Source of the DNA: Blastococcus sp. CT_GayMR16
Lineage (GTDB): Bacteria; Actinomycetota; Actinomycetes; Mycobacteriales; Geodermatophilaceae
Assembly: GCF_004570875.1 (NCBI RefSeq)
Contig: NZ_SPQK01000001.1
Coordinates: forward strand, 248,001-312,000
Direction of reading: 5' to 3'
DNA: 64,000 bases
This document shows, one piece after another, positions 1 through 64,000 of this stretch. The notes below the pieces were generated by a model, which was given only the letters and a program-made list of their open reading frames with translations, made no database searches and had not been told where the DNA came from. Position numbers and translations under genes: made by a program. Position 1 is the stretch's first letter. Each line of letters begins with the position of its first letter.

Positions 1-68
1 GGCGCCGTTGCCGGAACGCGGACTCTAGCCCCAAATTGCGGATCTGCCACGGCCCGTTCGGGTGAGCC

Positions 69-977
69 TCAGCCGGGTGCGGGAAGGCTCTCGGACTGAT
101 CGGGCCGGGGGTGCGCCACGGGGCACCCGGGCGGGAAGGTCCCGAGCTCGGACACCGCGTAACCGTCGGGGTAGCTGCGGATCTGCGGGAGCTGCCGGGC
201 GAAGTAGGGCTCGCTGCGTGGCCGTAGGAAGCGGACGACGCGGCCGCGCGTCTTCAGTGCACCCCGGACAAGCGCACTCGTCAGGCGCGACGGCCGCGGG
301 AACCGGAAGGCGTCGAGCAGCGGGGTGTCCATGGTCGCGAGGGAGATGCGGCGGACCAGCACCGCCGGCAACCGGTCGTTGGGCGGGAAGGTCGCGAGCA
401 GCGCGAGGGTCGACTCGGCCACGCGGCGGGCGCCCTCGTCGAACCCGAAGTGCGCGCGCTCGTAGACGTCCAGGCACCGGACGAAGGCCTGCCAGGTCGG
501 TGGGACGTCGCGGATGCCCATGCGCCGGCCCAGGTCGCGGTAGTAGTTCGCGCTCGCGATCCGCTCGATCTCGGTCATCCTTCGCCAGCCGTAGGCGTCC
601 ACCCAGCGGATCGGCGTCACGACGAAGGTGGCCAGGACGTAGCGCAGGTCGTCGTTGCCGATGTCGTAGGACCGGTGCATCTGGTTCATCCGGCGAATCG
701 CCGTCCGGCCCTCGGGACTGTCCGTGCCGTGCTCGAGGACGGCGTCGAGGATCAGCACGGTGTCGTCGTGCCGCTTCTGAGCGCGCTCGGTGAACTCCCC
801 GGTGCGGGCGAGCAGCCCGCCGATGCTCGGCACGGCGTAGGTGCGGAACAGCGCGAAGCTGAGCGCCTGGTTCATGTCCCAGGGGAACTCGCGGGTGCCC
901 ATGAGCCGGTAGATCTCGGCGTGGTCGCGCGCCGGATCCAGCTGCTCGATCCGCCGGAGTACGTCGAACCGTCCCAT
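69..977 (-). CDS. Oxygenase MpaB family protein (DUF2236)
   Basis: This 302-residue protein resembles the MpaB/DUF2236 family, putative haem-binding oxygenases related to latex-clearing protein. The N-terminal part has the family pattern of a start near LYRLMGTREFPWD, then a helical core with Arg-, His- and Trp-rich segments (for example RRMNQMHRS and RWVDAYGWRRM). No signal peptide or membrane segment is visible. It starts at the ATG complementary to 975-977, ten bases from the 3' end of hemW, so it could be cotranscribed with hemW. The substrate cannot be told from sequence. Confidence 0.8.
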   Translation of the reverse strand: MGRFDVLRRIEQLDPARDHAEIYRLMGTREFPWDMNQALSFALFRTYAVPSIGGLLARTGEFTERAQKRHDDTVLILDAVLEHGTDSPEGRTAIRRMNQMHRSYDIGNDDLRYVLATFVVTPIRWVDAYGWRRMTEIERIASANYYRDLGRRMGIRDVPPTWQAFVRCLDVYERAHFGFDEGARRVAESTLALLATFPPNDRLPAVLVRRISLATMDTPLLDAFRFPRPSRLTSALVRGALKTRGRVVRFLRPRSEPYFARQLPQIRSYPDGYAVSELGTFPPGCPVAHPRPDQSESLPAPG

Positions 978-986
978 GCCGGGTCC

Positions 987-2225
987 TTAGTCGGTGAGGT
1001 CGCGGATCACCGCGTCGGCCAGCAGCCGCCCGCGGTCGGTCAGGACGGCGCGGCCGGCGGCATGGGCGCCGGGGTCGAGCAGCCCGCGCGTCACGGAGTC
1101 GGCTGCCCGCACGCGGCCGGTTGCCGACAGCGCGTCCAGGGTCAGGCCTTCGCGCAGCCGCAGGCCGAGCATGATCGTCTCCAGTGCGCGGTCGGCGTCG
1201 TCCAGGAGTTCGGCGTCCTGTGCCGGGCTGTGACCGCCGATCAGCCGGTCGGCGTAGGCAGCCGGGTGCTTCACGTTCCACCAGCGCAGCCCGCCGACGT
1301 GGCTGTGCGCGCCCGGGCCGATGCCCCACCAGTTGGCGTTGGCCCAGTACAGCTCGTTGTGCCGGCAGCGGGCGTCGTCCGAGGTGGCCCAGTTGGACAC
1401 CTCGTACCAGTCGAACCCGGCCTTCTGGAGCGTCGCGTCGGCCGTCTCGTAGCGGTCGGCCAGGACGTCGTCGTCGGGCATGGGCAGCTCGCCGCGGGAG
1501 ATCCGGCGGGCCAGTCGCGTCCCGTCCTCCACGATCAGCGCGTAGGCACTGACGTGGTCCACCGGACTGGCCAGGACGGCGTCGAGGGAGGCGGCCCAGT
1601 CGGCGTCGGTCTCCCCCGGTGCGCCGTAGATGAGGTCGAGGTTGACGTGGTCGAAGCCGGCGGCGCGGGCCTCGTGCGCGGCCTCGACAGCCCGGCCGGG
1701 GGTGTGCCGGCGGTCCAGGACGGCGAGCACGTGCTCGGCGGCGGACTGCATGCCGAGGCTGATGCGGGTGAAGCCGGCCTCGCGCAGGCGGCTCAGCGAG
1801 GCGGGGGTGACCGACTCCGGATTGGCCTCGGTGGTGACCTCGGCGTCGTCGTCCATGGGGAACAGGTCGCGGGCGGCCGCGAGGACGGCGGCGAGGTCGT
1901 CGGCCGGCAGCAGCGTGGGGGTGCCGCCGCCGACGAAGACGGTCGAGATCGTCGGCAGGTCGGGGCCCAGGGTCTGCGCGGCTCGGCGGAGCTCGGCGAT
2001 CGCCGTGCCGGCATACTCGGCGCGGTTGGCGCCCGGGCCGAGTTCGTCGGAGGTGTAGGTGTTGAAGTCGCAGTAGCCGCAGCGGGTCGCGCAGAAGGGC
2101 ACGTGCACGTAGAGCCCGAACGGCGTCGTCGTCAGGCCGGCGCGGGCGCTGTCGGGGAGCCGGTCGGGCCCGGGTGACCCAGAGGTCGGGCCCGGGTCGG
2201 GAAGCAGGGGCAGGACGGTGTTCAT
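987..2225 (-). CDS. hemW: Radical SAM haem chaperone HemW
   Basis: HemW is a coproporphyrinogen-III-oxidase-like radical SAM protein now regarded as a haem chaperone. The 412-residue product has the CxxxCxxC iron-sulfur motif at Cys45, Cys49 and Cys52 (PFCATRCGYCDF), followed by FNTYT, GGGTPTLL and the late HNELYWAN segment that marks HemW rather than HemN. The start is the ATG at 2225, preceded by GGGAG; a longer open frame would run into the divergent gene. In most actinobacteria hemW lies next to lepA; here about 13 kb separates them. Confidence 0.93.
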   Translation of the reverse strand: MNTVLPLLPDPGPTSGSPGPDRLPDSARAGLTTTPFGLYVHVPFCATRCGYCDFNTYTSDELGPGANRAEYAGTAIAELRRAAQTLGPDLPTISTVFVGGGTPTLLPADDLAAVLAAARDLFPMDDDAEVTTEANPESVTPASLSRLREAGFTRISLGMQSAAEHVLAVLDRRHTPGRAVEAAHEARAAGFDHVNLDLIYGAPGETDADWAASLDAVLASPVDHVSAYALIVEDGTRLARRISRGELPMPDDDVLADRYETADATLQKAGFDWYEVSNWATSDDARCRHNELYWANANWWGIGPGAHSHVGGLRWWNVKHPAAYADRLIGGHSPAQDAELLDDADRALETIMLGLRLREGLTLDALSATGRVRAADSVTRGLLDPGAHAAGRAVLTDRGRLLADAVIRDLTD

Positions 2226-2273
2226 CTGCTCCCAGTGTGCCGCGCGGCCGCAATCGCCCGGCAGGATGCGGAC

Positions 2274-3044
2274 GTGACCTCTGACCGAGTTGTGCAGGTG
2301 GCGGTCTCGCGCGGCGTCGCGACGCTGACCCTGGACTCCCCTGACAACCGCAACGCGCTCTCCCGGGCCCTGCGGGGACAGCTGCGCGACGCCCTCGCCG
2401 ATGCTCTCGCCGACGACGCGGTGCGGGTGATCGTCCTCGACCACACCGGGCGGGTGTTCTGCTCGGGAATGGATCTCGCCGAGGCGGCCGGGGGCGGCGC
2501 CCAGGACCAGGGCGTGCGCGAGTTCCCCGACCTGCTCGAGTCGATCTGGACGTCACCCAAGCCGGTGGTGGCCGTCGTCCGGGGGCCCGCCCGGGCCGGG
2601 GGCGTGGGGCTGCTCGCCGCCTGCGACGTGGTCGTCGCGGCGGAGTCGGCCACGTTCGCGTTCTCCGAGGTGCGGCTGGGACTGGTGCCGGCGGTGATCT
2701 CCGCCGTCGTCCTGCCGCGGATGGTCCCCCACGTCGCGCACCGGCTGATGCTCACCGGGAAGGTGTTCGACGCGGTCGCGGCGGCCGACGGCGGCCTGGT
2801 CGACCTCGTCGTCCCCGACGCGGACGTGGACGCCGAACTGCGCGCCCAGGTGATCGAACTGACCGCTGGGGCGCCGACGGCGCTGGCCGAGACGAAGCGC
2901 CTGCTGCGCGCGAGGACGACGGACCTCGGCTTCGACGACCTGCTCGAGCTCTCCGCACGCTTCTTCGCGAGCGACGAGGGCCAGGAGGGCATCGCCTCGT
3001 TCCGGGAGAAGCGCCCCGCCCGCTGGGTGCCCGTCGCCGACTGA
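2274..3044 (+). CDS. Enoyl-CoA hydratase/isomerase family protein
   Basis: This 256-residue crotonase-fold protein probably acts on an acyl-CoA. It shows the ordered family motifs: NALSRAL near the start, FCSGMDLAE (oxyanion-hole region) around residue 60, RGPARAGGVGLLAACD around 95-115, and ALAETKRLL near the C terminus. The GTG at 2274 was chosen because it gives the usual length and because the upstream ATG in the same frame lies inside the hemW promoter region. It is divergent from hemW with only 48 bp between the starts. The substrate is unknown. Confidence 0.85.
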   Translation: MTSDRVVQVAVSRGVATLTLDSPDNRNALSRALRGQLRDALADALADDAVRVIVLDHTGRVFCSGMDLAEAAGGGAQDQGVREFPDLLESIWTSPKPVVAVVRGPARAGGVGLLAACDVVVAAESATFAFSEVRLGLVPAVISAVVLPRMVPHVAHRLMLTGKVFDAVAAADGGLVDLVVPDADVDAELRAQVIELTAGAPTALAETKRLLRARTTDLGFDDLLELSARFFASDEGQEGIASFREKRPARWVPVAD

Positions 3045-3055
3045 CCGCCGGACGC

Positions 3056-3430
3056 TCAGAGCACGTAGGTGGCGATCATCTGGCCGAGCGATCGGATGTC
3101 GGCGTTGCCCTTGAACTCGAGGCGCACCTTGCCGAGGCCGCTGAACCAGAGATCCAGCTCCGCGTCCAGGTCGAACGTCCCTGCGGTCTCCACCGAGAAG
3201 GCCTGGACCTTGCTGTAGGGCAGAGAGGTGAAGTCCCGCTTCTTCCCCGTCATGCCCTGGACGTTGACGGCGATCAGGCGCTTGTTCGTGAAGACGACGA
3301 AGTCCCGGACGGCCTTGAAGCAGGCGACGATCTGCTCGCCCTGGATCATGAGAGGTGCGACCGCCGGGCCGATCTCCTGCGGATGGACGGCGCTGAGCTT
3401 GAATACGGAGCCGTTCGAGAAATCGATCAC
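3056..3430 (-). CDS. PH domain-containing protein
   Basis: A 124-residue single-domain protein of the bacterial pleckstrin-homology (bPH/YvbH-like) type. The conserved run FVVFTNKRLIAVNVQGMTGKK at about residues 47-67 and the downstream YSKVQAFSVE are typical of this family. There is no signal peptide. The start is GTG at 3430, with a TAAGGT box 7 nt upstream, which suggests a leaderless transcript. Function is unknown; related proteins are small cytoplasmic oligomers. Confidence 0.8.
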   Translation of the reverse strand: MIDFSNGSVFKLSAVHPQEIGPAVAPLMIQGEQIVACFKAVRDFVVFTNKRLIAVNVQGMTGKKRDFTSLPYSKVQAFSVETAGTFDLDAELDLWFSGLGKVRLEFKGNADIRSLGQMIATYVL

Positions 3431-3437
3431 CCGCGTG

Positions 3438-3443
3438 ACCTTA
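3438..3443 (-). promoter_or_regulatory. Probable -10 box of the PH-domain gene
   Basis: TAAGGT on the minus strand, ending 7 nt before the GTG start. This fits a leaderless transcript. No convincing -35 box was identified. Confidence 0.45.
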
Positions 3444-3472
3444 CGTGTCGCTCTCCGTGCGGAGCGTGAAGG

Positions 3473-4123
3473 TCAGCCCTCCAGGAGCAGCCGGGTCCAG
3501 GCGTCCGCGAGCCAGCTGCCGAACCGCTCGGCCGACCAGCCCCGCTCGCCCACCAGCAGCGCCCGGTACTCCGCGGCGTTCATGCTCCAGACGATGTCGG
3601 CCACCTCGTCGTCGGGAAGGTCGCCCCGCAGTTCACCGGTCGCCCGCAGGTCGGCGGCGAAGAGGCGCATGTTGTCGGCGCGTCGGGTGCTGATCTCGGC
3701 GCGCAGCGCGGCGCAGTCGGCGTCGGCGACGGACGCCTCGGCCAGGGCGCGGTGGACCGGTGCCATCCGCACGCCGATCTCGGCGACCGCGGCCGCATAG
3801 ATCGCGATCTTCTCCCGCGCGGAGGACGCCGCCCGCACCCGGACCACGTAGTCGCGCTGCTCCGCCGGGACGGTCTGGTCGGAGCCGGACAGCGACGTCT
3901 CCACGAGCTCCCGGAGCAGGGCAGGCTTGCGGCCGGCCGCGGCGTAGACCGTGTCGACGGCGACGCCGGCCCGCTGGGCGATCGCGGCGATGCTCGTCGC
4001 GGCGTAACCGTGCTGCGTGAAGAGTTCCCGCGCCGCCCCGAGCACGGCCAGCCGAGTCGCGGCTGCCTGTTCCGCGCGGACCGCCGACGAATATCGCCGT
4101 CGGCTCTTGACGTCCTCTGCCAC
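3473..4123 (-). CDS. TetR/AcrR family transcriptional regulator
   Basis: A 216-residue repressor-like protein. The N-terminal helix-turn-helix is clear: FTQHGYAATSIAAIAQRAGV followed by AVDTVYAAAGRKPALL, at roughly residues 30-65. The rest is an alpha-helical ligand-binding domain of unknown specificity. GTG at 4123 is chosen over the upstream ATG because the longer form would run through the palindromic operator at 4141-4169. The gene is divergent from the small barrel protein at 4182, and the operator lies between them, so TetR probably represses itself and that gene. Confidence 0.88.
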   Translation of the reverse strand: MAEDVKSRRRYSSAVRAEQAAATRLAVLGAARELFTQHGYAATSIAAIAQRAGVAVDTVYAAAGRKPALLRELVETSLSGSDQTVPAEQRDYVVRVRAASSAREKIAIYAAAVAEIGVRMAPVHRALAEASVADADCAALRAEISTRRADNMRLFAADLRATGELRGDLPDDEVADIVWSMNAAEYRALLVGERGWSAERFGSWLADAWTRLLLEG

Positions 4124-4130
4124 GCGGGCC

Positions 4131-4136
4131 AGGCTA
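4131..4136 (-). promoter_or_regulatory. Probable -10 box of the TetR gene
   Basis: TAGCCT on the minus strand, 7 nt before the GTG start at 4123. The palindrome at 4141-4169 occupies the spacer and -35 area just upstream, as expected for autorepression. Confidence 0.5.
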
Positions 4137-4140
4137 CCAG

Positions 4141-4169
4141 AATCCGTCCGAAGCCAGTTCGGACCGATT
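4141..4169. promoter_or_regulatory. 29-bp palindromic TetR operator
   Basis: The arms are AATCCGTCCGAA (4141-4152) and TTCGGACCGATT (4158-4169) around a GCCAG centre. Eleven of twelve arm positions pair; only the C at 4145 facing C at 4165 does not. The site sits between the divergent start codons at 4123 and 4182 and overlaps both promoter regions. Its size and symmetry suit a TetR dimer or pair of dimers. Assigning it to the adjacent TetR is inference from position. Confidence 0.8.
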
Positions 4170-4181
4170 AGGGAGCCGACC

Positions 4182-4487
4182 ATGGTCTACGCGTTCACCC
4201 AGGACGTCCCGATCGACACCGACACGTACGCCCGCATCGCCGAGGCACTCGGGAGCGAGCCGATGGACGGGCTGCTCCTGCACCTGTGCGTCCGCAATCC
4301 GGACGGCGGCCTGCGCTACATCGACGTCTGGGAGTCCGAGGAGCAGTGCGCCCGAGCCTTCGACAAGCGGGTCCACCCGGCCGTCGACCAGGCGTTCGGC
4401 GGCCGTCGCCCGCCGGTCGAGCCGACGGTGCAGCACCTGGAGGTCATCGAGGCCCGCGGCGCAGCGGTGGACGGCGTCCGCACCTGA
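4182..4487 (+). CDS. Small dimeric alpha/beta-barrel (ABM-like) protein
   Basis: A 101-residue protein beginning MVYAFTQDVPID and containing LLLHLCVRNPDGGLRYIDVWES, a pattern seen in small ferredoxin-like dimeric alpha/beta-barrel proteins of the antibiotic-biosynthesis-monooxygenase type. AGGGAG lies about 7 nt before the ATG. It is the only plausible target of the divergent TetR besides TetR itself. The stop lies 3 bp from the selB stop on the other strand. No catalytic residues can be assigned. Confidence 0.7.
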   Translation: MVYAFTQDVPIDTDTYARIAEALGSEPMDGLLLHLCVRNPDGGLRYIDVWESEEQCARAFDKRVHPAVDQAFGGRRPPVEPTVQHLEVIEARGAAVDGVRT

Positions 4488-4490
4488 GGA

Positions 4491-6236
4491 TCATCGCAGC
4501 CGGCGGGTGTTGTCCGGCAGCCGCACGGTCACGCCCTGCGCGTCGAGCCACTCCATCAACGGGACGGCGACCCGCCGACTGGTCCCCCACGCCTGCCGCG
4601 CCTGACTGAGCGTGAACGGCTGGGGGATCGCCGCCAGGCGCGCACGGGCATGCTCGGCCACGCCCGGTGCCAGGACGACCCCGTCGGCGATGCGCACGAG
4701 CTGTCCGCTGCGGACGGCCGCCGCCAGTTCCCGCACCCCGAGGCCCGCGACGGCCAGCTCCGGTGCCTCCGGGGCGGCGAAGGGATCGCCGGCGAGCCGC
4801 GCCCGGATCTCGTCCACGGCGCGCTGCACCGCGGCGGGGAGCGCTGCGGCGTCGTCGACGACTCGACCGTCGCGCAGGACGAACGGCGACCGCACGACGG
4901 CGGGCAGCAGTTCGGGATCCGGCAGGTCGAGAGCCCGGCGCAGCACCTCGGCCGGCGGACCCGGCTCCAGCGGACGCAACTGCCGGTAGCGGGCCACCAC
5001 GGCGGGCACCCGGACGGCGAGTTCGTCGGCGAGTCCGGCCGCGACCAGCCAGGGCCCCTGCGCCGTCGCGTCCGGCGGGACCGGCCAGCCCATCGCGACG
5101 AAGTCTTCGGCCCGCACGACCCGGCGCCGCGCGAGTTCGGCCGCGGCGCCGGCCGTACCGGACGGACGCGCGGCGAGCTCCGCCGCCCGCTGACGGGCCG
5201 CGCCTCTCCGCCGCAGCTCCGGGGGATCCACATCCCGCACGTCGGCACCCAGCACCCGCCGGCTACCCGGGTCCCGCAGCAGGAGACGGTCACCGACCCG
5301 CAGCGGCAGCGCCGTCGCCAGGCGCAGCCGCACGGCCGCGCCGTCCAGCGGGCGCAGCCGGGCGCCGACGGTCGCCGACCCCACGTGCACGACCGGCTCG
5401 GCAGGCAGCCGATCGGCCGGCTCGGACGTCAGCGTCACGTCGACGACGTCAGTCGTGCGGAACGCGCCCGGGGTCAGCAGTGCGTCCCCCCGGGAGAGCT
5501 CCTCGACGGCGACGCCCCGCAGGTTCAGCGCCACCCGCGCGGTCGCGGTGGCCCGCTCGACCGGCTCGCCGAGGGACTGCACGCCTCGAACGACCACCTC
5601 CCGGTCGCCGAGCCGCAGCCGGTCCCCCGTCGCCACGGCGCCCGCCGCGAGCGTTCCGGTGACCACGGTGCCGGCGCCGCGGATCGTGAACGCCCGGTCG
5701 ATCCAGAGCCGCACCGGCGCGGCCGGATCGGGCGCCGGGAGGCCGGCGAGCACCCTTTCGAGCCCGGCCACCAGGTCCGGCAGCCCGTCGCCGGTCAGTG
5801 CGCTCACCGCCACCCCCGGAACCGACCCCAGGGACGTCGAGGCGAGCCGTTCGCGCACGTCGGCGAGCACCGGGGCGGGGTCCGCCAGGTCGGCCTTCGT
5901 CACCGCGAGCAGGGCATGCCGGACGCCCAGCGCGTCGAGGACGGCGACGTGCTCGGCCGTCTGGGCCGACCATCCGTCGTCGGCGGCGACCACGATCAGC
6001 GCCGCGGGCACCGACCCGACGCCGGCCAGCATGTTGCCGACGAAGCGCTCGTGCCCGGGCACGTCGACGACCGCGAGCCGGCGGCCGGAGGGCAGCGTCG
6101 TCCAGGCGAACCCGAGGTCGATGGTCAGCCCGCGCCGGCGCTCCTCCGCCCACCGGTCGGGCTCCATGCCGGTGAGCGCCCGGACCAGGGCGGACTTGCC
6201 GTGATCGACGTGCCCCGCGGTGGCGATCACGTCCAC
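4491..6236 (-). CDS. selB: Selenocysteine-specific elongation factor SelB
   Basis: SelB carries selenocysteinyl-tRNA to the ribosome and binds the SECIS hairpin in selenoprotein mRNAs. The 581-residue protein has the GTPase motifs GHVDHGKS (residues 8-15), DVPGHERFVGNML and TKAD, then two beta-barrel domains and a C-terminal winged-helix region ending PLMEWLDAQGVTVRLPDNTR, typical of SelB rather than EF-Tu. Its start overlaps the end of selA by 10 bp. Because the tRNA partner has a CUA anticodon, this SelB is predicted to direct Sec insertion at UAG. Start ATG at 6236. Confidence 0.95.
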   Translation of the reverse strand: MDVIATAGHVDHGKSALVRALTGMEPDRWAEERRRGLTIDLGFAWTTLPSGRRLAVVDVPGHERFVGNMLAGVGSVPAALIVVAADDGWSAQTAEHVAVLDALGVRHALLAVTKADLADPAPVLADVRERLASTSLGSVPGVAVSALTGDGLPDLVAGLERVLAGLPAPDPAAPVRLWIDRAFTIRGAGTVVTGTLAAGAVATGDRLRLGDREVVVRGVQSLGEPVERATATARVALNLRGVAVEELSRGDALLTPGAFRTTDVVDVTLTSEPADRLPAEPVVHVGSATVGARLRPLDGAAVRLRLATALPLRVGDRLLLRDPGSRRVLGADVRDVDPPELRRRGAARQRAAELAARPSGTAGAAAELARRRVVRAEDFVAMGWPVPPDATAQGPWLVAAGLADELAVRVPAVVARYRQLRPLEPGPPAEVLRRALDLPDPELLPAVVRSPFVLRDGRVVDDAAALPAAVQRAVDEIRARLAGDPFAAPEAPELAVAGLGVRELAAAVRSGQLVRIADGVVLAPGVAEHARARLAAIPQPFTLSQARQAWGTSRRVAVPLMEWLDAQGVTVRLPDNTRRLR

Positions 6237-7543
6237 CGACGGGCCACCTCCAGCACGGCCGCGGCCAGCGCGTCATCGGCGGACGGCGGCAGGCTGCGCA
6301 GGTTCAGCAGCGTGCGGTCGTTCTCGACGTAGCCGACGACCGGCGGCGAGCCGAGGCGCAGCGGATCGGCGAAAGACGGAAGCAGCGACACGGCCGCGCT
6401 GGGGAGCGGGTGCTCCGGCGCCCCTCCCCCGCCGACGCGGGCGTCGGCGTCAGCGGCGACGGCGTCGATGCCTGCAGCGCCGAGCCGGCCGGCCAGGGCG
6501 CGGGCCCGGGCGCGCAGTCCGTCGAGGTCGGCGGCGAGCATCTCCTGGACCGGCGGCAGCGGTCCGCGCAGGGTGGCCTCCAGCGCGGCCAGCGTGGTCT
6601 TGTCCACCCGCAGCGCGCGGTACATCGGGTGCCGCCGCAGCCGCTGGACGACCTCCGCCCGGCCGAGGACCAGGCCGGCCTGCGGTCCGCCGAGCAGCTT
6701 GTCGCCACTGGCCAGGACGACGTCGGCGCCGGCGGCCAGGGTGCTCTGCAGGTCGGGCTCGTCGGGCAGCAGCGGGTGCGGGCGGAGGAGCCCGGAACCG
6801 ACGTCGGCCACCAGGGGCACCCCGGTCCCGGCGAGCGCGGCCGCCAGCTCCCCGACCTCGACCTGCCGGGTGAAGCCGCGGACGACGAAGTTGGACGGGT
6901 GCACCTTGAGCACCGCGCCGGTGTCCGGACCGAGGGCACCCCGGTAGTCGGCGAGGGTGACGCGGTTCGTCGTCCCCACCTCGCGCAGGCGGGCACCGGT
7001 GGCGGTCAGCAGCTCGGGGATGCGGAACCCGTCACCGATCTCCACCAGCTCGCCGCGGGCGAGGACGAGCTCCGGTCCCTGGCCGAGAGCGGTGGCGACC
7101 AGGGCGAGGGCGGCGGCGCAGTTGTTGACCACGAGAGCGGCCTCGGCGGCGGGGACAGCGGCCAGCAGGGCGGCGATCGCGCCCTCGCCCCGGGCACCAC
7201 GCCGCCCGGTGCCGAGGTCGAGTTCCACGTCGGTGGTGCCGGCGGCTGCGACGACCGCCGCGACGGCCGCCGGCGACAGCGGCGCCCGACCCAGGTTGGT
7301 GTGCACGAGGACGCCGGTCGCGTTGAGCACCGGCTGCAGGCTGCTCGCCGTCCCCGGCAGGGCGGCCAGGACGGCGTCGACGGCGTCCGGCGGCGCGACC
7401 TCACCGTCCCGCACCCGCTGCTGCACGCGCTGGACGACGTCCTTCAGCAGGCCGCGGCCCAGCCGCTCGCCGGCGTCGGTCAGCCGTGGGTCGGCGAGCA
7501 GTGTGTCCGTTCGCGGCACCTGTCGCCTCGGGTCGTCGATCAT
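6227..7543 (-). CDS. selA: L-seryl-tRNA(Sec) selenium transferase SelA
   Basis: SelA is the PLP enzyme that converts seryl-tRNA(Sec) to selenocysteinyl-tRNA(Sec) using selenophosphate. The 438-residue protein has VLNATGVLVHTNLGRAPLS near residues 72-90, VVNNCAAA, REVGTTNR and the PLP-lysine segment ASGDKLLGGPQAG with the lysine at 282. The start lies 29 nt downstream of the selC tRNA on the same strand, so tRNA, selA and selB may form one transcript. Length is slightly below the E. coli protein (463). Confidence 0.96.
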   Translation of the reverse strand: MIDDPRRQVPRTDTLLADPRLTDAGERLGRGLLKDVVQRVQQRVRDGEVAPPDAVDAVLAALPGTASSLQPVLNATGVLVHTNLGRAPLSPAAVAAVVAAAGTTDVELDLGTGRRGARGEGAIAALLAAVPAAEAALVVNNCAAALALVATALGQGPELVLARGELVEIGDGFRIPELLTATGARLREVGTTNRVTLADYRGALGPDTGAVLKVHPSNFVVRGFTRQVEVGELAAALAGTGVPLVADVGSGLLRPHPLLPDEPDLQSTLAAGADVVLASGDKLLGGPQAGLVLGRAEVVQRLRRHPMYRALRVDKTTLAALEATLRGPLPPVQEMLAADLDGLRARARALAGRLGAAGIDAVAADADARVGGGGAPEHPLPSAAVSLLPSFADPLRLGSPPVVGYVENDRTLLNLRSLPPSADDALAAAVLEVARRWT

Positions 7544-7572
7544 CGCTACGCAGAGTAGGTGCGGAGAAGGCT

Positions 7573-7668
7573 TGGCGGAGGCGGACGGGAATCGAACCCG
7601 CCTGACCGAGATGCTCGGCCACGTCGGCTTTAGAGGCCGCGGGGGTCACCAGACACCCTGACGCCTCC
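7573..7668 (-). tRNA. selC: tRNA-Sec with CUA anticodon (reads UAG)
   Basis: A 96-nt tRNA with encoded CCA. Its parts on the minus strand are: acceptor GGAGGCG pairing with CGCCTCC; an extended D stem around the 4-nt loop TGGT; an anticodon stem CGGC/GCCG around the 7-nt loop CTCTAAA; a long variable arm GGCCGAG-CAT-CTCGGTC; and T loop TTCGATT. The long variable arm, four-base D loop and long acceptor/T stack identify tRNA-Sec. In the loop, U33 is followed by CTA, so the anticodon is CUA, not the usual UCA. The eighth acceptor pair is a T-C mismatch and one D-stem pair is mismatched. It lies directly upstream of selA. Confidence 0.95.
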
Positions 7669-7731
7669 GCCCGGAAGCCTACGGGGCGAGCGCCACCCAG
7701 AAATGTCAGAGGGCGCCGTCACCATCCCCGC

Positions 7732-8319
7732 ATGACCCGCACCGTGTCCCGCTCCCCCGTGACGCTGCCGCTGTCGATCACCCCCGAGCAGGCCGCGGCC
7801 ATCGCCGTCGCGCTCGCGGCCCAGCCCGACGGCCCGTACGCCACCGAAGGGCGCGGCGCGCTCGACAAGGTGCTCGCTGCCCTGGAGCCCGACCCCCGGC
7901 GCAGGGAGGCGCTGGTGACGAGCACCCTGCTCGTGCGCGTCGAGGCAGGGCGCGCCGACGCCGTGCGGTCCGTGCTCGAGCAGGCCCTGACGGGGCACCG
8001 AGTGGTCGTCGTCAGCTACCGGGACGCCAAGGGCGAGGCGAGCCGGCGCGAGGTGGAGCCTCAGCTCCTGGCCCGTACTGCCGAGCGCGAGTACCTGGTG
8101 GCCTGGTGCCGCGAGCGGGAGGCGATCCGGTGGTTCCGGCAGGACCGCATCGAGAGCGCGGAGCTGACCGCCGAGTCCGCCCCGCGTCGGGACCCGGCGA
8201 CCTTCGGCGCTCCGCCTGCTGACGGGCACCCCACCCATCCGGCGGGCCGGGCGCTGGGCGGGCGCGCGCCGGATCCCCGTCCCCGGCTGACCCTGCTGCC
8301 CGGCGGTCGGCAGGACTAG
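7732..8319 (+). CDS. WYL domain-containing protein
   Basis: A 195-residue protein whose central part (about residues 75-140) matches a WYL ligand-sensing domain: VLEQALTGHRVVVVSYRD, then EYLVAWCREREAIRWFRQDRIES. The first 70 residues (PVTLPLSITPEQAAAIAVAL) resemble the segment before WYL in PafB/PafC-type regulators, but there is no DNA-binding winged helix, so it is a shortened form. It lies between the divergent tRNA-Sec and selD. It ends in TAG. A role in the Sec module is possible only by location. Confidence 0.8.
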   Translation: MTRTVSRSPVTLPLSITPEQAAAIAVALAAQPDGPYATEGRGALDKVLAALEPDPRRREALVTSTLLVRVEAGRADAVRSVLEQALTGHRVVVVSYRDAKGEASRREVEPQLLARTAEREYLVAWCREREAIRWFRQDRIESAELTAESAPRRDPATFGAPPADGHPTHPAGRALGGRAPDPRPRLTLLPGGRQD

Positions 8320-8341
8320 GCCGGGCGGTGGCGATCCCGCC

Positions 8342-8347
8342 TACATT
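8342..8347 (+). promoter_or_regulatory. Probable -10 box of selD
   Basis: TACATT ends 6 nt before the GTG start of selD and suggests a leaderless selD transcript starting between the WYL stop and selD. Confidence 0.45.
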
Positions 8348-8353
8348 CGCCCC

Positions 8354-9361
8354 GTGACCATCGCACCGTCCACGATCAGGCTCACCCAGTACGCGCACGG
8401 CGGCGGCTGCGCCTGCAAGATCCCGCCGGGCGAGCTCGAGGCGGTCGTCGCCGGCCTGACCAGGACCGGCCCCGCGTCGCCGAACGCCGAGCTGATCGTC
8501 GGCCTGGACGACGGTGACGACGCGGCCGTGGTGCGGATCGCCGGCGGACAGGGGCTGGTGCTCACCACCGACTTCTTCACCCCGGTGGTCGACGACGCGT
8601 ACACGTTCGGCCGGATCGCGGCGGCGAACGCCCTGTCGGACGTCTACGCCATGGGCGGCACCCCGGTCGTGGCCGTCAACCTGCTCGGCTGGCCGCGGGA
8701 CGTGCTGCCGGCCGAGCTGGCCGCCGAGGTGCTGCGCGGCGGACTCGAGGTGGCGCAGGAGGCCGGCTGTCACGTCGGCGGCGGGCACTCGATCGACGAC
8801 CCGGAGCCGAAGTACGGCATGGCCGTCACCGGCCTGGTCGACCTCGACCGGATCATCCGCAACGACGCCGCGGTCGCCGGGACGGCGCTGTCGCTGACCA
8901 AGCCGCTCGGGGTCGGGGTGCTCAACAGCCGGATGAAGGCGACCGGCGAGGTGTCGGACGAGGCGGTCGCGTCGATGACCGCGCTCAACCGCGAGGCGGG
9001 AGAGGCAGCCGTCGCCACGGGCATCCGGGCCGGCACCGACGTCACCGGCTTCGGACTTCTGGGCCACCTCTACAAGATGGCGCGGGCCAGCGGGGTCACC
9101 GCAGTGGTCGACGCCTCCGCCGTCCCGTACCTGGCCGGTGCCCGCGAGGCGCTCGCCGACGGCTACGTCTCCGGTGGGACGCGGCGCAACCTCGACTGGG
9201 TCCGCCCGCACACCGACCTGTCGGCGATCACCGAGGACGAGGCGCTGCTGCTCGCCGACGCCCAGACCTCCGGCGGGCTGCTGCTGGGCGGCGAGATCCC
9301 CGGAGCGCCGGTGATCGGCGAGTTCGTACCGCGCGGCGAGTACGTCGTCGTCATCCGGTAG
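8354..9361 (+). CDS. selD: Selenide, water dikinase SelD
   Basis: SelD makes selenophosphate, the selenium donor for SelA, from selenide and ATP. The 335-residue product has the glycine-rich active-site segment GGGCACK with Cys19, Cys21 and Lys22 (equivalent to E. coli Cys17, Cys19, Lys20), then ELIVGLDDGDDAAV, TTDFFTPVVDD and GGGHSIDDPEPKYG. It is the cysteine form, so it does not itself need Sec. It ends in TAG at 9359-9361, showing that UAG is still a stop codon here. GTG start, leaderless-type -10 upstream. Confidence 0.96.
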   Translation: MTIAPSTIRLTQYAHGGGCACKIPPGELEAVVAGLTRTGPASPNAELIVGLDDGDDAAVVRIAGGQGLVLTTDFFTPVVDDAYTFGRIAAANALSDVYAMGGTPVVAVNLLGWPRDVLPAELAAEVLRGGLEVAQEAGCHVGGGHSIDDPEPKYGMAVTGLVDLDRIIRNDAAVAGTALSLTKPLGVGVLNSRMKATGEVSDEAVASMTALNREAGEAAVATGIRAGTDVTGFGLLGHLYKMARASGVTAVVDASAVPYLAGAREALADGYVSGGTRRNLDWVRPHTDLSAITEDEALLLADAQTSGGLLLGGEIPGAPVIGEFVPRGEYVVVIR

Positions 9362-9368
9362 GTCGGCC

Positions 9369-9374
9369 TACCGT
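9369..9374 (+). promoter_or_regulatory. Probable -10 box of the gene at 9381
   Basis: TACCGT followed by 6 nt and the GTG start, the same spacing as for selD. Confidence 0.35.
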
Positions 9375-9380
9375 TCGACC

Positions 9381-9800
9381 GTGGACCTACCGCTGACGCC
9401 TCGTCCTGCCGACTGGGTGCCGGTGGAGTCCTGCACGCTGCCGACTGCCGAGCAGCCGCTGCGCGTGGCCGAGTTCGACGATCTGTTCGGCGCGTCCCTC
9501 CGGGCCGTCGAGACCTCCTCCGCCGTGCACACGAGGCTCGTGCTGGAGGGCGACGGAACGTTGCCCGATCGGGTCCGGCGACTGGCCGACGCCGAGGCCT
9601 CGTGCTGCTCCTTCTTCACCTTCACGCTCGCGACGCTGGGCACCAGCGAGGCCGTTCCCCCCGACCGGACCGTGGTCGCCCTCGACATCGAGGTCCCGGT
9701 CACCCGCTCCGACGTCCTGAGCGCGCTGGTCCAGCGAGCCGAGCAGGCGCTGGCCGCGGGGGCCCAGCGACCGGAAGATGACGGCAAGGCGGGACAGTGA
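9381..9800 (+). CDS. Conserved hypothetical protein with a Cys-Cys motif
   Basis: I do not recognise a named family. The 139-residue protein starts MDLPLTPRPADW and has a central motif RRLADAEASCCSFFTFTLA (about residues 68-86). A Cys-Cys pair in this kind of context occurs in small actinobacterial proteins found near metal or MerR-type genes. It starts 19 bp after selD and could be read on the same transcript, though it has its own -10-like box. No membrane segment or signal peptide. Selenium or thiol chemistry would be a guess. Confidence 0.6.
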   Translation: MDLPLTPRPADWVPVESCTLPTAEQPLRVAEFDDLFGASLRAVETSSAVHTRLVLEGDGTLPDRVRRLADAEASCCSFFTFTLATLGTSEAVPPDRTVVALDIEVPVTRSDVLSALVQRAEQALAAGAQRPEDDGKAGQ

Positions 9801-9810
9801 CCGCGGTAGC

Positions 9811-10395
9811 TCAGCGCGTGCTCACCAGGACATAACGCTCGTCGTCCACGCGGCCGCCCCAGAGCGCGGCATCGCCCGACAGCTGTCGCACGAGGGCCTG
9901 TTCGCGCCGCCGCAGGACGAGGTCCCGGCACTCGACAGCCGGCAGCCCCGCTCCCGTCGCCCACCTGCCCTCGACCAGCACCAGCCGACCGTGGGGGCGC
10001 AGAAGTCGCGTCCAGCTCGCCAGGACCGCGTCGCGGTCGGGCAGCGCCCACAGCACGTGTCGGCACAGGACGGCGTCCATGGACTCCGGCGCGAACGGCG
10101 GGGAGGCGGCGTCGCCACGAGCCAGGTCGAGGCGCACGCCGGCTGCAGCCGCCTTCGCCCGGGCCACGCCGAGCATCTGTCCAGACGTGTCGACGCCGCT
10201 GACCCGGTGTCCGGCCCGCGCCAGGAGAACCGCGAGCGACCCGGTTCCGCAGCCGACGTCGATGATCCGTGCGGGCGGCTGGGGCATCAGCGGGAGGAGC
10301 AGGGTGGCCCAGGCGGCCCGCACGGCGGGATCCCGGAGTCCGTGGTCGGCCTCGTCGTCGAACGTGGCGGCGGCGGCGTCCCAGGGATCGGTCAT
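9811..10395 (-). CDS. Class I SAM-dependent methyltransferase
   Basis: A 194-residue methyltransferase. The SAM-binding motif I is IIDVGCGTGSLAVLLARAG, followed by VSGVDTSGQMLGVARAKA (motif II) and GDAASPPFAPESMDAVLCRHVLWALPD (motif post II/III). The C-terminal part RLLRPHGRLVLVEGRW fits the Methyltransf_11 type. The start ATG is at 10395. It is convergent with the gene ending at 9800 and divergent from the oxidoreductase at 10465. Substrate unknown. Confidence 0.85.
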   Translation of the reverse strand: MTDPWDAAAATFDDEADHGLRDPAVRAAWATLLLPLMPQPPARIIDVGCGTGSLAVLLARAGHRVSGVDTSGQMLGVARAKAAAAGVRLDLARGDAASPPFAPESMDAVLCRHVLWALPDRDAVLASWTRLLRPHGRLVLVEGRWATGAGLPAVECRDLVLRRREQALVRQLSGDAALWGGRVDDERYVLVSTR

Positions 10396-10452
10396 CGCGG
10401 CCAGCGTCGCACGGTCTGCGATGGCGGTGTCGCCCGCCGGAGCGCCATGCCC

Positions 10453-10458
10453 TAGCGT
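10453..10458 (+). promoter_or_regulatory. Probable -10 box of the oxidoreductase gene
   Basis: TAGCGT, then 6 nt, then the ATG at 10465. Consistent with a leaderless transcript. Confidence 0.45.
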
Positions 10459-10464
10459 CCGATC

Positions 10465-11430
10465 ATGCTCGCCGCCTTCGTCTCCGCCCCTGCCCCGAAG
10501 GACCCGCTGTCCGTTCTCGAGGTCGGTGACCGCCCCGAACCGGAGGCGCCCGAGGGCTGGACGACGATCCAGGTCAAGGCCGTGTCGCTCAACCACCACG
10601 ACCTGTTCAGCCTCCAAGGCATCGGTCTGCCGCAGGAGCGGATGCCGATGATCCTCGGCACCGACGCGGCCGGGATCGACGCAGAAGGCAACGAGGTCGT
10701 CGTCCACGGCGTCGTCGCCAGCCCCGACTGGACCGGCGACGAGACGCTGGACCCCAAGCGCACGCTCTTCTCCGAACTGCACCAGGGCACGATGGCCGAG
10801 CAGGTCGTCGTCCCGAAGCGGAACGTGCTGCCGAAGCCCGCCGAGCTGTCCTTCGCCGAGGCCGCCTGCCTGCCCACCGCCTGGCTCACCGCCTACCGCA
10901 TGCTCTTCGTGAAGTCGGGGCTGCGCCCCGGCCAGACCGTGCTGGTCCAGGGCGCGAGCGGTGGTGTGGCGACGGCGCTGATCGTGCTCGGTCGCGCCGC
11001 CGGCCTCCGGGTCTGGGTGACCGGTCGCAGCGAGGAGAAGCGCGCCGCCGCCCTCGCGATGGGCGCCGAGCAGGCGTTCGAGTCCGGCGCCCGGCTGCCG
11101 GAGCGCGTCGACGGCGTCATGGAGACCGTCGGTGAGGCCACCTGGTCGCACAGCATCAAGTCGCTCAAGCCCGGGGGGGTGGTGGTCACCTCGGGCGCGA
11201 CCACCGGCTTCAACCCGGGCGCCGAGCTCAACCGGATCTTCTTCACCCAGCTGTCGGTCATCGGCTCGACGATGGGCACGAAGTCCGAACTGGAGTCGCT
11301 GATCCAGCTGTGCAGCGTCACCGGCATCCGCCCGCAGATCGACGTCGAACTGCCGCTGTCACAGGCCCGCGAGGGCTTCGAGCGCATGCTCGAGGGCCGC
11401 ACCAACGGAAAGATCGTCTTCACGCTCTGA
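10465..11430 (+). CDS. Zinc-type alcohol dehydrogenase/quinone oxidoreductase (MDR)
   Basis: A 321-residue medium-chain dehydrogenase/reductase. VKAVSLNHHDLFSLQGIG and ILGTDAAGI mark the GroES-like N-terminal domain; GQTVLVQGASGGVATALIVLGRAAG is the Rossmann NAD(P)-binding loop. The catalytic-zinc cysteine and the four structural-zinc cysteines of true alcohol dehydrogenases are not seen, so it is more like a zinc-independent quinone reductase. It stands alone between a methyltransferase and a gene remnant. Confidence 0.85.
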   Translation: MLAAFVSAPAPKDPLSVLEVGDRPEPEAPEGWTTIQVKAVSLNHHDLFSLQGIGLPQERMPMILGTDAAGIDAEGNEVVVHGVVASPDWTGDETLDPKRTLFSELHQGTMAEQVVVPKRNVLPKPAELSFAEAACLPTAWLTAYRMLFVKSGLRPGQTVLVQGASGGVATALIVLGRAAGLRVWVTGRSEEKRAAALAMGAEQAFESGARLPERVDGVMETVGEATWSHSIKSLKPGGVVVTSGATTGFNPGAELNRIFFTQLSVIGSTMGTKSELESLIQLCSVTGIRPQIDVELPLSQAREGFERMLEGRTNGKIVFTL

Positions 11431-11444
11431 AAGCGGACCCCCTG

Positions 11445-11660
11445 CCCCCCGCCACTCGCACGCTCGCGGCGGGGCCCTGCAGGGGGCCGGATGCCTACCT
11501 CGCCTACGTCGAGGCCACCGGCATGGCGGAGTACCGGCGGACGCCGGGGAACCAGGGCGCCCACATGCTCGCCCGCGACCTCGGCGACGGCGGGACCGAA
11601 ATCGTCACCCTCAGCTTCTGGAACTCCCTCGACGTCGTCCGAGGTTTCGCCGGGGCCTGA
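11445..11660 (+). pseudogene. Remnant of an antibiotic-biosynthesis-monooxygenase-like gene
   Basis: The frame encodes DAYLAYVEATGMAEYRRTPG and then HMLARDLGDGGTEIVTLSFW and NSLDVVRGFAG, which match the middle of the small ABM-domain proteins. No start codon precedes it in a sensible place, the usual N-terminal I-x-R-x-W-x-G strand is scrambled, and it stops right after FAGA where relatives go on for about 20 residues. This looks like a decayed or truncated gene. A very short functional form cannot be excluded. Confidence 0.5.
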
Positions 11661-11677
11661 CCGCCTCCAACCTGGCG

Positions 11678-11723
11678 TGTCAAGAAGGGTTGACAGCGCC
11701 GTCGAGGGCAACTTAGGTTGACA
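11678..11723 (+). promoter_or_regulatory. Promoter with two tandem TTGACA operators
   Basis: A perfect inverted repeat TGTCAA-N6-TTGACA lies at 11678-11695; its right arm is also a consensus -35 box. A -10 box TAGGTT follows at 11714-11719 (18-bp spacer), 7 nt before the ATG at 11727. A second, imperfect copy GGGCAA-N6-TTGACA lies at 11706-11723, centred 28 bp downstream of the first and covering the -10 and start site. The layout suggests autorepression by the helix-turn-helix protein encoded next. Confidence 0.7.
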
Positions 11724-11726
11724 GAC

Positions 11727-11960
11727 ATGACGGACACGACGCAGGTGGCATCCGCTGCCAGCAGCCGGGACCCGGCCATCGGGCTGAAGGCGGTCCGATC
11801 CCTCCGGACGCTGGTCGAACGGCTCGAGGACCTCCAGGTCCGCAACGCCCGCGACCACGGCTGGACGTGGGAGCAGATCGCCCAGCTCCTGGGCGTCACC
11901 CGGCAGGCAGTGCACAAGAAGTACGCGAGCGGCCGCGGGCCGCTCCGGCGGAAGGACTGA
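11727..11960 (+). CDS. Small helix-turn-helix regulator
   Basis: A 77-residue protein. The C-terminal half, WTWEQIAQLLGVTRQAVHKKY, is a classic helix-turn-helix; the N-terminal half is helical and probably dimerises. The gene is 2 bp upstream of the Clp-N gene, so both are one operon. The ATG at 11727 lies 7 nt after TAGGTT, hence probably leaderless; a TTG at 11718 is the alternative start but overlaps the promoter. The likely targets are the two TTGACA palindromes just upstream. It may control a proteostasis-linked operon. Confidence 0.8.
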   Translation: MTDTTQVASAASSRDPAIGLKAVRSLRTLVERLEDLQVRNARDHGWTWEQIAQLLGVTRQAVHKKYASGRGPLRRKD

Positions 11961-11962
11961 CC

Positions 11963-12502
11963 ATGTTCGAGCGGTTCACCATCGAGGCCCGGGAGACCGT
12001 GGTCGGCGCCCAGCTGGAGGCGCGTCGGCTGCACTCCCAGCGCATCGGCACCGAGCACCTGCTGCTGAGCCTGCTGGCCCAGGGGACGGCGAGCTCCGCG
12101 GTGCTCGCCCGGCACGGCCTGACCCGGGACGACGTGGCCGAGACGGTTGCGGCGTACGTCGGCGGCGACGAACTGGACGCCGCCGCGCTCACCGCCGTGG
12201 GCATCGATCTGGACGCCGTCCGCAGCTCGGTCGAAGCGAGCTTCGGCCCCGGCGCGCTCGACCGGCCGAGGTCGAAGACGAAGGACCCTTCGGGACACAT
12301 TCCCTTCACGCCCCGCGCGAAGAAGGTGCTGGAGCTGTCGCTGCGCGAGGCCCTCGCGATGAGGTCCAAGGAGATCGCCGACGGCCACATCGCGCTCGGC
12401 GTCCTGCGCGAGGGCGAAGGCCTGGCCGTGAAGATCCTGTTCGACCGCGGGGTCGACGTCGAGGCGCTTCGGCAGGACCTCAGGACCGCACTGATCCCCT
12501 GA
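11963..12502 (+). CDS. Clp N-terminal (ClpC-like repeat) domain protein
   Basis: A 179-residue protein made of a double Clp-N repeat: MFERFTIEARETVVGAQLEA and HSQRIGTEHLLLSLLAQG form the first repeat, and FTPRAKKVLELSLREALAM plus IADGHIALGVLREGEG the second. There is no AAA+ domain, so it cannot unfold proteins by itself; it may act as an adaptor or decoy for ClpC, or as a sensor. Its end overlaps the convergent MFS gene by 23 bp. Paired HTH plus Clp-N genes occur in several actinobacteria. Confidence 0.88.
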   Translation: MFERFTIEARETVVGAQLEARRLHSQRIGTEHLLLSLLAQGTASSAVLARHGLTRDDVAETVAAYVGGDELDAAALTAVGIDLDAVRSSVEASFGPGALDRPRSKTKDPSGHIPFTPRAKKVLELSLREALAMRSKEIADGHIALGVLREGEGLAVKILFDRGVDVEALRQDLRTALIP

Positions 12503-14231
12503 CCTCGCGCAGGAGCACGAGGGCCGCGACCGCCGCGAGGCCGGCGGCGATGGCGGCGCCGGCGAACACCGTGTGCAGCTGGGTGAGGATCGCCGCGTCG
12601 GTCGCCAGGTCGTAGGGCGCGCAGTCGGCCGGGGTGTCCGGACAGAGCTCGAACGGCGTGCCGATCGCGTCCACCTCGGCGGTGAACCGACGGAGCGCGA
12701 CCGCGGTCAGCAGCGACAACCCGCTGAGCATGCCGACCGTGCGGGCGACGACGGCCAGGGCGCTGGCGCTGCCGTGCACGTCGGCGGCGGTCACCCCCAG
12801 GAGGACGGCGTTGACCGGGGCGATGGCCAGCCCGAAGCCGAACCCGGCGGCCAGCAGGACGACGTAGGACGCGACGCCGTCGAGCGATGTCGAACCCCAC
12901 GTCGTCATCACGACGAATGCGACCGTGGTCAGCGCCATCCCGCCCGCAGCGACCAGCCGCGAGGGGAATGTGCGGCACAGCCAGCCACCGGCCACCGCGC
13001 CCACCGGGACGGCGACCAGCAGCCGGAGCAGGACGAGCGCGGCACCGAGCTGATCGCCGGGCGTCGTGGTGTTGCGGGCGAACAGCGGCACGTCGACCAG
13101 GGCGGCGACGAGGGCGACCCCGACCAGCAGGTTCACCACGAGCGCGCCCCACGCGCCTCTCGGCCGCAACGCACCGAGGGGCAGCACGGGTTCGGGGGTG
13201 CGCCGTTCGTGCAGCACGAAGGCGATCGCCGCGACCAGCGCGAGCGGCAGCAGAACCGGGCCGTGGGCGACCACCTGCGTCGCGGGGTCGGCCGCTGCGA
13301 ACGCCCACACGAGACTGCCGAGCGCGACGACGGCGAGGACCGAACCCAGCACGTCGACCTCGCCGGCCAGCCGTGGCAGCCCCCGCAGCGGCAGGACGGC
13401 GCCGACGGGTGCGGCGAGACTGCGGACGACGAGCGCAGCGCCGGCCACGAGCGCGATCAGGACCAGCGGCGTCGACGCCTCCAGCGACGGGATCGCCGGC
13501 ACGTAGAGCAGACCGAGGGTGACGTCCTCGGCCAGCGCCGCCGGCGCGGCGAGCTGCAGCGCCACCGCGAGGCCGGTCAGCGCCGCCAGCGCCAGGCCGA
13601 CCGGATCGGGGCGTCGTCCCCGGGCCGAGACCAGCACCCCTCCGGCCAGGGCGAGCCCGAGGAGCAGGTTGAGCCAGAAGATGGCCCGCCAGTCGGCGAC
13701 CGCCAGCACCGCCGCGCCGGCCAGCGGCCCGAGCACCGCGCCGGCCTCCTGCACGGCGCCGACCACGCCGAGCGGCAGAGCGCGCCGCTCCGGCGGCCAG
13801 CGGTCGGCGACGAGCGCGAGCGTCGCCGGCACCAGTCCCCCGGCCCCGATGCCCTGTAGGCCGCGGCCCAGGACGGCCGGACCCAACCCGTCGGCGGTGG
13901 CGGTCAGGAGCGATCCCAGGGCGAACAGCAGCAGGCACCCGACCAGGACCGGCACCCGACCGCGCAGGTCGGCCAGCCGGCCGAGCAGCGGCAGGGTGGC
14001 GGTGTAGCCGAGCAGAAAGCCGCCGATGATCGGGGTCGCCCGCTGCAGCTCGTCGAGGCCGACGCCGACCCCGGTGAGGATGTCGGGCAGCGCCAGGACG
14101 ACGACGTAGGTGTCGGCCGCCGTGACGAGGACGGCGAGCGTGGCCAGGACGACGACCGGCAGCCCCGGCCGGTCGCGCGCGGCGGGCGCCACCGCCTGGT
14201 CAGCCGGGGGTCGGTGCGGTGATCTCGACAT
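12480..14231 (-). CDS. MFS exporter, DHA2-like (P55/Rv1410c type)
   Basis: A 583-residue, about 14-helix major facilitator. GFLLGYTATLPLLGRLADLRGR is the family motif A and ADWRAIFWLNLLLGLAL the antiporter-type region after helix 5. It overlaps the upstream lipoprotein gene by 32 bp. In mycobacteria a lipoprotein of the LprG type and the MFS protein P55 form an operon that moves triacylglycerides and related lipids to the cell envelope; the same pairing here suggests this role. Drug efflux remains an alternative. Confidence 0.85.
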   Translation of the reverse strand: MSRSPHRPPADQAVAPAARDRPGLPVVVLATLAVLVTAADTYVVVLALPDILTGVGVGLDELQRATPIIGGFLLGYTATLPLLGRLADLRGRVPVLVGCLLLFALGSLLTATADGLGPAVLGRGLQGIGAGGLVPATLALVADRWPPERRALPLGVVGAVQEAGAVLGPLAGAAVLAVADWRAIFWLNLLLGLALAGGVLVSARGRRPDPVGLALAALTGLAVALQLAAPAALAEDVTLGLLYVPAIPSLEASTPLVLIALVAGAALVVRSLAAPVGAVLPLRGLPRLAGEVDVLGSVLAVVALGSLVWAFAAADPATQVVAHGPVLLPLALVAAIAFVLHERRTPEPVLPLGALRPRGAWGALVVNLLVGVALVAALVDVPLFARNTTTPGDQLGAALVLLRLLVAVPVGAVAGGWLCRTFPSRLVAAGGMALTTVAFVVMTTWGSTSLDGVASYVVLLAAGFGFGLAIAPVNAVLLGVTAADVHGSASALAVVARTVGMLSGLSLLTAVALRRFTAEVDAIGTPFELCPDTPADCAPYDLATDAAILTQLHTVFAGAAIAAGLAAVAALVLLREVRGSVRS

Positions 14232-14904
14232 CGGCCCCGAAGTCGCTCAGCTCGAGGGTGTACGTGGCGTCGTCCTCGGCCGTGAAGAACGGCCCGGTCA
14301 GCTCCGCGCGCCGCAGTTCCCCGGTGTCGGTGGCGATCGAGAAGCGCGCCTGGACCGGCTTGCTGGGGTCCTCGCTGGTGAGGATCTGCTCCACCAGGTC
14401 GCCCGGCAGTTCCGCGGTCACCTCGCGCACCACCTCGCCGTCGACCCGACGCTCCTCGCCGAGCTTCGCCCCGGTCGCCTTGTCGAGCAGCTGGGAGATG
14501 CCGGTGTCGGGGTCCAGCAGCGCCCCGGGGTCGCCGAAGCCGAACTGCGCGGGGTCGATCTCGGAGAACGACGACGTGAAGGGCAGCTGCGCCCAGACCG
14601 TGCCGTCGATGGAGACGACCTGCAGGTCGAGTGTCGAGCCCAGGGCGAGGACCTTGAGGGTCCCCTCGAAGGAGGCCGGCCGGGCGATGTCGCCCTCGCC
14701 CCCGACCAGGACGGTGCCCGTCTCCGGGGCGCCCTCGCTGCTGAGCTCGAAGTGCGCGCTGCTCGCCTCGTCGAGGGTCTGCTTGGCCTCGGCCAGCAGG
14801 TCCGGCGCCGACTCCTCCGACGAGCCGCCCGAGCAGCCGGCCAGGACCGGGACGGCGAACAGCGCCAGCGCGAGCACCGGAGCGCACCTACGGCCCAGCG
14901 ACAC
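14200..14904 (-). CDS. lprG: LppX/LprAFG family lipoprotein
   Basis: A 234-residue secreted lipoprotein. The signal peptide ends in the lipobox LAGC at about residues 21-24, after which come SGGSSEES and the LprG/LppX fold region (AHFELSSEGAPE, then GTLKVLALGSTLDLQVVSID, then the C-terminal LRRAELTGPFF). LprG-type proteins have a hydrophobic pocket that carries acylated lipids. The gene is translationally coupled to the MFS exporter (32-bp overlap). GTG start at 14904. The symbol follows the operon pattern and is an inference. Confidence 0.8.
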   Translation of the reverse strand: MSLGRRCAPVLALALFAVPVLAGCSGGSSEESAPDLLAEAKQTLDEASSAHFELSSEGAPETGTVLVGGEGDIARPASFEGTLKVLALGSTLDLQVVSIDGTVWAQLPFTSSFSEIDPAQFGFGDPGALLDPDTGISQLLDKATGAKLGEERRVDGEVVREVTAELPGDLVEQILTSEDPSKPVQARFSIATDTGELRRAELTGPFFTAEDDATYTLELSDFGADVEITAPTPG

Positions 14905-14970
14905 GGCGACCTCCCCGTCGGCCGGGCGAGCTCCCGGCGTACCGCGGCGGACAGTAGCGCGCCGCTCCGT

Positions 14971-15627
14971 TCAGGCGCGGACGCCGGTCCGAGCCTCGAT
15001 CTTGGCGGCGATCTTCGGCTGATCCTTGACCGGCAGGTACTGCAGCGCCGGGGCGAGCTCAGGCAGCCGGGACTTCTCGAACATGGCGATCCGGAACGCC
15101 CGCTCGACGGTGATCCCGTGGTCGGGTCGGGACACCACCTCGATGGCGTCGCCGGCCCCGATGTCACCGGTCGCCAGCACCCGCAGGTAGGCGCCGGTGG
15201 CGCCGTGCGCGGCGAACCGCTTGACCAGGTCGGGGATGTCCCAGAACCGGGCGAAGTTCGCGCAGGGTGTGCGCCACGCGGTCACCTCGAACAGCGCCGT
15301 CCCGATCTGCCACCGGTCGCCGAGGAGCGCGTTGCGCAGGTCCAGGCCGCTGGTGCGCAGGTTCTCGCCGAACCGTCCGGGCGGCAGCTCGCGGCCCAGC
15401 TCGGCGATCCAGAAGTCGGCGTCCTCCTGGGCGTAGGCGTAGACCGCCTGCCCCTCGCCGCCGTGGTGCCTGCGGTTGACCTGCACGTCGCCGTCCAGAC
15501 CCAGCGGATGGACGGCGACACGTCCGGGAACCGGCCGCTTGTCGATGCCGCTGCGATTGGGCTTGCGGTCGGGCAGGGGCAGCAGGTCTGCGCCGGAGAC
15601 GCAGACCGCGTCGAGCTGTCCGGTCAC
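14971..15627 (-). CDS. MOSC domain-containing protein (YiiM-like)
   Basis: A 218-residue MOSC-domain protein. [20 protein letters not shown] and [20 protein letters not shown] lead into the core segment [14 protein letters not shown] and [14 protein letters not shown], where the cysteine is the conserved MOSC residue. Such proteins act with molybdenum cofactor or on N-hydroxylated compounds; YiiM reduces 6-hydroxylaminopurine. Its GTG start overlaps the lepA stop in GTGA, so the two are coupled. Confidence 0.88.
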
Positions 15628-17468
15628 TTCTTGGAGGCGGTCGACTCGTTGGTGGAGAGCGCGGCGACGAACGCCTCCTGGGGGACCTCGACGCGGCCGA
15701 CCATCTTCATCCGCTTCTTGCCCTCCTTCTGCTTCTCCAGCAGCTTGCGCTTGCGGGTGATGTCACCGCCGTAGCACTTGGCGAGGACGTCCTTGCGGAT
15801 GGCGCGGACCGTCTCGCGGGCGATGACCCGGGAGCCGACGGCGGCCTGGATCGGCACCTCGAACTGCTGGCGCGGGATGAGCTCGCGGAGCTTGCCGGCC
15901 ATCAGCACCCCGTAGCTGTACGCCTTGTCCTTGTGCACGATCGCGCTGAACGCGTCGACGGCCTCGCCCTGGAGCAGGATGTCGACCTTCACCAGGGACG
16001 ACTCTTGCTCGCCGGCCTCGGCGTAGTCGAGGGAGGCGTAGCCGCGGGTGCGCGACTTCAGCGCGTCGAAGAAGTCGAAGATGATCTCGCCCAGGGGCAG
16101 CGTGTAGCGCAGTTCGACCCGGGACTCCGACAGGTAGTCCATGCCGCCGAGCTGGCCGCGGCGGCCCTGGCAGAGCTCCATGATCACGCCGGTGTAGTCA
16201 CTCGGCGCGATGATCGTGGCGTTGACGACCGGCTCGTAGATCGTGCCGATCTTCCCGGCGGGCCAGTCGCTGGGGTTGGTCACGGTGATCTCGGAGCCGT
16301 CGTCCATGATCACGCGGTAGACGACGTTGGGTGCGGTGGAGATGAGGCTGATGCCGGCCTCGCGCTCCAGCCGCTCGCGGACGATCTCCAGGTGCAGCAG
16401 GCCGAGGAACCCGACGCGGAAACCGAAGCCGAGCGCCGCTGACGTCTCCGGCTCGTAGACCAGGGCGGCGTCGTTGAGCAGCAGTTTGTCCAGGGCCTCG
16501 CGCAGCAGCGGGTACTCGCTGCCGTCGATCGGATAGAGGCCGGAGTAGACCATCGGCTTGGGGTCGCGATAGCCGCCGATCGACTCGGTCGCCGGCTTGT
16601 GCTGGAGGGTGACGGTGTCACCGACGCGGGACTGGCGGACGTCCTTCACCCCGGTGATGAAGTAGCCGACCTCGCCGACGCCGAGGCTCTCGACCGGCTT
16701 GGGCTCCGGGGAGATGACGCCGATCTCGAGCAGCTCGTGGGTCGCACCGGTGGACATCATCTTGATCTTGTCGCGGGCGGAGATCCGCCCGTCGACCACG
16801 CGGACGTAGGTGATCACGCCGCGGTAGATGTCGTAGACCGAGTCGAAGATCATCGCGCGGGCGGGGCCCTCGTCGCGCCCGCTCGGGGCGGGGATCCGGT
16901 CGACGATCAGGTCGAGCAGCTCGGGGACGCCGACGCCGGTCTTCCCGCTGACCCGGAGCACGTCGTCGGGCTCGCAGCCGATGATGTGCGCGATCTCGGC
17001 GGCGTACTTCTCGGGCTGCGCGGCCGGGAGGTCGATCTTGTTGAGCACCGGGATGATCGTGAGGTCGTTCTCCAGCGCCAGGTACAGGTTGGCCAGCGTC
17101 TGGGCCTCGATGCCCTGGGCGGCGTCGACGAGGAGGACGGCGCCCTCGCAGGCGGCCAGCGACCGGGACACCTCGTAGGTGAAGTCGACGTGGCCCGGGG
17201 TGTCGATCATGTCCAGCACGAACTCGGTGCCGGTGTGCTCGCCCGACCGCGGGGTCCAGGGCAGGCGGACGTTCTGCGCCTTGATCGTGATGCCGCGCTC
17301 ACGCTCGATGTCCATGCGGTCGAGGTACTGGGCGCGCATGTTGCGACCCTCGACGAGCCCGGTGACTTCGAGCATGCGGTCGGCCAGCGTCGACTTGCCG
17401 TGGTCGATGTGGGCGATGATGCAGAAGTTCCGGATGAGGGCCGGATCGGTGTTGGCGGGAGTCGTCAC
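15624..17468 (-). CDS. lepA: Elongation factor 4 (LepA)
   Basis: A ribosome-bound GTPase with GTPase motifs [34 protein letters not shown] and [11 protein letters not shown], and the LepA-specific C-terminal part ending [20 protein letters not shown]. The product is 614 residues if the GTG at 17468 is used; an upstream ATG would add eight unrelated residues. It faces rpsT divergently, as in many actinobacteria, with about 200 bp between. Confidence 0.97.
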
Positions 17469-17550
17469 AGTGCCGCCATCGTCCCACGGCACCCGGCCGG
17501 GCCGGGCGACCGCCGGTCAGCCCGTGTGGCAGGGGTCAACTGATGGCGGG

Positions 17551-17580
17551 TTGGGGTCTGCCGATCGACGCTGGTATCTT
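17551..17580 (+). promoter_or_regulatory. Probable rpsT promoter
   Basis: TTGGGG (17551-17556), 18 bp, TATCTT (17575-17580). An inverted repeat GCAGACCG (17582-17589) / CGGTCTGC (17611-17618) follows at the expected transcription start, giving a hairpin at the very 5' end of the leader. Confidence 0.5.
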
Positions 17581-17671
17581 GGCAGACCGGTCCGCTGGCG
17601 CGGGGCCTGTCGGTCTGCGCCCGGACGCATTGTCAGAAGTACTCCCTCCTGCGAGACACCGAGGCTCACGC

Positions 17672-17932
17672 GTGGCGAACATCAAGTCCCAGATCAAGCG
17701 GATCCGCACCAACGAGAAGGCGCGCCAGCGCAACGTCGCGGTGCGCTCTGCCCTGAAGACGACGGTCCGGCGCTTCCGCACCGCCGCCGACTCCGGGGAC
17801 GCCGCTGCCGCGACGGCCGCTCTCGAGGCCGCCAGCAAGGCCCTCGACAAGGCCGCCAGCAAGGGCGTCATCCACAAGAACCAGGCCGCCAACCGCAAGT
17901 CGGGCATGGCCAAGCAGGTCGCCAGCCTCTGA
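17672..17932 (+). CDS. rpsT: 30S ribosomal protein S20
   Basis: An 86-residue basic protein starting [20 protein letters not shown] with the typical S20 C terminus [20 protein letters not shown]. It binds 16S rRNA early in 30S assembly. GTG at 17672 is the start; the frame stays open upstream but that part is not conserved. The leader is about 85 nt and starts with a hairpin. A strong hairpin follows the gene at 17996. Confidence 0.97.
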
Positions 17933-17995
17933 GGCTGAGCCGGCCACTGAGGCCGGCACGCCGCGTCCCGGACGCGGCACCCAACGTGTGGTGCC

Positions 17996-18031
17996 GAACG
18001 AGCCCCTCCCCTCGCGGGACGGGGCTCGTTC
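17996..18031. terminator. Hairpin between convergent rpsT and holA
   Basis: GAACGAGCCCC (17996-18006) pairs perfectly with GGGGCTCGTTC (18021-18031), 11 bp. There is no U tract on either side. Its place between two converging genes suggests a bidirectional terminator. Confidence 0.7.
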
Positions 18032-18081
18032 CGCGTTCTGGGTAGTCCCGGGACCAGGCGCCCGGGCTCCAGCGCAGGGGG

Positions 18082-19083
18082 TCAGCGCCCGGCGGATGCC
18101 CGTCCGCGGCCCGTCTCGGCGCGGATCGTGACGATCCGGCGGACCGCACGCTCCAGCGCGTAGTCCGCGCTGGCCGCGGCACCCTTGACGTCGGCGTTGA
18201 GCTCGGCGGCCACGCCGATCGCCTGCTGCAGCCCGTCGATGCTCCAGCCTCGTGACTGCGCCTGGGCCTTCTTCACCTTCCACGGCGGCAGCTTGAGGAT
18301 CCGGGCGAGCTCGCCGGGGTTGGTGGAACTGAGCGATGCGACCCGGGCGGCGGTACGGACGCCGTCGGCGATGGCGTCGGCGATCAGCACGTGCGCCACG
18401 CCGCGCTGCAGCGCCCAGCGCAGCATCTCGATCGAGCCGGCCCGGTCCCCCACGAGCACCCGCTCGGCGACGGTGAAGCCGGTGACCTCGGCCTGGCCGT
18501 GGTGGAAGCGGGCCACGGCCTCGGCGTCGACGTTCCCGCCGAAGTCGGAGACCAGCTGGCTCGCCGCGGCGGAGAGCTGGCGCAGGTCCGCACCGACGGC
18601 GTCGACCAGCGCACTGGCCGCGTCGGCGGTGATCCGGCCGCCGGCCTGGCGGACCTCGTTGCGGACGAAGCCGATGCGGTCGCCGACCGAGGTGACCTTG
18701 GGGCACTCGTCGAGCGCCGCGCCCGCCGACCGGAAGGACTTGACCAGGGCCTCGTTGCGCTTGCCCCCGAAGTGGACGATCACCAGCGTGAGATCCGGGT
18801 CAGGATCCTTGGTGTAGCTGACCAGCGCGTCTGCCAGCGCACCGGCACACTCCTGGACCCCGGTGACGACGACCAGCCGGTGCCCGCCGAACAGCGATGG
18901 CGCCAGCACGTCGGCCAGCTGGCCGATCGGCAGGCCCGCGGCGGCGAGCTCGTGCTCCTCGGCGTCCTCGTGGCGGGCGAAGACGGCGGCCCGGACCGCG
19001 GAGACCGCTCGGGCGCGCAGCAACTCCTCCTCCCCCATCACCACCCGGAGGTGCGAGGTGGGTTCCACGGGGGTCGCCGACAC
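18082..19083 (-). CDS. holA: DNA polymerase III subunit delta
   Basis: HolA opens the sliding clamp as part of the clamp loader. The 333-residue protein has the family pattern: HLRVVMGEEELLRARAVSA at the start, GGHRLVVVTG and LVIVHFGGKRNEALVKSF in the N-terminal AAA-like domain, and ARILKLPPWKVKKAQAQS in the C-terminal collar domain. The Walker motifs are absent, as normal for delta. It lies downstream of comEC with 12 bp between, as in Mycobacterium and Streptomyces. Confidence 0.95.
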   Translation of the reverse strand: MSATPVEPTSHLRVVMGEEELLRARAVSAVRAAVFARHEDAEEHELAAAGLPIGQLADVLAPSLFGGHRLVVVTGVQECAGALADALVSYTKDPDPDLTLVIVHFGGKRNEALVKSFRSAGAALDECPKVTSVGDRIGFVRNEVRQAGGRITADAASALVDAVGADLRQLSAAASQLVSDFGGNVDAEAVARFHHGQAEVTGFTVAERVLVGDRAGSIEMLRWALQRGVAHVLIADAIADGVRTAARVASLSSTNPGELARILKLPPWKVKKAQAQSRGWSIDGLQQAIGVAAELNADVKGAAASADYALERAVRRIVTIRAETGRGRASAGR

Positions 19084-19095
19084 ACCGCCATGGTG

Positions 19096-21543
19096 TCACG
19101 GGGGCACGACACTCCGACCGCGACGACGGGGGGCTCGGGTGGCCGCCGGCGCGGGCGTGGTCCCCGTCTGCAGGCGCTCCGCCGCCGCGACCGACGGCCC
19201 CCCGCGGACAGCCACACCCCAGGACCGGGCTGACCCCACGACAGCCAGGTCGCCCTCCCGGTCGGTCCGGTGCACGCGCATCCCGTCCCGCACGAGCGCG
19301 GTGAGCGTCCGCGCGGTGGGATGGCCGTACGTGTTGTCCGCACCCACCGAGACGAGGGCGACGCGGGCTCCGCTGGCGGCAAGGAACGCCGGATCGGCGT
19401 CGGCGCTGCCGTGGTGCGGCACCTTCAGCACGTCGGCCCGAAGGTCGATCCCGCTCGACACGATCCGTGACTCCGCCTCGGCTCCGAGATCGCCGGTCAG
19501 CAGGATGCGCACGCCGCGCACGGTCACCCGGGCCACCATCGAGAGGTCGTTGGGTGCCGCCGAGGCCGTGGCCCGCGCCGGGTCCGGCGCCAGCACCTCG
19601 ATCGCGACGCCGTCCACCGTGCGCCGGTCCCCTGGCACGAGAACAGCTCGCTCGCCGGCTTCCCGCTGGACGAGCCGGTCGAGGGCGGCGGCCCGGTCGT
19701 CGGTCGCCGACAACGTCGCGGTCGCGACCACACCGACGTCGCGGCCGGTCAGGGCGCCGGCCAGGCCACCCACATGGTCGGCGTCCAGGTGGGACAGCAG
19801 CACCAGCGGCAGCGAGTCGATGCCCAACCGGTCCAGGCATCGGTCGACCGCCCCGACCTCGGGGCCGCTGTCGACGAGGACCCCTGCCCCGGGTCCGGCC
19901 GGCAGCACGAGCGCGTCGCCCTGCCCGACGTCGCAGGCGACGGCCACCGTGTCCTGCGGCGGCCAGCCCCGCACCGTCTGCCGGAGCGGCCAGCCGAGCA
20001 CGACGAGTCCGACCACGGCCGCCAGCGCCAGCAGGCGCAGCCGTGGGAACCGCCAGAGGCACCAGGTGCCGCCGAGGAGCAGGACGGCCAGGACCACGGC
20101 GCCCCTGCTCCCGGCAGGCCACCCCGTCGCCGCGTCCGGCACCGCCGCCGCACGCTCGGCCACCAGCACCAGCCAGCGGACCGGCCATCCCGCGAGCCAG
20201 ACGAGTACATCGGCCAGCGGAGGGACGGGAACGCTCACGACCACGGCGAGGAGGCCGACGACCGTGGCCGGCGCGACCGCTGGGGCAGCGAGCAGGTTGG
20301 CCGGCAGGGAGACCAGGCTGACCGTGCCGGAGAGACCGGCGACGATCGGGGCCGTCGCCAGGCCCGCCGCGGCGCTGACCGTCAGGGCATCGGCGAGGAG
20401 CCGTGGCCAGCCCCGCTCGCGGAGCCGACGCGACCAGCCCGGCGCCAGCAGGACGATCGCGGCGGTGGCCACGACCGACAGGGCGAAGCCGGCGTCGCGG
20501 GCGAGGCCAGGATCGTGGAGCAGCAGCACGCAGACGGCGGCGCCCAGGGCAGGGATCGCCGCCCTCGATCGCCCCGAGGCGAGCGCGAGCAGGGTGACCG
20601 CTCCCATGGCGGCCGCGCGGACGACGCTGGGACTGGGGCCGGCGAGGACGACGAACCCCACGAGCCCGAGCCCCGCGACGACGGCCTGCACCCGTCGGCG
20701 CACGGCGCGACGCCGCAGCGGCCAGAGCAGACCGGTGAGCACGATGGCGACGTTCGCGCCGGATACGGCAGTGAGATGCGTCAGGCCGGCCCGCCGGAAG
20801 TCCTCGCTGAGCACCGGGTCCATGGCCCGGGTGTCGCCGACGACCAGGCCCGGCAGCAGTCCGGCCGCCGGCGGATCGAGTACCCGGGCCGCTGAGGCAG
20901 CGAGCCCATCGCGGAGGGATCCGGCTACTCGCTGCACAGCGCCCGCCGAGGCGACCGGCGCGGGCGGTCCCCGGGCGGAGACGACAGCGACGACATTGTC
21001 CCCGGCCCGGGGCAGCGATACGCCCAGGCGGGCCCGGACCCCCTGGCCGGGGAGCAGGTCGCCCCACCCCGCGCCCGCCGCGAACAGCAGCACGCGGTCG
21101 TCGAGGCGATGGGTGCGCTGCGCCTCCATCAGCCCGGTGACCGTGGCGTCGGCGATCACCCGTGGTTCTCCGGCGCCGGCCAACCGGTGGGGAGCGCTGT
21201 CCAGGTGAAGAACGGCGGTCACCGTGCGACCCGCCTCGGCGACCGCCCTCAGGGGCGAGGCCTCCCGCGCAGCCCCACGCACCGCGGCCGTCGCCGCGGT
21301 GACCGCGAGCGCGGCGAGGATGCCCAGGACGACGGCGGCGACGGCTCCGGACCGCCGCGTGGTGGCGATGGCCACTCCGACCGCGACCGCACCCCCGGCA
21401 CTCGCGGTGAGCGCGCCAGGCGACAGGTAGGGCGCCAGGAGACATCCGACCCACACCGTCAGGGCAGCGGGAACGAGGCGAAGGTCGACCCAGGTCCACC
21501 GGGACCCCGACCGGTGCCGGTACCGGACGGCAGCGGAGCTCAC
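19096..21543 (-). CDS. comEC: ComEC/Rec2-type DNA uptake channel protein
   Basis: An 815-residue polytopic membrane protein. After N-terminal helices comes the competence core with LTHLTAVSGANVAIVLTGLL and GPSPSVVRAAAMGAVTLLA, then more membrane helices, then a C-terminal metallo-beta-lactamase-like domain (VACDVGQGDALVL, LSHLDADHVGGL, KVPHHGSADADP). The GTG start at 21543 overlaps the comEA stop in GTGA. Natural transformation is not proven in this lineage; the genes are conserved across actinobacteria. Confidence 0.93.
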   Translation of the reverse strand: MSSAAVRYRHRSGSRWTWVDLRLVPAALTVWVGCLLAPYLSPGALTASAGGAVAVGVAIATTRRSGAVAAVVLGILAALAVTAATAAVRGAAREASPLRAVAEAGRTVTAVLHLDSAPHRLAGAGEPRVIADATVTGLMEAQRTHRLDDRVLLFAAGAGWGDLLPGQGVRARLGVSLPRAGDNVVAVVSARGPPAPVASAGAVQRVAGSLRDGLAASAARVLDPPAAGLLPGLVVGDTRAMDPVLSEDFRRAGLTHLTAVSGANVAIVLTGLLWPLRRRAVRRRVQAVVAGLGLVGFVVLAGPSPSVVRAAAMGAVTLLALASGRSRAAIPALGAAVCVLLLHDPGLARDAGFALSVVATAAIVLLAPGWSRRLRERGWPRLLADALTVSAAAGLATAPIVAGLSGTVSLVSLPANLLAAPAVAPATVVGLLAVVVSVPVPPLADVLVWLAGWPVRWLVLVAERAAAVPDAATGWPAGSRGAVVLAVLLLGGTWCLWRFPRLRLLALAAVVGLVVLGWPLRQTVRGWPPQDTVAVACDVGQGDALVLPAGPGAGVLVDSGPEVGAVDRCLDRLGIDSLPLVLLSHLDADHVGGLAGALTGRDVGVVATATLSATDDRAAALDRLVQREAGERAVLVPGDRRTVDGVAIEVLAPDPARATASAAPNDLSMVARVTVRGVRILLTGDLGAEAESRIVSSGIDLRADVLKVPHHGSADADPAFLAASGARVALVSVGADNTYGHPTARTLTALVRDGMRVHRTDREGDLAVVGSARSWGVAVRGGPSVAAAERLQTGTTPAPAATRAPRRRGRSVVPP

Positions 21544-22385
21544 ACGGTCACCAGGTCGGCCAATTCCGCGGCGCGGGCCGGACCGATGCCCGGCACGTCG
21601 TCCAGTTCGTCGACGCTGGTGAACGGGCTCTGTTTCCGGTGGTCCACGATGCGTTGCGCCAGCACGGGCCCCACGCCGGGCAGGGCGTCGAGCTCGGCCA
21701 CGCCGGCCGTGTTGAGGTTCACCGGGCCTGCAGGCGCAGCCGCGGACCCGGCGGGGTCCGTTACGTCCACCGCGCCTCCTGGGACGCCGACCACGATCTG
21801 CTGGCCGTCGGAGACCACGGCCGCGAGGTTGACCGACGCCGGATCGGCGTCGGGCAGCAGCCCTCCGGCCGCCTCGACCGCCTCGGCCACGCGCGCTCCG
21901 GACGGCAGCGTGACCAACCCCGGCCGCGCCACGGTCCCCACCACCGACACGACCACCACGGCGGACGTCTCGGCGACCTCGCCCACCGGCGACTGGGCGG
22001 GACCGGTCGTCAGAGCCGCACTCCCGGCGGGGAGCACCGGAGCGGGCTCGACCGAGGGACGGTGCAGCCAGGTCCAGCCGATCAGCAGCAGCGCCGCGAC
22101 GACCCCGGCGGCCCACAGGGAACGGGCGCCCAGCCGTCCGGGATCCCAGCGGGCGGTGCGATCCGGGGCACGGTGGCGCCCGAGTCCCGCGGGGACTCCG
22201 TCGTCGGACACCAGCTCGTCCACCGGGACGGTGGCTGTCCGGTCCTCCCAACCCTCGGCATCGGGGTCGTCGAAAGGGTCGTCGTCCGGCACCCAGCCGC
22301 GGGCCCGATCGCGGTCCTCGAGCAGGGCCCGGAGGCGAGCGCGGATGACATCGGCGTCGTCGCCGCGGCGGGAGGGAAGGCGCAC
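21540..22385 (-). CDS. comEA: ComEA-type helix-hairpin-helix DNA-binding protein
   Basis: A 281-residue protein. An acidic cytoplasmic N terminus is followed by one membrane helix (about residues 88-107), a low-complexity linker, an SLBB-like region (VVVVSVVGTVARPGLVTLPSG) and a C-terminal double helix-hairpin-helix: VNLNTAGVAELDALPGVGPV and VDELDDVPGIGPARAAELADL. It presents DNA to ComEC outside the membrane. Start GTG at 22385, with TAGCGT 7 nt upstream. Confidence 0.93.
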   Translation of the reverse strand: MRLPSRRGDDADVIRARLRALLEDRDRARGWVPDDDPFDDPDAEGWEDRTATVPVDELVSDDGVPAGLGRHRAPDRTARWDPGRLGARSLWAAGVVAALLLIGWTWLHRPSVEPAPVLPAGSAALTTGPAQSPVGEVAETSAVVVVSVVGTVARPGLVTLPSGARVAEAVEAAGGLLPDADPASVNLAAVVSDGQQIVVGVPGGAVDVTDPAGSAAAPAGPVNLNTAGVAELDALPGVGPVLAQRIVDHRKQSPFTSVDELDDVPGIGPARAAELADLVTV

Positions 22386-22392
22386 CGGTCGG

Positions 22393-22398
22393 ACGCTA
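22393..22398 (-). promoter_or_regulatory. Probable -10 box of comEA
   Basis: TAGCGT on the minus strand, 7 nt before the GTG start. Suggests a leaderless comEA-comEC(-holA) transcript. Confidence 0.45.
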
Positions 22399-22526
22399 GG
22401 GAGGCTGCTCCCTGAGTGGTGGCCGCCGGAATCATCTGTGGATCCGACCGCTGTCTGTGGACGGCGGGAGGCACCGAAGGGGCTTTCAGCGGCAGCGTGT
22501 CGCCCATGCTCCGCTCGATCGCCTGC

Positions 22527-23417
22527 TCACTCGGCCGCTGTCCGGCCGTCCTGCTCGTCGTCCGGCTCCTGCCAGAACGGAGCGATGACGACGCCGACCG
22601 CGCCGGGTCCGACGTGGGCGCCGATCGCCGCGCCGAGCTCGCTGACGTGCAGTTCCCGCAGGGCGGGCAGCCGCTCCCGCAGTTCCGCGGCCAGCCGCTC
22701 GGCCCGTTCGCCGGCGGCGAGGTGGTGCACCGCGACCGAGACGGGCCCCTCACCAGCGGCCTCCACCGCCCGCTGGACGAGTCGGTTGAGCGCGCGGGCG
22801 GACGTGCGGACCTTCTCCAGCGGGACCACCCGCCCGTCCTTCACGTGCAGGACGGGTTTGACTGCCAACGCAGACCCGAGGACGGCAGCAGCCGCCCCGA
22901 TCCGGCCGCCCTGGCGCAGGTGCTCGAGGGTGTCGACGACGAAGTACGTGGTCGTCTCCGCGGCGGTCCGCCGGGCGGTCCGGGCGACCTCCTCGGCGTC
23001 GGCGCCGGCCGCGGCGGAACGGGCCGCGGCGAGGACCGCGAAGCCGCATCCCATGGCCGCGGACCGGGAGTCGACGACGGTCACGATGTGCTCGCCGACC
23101 TGCGACGCTGCCAGTCGCGCAGCGTCCGAGGTGCTCGACAGCTCGGCCGAGAGATGGATGGAGACGATCCGATCGGCGCCCGACGCGAGCGCGTGCCGGT
23201 ACGCGGCGACGAAATCACCGGGGGTCGGCCGGGACGTGGACACCGTCTGGCCACGGACGGCCAGGGTGCGAGCGACGTCCTCGGGTCCGATGTCGAAGCC
23301 CTCGCGCCCGGAGCGGCCGGGCAGGACGACGTAGAGGGGCACAACGTGGATGCCGTATCCCTCGATGAGCTCGGCGGGCAGGTATGCCGTCGAATCGGTG
23401 ACGACGGCTACGGACAC
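22527..23417 (-). CDS. DegV family fatty-acid-binding protein
   Basis: A 296-residue DegV protein (FakB-like), a family that binds a fatty acid for phosphorylation by FakA. The start AVVTDSTAYLPAELIEGYGI and the SRPTPGDFVAAYRHA and IVSIHLSAELSSTSDAARLAA segments are the family signature. No FakA-like kinase is next to it. GTG start with TAGCCT 6 nt before it. Same place in the gene order as in M. tuberculosis (between comEA and gpgP). Confidence 0.92.
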   Translation of the reverse strand: MSVAVVTDSTAYLPAELIEGYGIHVVPLYVVLPGRSGREGFDIGPEDVARTLAVRGQTVSTSRPTPGDFVAAYRHALASGADRIVSIHLSAELSSTSDAARLAASQVGEHIVTVVDSRSAAMGCGFAVLAAARSAAAGADAEEVARTARRTAAETTTYFVVDTLEHLRQGGRIGAAAAVLGSALAVKPVLHVKDGRVVPLEKVRTSARALNRLVQRAVEAAGEGPVSVAVHHLAAGERAERLAAELRERLPALRELHVSELGAAIGAHVGPGAVGVVIAPFWQEPDDEQDGRTAAE

Positions 23418-23423
23418 CCGGCG

Positions 23424-23429
23424 AGGCTA
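23424..23429 (-). promoter_or_regulatory. Probable -10 box of the DegV gene
   Basis: TAGCCT on the minus strand, 6 nt before the GTG start at 23417. Confidence 0.45.
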
Positions 23430-23496
23430 GCCCGCTGGCTGCCCGCTCCAGCGCGGGCGCACGGCACGGATCCGCCGACCGTCAGTGGCGTCGGGT

Positions 23497-24237
23497 TCAG
23501 CGCATCGCGTCGGCGTCGGTCACCGGCGGCTCGTCACCGCTGGGCGGGGACGGCGGAGCGGGCGCCGCCCCGCGCCGGGCCACTCCCTCGGTGCTGCTGC
23601 CGGGCGACGGGGGCACAGAACTGTTGTGCCGGACGAGCCGCCAGCGGTCGCCCTGCAGGACGAGCTCGCTCCACGCGCAGTTGCCCAGCGGGCCGAGCAC
23701 CCGACGATGATCGAAGTCGATCTCGAGCAACCGCTCCATGAGCCGACCGGCGGTGCCGCCATGGGTGACGACGACAGCCGCTCGCGCGGGCGGGAGATCG
23801 GCCAGCGCCGCGACCGCCCGTTCGGCGACCTCGGCGGGGTCCTCCCCGCCGCGCCCCCGGACGGGGCGGCCCGCCATCCAGTCGGCGAACTGATCGGGGT
23901 ATCGCTCGGCCACCTCGTCACGCGTGAGCCCCTCCCAGGAGCCCATCCCGTGCTCACGGAGCCGGGCGTCCAGCCGGAGCGGCCCACCGAGCAGTGCGAT
24001 GAGCGTCGCGGCGGTGTCGGCCGCCCGGCTGAGGTCGCTGGAGACCACCACGGTCTCCTCCGGGGGCAGCCCGCCGGCCAGGAGTTGCGGAGCAGCGAGG
24101 CCCGCCTGGTTCCGGCCGACCTCGTCGAGCGGGGGGTCGAGCTGGCCCTGGAAGCGACCGGTGGCGTTCCACTCCGTGCGGCCGTGCCGCCAGAGCACCA
24201 GCCGCGGGACCGGCAGCACGGGGAGCGCGGAACTCAC
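23497..24237 (-). CDS. gpgP: Histidine phosphatase, glucosyl-3-phosphoglycerate phosphatase type
   Basis: A 246-residue phosphoglycerate-mutase-fold protein. LWRHGRTEWNATGRFQGQLD carries the catalytic Arg17-His18-Gly19, SSDLSRAADTA the second arginine, and VVVTHGGTAGRLME the second histidine. In M. tuberculosis the gene in this place (Rv2419c, next to rsfS and nadD) makes GpgP, which completes glucosylglycerate for methylglucose lipopolysaccharide. Position supports that name; sequence alone shows only the phosphatase class. The last 40 residues are low-complexity and disordered. The start overlaps the rsfS stop by 4 bp. Confidence 0.85.
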   Translation of the reverse strand: MSSALPVLPVPRLVLWRHGRTEWNATGRFQGQLDPPLDEVGRNQAGLAAPQLLAGGLPPEETVVVSSDLSRAADTAATLIALLGGPLRLDARLREHGMGSWEGLTRDEVAERYPDQFADWMAGRPVRGRGGEDPAEVAERAVAALADLPPARAAVVVTHGGTAGRLMERLLEIDFDHRRVLGPLGNCAWSELVLQGDRWRLVRHNSSVPPSPGSSTEGVARRGAAPAPPSPPSGDEPPVTDADAMR

Positions 24238-24710
24238 CGGCCGGTCGTGTCCCCACCGGAGGCGGCACCGTCAGCCGACGTGGGGACCGGCTGCGCGGCG
24301 CCACTGCCGTCGTCCGCCGACGGGGTGCCGGTCGCGGTCCGCTCCTGCACGGCGCGGTCGGTGAACGGAATGGTCGGGCAGTCCTTCCACAGCCGCTCGA
24401 GGGCGTAGTAGGCCCGCTCCTCCGCGTGCTGGACGTGCACGACGACATCGATGAAGTCCAGCAGCACCCAGCGCGACTCGGCGACGCCCTCGCGGCGCAC
24501 CGGCTTGATGCCGTGCTCGCGCAGGCGCTCCTCGACGGCGTCCACGATCGACTGCACCTGGCGCTCGTTGGGCGCCGAGGCGAGGACGAACGCGTCGGTG
24601 ATCGCCAGCCGATCGCTGACGTCGACGATGGAGACATCGGTGGCGAGCTTGTCCGCAGCCGCCTGAGCGGCGAGTAGCGCGGTGTCCCGCGCCTCGGCCG
24701 AGGCGGTCAT
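24234..24710 (-). CDS. rsfS: Ribosome silencing factor RsfS
   Basis: A 158-residue protein with the RsfS/DUF143 core: [37 protein letters not shown] and [20 protein letters not shown]. RsfS binds L14 and blocks subunit joining when nutrients are low. The C-terminal 40 residues are a Ser/Pro/Gly-rich tail not found in the short bacterial forms. ATG at 24710 overlaps the nadD stop in ATGA. Part of nadD-rsfS-gpgP. Confidence 0.94.
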
Positions 24711-25414
24711 CGGGGTACCTCCTGGTAGTGGGTGTCGGGAGTGGAGGGCGGCGGTTGCCCGTCGCCCGGGGAGGAACCGGGAGTGCCCGGGGCGGCCTCG
24801 CGGCCGCCGGGCACGAGCCGGCGCGGCTCCCCGCGGTAGAGGCCGCGCTTCTCGATGTACTGCACCACGCCGTCGGGGACGAGGTACCAGACCGGCATCC
24901 CCCTGCCCACGCGTTCCCGGCAGTCGGTCGAGCTGATCGCCAGCGCGGGAACCTCGACCAGGCTTACCACGCCCTCGGGCAGGTGCGCGTCGGCGAGGTG
25001 GAAGCCGGGGCGCGTCACGCCGATGAAGTGCGCCAGGTCGAACAGCTGCTGGTTGTCGCGCCAGCTCACGATCTGGGCCAGTGCGTCGGCGCCGGTGATG
25101 AAGAACAACTCCGCGTCCGGTCGCAGCTTCCGCAGGTCGTTCAGGGTGTCGATCGTGTACGTGGGACCACCGCGGTCGACGTCCACCCGGCTCACCGTGA
25201 ACCGCGGATTGGAGGCCGTCGCGATGACCGTCATGAGGTAGCGGTCCTCCGGCGGGCTGACCTCGCGCTCGGTCTTCTGCCACGGCTCACCGGTCGGCAC
25301 GAACACGACCTCGTCCAGTCCGAACAGTCCCGCGACCTCGCTGGCAGCGACGAGGTGGCCATGGTGGATGGGGTCGAACGTTCCACCCATGATCCCGACT
25401 CGGCCACCTGCCAC
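24707..25414 (-). CDS. nadD: Nicotinate-nucleotide adenylyltransferase
   Basis: NadD makes nicotinate adenine dinucleotide from NaMN and ATP. The 235-residue product has the nucleotidyltransferase signature [18 protein letters not shown] near the start and [13 protein letters not shown] near residue 170. A proline/glycine-rich tail follows the catalytic core. First gene of the coupled nadD-rsfS-gpgP unit. GTG start at 25414 with TAGGCT 6 nt before it. Confidence 0.95.
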
Positions 25415-25420
25415 CGAACG

Positions 25421-25426
25421 AGCCTA
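25421..25426 (-). promoter_or_regulatory. Probable -10 box of nadD
   Basis: TAGGCT on the minus strand, 6 nt before the GTG start at 25414, so nadD is probably leaderless. Confidence 0.5.
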
Positions 25427-25703
25427 TCCGGGGCCACGGGAGACGGCCCCAGAGGACCAGCCCTGGCCGGCGAACCCGCGGGCACCGACCCGGAGGCCGG
25501 TGCCCGGCGGACCGCCGCGACCGGCTCCCCCGTGCAAGCCGGTCGCATTCCAGCCGCGACGTTGCGGATGGACGGTGCCGGGCCGTGGACGACGTCGGCA
25601 CCGCGCTGATAAACGGCTGAGCTGCGATTGGGTTACGGCCCCGGCCGAAACCGGTTGTGGGCGTCGACACACGGCCGGGACCATCGCTCGGACGCACGGC
25701 AGC

Positions 25704-25746
25704 AGTCGACTTGTAGCCGCGTCGACAAGCAGCCCCGTCGACAAGC
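25704..25746. repeat. Clustered CGTCGACAAGC repeats in the nadD-VWA intergenic region
   Basis: Two identical copies of CGTCGACAAGC lie at 25720-25730 and 25736-25746 (16-bp period), with an inverted, partly matching copy AGTCGACTTGT at 25704-25714. The surrounding 375-bp gap (25415-25789) holds no convincing gene. The repeats may be regulator binding sites, though they are about 300 bp upstream of nadD. Confidence 0.5.
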
Positions 25747-25753
25747 GGACCGG

Positions 25754-25782
25754 CCCCTGCCGCGAGCGGTGGAGGGCAGGGG
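25754..25782 (-). terminator. Hairpin after the VWA gene
   Basis: CCCCTGCC (25754-25761) pairs with GGCAGGGG (25775-25782), 8 bp with a 13-nt loop, just beyond the stop of the leftward VWA gene. No U tract. Confidence 0.45.
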
Positions 25783-25789
25783 GTGTTTC

Positions 25790-27229
25790 TCAGAGGGTCG
25801 TGACGAACTCCGACAGCTGAGCGGCGTTGCGGCACTCGACCATGTCGATCACCTCGCCGTAGCGGTCGGCGTTGGAGTCACCGCTCCCCCACAGCCGCCG
25901 CGGCTCCGGGTTGAGCCAGTGCGCCGTGCGGGACCGCCGCACCAGGTCAGCCAGCACCGGCATGCCGGGCGGCCGGTAGTTGGTCCGTCCGTCACCGAGG
26001 ACGAGCAGCGACGTCTTCGGCCCCACCGCCGACGCCCAGCGGTCGGCGAACACCTCGAAGGCTGTTCCGTAGTCGCTGTGCCCGTCGAAGCCGACGACGT
26101 CGGCCTCCCGTCCGATCCGCGCCACGGCGTCCACCACGTCGGCGCCCGGCCGGAAGAAGCGGGTGACCTCGTCGGTCGTGTCCACGAACGCGAACGCCCG
26201 CACGCCGGTGAAGTGCTCGCGCAGCGCCTGCGTCAGCATCAGGGTGAAGTGGCTGAACCCGGCCACCGAACCGCTGACGTCGCAGAGGACGACCAACTCG
26301 GGCTTGTGCACCTTCCGCGGCCGGTGGTGGGTCACGACGGGGACGCCGCCGGTGGCGAGCGAGGCCCGCACGGTCTTGCGGAAGTCCAGCCGGCCCTCAC
26401 GTCCCAGCCGCCGCCGGGCGGACAGCCGGACGGCGAGCCGGCGGGCCAGCGGGGCGACCGCCCGGCGCAGCTCGGCGAGGTCGCTGGACTGCGCCCGCAG
26501 GAAGTCCACCTGGTCGGCCAGCGGGCGGATGGCGTTCTTGGCGACCTTGTCGCGGCCCTTCTCCGCCGCTGTCCGCCGCCGGACCTCGGCCTCGATCGCG
26601 GCCCGGAACGCGGCCAGCCGCTCGCGCACGGTATGCCGGGCCACCTGCTCGGCCAGTCCGCCCCGGTCACCCTCGTTCAGCAGTCCGGCCAGCAGCTGGG
26701 AGATGAGGGTGTCCGGCGACAGGGCCCGCAGCACCCGGTAGCTGAAGAACGACTGGCCCGACGGCGAGGGCTGGCCCCGCCCGAGCCGGTCCACGGCCAT
26801 CCGCGCGAACCGGCGCAGGGCCTCCTCGTCGCCGTCCATGAGGAGCTTCAGCAGCTGCGCGCGCATCAGCTCCGACAGCTCCGCGTCGTCGAGCCCCGGC
26901 ACGTCCAGGGTCGACTCCCCCGGCTCGCCGTCCGCGTTCCCGTCGTCCCCGGCGTCCGCCGACGTCCGGGGCCGGTCCGACAGCGGCCACCACAGGTCGA
27001 ACAGGACGTCGTAGGTCGGCCGCTGGGCCGCCCGCTGCAGCAGCACCGCGGCCAGGCCGTGCCGCAGCTGCTCGCGTTCGAGCAGGTCGACGACGGTCAG
27101 GATCTCGGCCGCGTCGACGGCCTGGCTGATGCCCACCGGGATCCCGGCCCCCCGGACGGCGCGCACGAAGCCGTCCAGGTGCCCGGCCAGCCCACCCGGC
27201 TCGGCGGTGGTCGCGGCCCCGGCGTCCAT
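25790..27229 (-). CDS. CoxE-like VWA domain protein
   Basis: A 479-residue protein with a helical N-terminal half and a C-terminal von Willebrand A domain. The metal-ion (MIDAS) motif is VLCDVSGSVAGFS with DxSxS, followed by the later YGTAFE threonine and VLGDGRTNYRPPG aspartate. The gene overlaps the MoxR ATPase gene by 1 bp. MoxR/CoxE-VWA pairs act as chaperone-like metal- or complex-assembly systems; the client is unknown and is not encoded nearby. Confidence 0.9.
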   Translation of the reverse strand: MDAGAATTAEPGGLAGHLDGFVRAVRGAGIPVGISQAVDAAEILTVVDLLEREQLRHGLAAVLLQRAAQRPTYDVLFDLWWPLSDRPRTSADAGDDGNADGEPGESTLDVPGLDDAELSELMRAQLLKLLMDGDEEALRRFARMAVDRLGRGQPSPSGQSFFSYRVLRALSPDTLISQLLAGLLNEGDRGGLAEQVARHTVRERLAAFRAAIEAEVRRRTAAEKGRDKVAKNAIRPLADQVDFLRAQSSDLAELRRAVAPLARRLAVRLSARRRLGREGRLDFRKTVRASLATGGVPVVTHHRPRKVHKPELVVLCDVSGSVAGFSHFTLMLTQALREHFTGVRAFAFVDTTDEVTRFFRPGADVVDAVARIGREADVVGFDGHSDYGTAFEVFADRWASAVGPKTSLLVLGDGRTNYRPPGMPVLADLVRRSRTAHWLNPEPRRLWGSGDSNADRYGEVIDMVECRNAAQLSEFVTTL

Positions 27230-28116
27230 CAGTTCAGCCGCAGCTCGGCCGCGGCGCGCTCCTGGTCGCTGGCGTGCTTGAGCACCACGCCGAGCGTCGA
27301 GCGCATCACCGACTCGTCGAGGGTGTCCAGGCCGAGCTCGAGCAGCGTCTGCGCCCAGTCCAGCGTCTCCGAGATCGACGGCGACTTCTTCAGCTCCAGT
27401 GCCCGCAGCGCCCGGACCGTGCGCACCAGCTGGTCGGCCAGCCCGGGCGCCAGGTCGGGCACCCGGGACAGCACGATCTCCCGCTCCCGCTCCGCGCTCG
27501 GGTAGTCCAGCGCCAGGTACAGGCAGCGGCGCTTGAGCGCCTCGGACAGCTCGCGCGTGGCGTTGGAGGTGAGCACGACCATCGGCCGTCGGGTGGCGGC
27601 GATGGTGCCGAGCTCGGGAATGGTCACCTGGAAGTCCGACAGCACCTCCAGCAGCAGCCCCTCGACCTCGACGTCGGCCTTGTCGGTCTCGTCGATGAGC
27701 AGCACCGTCGGCTCGGTGCGCCGGATGGCGGTCAGCAGCGGCCGGGAGAGCAGGAACTCCTCACCGAAGATGTCGTCGTGGACGGTGTTCCAGTCGGCGC
27801 CGTCGGTGCCCTGCGACGCCTGGATGCGCAGCAGCTGCTTCTTGTAGTTCCACTCGTACAGCGCCCGCGCCTCGTCCAGGCCCTCGTAGCACTGCAGCCG
27901 GATCAGCTCCGAGCCCGTCGCGGTGGCCAGCGCCTTCGCCAGCTCGGTCTTGCCGGTGCCGGCCGGGCCCTCGACGAGCAGCGGCTTGCCCAGCCGGTCG
28001 GCGAGGAAGACCGTCGTCGCGATCTGCGCGTCCGGCAGGTACCCCGCCGTCGACAAGCGCTTGCTGACGTCGGCGACCGAGGAGAACTGCGGGAACTGCG
28101 TCGGGGGGCGGGGCAT
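27229..28116 (-). CDS. MoxR-type AAA+ ATPase
   Basis: A 295-residue MoxR ATPase with Walker A VEGPAGTGKTELAKALA, Walker B VLLIDETDKAD, sensor region VLTSNATRELSEALKRRCLY and the C-terminal lid. GAGGAG lies about 4 nt before the ATG, so this gene has a normal leader. It is the partner of the downstream VWA protein. Confidence 0.93.
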   Translation of the reverse strand: MPRPPTQFPQFSSVADVSKRLSTAGYLPDAQIATTVFLADRLGKPLLVEGPAGTGKTELAKALATATGSELIRLQCYEGLDEARALYEWNYKKQLLRIQASQGTDGADWNTVHDDIFGEEFLLSRPLLTAIRRTEPTVLLIDETDKADVEVEGLLLEVLSDFQVTIPELGTIAATRRPMVVLTSNATRELSEALKRRCLYLALDYPSAEREREIVLSRVPDLAPGLADQLVRTVRALRALELKKSPSISETLDWAQTLLELGLDTLDESVMRSTLGVVLKHASDQERAAAELRLN

Positions 28117-28150
28117 CGAACTCCTCGTGGGGGCGGTGGGGTGGGTGGAC

Positions 28151-29404
28151 CTACCGCGTGTGGCCGTTGCCGGTCACGACATAGGTGGTGGAGGTCAGCT
28201 CCGGCAGGCCCAGCGGGCCGCGGGCGTGCAGCTTCTGGGTAGAGATCCCGATCTCGGCGCCGAAGCCGAACTCGCCCCCGTCGGTGAAGCGGGTCGAGGC
28301 GTTGACCAGCACGGCGGCGGCGTCCACCCCGGCCGTGAAGTCGGCGATGGCGGCAGCGGAGTCGGACACGATCGCCTCGCTGTGGCCGCTCCCCCAGCGC
28401 GCGATGTGGTGCACGGCGGCGGGCAGGTCGTCGACCACCCGCACGGCCATGTCCATCGACAGGTACTCGGTCGCCCAGTCCTCGTCGGTCGCCGGGACGA
28501 CGGCGTCGTGCGCAGCCTGGGCAGCGTCGTCCCCGTGCAACGTGACCCCCGCGTCGGCGAGCGCCGCCAGCAGGCGCGGCAGGAACGGGACGTCGCGGTG
28601 CACGAGCAGCGTCTCGGCGGAGTTGCAGACGCTCACCCGGTGGGTCTTGGAGTTCAGCACGATCGCCTCGGCCATCGCCGGGTCGGCCGACGCGTCCACG
28701 TACACGTGGCAGTTGCCGACGCCGGTCTCGATCACCGGCACCGTGGATTCGCGCACGACGCGCTCGATCAGGGACGCGCCACCCCGCGGGATGACCACGT
28801 CGACCCTGCCGCGGGCGTTCAGCAGCTCGCCGACGGATGCCCGGTCGGCGGGCAGCAGCTCGACGAAGCCCTCCGGGAGCCCCGCCTTGGTGCCTGCCTC
28901 GGTCAGGACGGCGACCAGCGCGGTGTTGGTGCCGAACGCCGACGCCGAGCCGCGCAGCAGCGCCGCGTTGCCGCTCTTGAGGCAGAGCCCGGCGGCGTCC
29001 ACGGTCACGTTCGGACGGGCCTCGTAGACGATGCCGACCACGCCGAGAGGCACCCGCACCTGGCGCAGCTGCAGCCCGTTGGGCAGGCGCGATCCGCGGA
29101 CGACGTCGCCGACCGGGTCGGGCAGGGCGATCAGCTCACGCAGGGCACCTGCGACCCCGGCCACCCGGACGGCGTCGAGGCGGAGCCGGTCGAGGACCGA
29201 CTCGGGTGTGCCCGCAGCGGCGGCGGCGTCGACGTCCACGGCGTTGGCCGCGAGCACCTCGTCCGTTCGCTCCACCAGCGCGTCGGCCATGGCCGCGAGA
29301 GCGGCGTCCTTGACGTCGGTCGGGAGGGTGCGCAGCACCCGGGCGGCCGCCCGCGCACGCAGCGCGGCGGCACCGATCAGCGGCAGGTCGACGGCGTCGG
29401 ACAC
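28151..29404 (-). CDS. proA: Glutamate-5-semialdehyde dehydrogenase (gamma-glutamyl phosphate reductase)
   Basis: ProA is the second step in proline synthesis. The 417-residue product, the same length as E. coli ProA, has [27 protein letters not shown] in the NADP domain and [19 protein letters not shown] with the catalytic cysteine. A GTG at 29404 fits the family length. The stop codon is TAG. proB is encoded nearby, beyond a GNAT gene and def. Confidence 0.95.
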
Positions 29405-29438
29405 GGTCGCGAGGGTACGCGGGAGCGCCGGGAGACGG

Positions 29439-30029
29439 TCATGAGCGAGCGAGCCGGTGCCGGAGCCCGTTGCGGACGGCGGGCCACTCGGAGTCGACGA
29501 TCGAGAACACGACGGTGTCGCGCAGCGAGCCGTCCGGCATCCGCCGGTGGTTGCGCAGCACGCCGTCCTGCTTGGCGCCCAGCCGGGTGATCGCGGCGCG
29601 CGACTGCTGGTTGTGCCAGTGCGTGCGGAACTCGACCGCCCGGCAGCCGAGCACCTCGAAGGCATGGGTGAGCAGCAGCAGCTTGCTCGCGGCGTTGACG
29701 CCGGTGCGCTGGGCGGAGGCGGCGGTCCACGTGTAGCCGATCTCGACCCGCGGCACCGTGGCCTCCGCATTGCAGTAGGTCGTGGCACCGACCACCTTCC
29801 CGTCGCCGGCCCGGCGGACGACGAACGGCAGCATGCTCCCGGCCGCCTGCATGGCCAGCCGGGCGTCGATGTCGGCAGCCATCGTCTGCGGCGAGGGCAC
29901 CGAGGTGTACCAGAGTTCCCAGAGGCGCCCGTCCGAGGCGGCTGACACCAGTTCGTCGTGGTGGTCGGGGTGCAGGGGCTCGAGGGTGACGACGTCGCCG
30001 GCCAGCGTCACCGGTTCCAGGAAGGCCAC
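29439..30029 (-). CDS. GNAT family N-acetyltransferase (RimJ/RimL-like)
   Basis: A 196-residue acetyltransferase. [30 protein letters not shown] opens it, and [28 protein letters not shown] and [21 protein letters not shown] cover the acetyl-CoA-binding and C-terminal motifs. This subfamily acetylates proteins or small amines; substrate unknown. It starts 1 bp after the end of def. Confidence 0.88.
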
Positions 30030-30030
30030 G

Positions 30031-30513
30031 TCAGCGTGCCCGCAGCGCCCGCAGCGCGGACTTGCGTGCCTCGCCGGTGAGCCGGTCGAGGAACACCTTG
30101 CCGTCGAGGTGGTCGACCTCGTGCTGCAGGCAGCGCGCCATCAGCCCGTCGCCCTCCAGCCGCAGGGGCTTCCCGTCGACGTCGAAGCCCTCGACCACCG
30201 CGTGCTGCGCCCGCACGGTGGGCGCCCAGATGCCGGGCACCGACAGGCAGCCCTCGTCGCCGTCCTGGACCTCCTCGGACAGCTCGACGACCACCGGGTT
30301 CACCATGTGGCCGATGACGCCGTCGATGTTGTAGGAGAAGACCCGCGCGCTCACGCCGATCTGCGGAGCCGCGAGCCCGGCCCGGCCGGGGTGGTCGACG
30401 GTCTCCACCAGGTCACGGACGAGGGCGGCCAGCCAGCCGTCGAAGGCCTTCACCTCGTCGGAGGGGGTGCGCAGCACCGGGTCGCCGAGTTCGCGGATGG
30501 GACGGATCGTCAC
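30031..30513 (-). CDS. def: Peptide deformylase
   Basis: A 160-residue metalloenzyme that removes the formyl group from new proteins. All three motifs are intact: [16 protein letters not shown] and QHEVDHLDG, giving the Cys and two His metal ligands. GTG start at 30513, 13 bp from the proB stop. Confidence 0.95.
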
Positions 30514-30526
30514 GCCGCGCAGTCTC

Positions 30527-31654
30527 TCAGGAGACGGTTCGGCGCCCGACCAGCACCATCTCGTCGCGGTGCACCACCTCGCGGCGGTACTCCGGGGCGA
30601 GGTCTCCGGTCTTGCAACCGAGCAGCGCGGGAAGCTCCCGGGCGTCGTAGGCGACCAGCCCACGGGCGACGACGACACCGTCGGGCCCCACGAGCTCTAC
30701 CGGGTCGTCGGCCAGGAAGTCGCCGGAGACGCCGGTGATCCCGGCCGCCAGCAGCGAGGCGTGCCGCTCCAGGACGGCGCGGACCGCGCCCGCGTCGAGG
30801 ATCAGCCTTCCCCGCGGGCGGCTCGCGTACCGCAGCCAGAACTGGCGGGCGCCGGGACGGCGGCCCATCGGGGTGAACAAGGTGCCGACCTGCTCGCCGG
30901 CCAGCGCGGCCGCCGCCTGCGCCGTCGAGGTGACCACGACCGGCACACCGGCGTGCGCCGCGATGAGGGCGGCCTCGACCTTGGTCGCCATGCCGCCGGT
31001 GCCGACGCCGTTGCGCTTGGCCGAGCCGAGGGTCACCCCGGCGAGCTCGGCGGCGTCGGAGACGGTGTCGATCAACTGGGCGGGCCCGGACCGTGGGTCG
31101 CCGTCGTACACACCGTCGACGTCGGACAGCAGCACGAGCAGGTCGGCCTGCGCGACGTGGGCGACGAGGGCGGCGAGGCGGTCGTTGTCGCCGAACCGGA
31201 TCTCCTCGGTGGCGACCGTGTCGTTCTCGTTGACGATCGGCAGCGCGCCGAGGGCCAGCAGCCGCTCGACCGTCTGATGGGCGTTGCGGTAGTGGCTCCG
31301 GCGGGTGAGGTCGTCGGCGGTCAGCAGCACCTGGCCGACGGTGATCCCGTGCCGGGCGAAGGCGTCGGAGTAGGTCTGCACCAGCCGCAGCTGGCCGACG
31401 CTGGCCGCCGCCTGCGCGGTGGCCAGGTCGCGCGGTCGGCCGGTGACCCCCAGGGGGGCGAGGCCGGCCGCGATCGCGCCGGAGGAGACGAGGACGACCT
31501 CACGGCCGGCGGCGCGGACGGCGCCCAGGACGTCGACCAGCGCCGACAGCCGAGCGGCGTCCAGCCCGCCGGGCAGTGTCGTCAACGAGGACGAGCCGAC
31601 CTTGACCACGACCCGCCGGGCCCCGGCGATGGTGGGGCGGGCAGCGGGCGTCAC
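30527..31654 (-). CDS. proB: Glutamate 5-kinase
   Basis: ProB is the first step of proline synthesis. The 375-residue product has [47 protein letters not shown] and [14 protein letters not shown] in the kinase domain, plus a C-terminal PUA domain. The GTG start at 31654 overlaps the obg stop in GTGA, a common arrangement in actinobacteria. Confidence 0.95.
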
Positions 31655-33165
31655 GACTCTTCGTCCAGCAGGTCCGGCGGCAGATCGTCGTCGGTCCAGA
31701 ACTCCTCGCTGAGCTCGTAGGGCACCCGCCGGGCCTTCTTGGCGGCCAGCCGCTCCTCCGCGCGCACCCGGTGCGGCGCGTCGATCCGGCTGTCGGTGCC
31801 GCGACCGCCGAGGCCTGCGGACTCCTCGACGGTGAGCGTCCCGGCCGGCAGGGTCGGCACCCAGTCGAAGGTGACGCCGCCGATGGTGACCGCGTCGCCC
31901 TCGACGGCACCGGCCTTGGCCAGCTGCTCCTCGACACCGAGCCGGTTGAGCCGGTCGGCGAGGAAGCCGACCGCCTCGTCGTTGGTGAAGTCGGTCTGCC
32001 GGACCCATCGCTCGGGCCGGACGCCGTGCACGACGAACGCTCTGTCGTCTCCCGAACCCTCCCACTCCGGGTCGCGCTCGACCGTGAAGCCGGTGTCGTC
32101 CACCGACCGGGGCACGATGGTGACCCGGGCCGGCTCCATCGCGGGCAGGCTCGCGCGGTGCGCCTCGACGGCTGCGGCCAGGGCGTAGCCGAACTCGGTC
32201 AGCCCCTCACCGGTCGCCGCGCTCACCGCGTAGACGTCGAGGCCACGCTTCTCCAGCGAGGCGCGCACCAGGTCGACGAGCTCCCGCGCGTCCGGGACGT
32301 CGATCTTGTTCAGGACGGCGATCCGCAGCCGGCCGACCAGGTCGAGCTCCTCGCCGCCGTACTCGGCCAGTTCGTGCTCGAGGGCCTCGATGTCGCTCTC
32401 GGGATCGCGGCCGGGCTCCATGGTGGCCATGTCGACGACGTGCACCAGGACGGCGCAGCGCTCGACGTGCCGGAGGAACTGCACCCCCAGGCCCTTGCCG
32501 GTGGACGCGCCCGGGATCAGGCCCGGGACGTCGGCCATCGTGTAGGTCGTGTCGCCCGAGCGGATCACGCCGAGGTTGGGCACCAGCGTGGTGAACGGGT
32601 AGTCGGCGATCTTCGGCCGGGCCGCGGACATCGCGGCGACCAGCGAGGACTTGCCCGCCGAGGGGAACCCCACGAGGCCGACGTCGGCGATGCTCTTGAG
32701 CTCGATGACGGCGTCGAAGGACTCGCCCTCCTCACCGAGGAGAGCGAAGCCGGGTGCCTTGCGGCGGGAGTTGGCCAGCGCGGCGTTGCCGAGCCCGCCC
32801 TTGCCGCCCTTGGCGAGCACCACGCGGGTGCCCGCTCCGACGAGGTCGGCGATGACCCGCCCGTCGGGGGTGCTGACCACGGTGCCGGCGGGCACGCGCA
32901 GGACCTTCTCCTCGCCGCGGGCACCGTGCCGGTTGCTGCCCTCGCCGGGCTGGCCGTTGCCGGCCTTCTGGTGCGGGCGGTGGTGGAAGTCCAGCAGCGT
33001 GTGCACGCTGGGATCGACCTCGAGGACGATGTCGCCCCCGTCGCCGCCGTTGCCCCCGTCGGGGCCGCCGAGCGGCTTGAACTTCTCGCGGTGCACCGAG
33101 GACACGCCGTGTCCGCCGTTGCCGGCGGCCACGTGCACGGTCACTCTATCGACGAAAGCGGCCAT
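31651..33165 (-). CDS. obg: GTPase Obg/CgtA
   Basis: A 504-residue essential GTPase involved in 50S assembly and stress control. The glycine-rich Obg domain is first ([18 protein letters not shown] and later GGKGGLGN), then the G domain with [25 protein letters not shown] and NKIDV, then an OCT domain ([11 protein letters not shown]). The start is preceded by GGCGGAG. Order rplU-rpmA-obg-proB is conserved. Confidence 0.96.
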
Positions 33166-33194
33166 CTCCGCCGCCCCCTACCTGCTAAGCGCCG

Positions 33195-33225
33195 CGAGCG
33201 CACGGGCCCAGGGCCCGTGCGCTCG
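33195..33225. terminator. Strong hairpin between rpmA and obg
   Basis: CGAGCGCACGGGC (33195-33207) pairs with GCCCGTGCGCTCG (33213-33225), extended by one C-G pair to 14 bp with a 3-nt loop. No U tract on the minus strand. It may attenuate rplU-rpmA transcription into obg. Confidence 0.6.
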
Positions 33226-33300
33226 TCGACGGAACGTTGTTTGTGGCCCCGTCCCGGGCACCGCCCCTAGCTTGCGAAGGGTGGGGAGGACGGGGTCCTT

Positions 33301-33555
33301 TCACTCGACGGCGGTGATGGAGATCGTCTTGCGTCCCCGTCGCGTGCCGAACGTGACCGAACCCGGCTCGAGCGCGAACAGCGTGTCGTCGCTGCCGCGA
33401 CCGACGCCGAGACCCGGGTGGAAGTGGGTCCCGCGCTGACGCACGATGATCTCGCCCGCCTTGACGACCTGACCGCCGAAGCGCTTCACGCCGAGGCGCT
33501 GAGCGTTGGAGTCGCGACCGTTGCGGGACGACGAGGCGCCCTTCTTGTGTGCCAT
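33301..33555 (-). CDS. rpmA: 50S ribosomal protein L27
   Basis: An 84-residue protein starting [20 protein letters not shown] and containing [18 protein letters not shown], the L27 signature. The N-terminal tail reaches the peptidyl-transferase centre; there is no Firmicute-type cleavable extension. It lies 7 bp after rplU. Confidence 0.97.
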
Positions 33556-33562
33556 GTCGGCG

Positions 33563-33877
33563 TCAGCCCTTCGAGATGTCGCGGACCACGACGCTGGTCA
33601 GGGGCTGACGGTGCCCCTGCCGCTTGTGGTAGCCGGTCTTGTTCTTGAACTTGTGGATGTGGATCTTCGGGCCCTTGCCGTGCTCGACGATCTCACCGGT
33701 CACGGTCACCTTGGCCAGGGCCGCTGCGTCGCTGGTGACGGTGTCGCCGTCGACCAGCAGGATCGCCGGGAGGGCGACGCTGTCGCCCGCCGCGCCCTGC
33801 AGGCGGTTGATCGTGAACGTGTCGCCCACGGCCACCTTGTGCTGGCTGCCACCGGCCTTCACCACTGCGTACACCAC
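33563..33877 (-). CDS. rplU: 50S ribosomal protein L21
   Basis: A 104-residue protein beginning [20 protein letters not shown] and ending [18 protein letters not shown], typical of L21. It is the first gene of rplU-rpmA and has its own promoter about 125 bp upstream, separate from rne. A GAGGAGTCAGTG ribosome-binding region precedes the start. Confidence 0.97.
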
Positions 33878-34002
33878 TGACTCCTCGTTCGCTTCTTCTT
33901 GTCTCGCGCGCAGACCGAGCGATCGCCGGGTGCTGGACGGGCTGCGGACGCCTGACCCGGCGGCACCCGAAGGCCCCCGCGCGGTGGCGGTGCAACCCGG
34001 CC

Positions 34003-34032
34003 AGCGTACCCGAGCGGCGCACGGCCGGTCGA
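34003..34032 (-). promoter_or_regulatory. Probable rplU-rpmA promoter
   Basis: TCGACC (34032-34027), 18 bp, TACGCT (34008-34003) on the minus strand, giving a leader of about 120 nt before rplU. Confidence 0.5.
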
Positions 34033-34046
34033 CACGGGCTGGTCGG

Positions 34047-34068
34047 CCCCTCCTGGTTCGGGGAGGGG
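34047..34068 (-). terminator. Hairpin after rne
   Basis: CCCCTCC (34047-34053) pairs with GGAGGGG (34062-34068), 7 bp with an 8-nt loop, starting 7 bp beyond the rne stop. No U tract. Confidence 0.5.
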
Positions 34069-34075
34069 GTCTGTC

Positions 34076-37057
34076 TCAGGAGACGGGCGGTCCGGCCGGT
34101 CGGCTGGCGGCCCGGCGACGCCGGGGTCGGGCCGGGGCCGCAGCCTCGGCCGGCTCGCTGTCGTCCGTCGGCTGCCCGTCCACCGAGGGCACCGTCTCCG
34201 CGAGGGCGGGGACGATCTCGACGGCGTTGCTCACCGCCGGCGCCTCCTCGACCGCTCCGTCGCCGGAAGCAACCGGCTCAGGGGCGGGGGCAGGCTCGAC
34301 AGCGGGCTCGGCCTCGGTCGCGGGCTCGGTCGCGCCGAGTTCCTCGGTGTCGGGCTCGACGTCGGTCTGGACGCCCGCGAGGACGGCGGCGTCCTCCGCC
34401 GCGCGGTCCTCACCGGACTGGCCCCGGTTGCGCCGGCCGCGGTTGCGGCGGCTCCCCGTGCGGGTGCCGTCGGCGGGCTCGCCGTCGCCGGCGACCGGCT
34501 CGGCGGCAGCGGTCTCCTCGGCCGGGGCCTCGTCGGCGTCTTTGCTCCCGGCGTCCCTGCTCCCCGCCTCCTTGACGTCCCGCGGGCCGCCACGACGGTT
34601 GGGGCTGCCGCCGTTCCCGCCGCCGCCGTTGCCACCACCGTTGCCGCTACCGCTGCGGCGCTTCTCGTCGACCGGGTCGACCGAGACGATCACGCCCCGG
34701 CCACGGCAGTGCTCGCACGGCTCGGAGAAGACCTCGAGCAGGCCCTGACCGACCCGCTTGCGGGTCATCTGGACCAGACCGAGCGAGGTGACCTCGGCGA
34801 CCTGGTGCTTGGTGCGGTCGCGGCCCAGGCACTCGGTGAGCCGCCGCAGCACGAGGTCGCGATTGCTCTCGAGCACCATGTCGATGAAGTCGATGACGAT
34901 GATGCCGCCGATGTCGCGCAGCCGGAGCTGGCGGACGATCTCCTCCGCGGCCTCCATGTTGTTGCGCGTGACGGTCTGCTCGAGGTTGCCGCCCGAGCCG
35001 ACGAACTTGCCGGTGTTGACGTCGACGACGGTCATCGCCTCGGTGCGGTCGATCACCAGCGAGCCACCCGAGGGCAGCCACACCTTGCGGTCGAGGGCCT
35101 TCATCAGCTGCTCGTCGATGCGCAGGTCGTGGAAGACGTCGCCCTCGCCGGTGTAGCGCGACAGCCGGCCGGTCAACTCCGGGGAGACGTGCGCGACGTA
35201 GGCCTCGACGGTGTCCCAGGCGTCGTCGCCCTGGACGACGAGCCCCTTGAAGTCCTCGTTGAAGACGTCGCGGATGACCCGGATCGCGAGGTCGGGCTCG
35301 CCGTAGAGCAGCGTCGGCGCGTTCGACGTCGACTCGGCCTTCTTCTGGATGACGTCCCACTGCGCGGTCAACCGGTTGACGTCGCGGGTGAGCTCCTCCT
35401 CCGAGGCCCCCTCCGCGGCGGTCCGAATGATGACGCCGGCGTCCTCGGGGACGATCTTCTTGAGGATGTCCTTGAGGCGGGTGCGCTCGGTGTCGGGGAG
35501 CTTCCGGCTGATGCCCGTCATCGAGCCGCCGGGCACGTAGACCAGGAAGCGGCCGGGCAGGTTGATCTGCTGGGTGAGGCGGGCGCCCTTGTGTCCGATC
35601 GGGTCCTTGGTGACCTGCACCAGCACCTTGTCGCCGGACTTCAGCGCCGTCTCGATGGAGCGCTGCTTGCCCGAGAGGCCCGCGGCGTCCCAGTTGACCT
35701 CACCGGCGTAGAGGACGGCGTTGCGCCCCTTGCCGATGTCGACGAACGCCGCCTCCATGCTCGGCAGCACGTTCTGCACGCGGCCGAGGTACACGTTGCC
35801 GGCGAACGAGGTCGCCTGAGCCTGGGTCACGTAGTGCTCGACCAGGACGTCGTCCTCGAGGACGGCGATCTGCGTGCGCTCGCCGCGCTGGCGGATGACC
35901 ATCTTGCGGTCGACCGCCTCGCGGCGGGCGAGGAACTCGCTCTCGGTCAGGATCGGCGCGCGGCGGCGTCCGGTGTCCCGGCCGTCGCGGCGGCGCTGGC
36001 GCTTGGCCTCGAGACGGGTGGAGCCGGCGACACCGCGCACGTCGTCGTCGCTGGTGGTCCGACCGTTGCGCCCGGCCCGCTCGGGACGGTCGTCGTCGTC
36101 GGACTCCTCGACGCGGTCCTCGCCGCCACCGGTGCCGCTGCGACGCCGGCGGCGACGGCGGCGACGCGTGCTCGAGCCGCCCTCGCCCTCGACCTCGTCG
36201 GTGTCGGCCTCGCCGCCGTCCTCGGCCGTCTCGTCCTCGTCGTCGGACTCGACCTCGCCGGCCTCGTCCTCGTCACCCTCGACGGCGTCCTCGCCGGTGC
36301 GGCCACGGCCACGTCCGCGACGTCCACGACGACGGCGCCGGCTGCCCGTGCCGCCCTCGTCGCGGTCCTCGGCGTCGTCCTGCTCGTCGGTCACGTCCTC
36401 GACGTCGGTGTCCTCGACCGCGTCGACGGTCTCGACGACCTCGACCGGCTCGGCCGTGCGCCGGCGGGAGCGGCTCCGGCGGGGAGGAGCGGCGTCCTCG
36501 GTGTCGGTGTCGGCCGCGGCGGCCGGCTCCTCGGCGACCTCGGCAGCCGGCGCCTCGGCGGCCTTGCGGCTGCGCCGGCGCGGCGGCGGGGCGTCGGTCT
36601 CCGACGGCGCGACGAAGCTGATGAAGGCGGGCACCGCCGGCGCCGGGGCGGGAGCCTCGACGGAGTCGGGGTCGGCGGCGATCACCGAGCGGGTGGCGCG
36701 GCGGCGCGGGCGGGCGACCACCGCGGTCGGCTCCGGAGAGCTGAACGGTGCAGCGAAGCGCGGCAGCTCCGGCTCGGGATCGCCGGGGCTCTCCTCGAGG
36801 GTGGCCTCTGCAGAGTCGGCCGGATCCGCCGGATCTGCCGGATCCGCCGGATCGGCCGGGTCCGCGGGACCGGCCGGGTCCGCGGGATCGGCCGGGTCCG
36901 CGGGGTCCGCCGGATCGGCGGGGTCCGCCGGATCGGCCGGGTCGCCCGGGTCCGCGGGGACCGCGGAGTCCTCCGACACGGCAGGGGCTTCGATCACCTC
37001 GTCGTCTGGGCGGGCCTGATCGGTGGTGTCGGTGCTGGTGTTCTCGGTATCGGCCAC
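34076..37057 (-). CDS. rne: Ribonuclease E/G
   Basis: A 993-residue endoribonuclease of the actinobacterial RNase E type. The first 370 residues are acidic and Arg/Pro-rich with a run of Ala-Asp-Pro repeats (about 35-81) and arginine blocks. The catalytic half has an S1 domain (about 420-510), then VVDVNTGKF (Asp679) and IDFIDM (Asp723), the metal-binding aspartates, and the zinc-link CEHCRGRG (Cys781, Cys784). A disordered acidic tail follows. GTG at 37057 has AGGAG 10 nt upstream; an ATG at 37075 is the alternative. Confidence 0.93.
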   Translation of the reverse strand: MADTENTSTDTTDQARPDDEVIEAPAVSEDSAVPADPGDPADPADPADPADPADPADPADPAGPADPADPADPADPADPADSAEATLEESPGDPEPELPRFAAPFSSPEPTAVVARPRRRATRSVIAADPDSVEAPAPAPAVPAFISFVAPSETDAPPPRRRSRKAAEAPAAEVAEEPAAAADTDTEDAAPPRRSRSRRRTAEPVEVVETVDAVEDTDVEDVTDEQDDAEDRDEGGTGSRRRRRGRRGRGRGRTGEDAVEGDEDEAGEVESDDEDETAEDGGEADTDEVEGEGGSSTRRRRRRRRRSGTGGGEDRVEESDDDDRPERAGRNGRTTSDDDVRGVAGSTRLEAKRQRRRDGRDTGRRRAPILTESEFLARREAVDRKMVIRQRGERTQIAVLEDDVLVEHYVTQAQATSFAGNVYLGRVQNVLPSMEAAFVDIGKGRNAVLYAGEVNWDAAGLSGKQRSIETALKSGDKVLVQVTKDPIGHKGARLTQQINLPGRFLVYVPGGSMTGISRKLPDTERTRLKDILKKIVPEDAGVIIRTAAEGASEEELTRDVNRLTAQWDVIQKKAESTSNAPTLLYGEPDLAIRVIRDVFNEDFKGLVVQGDDAWDTVEAYVAHVSPELTGRLSRYTGEGDVFHDLRIDEQLMKALDRKVWLPSGGSLVIDRTEAMTVVDVNTGKFVGSGGNLEQTVTRNNMEAAEEIVRQLRLRDIGGIIVIDFIDMVLESNRDLVLRRLTECLGRDRTKHQVAEVTSLGLVQMTRKRVGQGLLEVFSEPCEHCRGRGVIVSVDPVDEKRRSGSGNGGGNGGGGNGGSPNRRGGPRDVKEAGSRDAGSKDADEAPAEETAAAEPVAGDGEPADGTRTGSRRNRGRRNRGQSGEDRAAEDAAVLAGVQTDVEPDTEELGATEPATEAEPAVEPAPAPEPVASGDGAVEEAPAVSNAVEIVPALAETVPSVDGQPTDDSEPAEAAAPARPRRRRAASRPAGPPVS
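36816..36957. repeat. 9-bp minisatellite inside rne (Ala-Asp-Pro repeats)
   Basis: About fifteen near-perfect 9-bp units of the type GGATCCGCC on the plus strand encode a run of Asp-Pro-Ala units in RNase E. Units differ mostly at third codon positions. Copy number may vary between strains by slippage. Confidence 0.8.
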
Positions 37058-37365
37058 GAGGGCTCGTCTCCTCATGCACTCCCGGGCGCCGATCGGATGA
37101 CTGGCGGCCGCGCAGGAGCACGGGTTGGGCGGGACGGGCCGCCGCGCGGGGTACGGCGGTTGTGGCTCGTCCTGCGGAAGTCTGGAACCGGCCATCGCGC
37201 GGTGGTTGCCGCGGCGGTGACCGGACTGCTGGTGGTGCGGTGATGCCGTGCTGGTCTGTCGGTCGTGCGGTGGTCTCAGTGGCCGGGCCCGGGTTCGGGC
37301 CGGTCGGGGTGCGTCACGTCTGGCAGCCGTGCCGCTGGCGTCGTGCGGCCCCGGGGATCCACCGG
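37058..37365 (-). other. rne leader/intergenic region
   Basis: About 308 bp lie between the DUF2344 gene and the rne start. I see no gene in it. A long 5' leader is usual for rne, which autoregulates in E. coli, but no RNA structure can be claimed here. The GGGCCCGGGTTCGGGCC segment near 37300 could form a small hairpin. Confidence 0.4.
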
Positions 37366-38133
37366 TCAGATCGCCGCGTGCTCCTCGCGATGGAGGATGC
37401 GCGCCGTGCGGTCCGGACCGAGCGGATCGGCCACGGTTCCGCTGTCGTCTAGCCGGCCCTGCGCCTCACGCACGGCCCGGGCGGGCAACGGCGGGTGCAG
37501 GTCGGCGACGGCAGCCAGAGCAGCCAACACGTCGTCTGGTCGTACAGCGGGCGTCAGCTGCCGGACGACCATGTGCAGTATGGCACAACCAGTTCCTTCG
37601 GCCGCCGACGCGCTGGTCACCGCCTCGCGTGCATCGATGTCCTTCAGGCCGTTCTTGGTGCGCTTCGCGACCGTGACCTCGTCGGCCGCCAGGAACGCCG
37701 CGACAGCGGGCTGCAGCTCGGCGAGGGTGACCCCGGGCAGCTCGACCCGCCAGACCGAGGTGTCGATCCGGTCGGCGAGCGAGCCGGTCCCCTCCCTCGC
37801 CTCGACGCAGTCCAGGACGGCGACGTCCTCGGGCAGCGCAGCGTCCAGAGCGGCCCGCACGGCCTCGGGGTCGCACCGGACGGAGAGGCCGATCTCGAGG
37901 TACTCCGCCTCGCTCGCCGCACCGGTGGGAGCGGCGCCGAGGTAGGAGATCTTGGGGTGGGGGCTGAAGCCGGCCGAGAACGCCATCGGCACCGAGGCCC
38001 GGCGCAGGGCCCGCTCGAGCGTGCGCGCCAGGTCGCGGTGCGAGGCGAACCGCAGCCGGCCCCGCTTCGCGTAGCGGATGCGCAGCTTCTGGACGGTCGG
38101 CGGCGGGGGCGGACCCTCGGGCTGACGGGCCAT
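37366..38133 (-). CDS. DUF2344 / TIGR03936 radical-SAM-linked protein
   Basis: A 255-residue protein beginning with a low-complexity proline stretch, then VQKLRIRYAKRGRLRFASHRDLARTLERAL, which is the TIGR03936 signature, and FSAGFSPHPKISYLGAAPTG. It is always paired with the TIGR03960 radical SAM protein, and here the stop and start codons overlap by one base (TGATG). Role unknown; the pair is presumed to modify RNA or another macromolecule. Confidence 0.9.
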   Translation of the reverse strand: MARQPEGPPPPPTVQKLRIRYAKRGRLRFASHRDLARTLERALRRASVPMAFSAGFSPHPKISYLGAAPTGAASEAEYLEIGLSVRCDPEAVRAALDAALPEDVAVLDCVEAREGTGSLADRIDTSVWRVELPGVTLAELQPAVAAFLAADEVTVAKRTKNGLKDIDAREAVTSASAAEGTGCAILHMVVRQLTPAVRPDDVLAALAAVADLHPPLPARAVREAQGRLDDSGTVADPLGPDRTARILHREEHAAI

Positions 38134-40055
38134 CAGACGACGGTGAGCGGGATCAGACTGCGCCCGGTGGGGCCGATCTGGATCTCGGTGCCCATCGTCG
38201 GGCAGACGCCGCAGTCGTAGCAGGGGGTCCACCGGCAGTCGGCGACCTCCTCCTCGTTGAGCGCCTCCTGCCAGTCGTCCCAGAGGAACTCCTTGTCCAG
38301 GCCGGAGTCCAGGTGGTCCCAGGGCAGGACCTCGTGCTCCGTGCGCTCGCGGGTGGTGAACCAGTCGAGGTCCACGCCGAAGGGGGCGAGCTCCTCGGCG
38401 GCCGCCGTCGTCCAGCGGTCGAAGGAGAAGTGCTCGCTCCAGCCGTCGAACTTGCCGCCCTCGCGCCAGACCCGCTCGATGACCCGGCCGACGCGGCGGT
38501 CGCCCCGGGACAGCAGTCCTTCGATCACGCCGGGCTTGCCGTCGTGGTAGCGGATGCCGATCGAGCGGCCGATGCGGCGGTCCTCGTTGATCTTCTGCCG
38601 CAGGAGCCGCAGCCGGTGGTCGATCGTCTCGGCGCTGGCCTGGGCCGCCCACTGGAACGGTGTGTGCGGCTTGGGCACGAAACCGCCGATCGACACCGTG
38701 CAGCGGATGTCCTTCTGCCCGCTGGCCTCGCGGCCGGCCTTGATCACCTCGACGGCCAGGTCGGCGATCTCCAGGACGTCCTCGTCGGTCTCGGTGGGCA
38801 GACCGCACATGAAGTAGAGCTTCACCTGGCGCCAGCCGTTGGCGTACGCCGTCGTCACCGTGCGGACGAGGTCCTCCTTGGACACCGTCTTGTTGATCAC
38901 CCGGCGGATCCGCTCGCTGCCGCCCTCGGGGGCGAAGGTCAGGCCGCTGCGCCGTCCGTTGCGGGACAGCTCGTTGGCCAGGGTGACGTTGAAGGCGTCG
39001 ACCCGGGTGCTGGGCAGGCTGAGGCTGGTGTTGGTGCCCTCGTAGCGGTCGGCGAGCTCCTTGGCCAGCTGGCCGATCTCGGAGTGGTCGGCGCTGGAGA
39101 GGCTGAGGAGCCCGACCTCCTCGTAGCCGGTCGCCTTGAGGCCCTGCTCGACCATCGAGCCGATGCCGGTGATCGTCCGCTCGCGCACCGGACGGGTGAT
39201 CATCCCGGCCTGGCAGAAGCGGCAGCCGCGGGTGCAGCCGCGGAAGATCTCGACGCTCATCCGCTCGTGGACGCTCTCGGCGAGCGGGACGATCGGGGTC
39301 TTCGGGTACGGCCACTCGTCGAGGTCCATGACGGTGCGCTTGCCGATCCGCGCGGGGACGTCGTCCCGGGTGCGCTGGACCGCCGCGATGGTGCCATCGG
39401 GCCCGTAGGAGACCGCGTAGAAGCGCGGGACGTAGACGCCGTCGACGCGGGCCAGGCGGGACAGCAGCTCGACGCGGCCGCCGGGCCTGCCCTGCTCCTT
39501 CCACGCGCGGACGACGTCGGTGATGTCGCCGACGACCTGCTCGCCGTCCCCGAGGACGGCGCAGTCGACGAAGTCGGAGACCGGCTCCGGGTTGAACGCG
39601 GCGTGCCCGCCGGCGACGACGACCGGGTGCGACTCGTCGCGGTCCACCGCGTGCAGCGGGACGCCGGCGAGGTCGAGGGCCTCGAGCAGGTTCGTGTAGC
39701 CGAGCTCGGTGGCGAAGCTGACGCCCAGCAGGTCGAAGTCGGCGACCGATCGGTGCCCGTCGACGGTGAACTGCGGGACGCCGTTCTCGCGCATGAGAGC
39801 GGCCAGGTCGGGCCAGACGGCGTAGGTGCGCTCGGCCAGGGCGTCCGGCCGCTCGTTGAGGACCTCGTAGAGGATCATGAGGCCCTGGTTGGGGAGCCCC
39901 ACCTCATAGGCGTCGGGATACATCAGCGCCCAGTGGACGGCGGCGCCGTCCCACGGCTTGACCTGCGCGTTCAGCTCACCGCCGACGTACTGGATCGGCT
40001 TCTGGATCTGAGCCAGCAGGGGCTCGAGGCGGGGATAGAGAGTCTCACCAGTCAT
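38133..40055 (-). CDS. TIGR03960 B12-binding-type radical SAM protein
   Basis: A 640-residue radical SAM protein with a B12-binding-like N-terminal region. The cluster motif is FRGCTRGCRFCQAGM with Cys274, Cys278 and Cys281. MIDFIDM-like features are absent, and the downstream LTFAPEGGSERIRRVINK is typical of this family. The C-terminal CYDCGVCP may bind a further cluster. Coupled to the DUF2344 gene. Function has not been established for the family. Confidence 0.92.
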   Translation of the reverse strand: MTGETLYPRLEPLLAQIQKPIQYVGGELNAQVKPWDGAAVHWALMYPDAYEVGLPNQGLMILYEVLNERPDALAERTYAVWPDLAALMRENGVPQFTVDGHRSVADFDLLGVSFATELGYTNLLEALDLAGVPLHAVDRDESHPVVVAGGHAAFNPEPVSDFVDCAVLGDGEQVVGDITDVVRAWKEQGRPGGRVELLSRLARVDGVYVPRFYAVSYGPDGTIAAVQRTRDDVPARIGKRTVMDLDEWPYPKTPIVPLAESVHERMSVEIFRGCTRGCRFCQAGMITRPVRERTITGIGSMVEQGLKATGYEEVGLLSLSSADHSEIGQLAKELADRYEGTNTSLSLPSTRVDAFNVTLANELSRNGRRSGLTFAPEGGSERIRRVINKTVSKEDLVRTVTTAYANGWRQVKLYFMCGLPTETDEDVLEIADLAVEVIKAGREASGQKDIRCTVSIGGFVPKPHTPFQWAAQASAETIDHRLRLLRQKINEDRRIGRSIGIRYHDGKPGVIEGLLSRGDRRVGRVIERVWREGGKFDGWSEHFSFDRWTTAAAEELAPFGVDLDWFTTRERTEHEVLPWDHLDSGLDKEFLWDDWQEALNEEEVADCRWTPCYDCGVCPTMGTEIQIGPTGRSLIPLTVV

Positions 40056-40079
40056 GACCGGTCCAGGGTAGCCGCCGCC

Positions 40080-40418
40080 TCAGGAGCCGCCGTTCCCCGT
40101 CGACACCGCGAGAATGCGCCGGGCCAGGCGACGCTCGGCGCCGGCCCCTCCCAGCGAGGCACCGACGCCCTCCGGACCGAAGAGGCTGCCGAAGACCGCC
40201 AGCACGCCGACACCGAGGACCCCTCCCCCGGCCCGCTCCCGCACGGACGACGGACGACCGTGGATACGGAGCGTCTCCCTCGCCCAGGCCCGCGCCAGGT
40301 CGGCGACGTACGGGTCCGGGTGTCGATGCCCTCGGCGCGTGGCACGCCGGACCTCGCGCCGTCCCCGGACGCCGAGCTCCCGCCACTCCTGGAGCGGGAG
40401 GACGACGCGACGTATCAC
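40080..40418 (-). CDS. Hypothetical protein between ndk and TIGR03960
   Basis: I do not recognise a family. The 112-residue frame is rich in Arg at its start (RRVVLPLQEWRELGVRGRREVRRA) and has a glycine-rich, weakly hydrophobic stretch (GGGVLGVGVLAVFGSLFGPEG, about residues 64-84), which could be one membrane segment. It fits neatly between ndk (7 bp away) and the radical SAM gene (24 bp away), which favours it over two other overlapping frames. Confidence 0.5.
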   Translation of the reverse strand: MIRRVVLPLQEWRELGVRGRREVRRATRRGHRHPDPYVADLARAWARETLRIHGRPSSVRERAGGGVLGVGVLAVFGSLFGPEGVGASLGGAGAERRLARRILAVSTGNGGS

Positions 40419-40425
40419 GGGGGCC

Positions 40426-40836
40426 TCAGCCCAGGTCGGGGAAGAACAGGCCGATCTCGCGCGCGGCGGACTCGGGCGAGTCCGAGCCGTGGACGATGTT
40501 GTTCTGCACCTCGAGGGCGAAGTCGCCGCGGATGGTGCCGGGGGCGGCCTTCACCGGGTCGGTGGCGCCGGCGAGGGCGCGGAACGCCTCGATCGCGCGC
40601 GGGCCCTCGACGACCAGGGCCATCAGCGGGCCGCTGGTGATGAACTCGACCAGCGAGCCGAAGAACGGCCGCTCGCTGTGCTCGGCGTAGTGGGTCTCGG
40701 CCACCTCGGCGGTCAGCGTGCGGAGCTCAGCGGCCACGAGGCGAAGGCCCTTGCGCTCCAGCCGGGTGATCACCTCGCCGACGAGTCCACGGGCGACGCC
40801 GTCGGGCTTGACGAGGACGAGAGTGCGTTCGGTCAC
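40426..40836 (-). CDS. ndk: Nucleoside diphosphate kinase
   Basis: A 136-residue enzyme balancing NTP pools. [19 protein letters not shown] begins it and [20 protein letters not shown] carries the phospho-histidine His116. GTG start at 40836 with TAGGCT 8 nt upstream. Normal length. Confidence 0.97.
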
Positions 40837-40844
40837 GGCGCCGG

Positions 40845-40850
40845 AGCCTA
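40845..40850 (-). promoter_or_regulatory. Probable -10 box of ndk
   Basis: TAGGCT on the minus strand, 8 nt before the GTG start, pointing to a leaderless or near-leaderless transcript. Confidence 0.4.
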
Positions 40851-40864
40851 CGGGGGCGCGGATC

Positions 40865-40896
40865 GGACGGGTCCGGCGGGAGCGCCGGACCCGTCC
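40865..40896. terminator. 14-bp perfect hairpin between OYE and ndk
   Basis: GGACGGGTCCGGCG (40865-40878) pairs perfectly with CGCCGGACCCGTCC (40883-40896) around a 4-nt loop, 6 bp past the stop of the OYE-family gene. No U tract. Confidence 0.7.
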
Positions 40897-40902
40897 TCGC
40901 GA

Positions 40903-42141
40903 TCAGCGGGAGGCGCCTTCGGTCATGGGCACCGGGACGTCGCCGGCGGCGACCACGTTCGGCTCCGGCTCGGACAGGTCGGCCTCGAACGCGGCGACCT
41001 CCGTCTCCGCGTCGGTCGCCGGCCAGCCGATGCTCGGGCCGTGGCCGCGGAAGTTCTCCAGCCACCACGCCCAGTCGCTGGGGACCAGGCCGAACGGGCT
41101 GGGGTGGTCGAGCTCGCGGGCGGCCCAGACCGGCCAGTGCGGGTTGGGTAGCGCGGGGCGGCCGAGCAGGACGACGTCGACATCGCCCGACCGGACCGCG
41201 GCGTCGGCGTTCTGCGGGACGCCGAGGTTCCAGCTCGTTGCCACGGGGATCCCGACCTCACGCTTGATCCGGCCGGCCTTGGCCACCCAGGCGCTGACGT
41301 CGTTCCAGAACGGGTCGACCATGTCGTCGGTGTTGCCGCCGAAGCTGACGTCGGCGAGGTCGAGGCCGTGGTCCTTCATCCAGCCGATCGCCGTGACGGA
41401 CTCCTCGAACTGGGTGCCCTGCGGGTGGAAGTCGTCGGAGCCCAGCCGCATGGTCAGCGGCAGGTGCTCGGGCCACACGGCGCGCACGGCGTCCAGGGCC
41501 TCGAGCAGGAAGCGGGCGCGGTTCTCGAGGCTCCCGCCGTACTCGTCGTGGCGCTGGTTGGCCAGCGGCGAGAAGAAGCTGGAGCCGAGGTAGCCGTGGG
41601 CGAAGTGCATCTCCAGCCACTCGTATCCGGCTTCGGCAGCGCGGACGGCGGCGTCGGCGTAGCTCTGGTGCACCGCCTTGATCTCGTCGACGGTCATCGG
41701 GTGCACGGGGTACGGACGCTTCGGAGCGCCGTAGGGGATGTTCGAGGGCCCGACGACCTGCCAGCCCGTCGGCTGGTCGGGGGCGATCTGGCCCCAGCCC
41801 GCCCACGGCGGCTCCTCGCTCCCGTTGCGGCCGGTGTGCCCGAGCTGGATGCCGGCGACGCCGCCCATCTTCTTGATCATCGAGGTCACGCGGGCATGGC
41901 CCTCGACCTGGGCGTCGTCGTAGATGCCGGCGCAATGGACGCTGGTGCGGCCCTCCGGGACGATCGCGATCTGCTCGGGGAAGACGAGGCCGAAGCCGCC
42001 GGCCGCCCGCGCCCCGAGGTACATCAGGTGGTAGTCGTCCAGGCGCCCGTCGGTCGACCGGTACATCGTCATCGGGCTCATCCCGATGCGGTTGCGCAGG
42101 GTGACGCCCTTCAGGGTGAACTCGCTGAACAGGTGTGACAT
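40903..42141 (-). CDS. NADH:flavin oxidoreductase, old-yellow-enzyme family
   Basis: A 412-residue FMN enzyme. RNRIGMSPMTMY at the N terminus, GGVAGIQLGHTGRNG with the catalytic-site histidine region, EMHFAHGYLGSSFFSPLANQRHDEYGG and the late VVLLGRPALPNPHW phosphate-binding loop match the YqjM-like ene-reductase group. It ends in an acidic tail of about 40 residues. GGGAGAAGCCC precedes the ATG. Stands alone; substrate unknown. Confidence 0.92.
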   Translation of the reverse strand: MSHLFSEFTLKGVTLRNRIGMSPMTMYRSTDGRLDDYHLMYLGARAAGGFGLVFPEQIAIVPEGRTSVHCAGIYDDAQVEGHARVTSMIKKMGGVAGIQLGHTGRNGSEEPPWAGWGQIAPDQPTGWQVVGPSNIPYGAPKRPYPVHPMTVDEIKAVHQSYADAAVRAAEAGYEWLEMHFAHGYLGSSFFSPLANQRHDEYGGSLENRARFLLEALDAVRAVWPEHLPLTMRLGSDDFHPQGTQFEESVTAIGWMKDHGLDLADVSFGGNTDDMVDPFWNDVSAWVAKAGRIKREVGIPVATSWNLGVPQNADAAVRSGDVDVVLLGRPALPNPHWPVWAARELDHPSPFGLVPSDWAWWLENFRGHGPSIGWPATDAETEVAAFEADLSEPEPNVVAAGDVPVPMTEGASR

Positions 42142-42278
42142 GGGCTTCTCCCGGGGGCGTGAGCAGGTGGGTCCCTGCAGTGAACGTCGCGGATGAGGAG
42201 CGCGAATTTCGCTGTCGCTGACTTCTCGTTCCGTTCCGCTCACCGCCGGCCCCGAGCTCGGGTGATGCCGCGGAAACG

Positions 42279-42644
42279 TCAGCCTGACGGAGCCCGGAAC
42301 GGTGAGCCCAGCAGCTCCTTGCGCACCTGCAGCAGATAGAGCCAGATCAGCACGAACGCGCCCGCCACCAGCCACATCACGCCGTCGAACAGACCGGTCA
42401 GCAGCAACGGCACCTGCAGCACGGTCCCGACGACCACGCCGTACGGACGGCGCTGCACCCCGGCGGCCAGGATGAGCAGGAGGGCCAGCACCAGGAGGTA
42501 CGTGAGCCGGCCGCCGGTCAGCCCGTCACCGCTCTGCGCGATCCCGCGCGGGACGAACAGCGTGGCCAGCCCGGAGAGCACCAGGATGCCGGCTGCGGCG
42601 CCCCCCAGTGCGCGCCCGGCGCGCACCGGATCGGGCGCCGTCAC
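42279..42644 (-). CDS. DUF4233 membrane protein
   Basis: A 121-residue protein with about four membrane helices (for example AAAGILVLSGLATLFVPRG, LTYLLVLALLLILAAGV and MWLVAGAFVLIWLYLLQV). DUF4233 proteins almost always follow folC in actinobacteria, and here the GTG start overlaps the folC stop by 4 bp. Function unknown. Confidence 0.9.
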   Translation of the reverse strand: MTAPDPVRAGRALGGAAAGILVLSGLATLFVPRGIAQSGDGLTGGRLTYLLVLALLLILAAGVQRRPYGVVVGTVLQVPLLLTGLFDGVMWLVAGAFVLIWLYLLQVRKELLGSPFRAPSG

Positions 42645-43996
42645 GAGCGCCGTCCGGCCATCAGGGTGCGGGCCTCCCCCGCCGTGATCACGCTGCCGGT
42701 CACGAGCACGCCCGAGCCGCCGAGCGCGTTGTCCGTGCCGGCCTCGGCCAGCTCGATCGCCTCCGCGATCGCCTCACCCAGCTGGGGCGAGACGCTGACC
42801 CGGTCGGCGCCGAAGATGTCGACCGCGAGCGCGCCGAGCTCGTCGGCGGGCATGGCCCGCGGCGAGCTGTTCTGGGTGACGACCAGCTCCGCGCAGACGT
42901 CCTCGAGCGCCGCGAGCATCCCGGAGACGTCCTTGCCGGTCACGCAGCCGACGACCCCGATCAGCCGGGTGAAGTCGAAGGACTCCTTGATCGCGTCGAC
43001 CGTCGCCGCCATGCCGGCCGGGTTGTGGGCGGCGTCGACGAGCACCGTGGGTGACGTGCGCACGCGCTCCAGTCGGCCCGGCGAGCGCACCGCGGCGAAG
43101 GCGGCGCGGACGGTCTCCTGCTCGATCGGGCCCGTCGCGGCACCCGCGCCCAGGAACGCCTCGACCGCGGCCAGCGCGGTCACCGCGTTCTGCGCCTGAT
43201 GGGCACCGAACAGCGGCAGGAAGATCTCCTCGTACTCCCCGCCCAGCCCCTGCAGCCGCACCTGCTGACCGCCGACGGCGACCCGCCGCTCCAGCACGCC
43301 GAACTCGGTGCCCTCGCGGGCCACGACGGCGTCCACCTCGACCGCCCGCCGGACCAGGGTGTCGAGCGCGCCCGGCTCCTGGTGCGCCAGGACGGCGATC
43401 GCGTCGGCCTTGATGATCCCGGCCTTCTCACCGGCGATCGTGGCGACGTCCGGACCGAGGTACTCGGCGTGGTCCAGCGCCACCGGCGTGACGACGGCGA
43501 CCCGCGCGTCGGCCACGTTGGTGGCGTCCCAGGTGCCGCCCATGCCGACCTCGATCACGGCGACGTCGACCGGCGCGTCGGCGAAGAGGGCGTAGGCCAT
43601 GCCGACCATGACCTCGAAGAAGCTCATCGGGACGCCGCTGCCCGCGTCGACCATCTGCACGTAGGGCGCGATGTCGTCGTAGGTCACGACGAAGCGCTCG
43701 GCGCTCACCGGCTCGCCGTCCAGCACGATCCGCTCGCGGATCGACTGCAGGTGCGGGCTGGTGAACCGGCCCACCCGCAGGCCGAACCCGCGCAGCAGCT
43801 CGTCGATCATCCGTGCCGTCGTCGTCTTGCCGTTGGTGCCCGCGACCTGGACGACGGGCATCGCGCGGTGCGGCGATCCCAGCAGGTCGACCAGCGCCGT
43901 GATGCGGGTCAGCGACGGCTCCAGCCGGCTCTCCGGCCAGCGCGCCAGCAGCTCCTTCTCGACCCGGGCCATGTCACCGGTACTGCTGCTGTTCAT
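42641..43996 (-). CDS. folC: Folylpolyglutamate synthase / dihydrofolate synthase
   Basis: A 451-residue Mur-ligase-family enzyme that adds glutamate to folates. [20 protein letters not shown] is the ATP loop; [29 protein letters not shown] and [11 protein letters not shown] follow in order. The frame stays open far upstream, through valS on the opposite strand, but the ATG at 43996 gives the normal length. Divergent from valS with 111 bp between. Confidence 0.95.
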
Positions 43997-44094
43997 CCTG
44001 CTCAGGATGCCAGGCCTGAACCTCCGCGCCCCGGTCCGCTCCTCCCTCGTTCCTCGCTCGATGCTCCCGGGGCTGTCGCCAGTCGACGGGTTCC

Positions 44095-44100
44095 TAGGAT
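44095..44100 (+). promoter_or_regulatory. Probable -10 box of valS
   Basis: TAGGAT, 7 nt before the ATG at 44108. No T-box element is visible in the 111-bp gap. Confidence 0.45.
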
Positions 44101-44107
44101 GAGGCAC

Positions 44108-46693
44108 ATGGTCACCGACACCCGCACCCCGGATCCTGCTGCGCCGGGAGCGACCGTCGGCGTACCCGAGAAGCCGTCGCTGGACGGGCTGGAGGACAAG
44201 TGGGTCGCCCGCTGGGCGGCCGAGGACACCTACGCCTTCGACCGGGACGCCGCGCTGCGGGCGCCACGCGAGCAGACCTACTCGATCGACACCCCGCCGC
44301 CGACCGCGAGCGGGTCGCTGCACGTGGGGCACGTCTTCAGCTACACCCACACCGACTTCATCGCCCGCTACCAGCGGATGCGCGGCCGGCACGTCTACTA
44401 CCCGATGGGCTGGGACGACAACGGCCTGCCCACCGAGCGCCGGGTGCAGAACTACTACGGCGTCCGGTGCGACCCGTCCCTGCACTACGAGCCCTCGTTC
44501 ACCCCGCCGGAGAAGCCGGGCAAGGACCAGGTCCCGGTCTCGCGGCGCAACTTCGTCGAGCTGTGCATGCAGCTCACCGAGGAGGACGAGGCCGAGTTCG
44601 AGAAGCTCTGGCGCCGGGTCGGCCTGTCGGTGGACTGGTCCGACGTCTACCGGACGATCTCCGAGTCCTCCCGCGCCACCGCGCAGCGGATGTTCCTGCA
44701 CAACCTGGCCCGCGGCGAGGCCTACGCCCAGGAGGCGCCGACCCTCTGGGACGTCACCTTCCGGACGGCGGTCGCCCAGGCCGAGCTCGAGGACCGCGAG
44801 CGCCCCGGCGCCTACCACCGGATCTCCTTCGCGGGCCCGGCCGGCCCCGTCTTCATCGAGACGACCAGGCCCGAGCTGATCCCCGCCTGCGTCGCGCTGG
44901 TCGCCCACCCCGACGACGAGCGCTACCAGCCGCTGTTCGGGAAGACGGTCCGGACGCCGCTGTTCGACGTCGAGGTCCCGGTCGTCGCGCACCGCCTCGC
45001 CGAGCCCGACAAGGGCTCGGGTATCGCGATGATCTGCACGTTCGGCGACCTGAACGACGTCACCTGGTGGCGGGAGCTCCAGCTGCCGACCCGCCCGATC
45101 GTCGGCTGGGACGGCCGGATCCTGGCCGACCCCCCGGCCGACGTCCCGGCGCAGCCCTACACCGAGCTGGCCGGGAAGACCATGTTCAGCGCGCAGGCCC
45201 GCATCGTCGAGCTGCTGCGCGAGTCCGGGAACCTGGACGGCGAGCCACGGCCGATCACGCACCCGGTCAAGTTCTTCGAGAAGGGCGAGCGCCCGCTGGA
45301 GATCGTCACGACGCGGCAGTGGTACATCCGCAACGGCGGTCGGGACGCCGACCTGCGGGATGCCCTGATCGCGCGTGGCCGGGAGATCCAGTGGGTGCCC
45401 GAGCACATGCGGCACCGCTACGAGAACTGGGTCGAAGGCCTCAACGGCGACTGGCTGATCAGCCGCCAGCGCTTCTTCGGGGTGCCGTTCCCGGTCTGGT
45501 ACCGCCTCGACACGGAGGGCGAGCCGGACTACACCGACCCGATCCTCGCGCCCGAGGCGTCGCTGCCGGTCGATCCGTCGTCCGACGTCCCGGAGGGCCT
45601 CACCGCGGACCAGCGGGGCAAGCCGGGCGGGTTCATGGCCGACCCCGACGTCATGGACACCTGGGCGACGTCGTCCCTGTCGCCGCAGGTGGCGTCGGGC
45701 TGGGACACCGACCCCGAGCTGTTCGCCCACGTCTTCCCGATGGACCAGCGGCCGCAGGCGCACGACATCATCCGCACCTGGCTGTTCAGCACCGTCGTCC
45801 GGTCGCACTTCGAGTTCGGCACCGTGCCGTGGTCGCACGCCACGATCTCCGGCTTCGTCGTCGACCCCGACCGCAAGAAGATGTCGAAGTCGAAGGGCAA
45901 CGCGACGACGCCGATCGACGTCCTGGAGCGGTACGGCACCGACGCCGTCCGGTGGCGGGCCGCCGGTGCGCGCCCGGGTGCGGACTCGCCGTTCGACGAG
46001 ACGCAGATGAAGGTCGGCCGCCGGCTGGCGATCAAGATCCTCAACGTCGGGAAGTTCGTCCTGGGCCTCGGCGCCTCGGCCGGTCTGTCCGCCGACCAGG
46101 TCACCGAGCCGATCGACCGGGCTCTGCTGGCCACGCTCGCCGGCGTGGTGGACGACGCCACCGCCGCCATGGACGCCTACAACTACACGCGGGCTCTCGA
46201 AACCGCGGAGTCCTTCTTCTGGTCGTTCTGCGACGACTACGTGGAGCTGGTGAAGTCGCGGGCCTACCGGTCCGACGTCGCCGCGGAGTCCGCTCAGGCG
46301 ACGCTCGCGCTGGCGCTCTCGGTCCAGCTGCGGCTGTTCGCGCCGGTGCTGCCGTTCGTCACCGAGGAGGTCTGGTCCTGGTGGCAGGAGGGGTCGGTGC
46401 ACCGTGCGCTCTGGCCCACGGCCGCCGAGCTGCCCGCCGGCGGGAACCCGGCCGTGGTGACGGCGGCCGCCGAGGCGCTGGCCGGGGTGCGCAAGGCCAA
46501 GTCCGACGCCAAGCAGTCGATGCGGGCCGACGTCGAGACCGCGACGATCATCGCCCCGGCCGAGCAGGTGGCCCTGGTCGAGGCTGTCCGGTCGGACCTG
46601 ATCGACTCCGGGCGCATCGCCACCCTGTCGGTCGTGGCTGGCGACGGGCCGCTGGTCGTGAACGTGGTCCTGGCGCCGCTCGCCGACGCGTGA
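44108..46693 (+). CDS. valS: Valine-tRNA ligase
   Basis: An 861-residue class I synthetase. [21 protein letters not shown] contains the HIGH-type motif, and [18 protein letters not shown] the KMSKS motif; the editing CP1 domain lies between. The C-terminal coiled-coil typical of many ValRS proteins is short. A second ATG at 44099 gives a form three residues longer. Encoded opposite folC, as in M. tuberculosis (folC-valS region). Confidence 0.96.
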
Positions 46694-46706
46694 CGTGACA
46701 TCCGGA

Positions 46707-46732
46707 CCGCCATACCGGACGCGGTACGGCGG
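46707..46732. repeat. Imperfect 26-bp palindrome upstream of the acyl-CoA synthetase
   Basis: CCGCCATACC (46707-46716) faces GGTACGGCGG (46723-46732) with one A-C mismatch in ten. It sits 14 bp after the valS stop and 58 bp before the next start. It could be an operator for the acyl-CoA synthetase gene or a weak valS terminator. Confidence 0.5.
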
Positions 46733-46790
46733 CTGTTAGGTTCCGGCCACGCCGGGCCCGACGAGGCGCCCGCGGACGCGGAGGCCGTTC

Positions 46791-48311
46791 ATGCAGCTCG
46801 GGGACGTGGCGCCACGCGACAAGGTGGCCCTGGTGATGGGCGGCTCGGGCGCGACGACGACGTTCGGCGAACTCGAGCACGCCACCGCCCGGTACCGACG
46901 GGTGCTCGAGGCCCGGGGCCTCGAGTTCGGCGAGCACGTCGCCCTGCTGTTCGAGAACCGCGCCGAGCTGTTCCCGGTGGCGTGGGCGGCGCACCTGATG
47001 GGTCTGTACTACACCCCGCTCAACTGGCACCTCACCCGCGAGGAAGCCTCCTACGTCGTCGACAACTGCGACGCCCGCCTGCTGCTGGTCTCGTCGACGC
47101 TGGCCGACCTCGGGTCCGCGATCGCCGCGGGCGCGCCGGATCTGGAGGCCGTGCTCTCGGTGGGCGGGCCGGTCGACGGGATGGTGGACGCCGACGCCCT
47201 GGCGGCCGGGATGTCCGACGAGCCCGCCGGCGACAACTGGGCCGGCTTCGCGATGTTCTACTCGTCGGGCACGACCGGCGTCCCCAAGGGGATCCTGCGT
47301 GAGCCCGCCCGCGTGCCGTTCGGAACGCCCGGGCCGATCGACGCACTCATGCGCGGGCTGTACGGCCTGGGCCCCGAATCGGTGCAGCTGTCCCCCGGGC
47401 CGATGTACCACGCGGCGCCGCTGGGCTGGGCCATGACCACCCAGCAGATCGGCGGCACGTCCGTCGTCATGGAGCGCTTCGACCCCGAGCAGACGCTCGC
47501 CCTGATCGAGCGCCACCGGGTCACCCATCTGCAGGTCGTGCCCACGATGCTGATCCGGATGCTGCGGCTGCCGGATGAGGTGCGGGCCCGCTACGACCTC
47601 TCGAGCCTGCAGGCGGTCGTGCACGCCGCGGCGCCGTGCCCGGTCGAGGTCAAGCGGGCCGCGATCGACTGGTTCGGGCCCATCGTGTGGGAGTACTACG
47701 CGGGCAGCGAGGGCAGCGGCTACTTCGCGATCGACTCCGCGACCTGGCTCGCCCACCCGGGCTCGGTGGGGCGCGCGATGCGGGGCGTCGTGCACATCCT
47801 CGACGACGGCGGTCAGGAGCTGCCGGTCGGCGAGGTGGGCACGATCTGGTTCGAGGACGCCGGCACGTTCCAGTACCACAAGGACGCGGAGAAGACCGCC
47901 GCGGCGTTCAACGACGCCGGCTGGAGCACCCTGGGCGACGTCGGCCACCTGGACGAGAACGGCTTCCTCTACCTGTCCGACCGGCGGGTCGACCTGATCC
48001 TGTCCGGTGGCGTGAACGTGTACCCGCAGGAGATCGAGAACGTCCTGTCCCAGCACCCGGCCGTGGCCGACGTCGCGGTGATCGGGGTGCCCGACGCCGA
48101 CCTCGGCGAGCAGGTGCGGGCGGTCGTCGAGCTGATCCCGGGCACGTCCGGCGGCGATGCGCTGCTCGCCGAGCTCGCGGAGCACTGCCGCACCCATTTG
48201 GCCGGCTTCAAGTGCCCGAAGCGGATCGACGTGGTGGGCGCCCTCCCCCGCTTGCCCAACGGCAAGATGCTGCGCCGCCGGGTGCGCGAGCTCTACGGCG
48301 CCCCCGCCTGA
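46791..48311 (+). CDS. Acyl-CoA synthetase (AMP-forming)
   Basis: A 506-residue ANL-superfamily enzyme. The AMP motif is FYSSGTTGVPKGI, followed by VVMERFDPEQTLALIERHRV, GSEGSGYFAID in the substrate region, and LYLSDRRVDLILSGGVNVYPQEIE and PRLPNGKMLRRRVREL at the C terminus, with the acyl-adenylate lysine. GGAGG lies a few bases before the ATG. Chain-length preference cannot be read from sequence. It is a single gene, with no beta-oxidation partner beside it. Confidence 0.93.
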   Translation: MQLGDVAPRDKVALVMGGSGATTTFGELEHATARYRRVLEARGLEFGEHVALLFENRAELFPVAWAAHLMGLYYTPLNWHLTREEASYVVDNCDARLLLVSSTLADLGSAIAAGAPDLEAVLSVGGPVDGMVDADALAAGMSDEPAGDNWAGFAMFYSSGTTGVPKGILREPARVPFGTPGPIDALMRGLYGLGPESVQLSPGPMYHAAPLGWAMTTQQIGGTSVVMERFDPEQTLALIERHRVTHLQVVPTMLIRMLRLPDEVRARYDLSSLQAVVHAAAPCPVEVKRAAIDWFGPIVWEYYAGSEGSGYFAIDSATWLAHPGSVGRAMRGVVHILDDGGQELPVGEVGTIWFEDAGTFQYHKDAEKTAAAFNDAGWSTLGDVGHLDENGFLYLSDRRVDLILSGGVNVYPQEIENVLSQHPAVADVAVIGVPDADLGEQVRAVVELIPGTSGGDALLAELAEHCRTHLAGFKCPKRIDVVGALPRLPNGKMLRRRVRELYGAPA

Positions 48312-48338
48312 CCTGACCCGCATCGGTGGTTGACGCCA

Positions 48339-48395
48339 AGCGTGTGCGCTGACGCCCGGTTTCGGCCACGGGAACCGGGCGTCAGCGCACACGCT
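48339..48395. repeat. 57-bp palindrome at the 3' end of the DUF559 gene
   Basis: Two perfect 23-bp arms, AGCGTGTGCGCTGACGCCC followed by GGTT on the left (48339-48361) and their complement on the right (48373-48395), flank an 11-nt loop. The right arm carries the last codons and stop of the DUF559 gene. A second, slightly degenerate copy lies at 49373-49423. A terminator or a REP-like mobile element is possible. Confidence 0.9.
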
Positions 48396-49302
48396 CCGGG
48401 GTCATGAGTCGCTGCCGCGCGAGGTACGCCGCGAGGATGTCCCGCCGGCACGCGTCCGGGGCCGACCTCATCCGAGTCCAGCCGAACCTGAGCGTCTGCC
48501 AGCCGATGGTCGCGAGCAGCGCATCGCGGCGGATGTCCCGCTCCCGCTGCTCCCGGGAGCCATGCCATGCCGCTCCGTCCATCTCCACCGCGAGGAGGAC
48601 GTCGTCGTACGCGGCGTCGAGCACGAACACCTCTCCGGCGACCGTCACCCGGCGCTGCTGCACGAAAGGCGGCATCGCCGGCGCTCGCAGGACCTGCAGA
48701 CATCCCCAGATCTCCAGCTCGCTCTGACAGCCGTCGGACAAGAGGCCGACGAGGCTCGAGAGCTCTGCCCGGCCGGGAAGGCACGGTCGGCGGCCCACCT
48801 CACGGAGGATGTCGCGCGGTCCGCACAAGCGCCGGCGGACGCCGCTGATCGCTGCCGCCCGCAGCTCGTCCCTGCCCGCTCCGCCGGGCACCCCCCAGGC
48901 ATCCACGACCGCGCGCTCGACGCTGGTCACCGGCAGTCCGTCGACCCGGCGCGCCACGTCAGTCAGGTCCCTGGAGCGGTGGAGGAGCACCCCCGCCGAT
49001 CCCCGGCCGCTGCGCGCGAAATCCACGGTCACGTGGACCGGTCCGTCCACCCAGGGCACGAGCTCCCACAGCGCGAGGGCGGAGCGATGACTGATCAGTC
49101 CACCCGTCGCCCCGGCTATCGCCTCCAACCGCACTCGCCGGTCCAGTGCGGCCGACGGAACCGTGTACACACCGGGCTGCACCCGGAGCAATCGACCGGC
49201 TGCGACCCAGTCAGAGACCGTTTTCCGGTCGATTCGGGCGAGCAGCGCTTCCCAGGTGATCCAACCGTCGGGTCCGATCAGGGCATCCACGTCGAGCGAC
49301 AC
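48382..49302 (-). CDS. DUF559 endonuclease-like protein with AbiEi-type N terminus
   Basis: A 306-residue protein. The N terminus (about 1-100) resembles the AbiEi antitoxin winged-helix/domain family: [34 protein letters not shown] and [16 protein letters not shown]. The C-terminal third (about 215-295) is DUF559, a Vsr-like nuclease fold: [23 protein letters not shown], with the acidic residues, then [20 protein letters not shown]. Such genes are numerous in Geodermatophilaceae genomes. It lies between two copies of the same palindrome. Function unknown. Confidence 0.82.
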
Positions 49303-49372
49303 CTGCCGAGGCTGCAGCGCGGCGGCGCCCAGCGACGACCTGGACGGAATCTGTGGACGGCCTCGGTGGACT

Positions 49373-49423
49373 GTGTGCGCCGACGCCCAGTTGTGGCCGG
49401 CGAAACCGGGCGTCAGCGCACAC
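49373..49423. repeat. 51-bp palindrome upstream of the DUF559 gene
   Basis: Arms GTGTGCGCCGACGCCCAGTT (49373-49392) and AACCGGGCGTCAGCGCACAC (49404-49423) pair at 18 of 20 positions around an 11-nt loop. It is nearly identical to the palindrome at 48339-48395 when that copy is read on the minus strand. The DUF559 gene lies between the two. Confidence 0.88.
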
Positions 49424-49443
49424 GCTCGCCGCCTACAACGCGA

Positions 49444-49477
49444 ACGAGCCCGCCCCCGCGAACGGGGACGGGCTCGT
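49444..49477. terminator. Hairpin after clpX
   Basis: CGAGCCCG (49445-49452) pairs with CGGGCTCG (49469-49476); one outer A-T pair extends it. An inner C/G run can also pair. It follows the clpX stop by 14 bp on the minus strand. Confidence 0.6.
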
Positions 49478-49490
49478 CGGTGCGACTAGG

Positions 49491-50765
49491 TCAGGCGGAC
49501 TTCTCGCGGCGCTCGCGGGTGGGCTTGCGCGGGACGATCGTCGGGTTCACGTGCTCCAGGACGACCTCCTTGGTGATGACGACGGAGGCGACGTCCTCAC
49601 GGCTGGGGATGTCATACATGACCGACTGGAGCACCTCCTCCATGATCGCGCGGAGCCCGCGGGCACCGGTGCCACGGAGGATGGCCTGGTCGGCGATCGC
49701 CACGAGGGCGTCGTCGGTGAACTCCAGGTCGACCCCGTCGAGCTCGAACAGCTTGCGGTACTGGCGCACCAGGGCGTTCTTCGGCTCTGTGAGGATGTTG
49801 ATCAGCGCCTCACGGTCGAGCTTCTGCACGCTGGTGATCACCGGGAGACGGCCGATGAACTCGGGGATCATGCCGAACTTCAGCAGGTCCTCGGGCATGA
49901 CCTCGGCGAAGGAGTTCGCCTCGTCGATCTCGGCCTTGCCGCGGATCTCAGCACCGAAGCCCATCCCCTGCTTGCTGGTGCGCGCCTCGATGACCTTCTC
50001 CAGACCGGCGAACGCGCCACCCACGATGAACAGCACGTTCGTCGTGTCGATCTGGATGAATTCCTGGTGCGGGTGCTTGCGACCGCCCTGCGGAGGAACC
50101 GACGCCGTCGTCCCCTCGAGGATCTTCAGCAGCGCCTGCTGCACGCCCTCACCGGAGACGTCGCGGGTGATCGACGGGTTCTCGCTCTTGCGGGCGATCT
50201 TGTCGACCTCGTCGATGTAGATGATCCCGGTCTCGGCGCGCTTGACGTCGTAGTCGGCGGCCTGGATGAGCTTGAGGAGGATGTTCTCGACGTCCTCACC
50301 GACATAGCCGGCCTCGGTGAGGGCGGTGGCGTCGGCGATCGCGAACGGCACGTTCAGCATCCGCGCCAGGGTCTGCGCCAGGTGCGTCTTGCCGCAGCCG
50401 GTCGGGCCCATCAGCAGGATGTTGGACTTGGCGAGCTCCACGCCCTCGTCGCGGCCGGCGCGCTCACCGCCGGCCTGGATGCGCTTGTAGTGGTTGTAGA
50501 CGGCCACCGAGAGGGTCCGCTTGGCCTTGTCCTGGCCGATGACGTACTGCTCGAGGAAGTCGTGGATCTCCTTCGGCTTCGGCAGCTCGTCGAACTTCAG
50601 ATCAGAGGACTCGGAGAGCTCTTCCTCGATGATCTCGTTGCAGAGGTCGATGCACTCGTCGCAGATGTAGACCCCGGGGCCCGCGATGAGCTTCTTGACC
50701 TGCTTCTGGCTCTTCCCGCAGAACGAGCACTTGAGCAGGTCACCGCTCTCACCGATTCGTGCCAC
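49491..50765 (-). CDS. clpX: ATP-dependent Clp protease ATP-binding subunit ClpX
   Basis: A 424-residue unfoldase. The zinc-binding domain is at the start ([13 protein letters not shown] and [12 protein letters not shown]), then Walker [18 protein letters not shown], Walker [12 protein letters not shown], and the IGF-type ClpP-binding loop and sensor region. GTG start at 50765 with GGAGG 6 nt upstream. It follows clpP1-clpP2, with which it makes the ClpXP protease. Confidence 0.97.
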
Positions 50766-51071
50766 CTGCTGACCTCCACCTGTGATTCGCGGTCCTGGTA
50801 CCAGGAGCCTGCGTGCTGATTCTTGCTGCTCTGCCCCTGCTCGGCCTCATGTTTCGGCCTGATCCGCGAGGCTGTCCTCCCGGCGAGTCTGGCCGGGGAT
50901 CACGTGCTCGCAGACCGTAACCCGCGTTGCCGACGTCCCCGGGCAATGACTCACCCGGTTCACCCGGCCCGTCCACTTCTGTCCCGCCGGTGCCCAACGC
51001 CTTCGAAAACTTGTGATTCGACGACGGTACGGGCCGAGCCCGCGACACGCGCGGTCTCGGCCCGACGCGTG
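50766..51071 (-). other. clpP2-clpX intergenic region
   Basis: About 306 bp between clpP2 and clpX with no convincing gene. A separate clpX promoter probably lies here; I did not find a clear ClgR or HAIR motif. Confidence 0.4.
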
Positions 51072-51701
51072 TCAGACCGCGGGAAGGGCGTTGAGCTTCC
51101 GGCTCTGGATGACCTCGTCGACGATGCCGTAGGCCTTGCACTCCTGAGCCGTGAGGATCTTGTCCCGCTCGATGTCGATTCGGACCTGAGCCACGGTCTG
51201 GCCCGTGTGCCGGGCCAGGATCTCCTCCATCTGGCTGCGCACCCGCTGGATCTCGGCGGCGTGGATCTCCAGGTCGGAGACCTGGCCACCGGACTCACCC
51301 GACGGCTGGTGGATGAGCACCCGCGAGTAGGGCAGCGCGAGCCGCTTGCCGGGCGTACCGGCCGCGAGCAGGACGGCGGCAGCCGAGGCGGCCTGGCCCA
51401 TGCAGACGGTCTGGATGTCCGGGCGGATGAACATCATCGTGTCGTAGATGGCCATGAGCGACGTGAACGAGCCACCAGGCGAGTTGATGTAGATCGTGAT
51501 GTCGCGGTCGGGGTCGGTGGACTCCAGCGTGAGCAGCTGGGCCATGACGTCGTTCGCCGAGGCGTCGTCGATCTGCACCCCGAGGAAGATGATGCGCTCC
51601 TCGAAGAGCTTGTTGTAGGGGTTGGACTCCTTCATGCCGTAGCTCGTGCGCTCCACGAAGGAGGGCAGGATGTAGCGGCTGGAAGGCATCTGGAAGCTCA
51701 T
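51072..51701 (-). CDS. clpP2: ATP-dependent Clp protease proteolytic subunit ClpP2
   Basis: A 209-residue serine peptidase. The catalytic Ser106 is in [10 protein letters not shown] and His131 in IHQPSG. The N terminus includes a segment ([22 protein letters not shown]) longer than in ClpP1, as in mycobacterial ClpP2. It lies 22 bp after clpP1; the two form a mixed barrel in actinobacteria. Confidence 0.97.
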
Positions 51702-51723
51702 GTGGGTCAGTTCCTCCGAACCG

Positions 51724-52362
51724 TCAGTTGTCCGCGACCGGGTTGGCGGCGTCGGTCATGGCGGCCCTGCTCACCACGTGGTCGACGAAGCCGTACTCGA
51801 GGGCCTCCTGCGCGGTGAACCAGCGGTCGCGGTCGGAGTCCTTCTCGATCTGCTCCGGGGTCTGACCCGTGTGCAGTGCCTGCAGCTCGTTGAGCTGCTG
51901 CTTGGTGCTGCGGAACAGCTCGGCCTGGATGGCGATGTCGGACGCGGTGCCACCGACCCCTGCCGACGGCTGGTGCATCAGGATCCGGGCGTGAGGCAGG
52001 GCGTAGCGCTTGCCGCTGGCGCCGGCCGTGAGCAGGAACTGGCCCATCGAGGCGGCCAGCCCCATGCCGTAGGTGGCGACGTCGCAGTCGATGAACTGCA
52101 TGGTGTCGTAGATCGCCATGCCCGCGGTGACCGAGCCACCGGGTGAGTTGATGTAGAGGTGGATGTCCTGCTTGGGGTCCTCGGCGGACAGCAGCAGCAT
52201 CTGGGCGGCCAGCTGGTTGGCGATCACGTCGTCGACCTGGCTGCCCAGGAAGATGATGCGCTCGCGCAGCAACCGCTCGTAGACGGAGTCTCCGAGGTTC
52301 ATCATTCCGCTGGCGCCGCGCATCATCGGTGCGCTCGCCGAGTTCGGGTGGGTAATGCTCAC
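51724..52362 (-). CDS. clpP1: ATP-dependent Clp protease proteolytic subunit ClpP1
   Basis: A 212-residue peptidase with catalytic Ser105 in [10 protein letters not shown] and His130 in LMHQPSAG; the acidic residue follows in the conserved [18 protein letters not shown] segment. First gene of clpP1-clpP2. A ClgR-type box lies about 170 bp upstream and a terminator for tig separates it from the trigger factor gene. Confidence 0.97.
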
Positions 52363-52529
52363 GGGTGCGGTGACCTCCGTAGGACTGTTCTGTTCAGTCG
52401 GTCTCGGTGGGCGGTGGATCGGTCGTGCAGGCCAGAACGGCCCTCCGGGAGGCGGTACCCCCCGGCGATCGCCTGAGTCCTGTCGACCCTAACGCGGACC
52501 CCCGACGTCACAGTCCCCGTCGGGCCGGT

Positions 52530-52546
52530 GTTCGCCGACGGCGCAG
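52530..52546. promoter_or_regulatory. Probable ClgR box upstream of clpP1
   Basis: CGC-CGACG-GCG at 52533-52543 fits the published actinobacterial ClgR core CGC-N5-GCG. It is about 170 bp upstream of clpP1, upstream of a TAGGGT-type -10 at 52491-52486. ClgR activates clp genes in Streptomyces and Corynebacterium; here the assignment is by motif and position. Confidence 0.5.
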
Positions 52547-52564
52547 CGCCATCTGCCGAAAAGG

Positions 52565-52607
52565 CGACGGCGCCGCCCCACCCGTGTCGGGTGGGACGGC
52601 GCCGTCG
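52565..52607 (-). terminator. Rho-independent terminator of tig
   Basis: CGACGGCGCCG (52565-52575) pairs with CGGCGCCGTCG (52597-52607); after one mismatch the stem continues with CCCACCCG/CGGGTGGG to a TGT loop. On the minus strand the hairpin is followed almost at once by TTTT. It lies 20 bp past the tig stop and is the clearest intrinsic terminator in the window. Confidence 0.85.
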
Positions 52608-52626
52608 GACGAGCGGTGCCGGGCTG

Positions 52627-54075
52627 TTATGCCTTCCCGGCGTCCTCGGTGTTCTCGGTCGCGCCCTCGGTGGCCTCGACCGCGGCGGCTTCCTCGGCCA
52701 CCTCGTCGTCGGCGTCCTCGTCGTCGTCGTCGTCGGCCGTGGGGGCCTGGATCGTCCGGGGACGCAGGGCCTCCAGGTCGACGACGTTGCCCGACGCGTC
52801 GGTGATCGTCGTCTCCTCGAGCAGCTGGGCCAGGGTCTTGGTGCGGCGGACGTCGGCGACGAACTCCTGGATGTTGCCGCCCTGCTGGAGCTGCTGCGCG
52901 TACTGCTCCGGGCTCATCCGGCTGCGCTGGGCCTGCGCCATGATCTGCGCCGACAGGTCGTCGTTGTCGACGGTGACCTCACGGGCGTCGGCGATCGCGT
53001 CGAGGATGAACTGGGTGCGGACCGCCTCCTCGACCGTCTTGCGCTGGTCGGCTTCGTAGACCTCGCGGCTCTCCACACCCGAGATCGACAGGAACGCGTC
53101 CCAGTCCATGCCGGCCTGCTGGAGCTCCTGCTCGAAGGCGCGGTTGCGCCATTCGATCTCGCGCTCGACCAGGTTCTCCGGGACCGGAACCTCGACGGCC
53201 TCGATCAGGTGCTCGACCAGCTTGTCGCGGGCCTGCGCCCCCTGACCCAGGGTCTTGGTGCGGGCCAGCCGGGTGCGGACGTCGTCGCGCAGCTCGGCCA
53301 GGGTGTCGAACTCGCTGGCGGTCTGGGCGAACTCGTCGTCCAGCTCGGGGAGGTCCTTGGTCTTCACCGAGCGGACCGTGACGGTGACGTCGGCGGACTC
53401 ACCGGAGTTGGGGCCCGAGAGCAGCGCGGTCTGGAAGGTCTTGCTCTCGTCGGCGGACAGCCCGCGGACGGCGTCGTCGAGGCCCTCCATCAGGTTGCCG
53501 GAGCCGACCTCGTAGGACATGCCGGTGGTCGACCCGTCCTCGAGCACCTCGCCGTTCAGCGTGGCCTCGAGGTCGATGGACACGAAGTCGCCGTCCTCGG
53601 CCGCGCGCTCGACGCCCGTGAGCATGCCGAAGCGCTCCCGCATGACCGAGACCTGCTGGTCGATCTCCTCGTCGGTGACCTCGACGTCGTCGACGGTGAC
53701 GGCGAGGTTCTCCAGCGACGGCAGCTCCAGCTGCGGGGCGACGTCGACCTCGGCGGTGAAGGCCAGGGTGTCGTTGTCGTCGAGCCGCGTCACCTCGATC
53801 TCGGGCTGTCCGAGAACGCGCACCTGGTTCTCGCGGACGACCTCGGAGTAGACCTCCGGGATCGCGTGCTGGACGACCTGCTCGAGGACGACGGGCCGGC
53901 CGATGCGCTGGTCGAGCACGCGGTTGGGCACCTTGCCGGGACGGAAGCCGGGCACGCGCACCTGCTTGCCCAGCTCCTTGTAGACCTCACCGAAGGCGTG
54001 GTCCAGGTCCCCCCAGGGCACCTCGATCGCCATCCGGACCCGCGTGGGGCCCAGTTCCTCGATGGTGCTCTTCAC
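52627..54075 (-). CDS. tig: Trigger factor
   Basis: A 482-residue ribosome-bound chaperone and prolyl isomerase. The ribosome-binding signature is GFRPGKVPNRVLDQ near residue 45, followed by the FKBP domain and the helical C-terminal domain; the tail is acidic. GTG at 54075 is the start (AAGGAG 10 nt upstream). The open frame runs on into the tRNA-Pro gene but that is not coding. One of two genes here ending in TAA. Confidence 0.96.
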   Translation of the reverse strand: MKSTIEELGPTRVRMAIEVPWGDLDHAFGEVYKELGKQVRVPGFRPGKVPNRVLDQRIGRPVVLEQVVQHAIPEVYSEVVRENQVRVLGQPEIEVTRLDDNDTLAFTAEVDVAPQLELPSLENLAVTVDDVEVTDEEIDQQVSVMRERFGMLTGVERAAEDGDFVSIDLEATLNGEVLEDGSTTGMSYEVGSGNLMEGLDDAVRGLSADESKTFQTALLSGPNSGESADVTVTVRSVKTKDLPELDDEFAQTASEFDTLAELRDDVRTRLARTKTLGQGAQARDKLVEHLIEAVEVPVPENLVEREIEWRNRAFEQELQQAGMDWDAFLSISGVESREVYEADQRKTVEEAVRTQFILDAIADAREVTVDNDDLSAQIMAQAQRSRMSPEQYAQQLQQGGNIQEFVADVRRTKTLAQLLEETTITDASGNVVDLEALRPRTIQAPTADDDDDEDADDEVAEEAAAVEATEGATENTEDAGKA

Positions 54076-54202
54076 AGCGGCTGTGCTCCTTGGATTTGCG
54101 GACGGACGAGCGCCGACAGGCGTGGACGACGCGGAATTGCCCACGAGTCTAGAGACGGCGTGGAACGGTCGGGTGGCGGGTTGCGCCGCCGAAGCCCCAC
54201 GG

Positions 54203-54276
54203 TCGGGGTGACAGGATTTGAACCTGCGGCCCCCTGCTCCCAAAGCAGGTGCGCTACCAAGCTGCGCCACACCCCG
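54203..54276 (-). tRNA. tRNA-Pro (UGG)
   Basis: A 74-nt tRNA. The acceptor is CGGGGTG/CACCCCG with discriminator A, the anticodon loop TTTGGGA gives anticodon UGG, and the T arm is CGCAGGTTCAAATCCTGT. CCA is not encoded. It lies upstream of tig and is transcribed in the same direction. Confidence 0.95.
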
Positions 54277-54382
54277 TGGCGGACCGAGTCTAGGTGCGCC
54301 GCGCGACGGACCGCGCCAGAGGCCAGGAAGGGCGGCTGCGTAGGAGCAGATGCAGGCGCCCGTTACGCTGTCCGGGCACCTC

Positions 54383-54456
54383 GCGGGTGTAGCTCAATGG
54401 TAGAGCCCCAGCCTTCCAAGCTGGCCATGCCGGTTCGATCCCGGTCACCCGCTCCA
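54383..54456 (+). tRNA. tRNA-Gly (UCC)
   Basis: A 74-nt tRNA including encoded CCA. The acceptor is GCGGGTG/CACCCGC with discriminator T, the anticodon loop CTTCCAA gives UCC, and the T loop is TTCGATC. A TACGCT box lies at 54364-54369. Its 3' end faces the end of the TerD-FtsK operon, a common place for islands to integrate; no integrase or second att copy was found. Confidence 0.95.
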
Positions 54457-54520
54457 CGCATGACCGCAGTTCCGATGGCGCTCAAGACACTCCCCTGGCG
54501 ATCGACGCGCCCCGCATGGC

Positions 54521-54790
54521 TCAGGTGCGCAAGAACGTCTCGAGCTGACCTGCTTTGGTCGTGAGGAAGCGACTCGACTCCTGCGCCGAATTGGTGAACC
54601 GACTGATCGCCGATTCCATCTCGGCGAGTTGGCTCTCGAACTTGCGGCGGGCCGGGTCGTCCCAGCGCGCTGAGTTCAGCGCCGACTTGACCCGTTTGAT
54701 CGACGACGAGATGTCGTTCTGCGCTCGCTGGATCTCGCTCGCCAGTCGACGCAGGTCGGCTGGGTCCGTGTTCGCTCCGCCACCGGGCAT
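54521..54790 (-). CDS. WXG100-like protein (WDD variant)
   Basis: An 89-residue protein of two predicted helices around a central turn. The turn reads SARWDDPARRKFESQLAEME, with Trp43-Asp44-Asp45 in the place of the Trp-x-Gly of WXG100/EsxA proteins and a conserved phenylalanine after it. Length and hairpin fold fit type VII substrates. No C-terminal YxxxD/E export signal is evident. It is the last gene of the TerD-FtsK operon, 24 bp after the previous one. Confidence 0.75.
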   Translation of the reverse strand: MPGGGANTDPADLRRLASEIQRAQNDISSSIKRVKSALNSARWDDPARRKFESQLAEMESAISRFTNSAQESSRFLTTKAGQLETFLRT

Positions 54791-54814
54791 GGTCTTCTCG
54801 TCCTCCGTTGTGTC

Positions 54815-55033
54815 CTAGTTCTCCAGCAGCCGGGTGGCTCTGTCGATCTGCTCGCCGAGGTCCACCAGTGCGTGGGCGAAGGCCCGATCTTGCGCGTCGA
54901 GCGGCTCGAGGTAGCGCGACTCGACGACACGTGCGGCGGCATCTCGCCATGCCTGACCCATCCGGGCCTGTGTCTGCCGTCGGTCGTTCGAGGCACGGTC
55001 GTGAGCAGCCACCGCTGCGGACATGCTGGTCAT
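54815..55033 (-). CDS. Small helical protein of the TerD-FtsK operon
   Basis: A 72-residue protein, mostly alpha-helical and charged (QARMGQAWRDAAARVVESRY then DLGEQIDRATRLLEN). No family recognised. Its size and helical content could fit a WXG100 partner or a small adaptor. Start overlaps the preceding stop by 4 bp. It ends in TAG. Confidence 0.7.
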   Translation of the reverse strand: MTSMSAAVAAHDRASNDRRQTQARMGQAWRDAAARVVESRYLEPLDAQDRAFAHALVDLGEQIDRATRLLEN

Positions 55034-55395
55034 GACGGTTGTCCCATCCGGCCGGCGGACGCGTCATCGTCCAGGGCAGCCAGGGTGGCGACGAGCAGGG
55101 CCACCATGCCGTCGTAGGTTCCTCCGCCGAGCTCCATGAGCCCTCGGGCGTCCGCCTGGATGACCAGCTCGTACACACGGGCGATGGTGCCGTCATCGGG
55201 CAACCGCGAGCCCGCAGGGGTGCCGGTTCCACCACTCGACGGCTCGTGTTCCACGAGCCGGTCGACGAGGAATTCCAGAACCGCTGTCGGCGGTTCGGCC
55301 GCGAGGCCCAGCAGTGCCCGCAGGACCTCATGATCTGAGCCGCGGCGCATCGTCGTCACGGCCTCGTCGACCCGTGCGGGGAGACTGCTAGCCAC
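55030..55395 (-). CDS. Unknown protein of the TerD-FtsK operon
   Basis: A 121-residue protein starting at GTG 55395. It is largely helical (DEAVTTMRRGSDHEVLRALLG, then LEFLVDRLVEHEP and GTYDGMVALLVATLAALDDD) with no cysteine motif, signal peptide or membrane helix. No family recognised. It overlaps the upstream gene by 8 bp and the downstream one by 4 bp, so it is surely part of the same translation unit. Confidence 0.72.
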   Translation of the reverse strand: MASSLPARVDEAVTTMRRGSDHEVLRALLGLAAEPPTAVLEFLVDRLVEHEPSSGGTGTPAGSRLPDDGTIARVYELVIQADARGLMELGGGTYDGMVALLVATLAALDDDASAGRMGQPS

Positions 55396-56155
55396 GGAGA
55401 TGCTTACGAACGTGGGCAACGGTCGCACCCATCTGGTCGAAGCGCAGAGCACTGCCCACCTGGCCGGCCATCACCTGACCGAAGCCGGGCGATCGGACCA
55501 TCTTGATGCCCTGCGCGATCAAGTCGTCGACACCCGGCGCGTCCAGGTTGGGGTTGATCTGCCCGACGCCCTGCATGAGCAAGGGCAGGGCCAGCGCCTT
55601 CGCGATCTCCTTCCCGGCTGTCTTGGCGATCATTCCCGCGACCTCGCGCTGGCGGCTCCCGCCGCCCCCGCCTCCGCCGCCGCTCGAGCCAGCCGAACCA
55701 GACCCACCCGAACCGCCGCCGCCGGAACCCCCGCTTCCGCCGTCGGCGTATGCGGAGAGCTCCCTGCCCTTGCGGTCGAGATGGCTGCGACCGTTCTGCA
55801 CGAGGCTGTGGACGACCGCGGTGTGCTTGGACTTCACCACCTGGTACCGCGTCGCTGCGGCCTCGATCTGGCGCATCGCCTGCTGAGCCGCATCGAGGCG
55901 CGTCCTGGCCCGCCGAACAGCGGCGTGGAGCTGGGAACAGTCAGCGTTCTCCTTGGCCTGGCAGGACCGGAGAGCGCCCTCGGCGGCGTCCAGTTCCCCG
56001 CGGCGTCGTCGCTGCTCCGACGTGACGTGTCCGCGCGCTGCCCGAAGGGCGCTCTCGGCCTGCGCCAGGACCGCCTCCTCGGCGACCCCGTAGCGGACGA
56101 GGGCTCGGGCGACCTCCTCGATGACAGCAGGATCGACCCTGGCAGCGCCACTCAT
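55388..56155 (-). CDS. Coiled-coil protein with Gly-Ser linker (TerD-FtsK operon)
   Basis: A 255-residue protein. Residues about 10-125 form a charged helical/coiled-coil region (EVARALVRYGVAEEAVLAQA and ARTRLDAAQQAMRQIEAAA). A pure Gly-Ser linker spans about 139-167. The last 85 residues are a second domain (EVAGMIAKTAGKEIAKALAL, then VGSALRFDQMGATVAHVRKH). It may be a structural arm or secretion substrate. Start ATG overlaps the FtsK stop in ATGA; stop TAG. No family recognised. Confidence 0.75.
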   Translation of the reverse strand: MSGAARVDPAVIEEVARALVRYGVAEEAVLAQAESALRAARGHVTSEQRRRRGELDAAEGALRSCQAKENADCSQLHAAVRRARTRLDAAQQAMRQIEAAATRYQVVKSKHTAVVHSLVQNGRSHLDRKGRELSAYADGGSGGSGGGGSGGSGSAGSSGGGGGGGGSRQREVAGMIAKTAGKEIAKALALPLLMQGVGQINPNLDAPGVDDLIAQGIKMVRSPGFGQVMAGQVGSALRFDQMGATVAHVRKHLRG

Positions 56156-59100
56156 CGCCGTCCCTGTCCGAGCAGCTCGGCGGCCCACGCAGGCTGAGGA
56201 CTCGAGAACACGCGCAGGCGGTGCCGCTTGCCCTGGTCATGGTCATCGAAGACCGCCTGACCGGGGTGCAGCGTTGCCGCGTCGTCGGTGTCGATCAACG
56301 CGAGCGAGTCCTCGCGGCTCATCGGCCCGCAGAGACGGAGCGAGAACTCGCGGAGCACGTCGTAGGACATCCGGCGATCGACCGAGGCCTTCTTGTCGAT
56401 CCACGCAATGACGTGCACTCCCACCTCGGGGCCGTCCCGGACGATCTTCTTCAGCAGCCCGGACTCGGACTGGTCGTCGTAGTCGACGTTGGCGTCGAAC
56501 TCCCGTGCCCGGTGCATGCCGTGGATGGCGACGACGACAGGGACTGCGGTGTAGTCGTGCGCCTGTAGCCGTGCCTCGACGATCTCGGCCACGCCGGCCA
56601 AGCGCGCCTTGGCGTCCCGCCGGCGCGAGACCATCGTGGTCGGGACATTGGACAGCGCCTCCAGCGCCGCACCGTCGTCTTCTTCCGCGCCGCCGAAGTC
56701 CAGGACCTCGACGTGCGTGCCAGCTCTTCCGAGGACGCCGACGCTGACGAGCAACGCGCCGGGTCCCTCGGTGATGACCAAGAGATTCGCCCCCGGCTCC
56801 CGCCTCAGATCCGCGCGGACGGGCCCGGCCAGCGTCATCGGCGTGCCCAGCGGCACACTGACGCGCTTGTCGGACGGCGGAACGGTGAACGTCTCGGGGT
56901 CGACCTCGGCGACGTCCGCGCCGCGCTGCCCCTCGAACACCACGGGAAAACTGCGATGGCCCAGCCGGTCAGCCTGTTCGCGCAGGTGGTCCAGGACCCA
57001 TGCTCGATCTTCGGGATCCCAGTACGTGGACTGGAAACGCTGGTTCGCGTCCTTCAGGCCGCCCTTGGTGTTCAAGATGGCCTCCCCTGGCCGCTGGAGC
57101 AGCTTCGCGTCGGCGTTGTCCTCGCTGAGGAGTAGTCGAGAGTCCGCGTCGGCCGACTGCAGCACCACCCGGGTGGGGATCAGGTTCGGCAGATGGCGAC
57201 CGAGGGCAGGCATCCCGGCGATCGTCTGCGACGCCAGGATCACGTGGACGCCGAACGCACGCCCAGTGCGCAGCACCCGCTCGAGCAGTTCGGCGGCGCG
57301 GCCACCAAGCCTGTCATCGCGATCGAACATCACCTGGAACTCGTCGATGACGAGGACGACGCGCGGCAGCGACCTCCCGGTGCGGCGCCGGAAGTGGCCG
57401 ATGTTCGTCTCCTCGCCGCTGCCCGCCTCCCGGAAGAGCTGGCCGCGGCGGACGATCTCATCGGCCAGGCTCTCCAGGACGGAGACGCCGAACTCGCGCT
57501 CCGACTCGATGGCGACCACCTTGGCCTGTGGCAGGTGGTACGTGGCGTACTGCTTGAACTCGACGCCCTCCTTGAAGTCCACGAGATACAAGGACAGCTC
57601 GTCGGGCCCGTACTGCTGGGTCAGGCTCATGATCAGGGCGTGGAGCAGGATGGACTTCCCGGAGCCGGGCCGGCCACCGATCAGCACGCTCGACGCGGTC
57701 TGCGAATCGAGACGAATCCGAGCGGTGTCGGCGGCACCCAGCCGGCCCACGATGGCGGTGATCTCGTCGTGGCTAGAGCCCTGCCACCACGTCGACGGGT
57801 CGTACGCCGCAGCGATCGGCTCCCGTTGGCGGGTTCCGCGTGCCACGTCCCGGTTCATGGACGAGGTCGCGAGCTCAGAGACGCGATCGGGGTCCACCCG
57901 GACGTCGGACGCCAGCCGCAAGCCCCGCTCGATGTGCGCGATCAGGCTGCTGGCCACCTCCGGTGCCGGTGCCGGTGCCGCCTCGAACGACCAGTGCGCC
58001 GCCATGTCGGCGAAGACGCCGGAGGTACCGCGCAACGCCAGCTCCGCGCGTGGATCTGCCCCCAGACTTCGCAGAACCAGCTGGGGGTTGAAGTCGGTCC
58101 GACTCAGCCAGGGGACCTCCTGGGAGACGCGGTTCGCGTAGTCGCTGGCGACTCCGGAATGGACGATCACGCAGAAGACTCCGCACCGACGGCCCGTCGA
58201 GAGGATCTTCTGGAAGCGGTCGAACTGTTCCTTGTCGTACTCGTTGTCCCGGCTGAATCCGCTCGGGTAGTCGTAGAGGACGAGGAGCCGGTAGGGCTCT
58301 GACACATCACCGGATGCCAGGTTGTAGGCGGTCAGCGAGTCGTACGACCCTTGCAGGTACTTCTGCGTGACGAAGGTGATGTGCTCCTCGATCTCGACGA
58401 GCAACTGCGCCAGTTCCGCGGAGGTCGTGCGCACCTTCTGGCCGATCACCTTCTCGGCGGCGTCACCGAGGCCGTACAGGAACTTGGCGGACTCGCCGAG
58501 CCGGTCGGGGTCGAAGACGTCGAGCTTCACCTGTCCAGGCGGCAGCGCGCTCAGGAGCGACAGCGCGGTGGCTTCCGCGACCTGGGGCATCGCCGTCACG
58601 AAGCCACCGGTCTCGTCGAGGTCGAGGACGATCGGGATCCGCGGACGGCTGGGCAGGTCGACCGAATGGTGCCGGCGGCCGTTGGGGGTAGCGGGGCGTT
58701 CCGTGGAGAAGGTCAGCCTCTGCGCCCGGGCGAAGCCCACCGTGATCTTGGTCGGCCCCAGACCGCGGGTGAAGTTGCCGCCCTCTGCGATTGGCGCGGT
58801 GAAGGGACCGATCGGTGCGGGCGGGAGCGCGATGTCCGCCCACCGCTGGACGGCCTCGTTGGCTGCGGCGCTCCCGCGCCCGGAGCCGCGATCGTTCATC
58901 GTGTCCCAGGCGGCCTGGCGCAAGCTCATCGTCACGCTGGGCAGCTCCTGGACCAGTTCCGTGTACTGCCTGGCCATGGAGAACCGGTAGTTGCGCCGTC
59001 CGTCCGACGTGAGTTTCACCGTGTGCGCGTCCAGCTCGTCGATCACCGCGCGGGCGCGCGAGATCCACGCAGCCGGCGACGTAGGGGGCGCGGTCAGCGA

Positions 59101-60123
59101 GTACGGCTCGTTTCCTCTGTCCGCCGGCGGCGGGTTCTTGGGAAAGCGGCTGATCCACGCGGACCGCAGGTTCTGGTGCCAGGCATCCAGTTCCCGCACC
59201 TCGTCCGAGATGCTGGGCAGGGCGGACTGGAAGCCGCGCGCAGCGGCAGCGATCATGTCGGCGAGCACCTGGACGTCCGTGAGCGCCGCGGTACGAACGG
59301 CGTCCCACGTGGCACTGGCCGTCACGAGCGCGGGCTTCGCGTCAGCGGTCCTGCCTCCCGTGCGCCTCGACGGCGGCGATGCCGGACGTGCTGGTGGGCG
59401 TGCTGTCGCAGGCAGCCCAGCGGGCGCCCGGTCGGACGGCTGCTGCAGCTTGCCTGCGGTCGATCGGGTCCGGTGCGCGTAGGAGACGCTCGCTCCGGCT
59501 CCGGGGGATCCCGTGGCGACGGTTGCCGGTGGCGGCGCGGCCGGCTTCGGTGGCGCCTGGGTCTCGGACGGTGTCGGTGCCGCGGACGGCGACTCCTCCG
59601 AGGGGACCGGGTCGTCGACGGTGATGCCGTAGTCCGTAGCGAGGCCGCTGAGACCTGAGTCGTAGCCCTGACTGACTGCGCGCAACTTCCAGCCGCCGTT
59701 GCGGCGGTACACCTCGGCGAGCACGATCGCCGTCTCGTTCCCCTCGCCGACGACGTCGATCTCGTACGCGTCGTCCCCGGTCGCCAGGTCGCGGATGACC
59801 AAGCTGAACTGGTCGTATCGCCGGATGGAACCGGAGTCGACCGAGGCCGCGACGAGGACCTTCTCGACACCGGCGTCCAGACCGGCGAAGGTCAACTCGA
59901 CGGCATCGGCCCCGCCGCCGTCGGGCACGAGTCGGACGGAGCCCGACGGGTGCTGCGGCTGGTTGTAGAAGACGAAGTCGGAATCGGAGCGGGTCTTGCC
60001 GGACGTCCCGAGAACGAGAGCCGACGTGTCGACGCCGCCACGCGGGGAGGTCACCAGCCGAAAGGCCAGCCCAAGCGCGGTGAGACCGGTGTTCTGCCCC
60101 TTGCTGAGTCTGACCGTGCTCAC
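56152..60123 (-). CDS. TerD-FtsK/SpoIIIE fusion protein
   Basis: A 1323-residue soluble protein. Residues 1-170 are a TerD domain (STVRLSKGQNTGLTALGLA, then FVFYNQPQHPSGSVR and WKLRAVSQGYDSGLSGLATD). A Pro-rich linker (171-260) and a helical region follow. Then come three ATPase-like modules: a degenerate one (about 440-680), a canonical FtsK domain with Walker A GGRPGSGKS (816-824) and Walker B VVLVIDE (922-928), and a degenerate one (about 1090-1300) where TEGPGALL replaces the P-loop. This triple design recalls EccC of type VII secretion, but no membrane segment is seen. GTG start at 60123. Confidence 0.88.
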   Translation of the reverse strand: MSTVRLSKGQNTGLTALGLAFRLVTSPRGGVDTSALVLGTSGKTRSDSDFVFYNQPQHPSGSVRLVPDGGGADAVELTFAGLDAGVEKVLVAASVDSGSIRRYDQFSLVIRDLATGDDAYEIDVVGEGNETAIVLAEVYRRNGGWKLRAVSQGYDSGLSGLATDYGITVDDPVPSEESPSAAPTPSETQAPPKPAAPPPATVATGSPGAGASVSYAHRTRSTAGKLQQPSDRAPAGLPATARPPARPASPPSRRTGGRTADAKPALVTASATWDAVRTAALTDVQVLADMIAAAARGFQSALPSISDEVRELDAWHQNLRSAWISRFPKNPPPADRGNEPYSLTAPPTSPAAWISRARAVIDELDAHTVKLTSDGRRNYRFSMARQYTELVQELPSVTMSLRQAAWDTMNDRGSGRGSAAANEAVQRWADIALPPAPIGPFTAPIAEGGNFTRGLGPTKITVGFARAQRLTFSTERPATPNGRRHHSVDLPSRPRIPIVLDLDETGGFVTAMPQVAEATALSLLSALPPGQVKLDVFDPDRLGESAKFLYGLGDAAEKVIGQKVRTTSAELAQLLVEIEEHITFVTQKYLQGSYDSLTAYNLASGDVSEPYRLLVLYDYPSGFSRDNEYDKEQFDRFQKILSTGRRCGVFCVIVHSGVASDYANRVSQEVPWLSRTDFNPQLVLRSLGADPRAELALRGTSGVFADMAAHWSFEAAPAPAPEVASSLIAHIERGLRLASDVRVDPDRVSELATSSMNRDVARGTRQREPIAAAYDPSTWWQGSSHDEITAIVGRLGAADTARIRLDSQTASSVLIGGRPGSGKSILLHALIMSLTQQYGPDELSLYLVDFKEGVEFKQYATYHLPQAKVVAIESEREFGVSVLESLADEIVRRGQLFREAGSGEETNIGHFRRRTGRSLPRVVLVIDEFQVMFDRDDRLGGRAAELLERVLRTGRAFGVHVILASQTIAGMPALGRHLPNLIPTRVVLQSADADSRLLLSEDNADAKLLQRPGEAILNTKGGLKDANQRFQSTYWDPEDRAWVLDHLREQADRLGHRSFPVVFEGQRGADVAEVDPETFTVPPSDKRVSVPLGTPMTLAGPVRADLRREPGANLLVITEGPGALLVSVGVLGRAGTHVEVLDFGGAEEDDGAALEALSNVPTTMVSRRRDAKARLAGVAEIVEARLQAHDYTAVPVVVAIHGMHRAREFDANVDYDDQSESGLLKKIVRDGPEVGVHVIAWIDKKASVDRRMSYDVLREFSLRLCGPMSREDSLALIDTDDAATLHPGQAVFDDHDQGKRHRLRVFSSPQPAWAAELLGQGRR

Positions 60124-60329
60124 GCGCCGCCCTCCGCCGACCAACACCGGCACCTACCCGCCCGCGGACCAGTGGCCACACCAGACACTGGGGTGAGCCA
60201 CGAACGGTCCGACGGCGTCCTCGATCCACCGGGACGGGGGTGACCGTCGATGTCTGGCTCTGCCGGATCCCCGGTCAGCAAAGCGTTCGCCCGTCCGAGG
60301 CGGCGCAACAGGGCAGTCACGGTGGGCGT

Positions 60330-61481
60330 CTACAGGACGCCGTGCGACGACGAGGCCGGTTGCGCTTCTGCCACCACGTACCCGGGGAATGCCGCGCTCA
60401 GGATCGTCGAGTCGTCGTCTTCTATCGACTGTTGAGCGCGGCGGAATCCGTCGAGAAAGGATTGTGGACTCGGGGCGAATTCGGTCCTCATGACATGGGA
60501 GCCCACCTGCGCGAAGCCGTAGGTCCCCGCCTCGTCGAGCACGATCAGCGCGACCATCTCAGGATCGAAGGGCACCTTGACGGTCGACGCTGCCGCATAT
60601 ATCTGACTGCCGATGGCGCGCGCACGCCTGCGGGCACCCTCAAAGGCCTCGTACAGGGCGGAGAAATCTCGCTCCTTCTCCGTGGCGAGTTTCGCGAAGT
60701 GGGCGATGGAGATCTCGTGCTGGGGGCGGACTTCCGCCATCTGTCGCGCCTGGAGGACGACGTGCGCCACCTGCGCGGCCTCGTCGACGTGCTGCCCGAT
60801 GGCTTGACACGCCTGCCCGTACTGCAGCATCAGATTCCGGACGAGCGCGACCTCTTCGGGGTCCGGCACCGGCGGCGCCGGATCTGTCGGCGCCTGGATC
60901 GGCGTCGGCACCCCGTCCTGCTGCGTGTCCGACGATGGTGCCGACGGAGGGGCCGTGGTCGATTCGGCGATCTCGATCCCGTAGTCGGTCGCCAAGCCGG
61001 CGAGTCCCGAGTCGTAGCCCTGGCTCACCGCGCGCAGCTTCCACGCCCCGTTCCGCCGATAGAGCTCGGCCAGGACGAGCGCCGACTCGTCGCCCTCGCC
61101 GGCCACGTCGACCTCGTAGGCGTCGGCGCCGGTCACGAGATCACGGACGAGCAGCTTCGCGTGTGAATAGCCACGGATCGAGCCCGTATCCACGGACACC
61201 GTGATCAGGACGCGGTCCACTCCGGCATCGAGTCCACCGCACGTGACCTGGATACCGTCGACCCCAGTGACGGCATCGGCCCCGAGATGCCGAACGGAGC
61301 CGGATGGATGAGCGGGCTGGTTGTAGAAGACGAAGTCCGACTCCTGCCGGATCTTTCCGTTCTGCCCCAGGACGAGCGCGGACGTGTCGATGCCACCCGC
61401 GGGTGTGGTCATGAGGAAGAAGGCCAGGTCGGCGCTCGACAGAGTCGTGTTCTGCCCTTTGCTCAGCCGTACAGCGCCCAC
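60330..61481 (-). CDS. TerD family protein with helical C-terminal domain
   Basis: A 383-residue protein. Its first 170 residues (VRLSKGQNTTLSSADLAFF, FVFYNQPAHPSGSVR, WKLRAVSQGYDSGLAGLATD) are a close paralogue of the TerD domain of the FtsK fusion. A Pro-rich linker leads into a helical C-terminal domain (EEVALVRNLMLQYGQACQAIG onward) unlike any TerD protein I know. GTG at 61481 was chosen because the TerD domain starts there; an ATG 102 bp further upstream is possible. Stop is TAG. It lies 206 bp before the fusion gene on the same strand. Confidence 0.85.
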   Translation of the reverse strand: MGAVRLSKGQNTTLSSADLAFFLMTTPAGGIDTSALVLGQNGKIRQESDFVFYNQPAHPSGSVRHLGADAVTGVDGIQVTCGGLDAGVDRVLITVSVDTGSIRGYSHAKLLVRDLVTGADAYEVDVAGEGDESALVLAELYRRNGAWKLRAVSQGYDSGLAGLATDYGIEIAESTTAPPSAPSSDTQQDGVPTPIQAPTDPAPPVPDPEEVALVRNLMLQYGQACQAIGQHVDEAAQVAHVVLQARQMAEVRPQHEISIAHFAKLATEKERDFSALYEAFEGARRRARAIGSQIYAAASTVKVPFDPEMVALIVLDEAGTYGFAQVGSHVMRTEFAPSPQSFLDGFRRAQQSIEDDDSTILSAAFPGYVVAEAQPASSSHGVL

Positions 61482-61806
61482 CCGTGCCCCCGCCAGACGA
61501 TGGCCTCCGCTCAGTGGGCAGATGATGTCAGGCGCCTGCACCACGACCAAGTAGGGGATCGCCCCGACTACAGCCGAGTCCATGCGAAGGGGTCGGCCCG
61601 CCTGATCCGCCTGGGCGGTGTCGAGACGGCTTCGGGCTGGCGGAGACCCTCTCGGCGCCGGACGCCGCGTGAGCACTCAGGAACAGCCCGGCACCGACAC
61701 CCGGAGTGCTGCCTCCCCGAGGAGATACAGGTTCGACCGGCTGTATCCCGAGAACGGCGAGCGGGATCGTTTCTCCGACACATCCGCCTGGGGGAAGCCG
61801 GCCGTC
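61482..61806. other. Divergent intergenic region, TerD gene / holin-like gene
   Basis: About 325 bp between the divergent TerD gene and the holin-like gene, with no convincing gene. Promoters for both probably lie here. Confidence 0.4.
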
Positions 61807-62187
61807 ATGTCCGTCCAGAGCCTGTTCTCACGCGCATTCCTGATCGCAACGCTGGAACGGGCGATCCGCTCGTTCGCCGCGTCGCTCGCCTCGCTCCTGA
61901 CCGCCGCAGGCACCGGGCTTCTCGACACCTCGTGGTTCGAGAAGCTCTCGGTCGCAGGGATGGCCTCGCTGGTCACCATCCTGTTCGCGGTCGCCGGTGG
62001 CACCCTCGGCAAGGGCGACGGGCCCTCCTTCATCGGCGAGGAGCGGCTGAAGGGCGAAGCCCCAGCCGCGCCGGCGCCGGCGATCCCGGTTCAGCGGACC
62101 ACGACCGACGAGGCCCCGGCCGTTCCGCAGCCGACCGTTCCGGAGCAGGCCCCTCCGGAACCGACTGCCGTGCGGACCGGGTACTGA
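61807..62187 (+). CDS. Holin-like membrane protein (r1t-type)
   Basis: A 126-residue protein. SLFSRAFLIATLERAIRSFA leads into two hydrophobic segments (ASLLTAAGTGLLDTSWF and SVAGMASLVTILFAVAGGTLG), then a Pro/Ala-rich tail. This order matches r1t-like phage holins used by actinophages. ATG at 61807. No lysin or other phage gene is nearby, so it may be a domesticated holin. Divergent from the TerD operon. Confidence 0.7.
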   Translation: MSVQSLFSRAFLIATLERAIRSFAASLASLLTAAGTGLLDTSWFEKLSVAGMASLVTILFAVAGGTLGKGDGPSFIGEERLKGEAPAAPAPAIPVQRTTTDEAPAVPQPTVPEQAPPEPTAVRTGY

Positions 62188-62193
62188 GCGCGC

Positions 62194-62574
62194 TCAGTCC
62201 TGCTGGATCACCGAGAAGACGTTGCCCGCCGGGTCGGTGAACCAGGCGATCAACGGCCCGCCGGCCCGCATGATGCCCTTCTCGTCGGTCGGCGGGTTCT
62301 CGTACTGCTGGAACGTGATGCCGCGGCCGATCAACTCGTCGACCGCCTTCTCGACGTCGGCGACCGGGAAGTTCAGCACCGTGAACGTCGCCGGCACGTG
62401 GTCGTCCTTCGCGTAGACGAGGACGTCCGTGCCGCCGCCGAGCTTCAGCCGGAGAAGGCCGCCCATCTCGGGCACAGCGGAGACCTGGAGCCCCAGCGTC
62501 TGCTCGTAAAAATTGCGGGCACGGTCCAGGTCGTCCACGGAGAAACCACTGAATGCCGGGCTGTCGGTGAGCAC
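62194..62574 (-). CDS. VOC family (glyoxalase/bleomycin-resistance fold) protein
   Basis: A 126-residue VOC protein. [25 protein letters not shown] opens the first beta-alpha-beta unit and [21 protein letters not shown] closes the second. The glutamate and histidine metal ligands of true glyoxalase I are not all present. It lies 6 bp from the holin-like stop on the opposite strand. Function unknown. Confidence 0.88.
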
Positions 62575-62643
62575 GGAGATCCCCTCTCGATCGGTCCTGG
62601 TGGTGACCGCGCGGGTGCCCCGAACTCATCGGCGGACGGCGGC

Positions 62644-63627
62644 TCAGTCGAGGACGGCCGGCAGGCCCAGGAGCAGGAACAGGCCGCTGTCGAGGTCCAG
62701 GAAGCTCGAGATGTGGGCGATCCGCCCGTCCTCCACCTCCAGCACGTGCAGAGCCCACGGCTCCCGTCCACCACCCTCGCGCGGGCGGTACTGCGCGAAT
62801 GCCGGCGTTCCGTTGGCCTCGAGCGGAACCAGCACCGAACCCCGGCAGCCCTCCCCCGGGCCGAGCATCCAGGTGCCGATGTCCTCGGCCCCGCGCAGCC
62901 ACATCTCGTAGGGCGGCATGTGCTGGGTGGCGTCGTCGTGAAGGAGGCGGACGAAGGCGTCGATGTCGTAGCGCTCGAAGGCGTCGACGTAGCGAGCGAG
63001 AAGCTCCCGGTCGTCGGCGTCCAGGGGCCGGGGTGCGGGCGCACCACCAGCGGCGGCGAGCGTCGCCCGGGCCCGCTGCAGCGCGCTGTTGACCGAGGCG
63101 ACCGTGCTGTCGAGGAGCTGGGCCACCTCGTCGGCCTTCCAGCGCAGCACCTCGCGCAGGATCAGGACGGCGCGCTGGCGCGGCGGCAGGTGCTGCAGCG
63201 CCGCGACGAACGCCAGCCGGATCGACTCCTTCGCCACCGCCCGCTCGGCGGGGTCGGCGTCGTCCGGGATCACCTGCCGGTCGAGCACCGGCTCCACCCA
63301 CGCCGTCCCCGGGCGACGCTGGGCCAGGGAGTGCTCGACGGGCTGCCACGGCGATCCGGACAGGTCCATCGGCAGCGCCCGGCGCTGCCGGCCCGACAAC
63401 TGGTCCAGGCACACGTTGGTCGCGATCCGGTACAGCCACGACCGCAGCGCCGACCGGCCCTCGAAGTCGCCCAGACCGCGCCAGGCACGCACCAGCGTCT
63501 CCTGCACCGCGTCCTCGGCGTCGAAGGACGACCCGAGCATCCGGTAGCAGTACCCGGTGAGCTCGCGGCGGTGCTCGAGCAGGCGTGGGTCGAGCTGGTC
63601 GGTCGGTCCGATGGCGACGCTGGTCAC
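62644..63627 (-). CDS. ECF RNA polymerase sigma factor with SnoaL-like domain (SigG type)
   Basis: A 327-residue sigma-70 family factor of the TIGR02960/SigG type. Region 2 includes [26 protein letters not shown], region 4 [24 protein letters not shown], and a C-terminal NTF2/SnoaL-like domain follows ([25 protein letters not shown]). The fused C-terminal domain is thought to replace an anti-sigma factor in some ECF groups. No anti-sigma gene is visible beside it. Start at 63627. Confidence 0.9.
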
Positions 63628-63852
63628 CTGTGACCACTCCTCGTGTCGTTGTGTCCGTCCAGCAGACCACAGGACGACGACAGTTCGGGAGCCCTGATCG
63701 CCCGGTCGGGGCCGGGACTGGACACGGGGCCGGGGCAGTGCGGGAGCATCGGCGACCGAGATGACCAGCAGCCGACAGTCGGGCGGGCCCGACCCCCGAT
63801 CGACCAGCCAGCGGGATGGGTCCGGACGCCGCCCGGAACCAGGCTCGACGGC

Positions 63853-64000
63853 ATGACCGCAGACACCCTCGTGCTCCCCACCGTGGCCTCGCCCACCCCG
63901 ATCGCCCGCTCGCGCGGCTGGTTCCGCCAGCTCGGCGTCGACACCGGCTACGTCCTCGTGAGCTTCCCCGTCGCCATCGCCGCCTTCGTCGTCCTCGTCA
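63853..64000 (+). CDS. Sensor domain protein, N-terminal fragment
   Basis: Only the first 49 residues lie in the window. [20 protein letters not shown] followed by AAFVVLV matches the start of the membrane sensor domain of actinobacterial two-component histidine kinases or related sensors. The gene continues beyond the window. It is divergent from the ECF sigma factor. Confidence 0.6.

Follow-up and report, generated by a model that had tools for sequence, protein, structure and literature searches.

A selenocysteine tRNA with a CUA anticodon in Blastococcus sp. CT_GayMR16, its predicted formate dehydrogenase target, and the distribution of UAG-type selenocysteine loci in Geodermatophilaceae

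The stretch of DNA analysed here, hereafter the window, comprises 64,000 nucleotides of Blastococcus sp. CT_GayMR16 (contig NZ_SPQK01000001.1, positions 248,001 to 312,000). At 7573..7668 on the minus strand lies selC, a gene for a selenocysteine (Sec) tRNA with a CUA anticodon, G73, and an encoded CCA end, as determined with Rfam model RF01852, ARAGORN, and the predicted fold. On the same strand, starting 29 bases downstream of selC, is selA (6227..7543; L-seryl-tRNA(Sec) selenium transferase; TIGR00474, 414.6 bits), followed by selB (4491..6236; Sec-specific elongation factor; TIGR00475, 286.6 bits). The plus strand carries selD (8354..9361; selenide water dikinase; TIGR00476, 392 bits) and, between selC and selD, a gene for a WYL-domain protein (7732..8319; PF13280, 60.1 bits) that is possibly a regulator. 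The selA, selB, and selD matches all lie over the NCBIfam model cut-offs. In translation, the SelD of the window has Cys and not Sec in the motif GGCACKIPP, at what we take to be the active-site position.

An initial annotation, made from the letters of the DNA, had described the gene at 7573-7668 as a tRNA-Sec with a CUA anticodon directly upstream of selA and selB, and this observation was confirmed. Alignment to a tRNA-Sec model, which the annotation had proposed, gave 66.4 bits against RF01852 (cut-off 47, E 2.4e-11) over the full length of the model (1-91/91). The anticodon loop reads CTCTAAA and is closed by the pair C31-G39; the anticodon itself occupies 7631..7633 on the minus strand (TAG on the plus strand), a placement that follows from the sequence, from ARAGORN (anticodon CTA at position 36), and from comparison with relatives that carry UCA. 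The hallmarks that had been listed for the tRNA are present: in the minimum free energy fold (energy z-score −3.41 against shuffles) the variable arm is long and the D loop has four bases, and a CCA is encoded after G73. The canonical UCA anticodon is absent from this gene; since PMC5330540 describes anticodon variants of bacterial tRNA-Sec, it is only the canonical UGA-decoding form that is thereby excluded. The annotation had also held that a second tRNA-Sec with a UCA anticodon would tell against its reading, and none was found when the whole genome (4,520,567 bases, 47 contigs) was searched with RF01852 and the top three of the five further matches (48.2, 37.8, 33.2, 32.1, and 32.1 bits) were read. 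These three proved to be tRNA-Ser(UGA), tRNA-Ser(CGA), and tRNA-Leu(UAG), respectively.

No selenoprotein gene had been recognized in the window, and the expectation that the target would lie outside it was borne out. Two selenoprotein families, formate dehydrogenase (FDH) and UGSC, were searched for in the genome. The FDH alpha model returned eight matches, none of which has a TGA inside; the best of them (contig C10, 559 bits) is without a stop, and the gene on contig C22 is the only one with an internal stop, a single TAG. Read through this TAG (L015:7013-7015), the gene at G000:C22:20454-23744 encodes a protein of 1,097 residues with U187 in the context NQARIUHSATVPGLGASFGRGG, at the Sec site of FDH, and the protein matches both NF041513 (formate dehydrogenase; 1907.6 bits, cut-off 1400) and TIGR01553 (formate dehydrogenase-N alpha; 944 bits, cut-off 814.2). 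Selenoproteins with in-frame TGA only, the other outcome that the initial annotation had named as contrary to its reading, were not seen in the two families. The UGSC-family homologue of this genome is of the Cys form and has no TAG, and the FDH on C22 is the sole target found in the two families searched.

The annotation had further suggested looking for a SECIS element downstream of an in-frame TAG, and a hairpin that is conserved and covarying was found there. In the TAG-containing FDH gene of this genome, the apical loop GGUCU, which caps a 7-bp stem, lies 18 bases after the TAG. Among 33 FDH loci read directly, from 33 genomes, TAG stands at the Sec site in all 33, the loop is GGUCU in 33/33, and the 7-bp stem is paired in 231/231 cells. 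Covariation was scored on ten of the 33 loci, picked for diversity; in these, two pairs (columns 15-33 and 18-30) vary on both sides, and the score of 0.311 was reached by 0/500 shuffles, with slid controls, in which the partners were shifted by 1-3 columns, scoring at most 0.057. Count measures were weaker, as the number of pairs changed on both sides (two) was equalled in 60/500 shuffles and the number of further pair types (four) in 40/500, and the single-sequence fold of the element from this genome showed no gain over shuffles (z −0.63 and +0.40). The evidence for the SECIS therefore comes from sequence conservation, stem pairing, and the covariation score.

To place the gene among its relatives, tRNA-Sec anticodons were compiled for 112 genomes of Geodermatophilaceae: 101 have CUA, seven have UCA alone, and in four no tRNA-Sec was found. 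These last are all fragmented assemblies with an estimated completeness of 72-82%; in the two whose best matches were read (G071 and G097) these are tRNA-Ser, and in the other two (G067 and G098) the best matches have E 7.0e-7 and 2.4e-4. The 19-base anticodon arm CGCGGC-CTCTAAA-GCCGAC is identical in 102/102 CUA genes from the 101 genomes. The UCA-only genomes belong to three genera, labelled g5, g6, and g7 (all fragmented assemblies here; L080-L085); their tRNA-Sec genes are close in sequence to the selC of the window and have a U31-A39 pair where the CUA genes have C31-G39. In four g7 genomes the Sec site of FDH is TGA, and a UCA tRNA was read in three of these, the fourth (G071) being one of those in which no tRNA-Sec was found.

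With the FDH protein of CT_GayMR16 as the query, matches were obtained in 100 of the 112 genomes, and in 98 of those 100 a match covers the Sec site and has a TAG, as judged by stop counts. The remaining two have matches that lack the Sec-site part: that of G033 comprises only the portion after the Sec site, and the piece in G079 (G079:C12:812000-815600, L241) has lost the Sec region and is out of frame, so that it represents either a disrupted copy or a misassembly, and the TGA at its edge is uninformative about the Sec codon. The TGA seen in the FDH copies of G024 and G097 was likewise rejected as a Sec codon, since in both genomes it is the stop of the gene, with TAG at the Sec site. UGSC-family matches occur in 54/112 genomes, of which 48 have at least one copy with TAG and six, including CT_GayMR16, have none; among the matches listed for the family genomes, no TGA was found in UGSC-family genes. 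A SelA tree of 32 sequences was built from 24 of the 67 sequences from CUA loci, chosen at random, together with the SelA of the window, four from UCA loci, two from plasmids, and one from a Coriobacteriia metagenome-assembled genome (MAG) described below. The 25 CUA sequences are set apart by a branch of 100/100 support, and the four UCA sequences likewise. The simplest reading is a single switch from UGA to UAG inside Geodermatophilaceae, its direction being deduced from the fact that UCA is the usual anticodon in bacteria.

From these sequence comparisons, the window almost certainly holds the selC of a Blastococcus-group actinobacterium in which UAG would serve as a SECIS-dependent Sec codon with FDH as a target; the interpretation of the initial annotation is supported, and its sole amendment is the target now found outside the window. 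Under the proposed mechanism, seryl-tRNA synthetase (SerRS) would load serine onto the CUA tRNA-Sec, SelA and SelD would bring about the conversion of seryl-tRNA to Sec-tRNA, and SelB would deliver the Sec-tRNA to a UAG directly followed by the SECIS hairpin, where insertion would compete with release factor 1. UAG codons elsewhere would still terminate translation, and recoding would likely be set by context, by analogy with that of UGA in other organisms.

We give next to no credence to a tRNA-Pyl identity for selC, the label that ARAGORN prints for it (tRNA-Pyl, cta), or to its being some other kind of amber suppressor, as tRNA-Pyl has a short variable loop and the gene of the window has a long variable arm and G73, has tRNA-Sec as its best Rfam family at 66.4 bits, sits beside selA, selB, and selD, and resembles the UCA tRNA-Sec of relatives, with the in-frame TAG standing at the Sec site of FDH. 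The paucity of targets in this genome, namely one FDH beside a UGSC homologue of the Cys form, would fit a decayed relic whose anticodon arose by chance mutation and which no longer serves Sec insertion; the invariance of the 19-base anticodon arm across the CUA genes, the retention of the FDH TAG and its SECIS with compensatory changes, and the model matches of selA, selB, and selD over their cut-offs make this very improbable. We judge it similarly far-fetched that UAG means Sec everywhere, in a full reassignment independent of the SECIS. A CUA tRNA does pair with every UAG, but in the window TAG is the stop codon of selD and of the WYL gene, and in a rough gene call (long open reading frames with a coding-like GC pattern) TAG ends 37/305 genes (TGA 267) over 85 CUA loci, which share one neighbourhood and so do not supply independent genes, and 1/27 genes (TGA 24) in the window. 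The presence of selB and the conservation of the hairpin after the FDH TAG likewise argue for the SECIS-dependent reading.

Mukai et al. 2016 (Angew. Chem.) reportedly described UAG-decoding tRNA-Sec in Geodermatophilus and Blastococcus. The initial annotation had mentioned such a report for these genera, and PMC5330540 confirms it; the work is cited as well in PMC8124441 and PMC10778597, which mention UAG and other recoded codons. According to PMC5330540, Santesmasses et al. 2017 found CUA tRNA-Sec with Secmarker in three Geodermatophilaceae genomes, the UAG targets named are FDH, UGSC, and AhpC, and an AhpC with UAG is reported from B. saxobsidens. The window shares its CUA anticodon, family, FDH target, and predicted Sec at UAG with the systems of Geodermatophilus and Blastococcus, from which it shows no essential difference; it is another genome of the same clade and, since that recoding is already in print, not a new system. 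It likewise shares anticodon and family with the three genomes of Santesmasses et al., where FDH and UGSC are targets with UAG; the UGSC homologue of CT_GayMR16 differs in being of the Cys form. Compared with the canonical selC of g5-g7, the locus is alike in fold, sel genes, and FDH, but has CUA and C31-G39 in place of UCA and U31-A39, and the FDH of g7 uses TGA. The UAG-Sec of this family is an already known system whose distribution is sharpened here, the present comparison extending beyond the report on Geodermatophilus and Blastococcus to 112 family genomes and placing the UCA genera beside the CUA clade.

One genome of the family, Geodermatophilus sp. LHW52908 (G058), may use two Sec codons. 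It has the family-type CUA tRNA-Sec, an FDH with TAG, a UGSC with TAG, and one selA that was found, and in addition a UCA tRNA-Sec (L076, G058:C17:1-20000, at 1169-1263 on the minus strand) whose 81.8 bits are the top tRNA-Sec score in the family. On the opposite strand, 315 bases away, is a CMD-family gene (L076, 1579-2155, plus strand; PF02627 and TIGR01926) for a 192-residue protein of the AhpD/CMD family with TGA at RCFYU, i.e., at a CxxU site, which scores 112.6 bits against the peroxidase-related model TIGR01926 (cut-off 81.8). A search of 394 genomes of the class with this protein (P0002) yielded eight relatives at E 1e-15 or better, all eight with Cys at the CxxU position and none with an internal stop. 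Among plasmids, 333 records held relatives, all below 60% identity, and no CMD relatives were confirmed in the viral contigs searched. CMD-like and TIGR01926 CxxU proteins are among the selenoprotein families listed in PMC13188914. It is possible that the TGA is a nonsense change in a broken gene, as an in-frame ATG follows it. A hairpin downstream of the TGA, with the loop AGUUU, folds no better than shuffles.

The contig in question, C17, has a GC content of 0.638 in its first 5 kb and of 0.731-0.785 from 15 kb on, and between 6 and 15 kb it carries transposase genes of IS30, IS3, and IS21, along with an IS110 match below the NCBIfam cut-off. Contamination is an unlikely source, and the contig is best regarded as chromosomal, because the single dxs match obtained in G058 at E 1e-40 (TIGR00204, 623.8 bits) lies on it and is 84-88% identical to the dxs of 11 relatives. 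If UGA is indeed read as Sec here, the inherited CUA tRNA-Sec would serve FDH and the UGSC-family gene, the UCA tRNA-Sec would have been gained among transposase genes along with its own TGA-containing CMD selenoprotein, and the one SelA found would act on both tRNAs.

A general scan for CUA tRNA-Sec covered 84,980 species, each represented by one genome, with a pattern (loop CTCTAAA, set spacing, encoded GCCA) that other CUA forms would escape. It returned 89 stretches: 85 of the Geodermatophilaceae type, one of which (L194) is cut by a contig end, three chance matches without a tRNA-Sec (L146, L173, and L204), and one from the Coriobacteriia MAG (L198, JAUNNF010000009.1). In this MAG the tRNA-Sec with CUA (L198, 7597-7693, plus strand; 64.2 bits) adjoins selA and selB, and grdA (L198, 2319-2795, plus strand; GRDA, 266.7 bits) has TAG at ECFVUTSAGAMDLENQ, as grdB (L249) has at LTSTUGTCTRCGATM. 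Both TAG positions presumably coincide with the Sec sites known from the GrdA and GrdB proteins. Among 30 tRNA-Sec loci read after 100 genomes of the same order were searched, 29 have UCA, L198 alone having CUA. The SelA of the MAG is only 34% identical to that of the window, which suggests, on sequence grounds, that the MAG switched to UAG separately from Geodermatophilaceae. Its tRNA-Sec also has C31-G39, a pair that occurs in many UCA genes of the order as well and is therefore not particular to CUA.

The joint proposition that LHW52908 would read both UAG and UGA as Sec and that the Coriobacteriia MAG independently came to use UAG is, in our estimate, evenly balanced between true and false. 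No account of either was found in the openly accessible papers searched, which is no proof of novelty, and both cases may be new. The window adds one genome to a known natural recoding, and the comparison makes the evolution of that recoding testable, because UCA relatives, some with a TGA-containing FDH, stand beside the CUA clade and allow the switch to be placed within the family together with the change of the 31-39 pair. LHW52908, if the prediction is true, would exemplify a Sec system taking in a gene of the other Sec code, with the gene bringing its own tRNA, and the Coriobacteriia case suggests that a switch of Sec from UGA to UAG arose at least twice. All of these results on recoding are deduced from sequence.

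Several further sel loci came to light in the course of the comparison. Blastococcus endophyticus has two separate loci on one contig (L193 and L206, NZ_JABGCI010000003.1), each with a CUA tRNA-Sec, selA, selB, and selD, the selB of L193 being cut by the locus end. In the Blastococcus MAG RYN_169 (G036), which is probably a mixed bin, short contigs carry two distinct CUA tRNA-Sec genes (L078 and L045). A record titled Bacillus sp. AZ43 (L129, SPQJ01000003.1) has sel genes that fit the genus of the window, and one titled Jatrophihabitans (L138) has a SelA 80% identical to that of the window over 245 residues. Plasmid-borne Sec cassettes were observed in Arthrobacter sp. YA7-1 (L282) and Tsukamurella tyrosinosolvens (L283), in which FDH genes, selD, a UCA tRNA-Sec, selA, and selB form one block.
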